From assembly GCA_002686955.1 (NCBI GenBank), contig NYZA01000007.1, positions 1-8,141 on the forward strand: a stretch of DNA of 8,141 bases, given 5' to 3'. Shown here in pieces: positions 1 to 8,141 of the stretch. This DNA comes from Gemmatimonadota bacterium (lineage in GTDB: Bacteria > GCA-2686955). A program made the position numbers and the translations under genes. A model generated the notes under the pieces. It was not told the origin of the DNA. It ran no database searches and saw only the letters and a program-made list of their open reading frames with translations. Every line of letters begins with the position of its first letter. Position 1 is the first letter of the stretch.

Positions 1-3000
1 GGGGGGGCGGGGGCGTGATCGTTCCCGAGGAGATCGAGGAGCTTCATGCTTACGGGATCGATCGGATCTTCAGCCCGGAGGACGGGCGGAGGATGGGGCT
101 TTTCGGGATGATCGATGAGGTGCTTCGCGGCTGCGATTTCGATCCGCTGGGCGGCTCCGAGGGCGATTCGAATGGGCGCGCGTGGGTCGATTTCGGCGAG
201 ATCTTGGGCGGATTGGGCGAGGCGCGCGGGCTGGCGCGGGCGATCACCTGCGCGGAACGCTTCGCCGATGGCGAGGGCGATCGCGCGGCGGAGTGGCGAG
301 AGGTCCTGGGGGGCTCCGAGCCGCGGGGACGGCAGGTCGTAGTGGGGATCACGGGGACCGGGGGGGCCGGCAAGTCGACCGTGACCGATGAGCTGATCCG
401 CCGTTTTCTGGGCGATTTTCAGGAGCGTCGCGTGGCGGTGCTCGCGGTCGACCCGACCCGGCGGAGGACCGGAGGGGCGCTGCTCGGCGACCGGATTCGG
501 GTGAACTCGGTTGCCGCCCTGGCGCCGGAGGGGAGCGGGCGGACCTACTTCCGCAGCATGGCCACGCGGGCGTCGAATCGGGCCACGAGTCGGGCGCTAC
601 GCGATGCGATTCGGCTGGCGCGGCTGGCCGACTACGACCTGATTCTGGTCGAGACAGCGGGGATCGGGCAGAGCAACAGCGAGATCGTCGAGCACGTCGA
701 TCTGACGGTCTATGTGATGACCTCGGAGTACGGCGCGGCGACGCAGCTCGAGAAGATCGATATGCTCGATCTGGCCGATCTGGTGGTTCTCAACAAGTAT
801 GAGAAGAGGGGGGGGGAGGACGCGCTTCGAGATGTCCGGAAGCAGATCGAGCGGAACCGGGCGCCTGGTGATGGGGCGGCGCTTGCTCCGGTTTGTCCCA
901 CGATCGCGAGCCAGTTCAACGATCCGGGGACGGCGCGCCTTTACGCCGAGCTGATCGCTGTGATCAACGAGCGGACCGGTGTCGATTGGAAGAGCGGGGT
1001 GGTCGCGGAGGAGGGCGATCCGCGGCAGGCCGAGCTGATTCCGGCGGAGCGGGAGCGCTATCTGGCGGACGTGGCCGACGCGCTTGAGACCCACGGAGGG
1101 TGGGTGCGGGAGCAGGCCGAGCGGGTGCGCCGGGTCGATCGGCTGGAGCATGCTCTCGAAGAGATTGGGGAGGGGGCCGAGGGCGCCGACTCGATTCGCG
1201 AGAAGCTCGAGGAGATTCGGGGCGGCGTCGATCCGCGGGCGAGTGCTGTGCTCGATGAGTGGGAAGGGATCGCGGGCCAATACGGTGAAGACGAGCTCAT
1301 TGCGAAGGTGGGGGAGAGGGAGCTGCGGACGCCGCTGCGCCGGGAGTCGCTCTCCGGTTTGCCGATCCCCAGGGTTGCTTTGCCCACCTTTTCCGATCCC
1401 GGGGACCGGCTCGAGTGGCTGATGATGGAGAATCTGCCGGGCCGTTTTCCCTTCACGGCGGGTGTCTTTCCCTTCAAGAGGGAGGACGAGAATCCGACTC
1501 GTATGTTCGCGGGCGAGGGGCCTCCTGAGCGCACGAATCGTCGCTTCCACTATCTCTCGGAAGGGCAGCCCGCCGCGAGGCTCTCGACCGCCTTCGATTC
1601 GGTGACACTTTATGGGCGCGATCCCGAGGAGCGTCCCGATGTGTTCGGCAAGGTCGGCAACTCCGGTGTTTCGATCTGCACACTCGACGATGCCAAGAAA
1701 CTGTATTGCGGTTTCGATCTCTGCGCGCCGAGCACGTCTGTCTCGATGACGATCAACGGGCCGGCGCCGACGATGCTGGCTTTCTTCTTGAATGCGGCGG
1801 TCGATCAGCAGCTCGAGCGTTATCTCGTGGAGGCGGGGCGCCTCGATGAGGTGAGGGGGGCGATCGCGGCGCAGTGGCAAGCGAAAGGGATGGAGACTCC
1901 GCGCTACTCAGGTCTCGATTCGCCGCGGGGAGAGCGTGCACTGGGGTTGGCGCTTTTGGGATCGTCGGGAGACAGGTGGGTAGAGGCCGATGTGTACGAT
2001 CGGATTGCTGACGACACATTGACGAAGGTCCGCGGCACGGTTCAGGCCGATATCTTGAAGGAGGATCAGGCGCAGAATACCTGTATCTTCTCGATCGATT
2101 TCGCGCTCCGTCTGATGGGCGATATTCAGGAGGAGCTGATCCGGCGCCGTTCCCGCTATTACTATTCCGTATCGATCTCCGGCTACCATATCGCCGAGGC
2201 CGGCGCCAATCCGATCACGCAGCTCGCCTTCACCCTCGCAAACGGATTCACGTACGTCGAATACTATCTCTCGCGAGGGATGAAGATCGACGATTTCGCG
2301 CCGAGCCTCTCCTTCTTCTTCTCGAACGGGCTCGATCCGGAGTACGCGGTGATCGGGCGCGTGGCCCGCCGCATCTGGTCGGTGGCGATGCGGGATCGTT
2401 ACGGCGCGTCGGAACGGTCGCAAAAGCTGAAATACCATATTCAGACTTCGGGCCGCTCGCTGCACGCCCAGGAGATCGACTACAACGATATTCGCACTAC
2501 CCTCCAGGCTCTGTACGCTTACTACGATAACTGCAACTCGCTTCACACGAACGCCTTCGACGAGGCGATCACCACGCCCACCGAGGATTCCGTGCGGCGC
2601 GCCCTGGCGATCCAGCTCATCAGCCAGAAAGAGCTGGGCATGGCGAAGAACGAAAACCCCTTGCAGGGTGCGTTCATCGTCGATGAGTTGACCCGGATGG
2701 TCGAAGATGCGGTGCTGGAGGAGTTCAGGCGGATCAGCCGGCGCGGTGGGGTGCTCGGCGCCATGGAAACACAGTATCAGAGGGGGAAGATCCAGGAGGA
2801 ATCGCTCCACTACGAGACGTTGAAGAGCTCCGGAGAGCTGCCGATCGTGGGTGTGAACACATTTTTGCGAGACGGCGCGGGGGCGGAGGAAACACCCGAG
2901 CTGGCTCGTTCGACCGAAGAGGAGAAGAGGGCGCAGCTCGAGAATCTGAGGGCGTACCAGGCGAAGAACGGCGATGAGGCTCCCGGCGCTCTCAGTCGCC

Positions 3001-3128
3001 TTGCGAAGGTCGCCTCGTCTGGGGAGAATATCTTCAGAGAGCTACTCAGGACCGCGCGGGTGGCCTCGTTGGGGCAGATCTCCAACGCGCTTTTCGAGGT
3101 CGGTGGACAGTACCGTCGATCGATGTAG
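1..3128 (+). CDS. icmF: Fused isobutyryl-CoA mutase IcmF, 5'-truncated by the window edge
   Basis: Adenosylcobalamin-dependent mutase interconverting isobutyryl-CoA and n-butyryl-CoA, fused to its own G-protein chaperone. The frame is open to the left edge (codons from position 3 read Gly-Gly-Gly-Gly-Val), so the GTG at 15 is internal and the true start lies upstream. Residues below count from that GTG. Residues 1-40 are the tail of the B12-binding domain ([20 protein letters not shown]); its cobalt-ligating DxHxxG motif would lie outside the window. Residues 107-320 are a MeaI-type GTPase with Walker [10 protein letters not shown] (114-122), ETAGIGQ (213-219) and NKYE (260-263) in place of NKxD. 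Residues 450-1037 are the TIM-barrel mutase: [10 protein letters not shown] (478-487), GYHIAEAG (723-730), HIQTSGRSL (808-816) and the family C-terminus ending GGQYRRSM. F485 and Q687 occupy positions that are Tyr and Arg in methylmalonyl-CoA mutase, which supports isobutyryl-CoA specificity. About 90 N-terminal residues are missing compared with known IcmF proteins. Identification is firm; substrate is inferred. Confidence 0.95.
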
Positions 3129-3132
3129 GAGA
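3127..3132 (+). promoter_or_regulatory. Ribosome-binding site of the B12-binding subunit gene
   Basis: AGGAGA overlaps the icmF stop codon (TAG at 3126-3128) and lies 6 nt before the GTG at 3139. This spacing favours GTG 3139 over the in-frame ATG at 3148, which would be 15 nt away. It also rules out the longer reading that runs back into icmF in another frame. Placing the site on the icmF stop suggests translational coupling. Confidence 0.75.
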
Positions 3133-3138
3133 AATGTT

Positions 3139-3570
3139 GTGTCGGAAATGCCTGATATAGCGCCGATCCGGGTCTTGATCGGAAAGCCCGGACTCGACGG
3201 TCACGACAGAGGGGCCAAGATCGTCGCCAGGGCGCTCAGAGATGCCGGAATGGAAGTGATCTACACCGGCCTGCATCAGACCCCCGAGATGATCGTTTCG
3301 GCGGCGCTCCAGGAAGACGTGCAGGCGATCGGCCTTTCGATCCTCTCCGGCGCGCACCTGACGCTCTTCGAACGAACGAAGAGTTTGATGGATGAGCGGG
3401 GGTGTGGTGACATAATTCTATTTGGAGGCGGGATCATTCCTGGAGACGATGCGGAGGCGCTCGTGGCGATGGGAGTCGACGCCGTCTTCACTCCCGGCAC
3501 GCCGACCGGGAAGATCGTCGAGTATGTGAAGGCAGCGGTCGAGGAACGGGCGGAGAACGGGGCTTCGTGA
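3139..3570 (+). CDS. Free-standing cobalamin-binding subunit of a methylmalonyl/isobutyryl-CoA mutase
   Basis: A 143-residue single-domain Rossmann-like B12 carrier for a two-subunit acyl-CoA mutase. It shows the full base-off/His-on signature. DGHDRG (20-25) carries the His22 lower cobalt ligand, GLSILSGAH (65-73) holds the SxL segment contacting the dimethylbenzimidazole tail, and FGGGIIP (95-101) is the glycine-rich loop. The [12 protein letters not shown] segment and TGLHQTPE (43-50) are shared by McmA2-type and IcmB-type subunits, so the sequence alone does not tell methylmalonyl- from isobutyryl-CoA mutase, and no symbol is given. Length is typical for the separate small subunit. The GTG start is set by AGGAGA at 3127-3132. 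It begins 10 nt after icmF and its TGA overlaps the meaB GTG (GTGA, 3567-3570), so the three genes look co-translated. No large catalytic partner other than the already fused IcmF is visible, so its partner must be encoded elsewhere or be IcmF itself (less likely). Confidence 0.93.
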
Positions 3571-4517
3571 AGATCGATCAGCTCGCGCGGGCGGTGCTCG
3601 AGGGGGAGCCGCGGGCCTTGGCTCGTGCCATCAGCGTCGTCGAATCGGGCGCCGAGGGGGCGTCCCATTTGATTGATCTGCTCTACCCGCACTCCGGAGG
3701 GGCGACGACGATCGGGGTGACAGGGGCGCCGGGCGCGGGCAAATCGACGCTGGTGGACCGATTGATCGAGGGGCTGCGTGCCGAAGAGAAGAGTGTCGCC
3801 GCGGTGGCGATCGATCCATCGAGCCCCTTCACCGGGGGAGCGCTTCTGGGGGATCGGGTGCGCATGATGCGCCACCACGCCGACGATGGCGTGTTCATCC
3901 GCTCGATGGCGAATCGTGGCCGTTTCGGAGGGTTGGCCCCCACGACGAGATCGGTGGTACATCTCCTCGACGCGGCGGGCTTCGATGTCGTGATCGTGGA
4001 AACGGTCGGTGTGGGGCAGGCGGAGGTTTCGGTCGCCGGGAGCACCATGTCGACCGTGCTGGTGCTGGTGCCTGGCCAGGGCGACGCGATCCAGGCGCTC
4101 AAGGCCGGCGTGATGGAGGTGGCGGATATTTTCGTGGTCAACAAGGCGGACCGCGAGGGGGCGGATCGCATGGTGTCGGCGATCGAAAGCGTGCTCCAAC
4201 TAGCCGATCCGCTCCCCGATCGGACCCCGCCGGTGCTGCGGACCTGCGCGACGAGGGGGGATGGGATCGCTCCACTCTTGGAGGCACTGGACGGCCATCG
4301 GGCGTGGTTGAGAAAGGCGAAGAGGCTACAGGACTTCCGCATCGCCGCCGCGGAAGAGGAGCTGCGCGATGCGCTCGGCCATCATCTGACCGACCGGGCC
4401 ATCGCGGCCCTTGACGAGAAGGAGGCCTGGATCGAGCGGCTGGCTAGCCGAGAGGTGGCGCTGCCGCGCTTGATCCGAGTTGCCGTGAGAGCGATTCGGG
4501 ACGCCCCTCGACCTTGA
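3567..4517 (+). CDS. meaB: MeaB/ArgK-family GTPase, mutase chaperone
   Basis: G3E-family P-loop GTPase that gates adenosylcobalamin delivery to acyl-CoA mutases and helps eject inactivated cofactor; cytoplasmic. The 316 residues match the family length. Motifs in order: Walker [10 protein letters not shown] (53-61), the [18 protein letters not shown] switch I region (83-100), [14 protein letters not shown] (112-125), ETVGVGQAE switch II/Walker B (145-153), and the canonical base-recognition motif NKAD (192-195). The C-terminal part (about 255-316) is helical and matches the region used for dimerisation in this family. The GTG start at 3567 gives a 4-bp GTGA overlap with the preceding B12-subunit stop; GGAG at 3552-3555 is a plausible ribosome-binding site. 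Because IcmF carries its own fused GTPase, this separate one probably serves the mutase that uses the free-standing B12 subunit (inference). ArgK/YgfD is a synonym for the same family and does not imply arginine transport. Confidence 0.95.
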
Positions 4518-4542
4518 CGCCCAATCGGCCGCTCCGTACGCT
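4514..4542 (+). promoter_or_regulatory. Possible sigma70-type promoter at the end of meaB
   Basis: TTGACG (4514-4519, five of six -35 consensus bases) is followed after exactly 17 nt by TACGCT (4537-4542), which keeps the TA and final T of the -10 consensus. A start site near 4549 would give a leader of about 40 nt before the ATG at 4589. The match is seen directly, but such boxes arise by chance and the -10 is weak. If real, it would let the small membrane protein, the lipoprotein and uvrB be expressed separately from the mutase genes. Confidence 0.27.
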
Positions 4543-4588
4543 GCCCACTGCTCGCCGAAAGTCACCTCTCTTCGAGAATCCGCCACTC

Positions 4589-4972
4589 ATGGGCCCCAAG
4601 ATCCTGACCGTTCTTCTGGCGCTGGTCGCCATCAGCCTTGTCGGCTGGGTTGTGTCGCTTCAGATCTCCAACCGGCGGCTTGTGTTCGAAGGGATCGACT
4701 CGCTGCGGAGCGAGCTGATCTCCGCCTTTCCCGAGGGGGAGGAACGGGCGAAGGCCGATGCCACGGTGACGCGATACGTGGAGAGTGCGGCCGGCTTCGA
4801 ACGCAGGGTTTCGCGCTCCGAGCTCTTCCTCTCCAGGCAGCTGCTCTTGGCCGCGACGGCGGATGCATCGATCAGCGTCGCCGAAGCGAACGCGATTCTC
4901 GATACGATGCAGGCTCAAATGATCGAGGCCGGCACGACCGTGCTGATCGATCCGACAGGACGAACGCAATGA
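4589..4972 (+). CDS. Small single-span membrane protein of unknown function
   Basis: Not recognised as a member of a known family. From ATG 4589 it is 127 residues: a hydrophobic segment at about 5-24 (ILTVLLALVAISLVGW), then a soluble, probably mostly helical domain rich in Glu, Arg and Ala (30-115), ending in a short [11 protein letters not shown] tail. No lipobox or clear signal-peptidase site is evident, so the segment is more likely a membrane anchor than a cleaved signal. The start is uncertain. The frame is open back to TTG 4514, which would overlap the meaB stop (TTGA) and add 25 residues containing five basic residues. I prefer ATG 4589 because the hydrophobic segment then lies at the N-terminus, although its ribosome-binding site is poor (GAGA, 4574-4577). 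Its TGA overlaps the next ATG (ATGA, 4969-4972), so it is probably co-translated with the lipoprotein gene and may act with it in the envelope (inference). Confidence 0.75.
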   Translation: MGPKILTVLLALVAISLVGWVVSLQISNRRLVFEGIDSLRSELISAFPEGEERAKADATVTRYVESAAGFERRVSRSELFLSRQLLLAATADASISVAEANAILDTMQAQMIEAGTTVLIDPTGRTQ

Positions 4973-6006
4973 TTCGGAAAATGGCGGGTTTCGCCTGTGT
5001 TTGTATTCTAGTGGCTTCCGGTTGCGGCGAAGACCCCGTAATCCCGTTCGGAAGCGAAACTCTGATCAGCGGGAGCGTTGCAACCTCGGACGGGACGGCC
5101 ATCGAGGGCGCCACGATCTCCATTCGTTATCAGCTTTCCGACACGATTTCAAATGCCGAATCTCTCTTCCCCCGCGGTCCAAGAAGCTCTCGGGCCACGT
5201 CGCTCGATTCGCTTCTCGGGTTCTCCGCACGCCAGCGGGGCCTTTCGATCGAGCTGGATTGGGCGCTCGACACACTCTCGCTGATCGACACCTTCATGGT
5301 GAAACGGAGCATTCCCGAGAGCGACACTTTCGAGACGCTTTTCAGGCTTCCGGCGACTCCGCCCGATACGGCTTATTCGTACGTAGATAGCGTTCCGGTC
5401 TTCCCGGGCACATTTCGCTATCGCTTCTTCGCGGAACTACCGGGACAGGGGCTTTCGGGGGACTCGATCTCGGTGGGCATCCCGCTCTACACACAAATGG
5501 GTGTTCCGGCTCCCAATCCGATGGTCGATTCGATATCGGTGCCGCTGGCCTTTGTTGCCTCCACGAGCTATAGGGCCGAGATACAGTCCACAGGCGGCGA
5601 CCTGCTCGCGCTTCTCGATCAGGGAGATGCCGGAGCGGGAGAGCAAAGAGTCTTCGGCTGGAATGGCGCGGACAGTCTCGGTGTTCGCCCGCCGGGCGGA
5701 GTACATTGGCTGCGCGCCGAGCTCACACCGCACGATGGTGATCCGGGGGTGCTCTTGAGCCCGATCTTCTTGAACGAAGGCACCGACGCCCTGACCGACA
5801 GTTTGGGCAACTACAGCATCGAACACCTCGACACCGGTGTGCTGATTCGGGTTGTCGATTCACAGGGAGAAGTCGCCGGATCGGAAGAGGTGCTGCAGAC
5901 GATCGAGCTAACTGCGTCGGCACCCGGACTCGCGTCGGATAGCGAAGATCTCACCGTGCTTCCGAATGTGAACAACAAAGTGGACTTCACGCTCGTTACC
6001 GAGTAG
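4969..6006 (+). CDS. Putative lipoprotein with FN3-like and FlgD-like modules inside a split carboxypeptidase-regulatory-like domain
   Basis: A 345-residue probable envelope or surface lipoprotein of unknown function. The N-terminus has basic residues, a hydrophobic stretch and a lipobox-like VASGC with candidate lipidated Cys19, so export and anchoring are likely. Residues about 31-56 ([20 protein letters not shown]) look like the first strands of a carboxypeptidase-regulatory-like beta-sandwich. Residues about 90-172 resemble an FN3 module ([31 protein letters not shown]). Residues about 178-252 resemble a FlgD-type Ig domain (PAPNPM, then [15 protein letters not shown] and [10 protein letters not shown]). 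Residues about 274-342 look like the missing second half of the carboxypeptidase-regulatory domain ([31 protein letters not shown]). No catalytic residues are apparent, so a structural or binding role is likely. AGGA at 4957-4960 lies 8 nt before the ATG, and the start overlaps the previous stop (ATGA). An alternative start at Met5 would keep the lipobox. Domain calls are by eye. Confidence 0.85.
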
Positions 6007-6011
6007 CCCAC

Positions 6012-7997
6012 ATGGACCGGTTCAACCTCGAAGCGGACTTCAGCCCCAGTGGAGATCAGTTGCCCGCCATCGAAGCGTTGACGAGCGGGTTGGAAGAGGG
6101 ACGTAGCGACCAGACGTTGCTGGGCGTGACTGGCAGCGGCAAGACATTCACTGTCGCGAACGCGATCGCTCGCGTGAATCGACCCACGCTCGTGCTTTCG
6201 CCGAACAAGACGCTGGCGGCGCAGCTCTATGGAGAGTTCAGGGCCTTCTTTCCAAACAATGCAGTCGAGTATTTCATCAGCTACTACGACTACTATCAGC
6301 CGGAAGCGTATCTTCCGACGACCGATACGTACATCGCGAAGGACGCATCGATCAATGAACAGATCGACCGACTGCGTCTGCGTGCAACCGCTTCGCTGCT
6401 CACCCGCCGAGATGTGATCGTCGTCGCATCGGTCTCGTGCATCTACGGGATCGGCGATCCCTCGATGTACAAGGAGCTGCTCCTGTTGCTCTCGATCGGA
6501 GAGGGGATCGATCGCGACGAAATCCTTCGGAAATTGATCGAGATCCAGTACGAAAGAAACGACGTTGAGCTCTGCCCGGGTCGCTTCCGTGTTCGCGGCG
6601 ATGTGATCGAGGTCGTGCCGAGCTACGATGAAGTCGGCGTTAGAATCGAGGTGTTCGGCGATGAGATCGAACGTATCTCTCGTTTCGAGCCTTTGACCGG
6701 GAAAGTGTTGCAGAAGATCGATAAGGTCGCGATCTATCCGGCGAAACATTTCGTGACGAGCCATCGGCGATTGGAGGCGGCGACGGCGGCGATCGAAGAG
6801 GAGCTCGCGGAGCGGCTCGAAGAGCTCGAAAGCGGCGGAAAACTGCTCGAAGCCCAACGGCTGCGCACCCGCACGCGCTACGACTTGGAGATGTTGCGCG
6901 AGCTCGGATACTGCTCCGGGATCGAGAACTACTCGCGGCATCTCTCCGGCCGCGCCGCGGGCGAGCGGCCTGCCTGCCTTCTCGACTTTTTCCCCGACGA
7001 CTTCCTCATGGTGATCGACGAGTCGCATGTATCGATCCCGCAGGTCGGGGGGATGTTCAAGGGGGATCGTTCACGTAAAGAGACTCTGGTCGAGCACGGA
7101 TTTCGGCTTCCGTCCGCCCTCGACAACAGGCCGCTGAACTTCGAGGAATTCGAGGTGCAACGGGGGCAGGCGATCTATATCTCGGCAACTCCGGCCGACT
7201 ACGAATTGGGGCGTTGCGGAGGACGGATTGTTGAGCAGATCATCCGCCCAACTGGGCTGATCGATCCGGATGTGAGCGTGAGACCGACCAAGGGGCAGAT
7301 CGACGACCTGTTGCGAGAGATCGGAGTACGCACGGAGCGCAAGGAGCGGGTGCTCGTTACTACGCTCACGAAAAGGATGGCCGAGGATCTGACCGACTAC
7401 CTGAACGACCACGGTGCAAAGGCCCGCTACCTTCATTCCGAGATCGACGCGCTCGATCGGATCGAGCTGATTCGAGACCTTCGTCTCGGTCTCTTCGATG
7501 TGCTGGTCGGAATCAACCTCTTGCGGGAGGGGCTCGATCTACCGGAAGTGTCGCTCGTGGCGATTCTGGACGCGGACAAGGAGGGTTACCTGAGAAGCAC
7601 ACGCTCTTTGATCCAAACCTCGGGGCGTGCGGCGCGAAATGTGGACGGCTCGGTCGTCATGTACGCCGATTCCGTGACCGGATCGATGCAGGCGGCGCTG
7701 AACGAGATGGAGCGCAGGCGGGCGAAACAGCTGGAACACAACCTCACCCACGACATCGAACCCCGTTCGATCGTACGCTCCGTGGAGGATCTATTGAAAA
7801 CCGGTGCTCTGGGCGGGGAGAAACAAGTACGAAAAGGCGCGCCGAAACGGGCCGAGCGCCGGCCGGGACAGACCGACGCTCAGCTCATCGTGCGGCTCGA
7901 TGCGGAAATGCGCCGCGCCGCGGAAGCGCTGGAATTCGAGCGGGCCGCGATCCTGCGCGACCAACTGGCGGCGCTTCGCGCGTCGATCAGTAGGTGA
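6012..7997 (+). CDS. uvrB: UvrABC excinuclease subunit B
   Basis: Damage-verifying helicase-like subunit of nucleotide excision repair. It receives DNA from UvrA, inserts a beta-hairpin to test the lesion, and recruits UvrC for incision; cytoplasmic. The 661 residues are full length for the family and intact. Visible elements: Walker A GVTGSGKT (38-45); the beta-hairpin region with [12 protein letters not shown] (91-102), [11 protein letters not shown] (105-115) and [10 protein letters not shown] (120-129); DESH Walker B box (336-339); the C-terminal helicase motifs [13 protein letters not shown] (503-515) and TSGRAARN (536-543); and a C-terminal UVR domain (about 622-657) for UvrC contact. 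ATG 6012 fits the usual family N-terminus. It lies 5 nt after the lipoprotein stop, with no recognisable Shine-Dalgarno sequence (at best CGAG at 6000-6003), so translation probably depends on ribosomes finishing the upstream gene. It ends with tandem stops TGA TGA (7995-8000). No LexA-type operator was recognised nearby. Confidence 0.98.
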
Positions 7998-8044
7998 TGA
8001 CTAGCCCGCATTTCTCACCAACTTTCGTCGCGAGGCGGCGCAGA

Positions 8045-8141
8045 TTCGTTCCCTGGCGGTGCTTCGCACCGTTTCGCGCGGAGGCGTGCTGGTTGCACGT
8101 CGCACAAAGCGAAACGGGGGGAAGTGCTGCCAGGGTGCGGA
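8045..8141 (+). repeat. Long imperfect inverted repeat / candidate structured RNA or MITE-like element downstream of uvrB
   Basis: The left arm (8045-8077) is the reverse complement of the right arm (8109-8141) at 25 of 33 positions. Exact blocks are CCCTGGC with GCCAGGG (8051-8057/8129-8135), CTTC with GAAG (8062-8065/8121-8124) and CCGTTTCGC with GCGAAACGG (8069-8077/8109-8117). An inner stem (8083-8089/8095-8101, one G-U pair) closes the 5-nt loop TGGTT. Five of the eight differences between the arms become G-U pairs in plus-strand RNA; the remaining three are true mismatches. No run of T follows within the window, so an ordinary intrinsic terminator is not supported. The pairing reaches the last base, so the element may continue. 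It could be a structured RNA, a REP/MITE-type mobile repeat, or an atypical terminator. The 47 bp between uvrB and this repeat (7998-8044) show nothing recognisable. Confidence 0.6.

Follow-up and report, generated by a model that had tools for sequence, protein, structure and literature searches.

The window, that is, the whole 8,141-nt stretch of DNA analysed here, corresponds to C7, one of 270 contigs in its assembly, and stops where that contig does, at position 8141. Its first part (3-4517) holds, in this order and as read from the sequence by eye, what we take to be an IcmF-like fused GTPase/acyl-CoA mutase, a stand-alone B12-binding-like ORF, and a MeaB/ArgK-like GTPase. The plus-strand uvrB gene (6012-7997, called from its ORF and codon usage) is the upstream neighbour of the repeat element described below and lies outside it. 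Three bases past the uvrB stop codon begins the tetranucleotide CTAG (8001-8004), the left member of a 4-bp target duplication of the YTAR class that is identical on both sides of complete copies; for the window copy, the right CTAG lies beyond the contig end. Next to it on the plus strand is a left terminal inverted repeat of IS1380 type, CCCGCATTTCTCACCA (8005-8020), identical to both ends of an insertion sequence (IS) at L240. This is followed by a conserved, structured core (8021-8141, plus strand), recognised through complete copies and through R1, a covariance model of the interior only (ends left out), which matched at G000:C7:8045-8141 (E 8e-16).

Within the core, the 5′ internal-loop motif CGTMGCGAG (8026-8034, plus strand), near invariant over 85 cores, precedes a plus-strand hairpin with a 5′ arm at 8045-8077 and a 3′ arm at 8109-8141 that ends with the contig. 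Arm-to-arm pairing comprised 25 Watson-Crick, 5 G-U, no A-C, and 3 mismatched pairs, exactly the figures that an earlier note on this DNA had claimed for two 33-nt arms, and the nested inner stem that it described was located at 8083-8089/8095-8101. The latter belongs to the plus-strand apical hairpin GGCGTGC-TGGTT-GCACGTC (8083-8101), the helix of which is 95% paired over the 85 cores and includes a conserved G-U wobble at 8084/8100. The better fold claimed for plus-strand RNA was likewise recovered: positions 8030-8141 folded at -69.8 kcal/mol as the plus strand (z -5.6, none of 200 dinucleotide shuffles being as good) and at -47.0 kcal/mol as the minus strand. The 1-in-32 odds attached to that preference do not stand as independent evidence, because the pairs are shared by descent among about 60 copies, but the underlying G-U point survived a test on the divergent family (see below). 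The suspicion that the feature continues past the window edge was borne out, in that the element starts at 8005 and would reach about 8180 and, because the contig stops at 8141, the window holds just the first 137 bp of its 176 bp. What the window copy lacks is the right terminal repeat and roughly 23 bases of the core, and CGCAGYAG, the partner of the CGTMGCGAG motif, also falls past the contig end.

Repeat copies and IS1380-type ends

A whole-genome search with the hairpin, as the earlier note had proposed, returned 41 DNA matches in the element's own genome, many of them at contig ends. The terminal-repeat pattern had 48 + 42 matches there, compared with 5 + 2 for a reversed control pattern, the covariance model had 58, and copy number is about 60. 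Aligned copies define a complete element of 176 bp, CCCGCATTTCTCACCA...TGGTGAGAAATGCGGG, the ends of which (CCCGCATTTCTCACC) lie between 4-bp direct YTAR duplicates that are CTAG, TTAG, or CTAA and identical on both sides of each element (e.g., TTAG/TTAG at L010 and L083, and CTAA/CTAA at L004). Subfamilies, and chimeras between subfamilies, were present in this genome. Many contigs, including that of the window, end inside a copy, and the element thereby explains a good deal of the assembly's fragmentation.

On sequence grounds, the element is a multi-copy, non-autonomous transposon (MITE) with IS1380-type ends. Specifically, it is short (176 bp) and non-coding with terminal inverted repeats of 16 bp or more, it has the target-site duplications given above, and a matching autonomous transposon, the IS1380-family IS at L240, exists in another, gammaproteobacterial genome. 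That IS encodes an IS1380-family transposase (PF13701, E 3e-156) and has the exact end, CTAG followed by CCCGCATTTCTCACCA, on both sides, 1.74 kb apart. The element shares with it the terminal repeats and the YTAR flank; however, the element is without a transposase gene, its interior is unrelated to the L240 IS from just inside the ends, and that interior occurs with other ends too. Beyond this pair, a scan for YTAR-CCCGSATWTCTCACSA in one genome per species found at least 116 stretches in many phyla, often as inverted pairs separated by about 50-400 bp.

No IS1380 transposase gene was found in the element's own genome, the assembly of which is 84.5% complete and breaks at repeats. We infer from the ends that an IS1380-family enzyme mobilises the element; such a DDE transposase would recognise the ends, act in trans, and duplicate the YTAR tetranucleotide. 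IS1380 transposases form the prokaryotic outgroup of piggyBac, the target of which is mostly TTAA, with TTAG and CTAA among its variants (PMC10813416), and the YTAR duplicates here are in line with a piggyBac-like target preference.

Several loci in the host genome and elsewhere differ from the complete form. Core-free mini-elements of about 46-56 bp, composed of two ends back to back and in some cases keeping intact target duplications, were seen at L086 (G000:C261:1755-1818), L087 (G000:C109:23305-23368), L142, L165, and L168, the versions on C261 and C109 being 56 bp long. Given that such versions exist, the core seems to be dispensable for transposition. At L017 (G000:C191:8598-8712), the 5′ arm has given way to a reverse-complement copy of the 3′ arm (GCAGCACTTCCCCCC), an arm-to-arm conversion. 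Several copies in the host genome are directly adjoined or interrupted, mostly at the same junction, by a second repeat family (GGAGCCTGTTGCGCATAGACTTTCGAGCCC...), which lies in the flanks of copies on C29, C57, C109, C155, C244, and C249. Additionally, L315, L319, L320, and L321 of the same genome form a further subfamily with ends GAGCCCGCATTATTCACCG and core AAACGCGTMGCGAG...GCGTAGTAGCGTTT.

The conserved core, its distribution, and its ends

A plain DNA search of 59 other genomes found no match to the element, a null result attributable to sequence divergence, since the RNA model does find the family elsewhere. Neither DNA search nor covariance model found the element in the one same-family genome examined. 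Viral contigs gave no match to the single exact version of the apical motif that served as query, nor did plasmids match two elements, and phage or plasmid cargo was set aside on the queries tried.

The covariance model built from homologues, another check that the earlier note had put forward, recovers the family across phyla with covarying pairs. R1 matches were found in 30 of 369 gammaproteobacterial genomes, in 42 of 297 genomes from the phylum of a Holophagae genome, in 24 of 198 from the phylum of a Deltaproteobacteria genome, in 17 of 199 from the phylum of a Planctomycetota genome, and, as weak matches, in 2 of 190 from the class of an alphaproteobacterial genome. At E <1e-6, the respective numbers are about 25, 36, 14, 13, and 0, and the last group therefore serves as a background check. 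Gammaproteobacteria, Acidobacteriota, and Planctomycetota are among the groups represented by these matches. Many genomes have at least ten copies, and in G768 one contig, no shorter than 3.7 Mb, carries 15. Elements from different phyla have in common a left-hand CGTMGCGAG, a right-hand CGCAGYAG, and a GCRGGC...GUCGAG hairpin at the apex, while GACCGAGG/GACCGAG is found in the middle of many elements and is absent from the window's subfamily. The least secure assignments to the core family are L387, L395, L396, and L397. They are comparatively short palindromes whose weaker, shorter matches fall mainly in the apical part, where the motif resembles GCGGAGGCGTAGCNNNGCTACGCCGCACAAG; ends of GGTTGTTCAAAAA and GCAGGCTGCTCAAAAA type close L395 and L396.

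At least ten kinds of ends, unrelated to one another, were found around the core. The majority of the cores examined are bounded by IS1380-type ends, of which several sequence variants occur. Other kinds of ends include GGTTCTGTTGACATTC (L281 and two further copies in its genome), AATCCTARAAWCCTCAGTT (L285), AAGCACTCCYTGTTCA (L288), AGAGCCTGTGAATGA (L293), AGAGCTCGTGAAAC (L298), GGAGTCTTAGGTTCGCGGT (L361), GAGCCAGTTTCATAACC (L409), AGGCTCTGTTYAGAARC (L411), AGGCTCTGKCTGGYAATCC (L415), and GGCTGCGGRGTCCGCA (L351), and others exist. In G689, two kinds of ends occur within one genome.

The earlier note had recognised no family, and Rfam agreed: at the gathering score it contained none for the element, the only hits being two tRNAs nearby, and lax thresholds gave nothing relevant to the hairpin or core, such that a known Rfam RNA was discarded as an identity. 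Nearly all copies lie outside predicted genes, which disposes of coding sequence as a candidate and of a conserved protein-coding gene at this position, which the note had named as grounds for refutation. No paper in the open literature was found to contain the sequence or to describe an IS1380-ended MITE of such kind, although a description in a subscription paper is possible. It is well supported that the core crosses phyla, covaries, is strand-specific, travels with different ends, and stands outside Rfam. The interior is a separate, conserved structured module of about 144 nt and not a worn-down piece of the IS.

Strand asymmetry, gene neighbourhood, and competing readings

Across the 85 cores, 87.9% of pairs were standard compared with 60.4% after shuffling, both sides had changed in 44 of 45 pairs, and the covariation score was 0.700, against 0.218 when shuffled and at most 0.129 when slid. 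These are the compensatory changes that characterise a conserved structured RNA; strand is nonetheless the sharper test, because palindromes can covary as DNA, and covariation of a palindrome can also arise by arm-to-arm conversion, of which one copy (L017) is an instance. The strand-specific preference for G-U over A-C was found as well. G-U pairs numbered 415 and A-C pairs 69 over the 85 cores, a set assembled by RNA-model search, a method that favours G-U; a symmetric arm alignment gave a smaller G-U excess, 469 to 320 with loop positions included. The second pair of the apical helix was G-U in 64 of the 85. When the cores were collapsed at 70% identity into 36 clusters, which have common ancestry, the plus strand folded better in every one (mean -79.4 vs -62.0), with G-U exceeding A-C in 31 clusters and A-C exceeding G-U in two. 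Elements found by DNA pattern alone had the same strand preference (seven of the seven folded), and 18 core-free control MITEs that have the same ends showed an unsigned asymmetry of 0.040, compared with a signed 0.113 kcal/mol per nt for the cores.

From these sequence patterns we infer that the plus strand of the core acts as RNA. The reading that we favour, and regard as probable, is a 176-bp MITE with IS1380-type ends that carries a separate, cross-phylum core selected as a one-strand RNA fold. One strand would be made as RNA, and selection on its fold would retain the core. The earlier note had offered a selected RNA structure and a mobile palindrome as alternatives, and both were largely right, given a covarying, strand-biased core between IS1380-type ends and duplications.

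The strand-specific fold could instead be used as single-stranded DNA, during excision or replication and with no RNA, as in REP/RAYT systems with Y1 transposases or attC. With DNA energies, too, the plus strand folds better in all 36 clusters, which leaves room for selection on single-stranded DNA, and substrates of that kind, e.g., REPs (PMC3733652), typically combine strand choice with conserved unpaired motifs. However, the ends belong to a DDE transposase with 4-bp duplications, a Y1_Tnp profile detected no Y1 transposase in 5 of 15 carrier genomes, several of which are copy-rich, and RNA accounts more readily for the conserved G-U wobble and the G-U excess; we consider this route unlikely, if still worth reckoning with. 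Much less credible is an ordinary decaying MITE, the palindrome of which would stem from its origin and arm-to-arm conversion with no selected core. Stable hairpins are common among MITEs (PMC10969869) and L017 does show one arm overwritten with the other's complement, but the unpaired loop motifs hold constant although the median identity of the cores is just 48%, the same core occurs between unrelated ends, and same-end MITEs without the core show no such strand asymmetry. The covariation, cluster-strand, and control-MITE results strongly disfavour decay.

Regarding the genomic setting, gene neighbours taken from a simple codon-usage gene caller placed most copies just downstream of stop codons. 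In the host genome, the left gene was + in 17 cases and - in 13 relative to the copy, and the right gene was - in 18 and + in 6; thus, genes that run into a copy number 17 for its plus strand and 18 for its minus strand. The corresponding counts for other genomes were 22/14 (left gene) and 20/23 (right gene), with 22 genes running into the plus strand and 20 into the minus. The earlier proposal of an RNA made in the uvrB direction and tied to uvrB is not supported by these counts: copies occur in both orientations near genes, the uvrB direction is therefore incidental, and the lack of orientation bias does not speak for a cis action within neighbouring mRNAs. A gene-specific cis role of the element is unlikely. 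Complete copies end in ...GCGGGCTAG, followed by unrelated flank, which upheld the claimed absence of a T-run and removed an intrinsic terminator (GC-rich hairpin plus T run) from consideration. A cis-acting 3′ element of the host, recruited behind uvrB and other genes to terminate transcription or stabilise mRNA, is the least credible account of all, for although copies cluster at gene 3′ ends, as do REP and ERIC elements, which affect transcripts (PMC3733652, PMC10969869), the T-run is missing, orientation shows no bias, no particular gene is linked, and 3′-end placement is equally expected from avoidance of gene or promoter damage.

Among known systems, the closest kinds are MITEs in general, the definition of which fits the element, and REP palindromes, the definition of which does not. 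Bacterial MITEs that have been reviewed include Correia/NEMIS, ERIC, RUP, Nezha, Chunjie, and QMITE (PMC10969869). Like these, the element is short, non-coding, foldable, and of high copy number, with terminal repeats and target duplications; unlike them, its core occurs in several phyla, with conserved internal loops, a fixed strand, and varied terminal repeats. To our knowledge, each of the six named has been described for one species or narrow group only. REPs are 20-40 bp long with a GTAG or CGTC tag, and some REP dimers lie inside longer palindromes (PMC3733652). The element resembles REP/BIME with RAYT as a multi-copy extragenic hairpin near gene 3′ ends with conserved unpaired motifs, but was rejected as RAYT/REP on size (176 bp), tag, and transposase, having transposon ends and duplications and no dependence on a Y1 transposase. 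CORE-SINEs are eukaryotic non-autonomous elements in which a conserved module is combined with different ends. Retrozymes, also eukaryotic and non-autonomous, are built around a conserved RNA module (PMC4918200). Both resemble the element in being non-autonomous with a conserved RNA module, putative in our case, but they move through RNA, whereas the ends of the element point to DNA transposition.

Returning to the favoured RNA-selected core, its conserved internal loops look like protein-binding or tertiary-contact sites. We hold only weakly, as a rather doubtful extension, that the core RNA has a partner in the host, a conserved RNA-binding protein or ribonuclease; once bound, it would help the element persist, e.g., by shaping transcripts that run through it. 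Somewhat easier to entertain, though short of probable, is an undescribed RNA module, several phyla old, that is carried by available DNA transposon ends and has a specific RNA-level host function. If true, this would be a bacterial counterpart of core-sharing SINEs. Bacterial MITEs are usually regarded as insertion-sequence leftovers, and an interior that is constant between variable transposon ends reverses that picture. An anonymous repeat would become an RNA open to testing, one with defined loops that is present at high copy number and in many natural variants.
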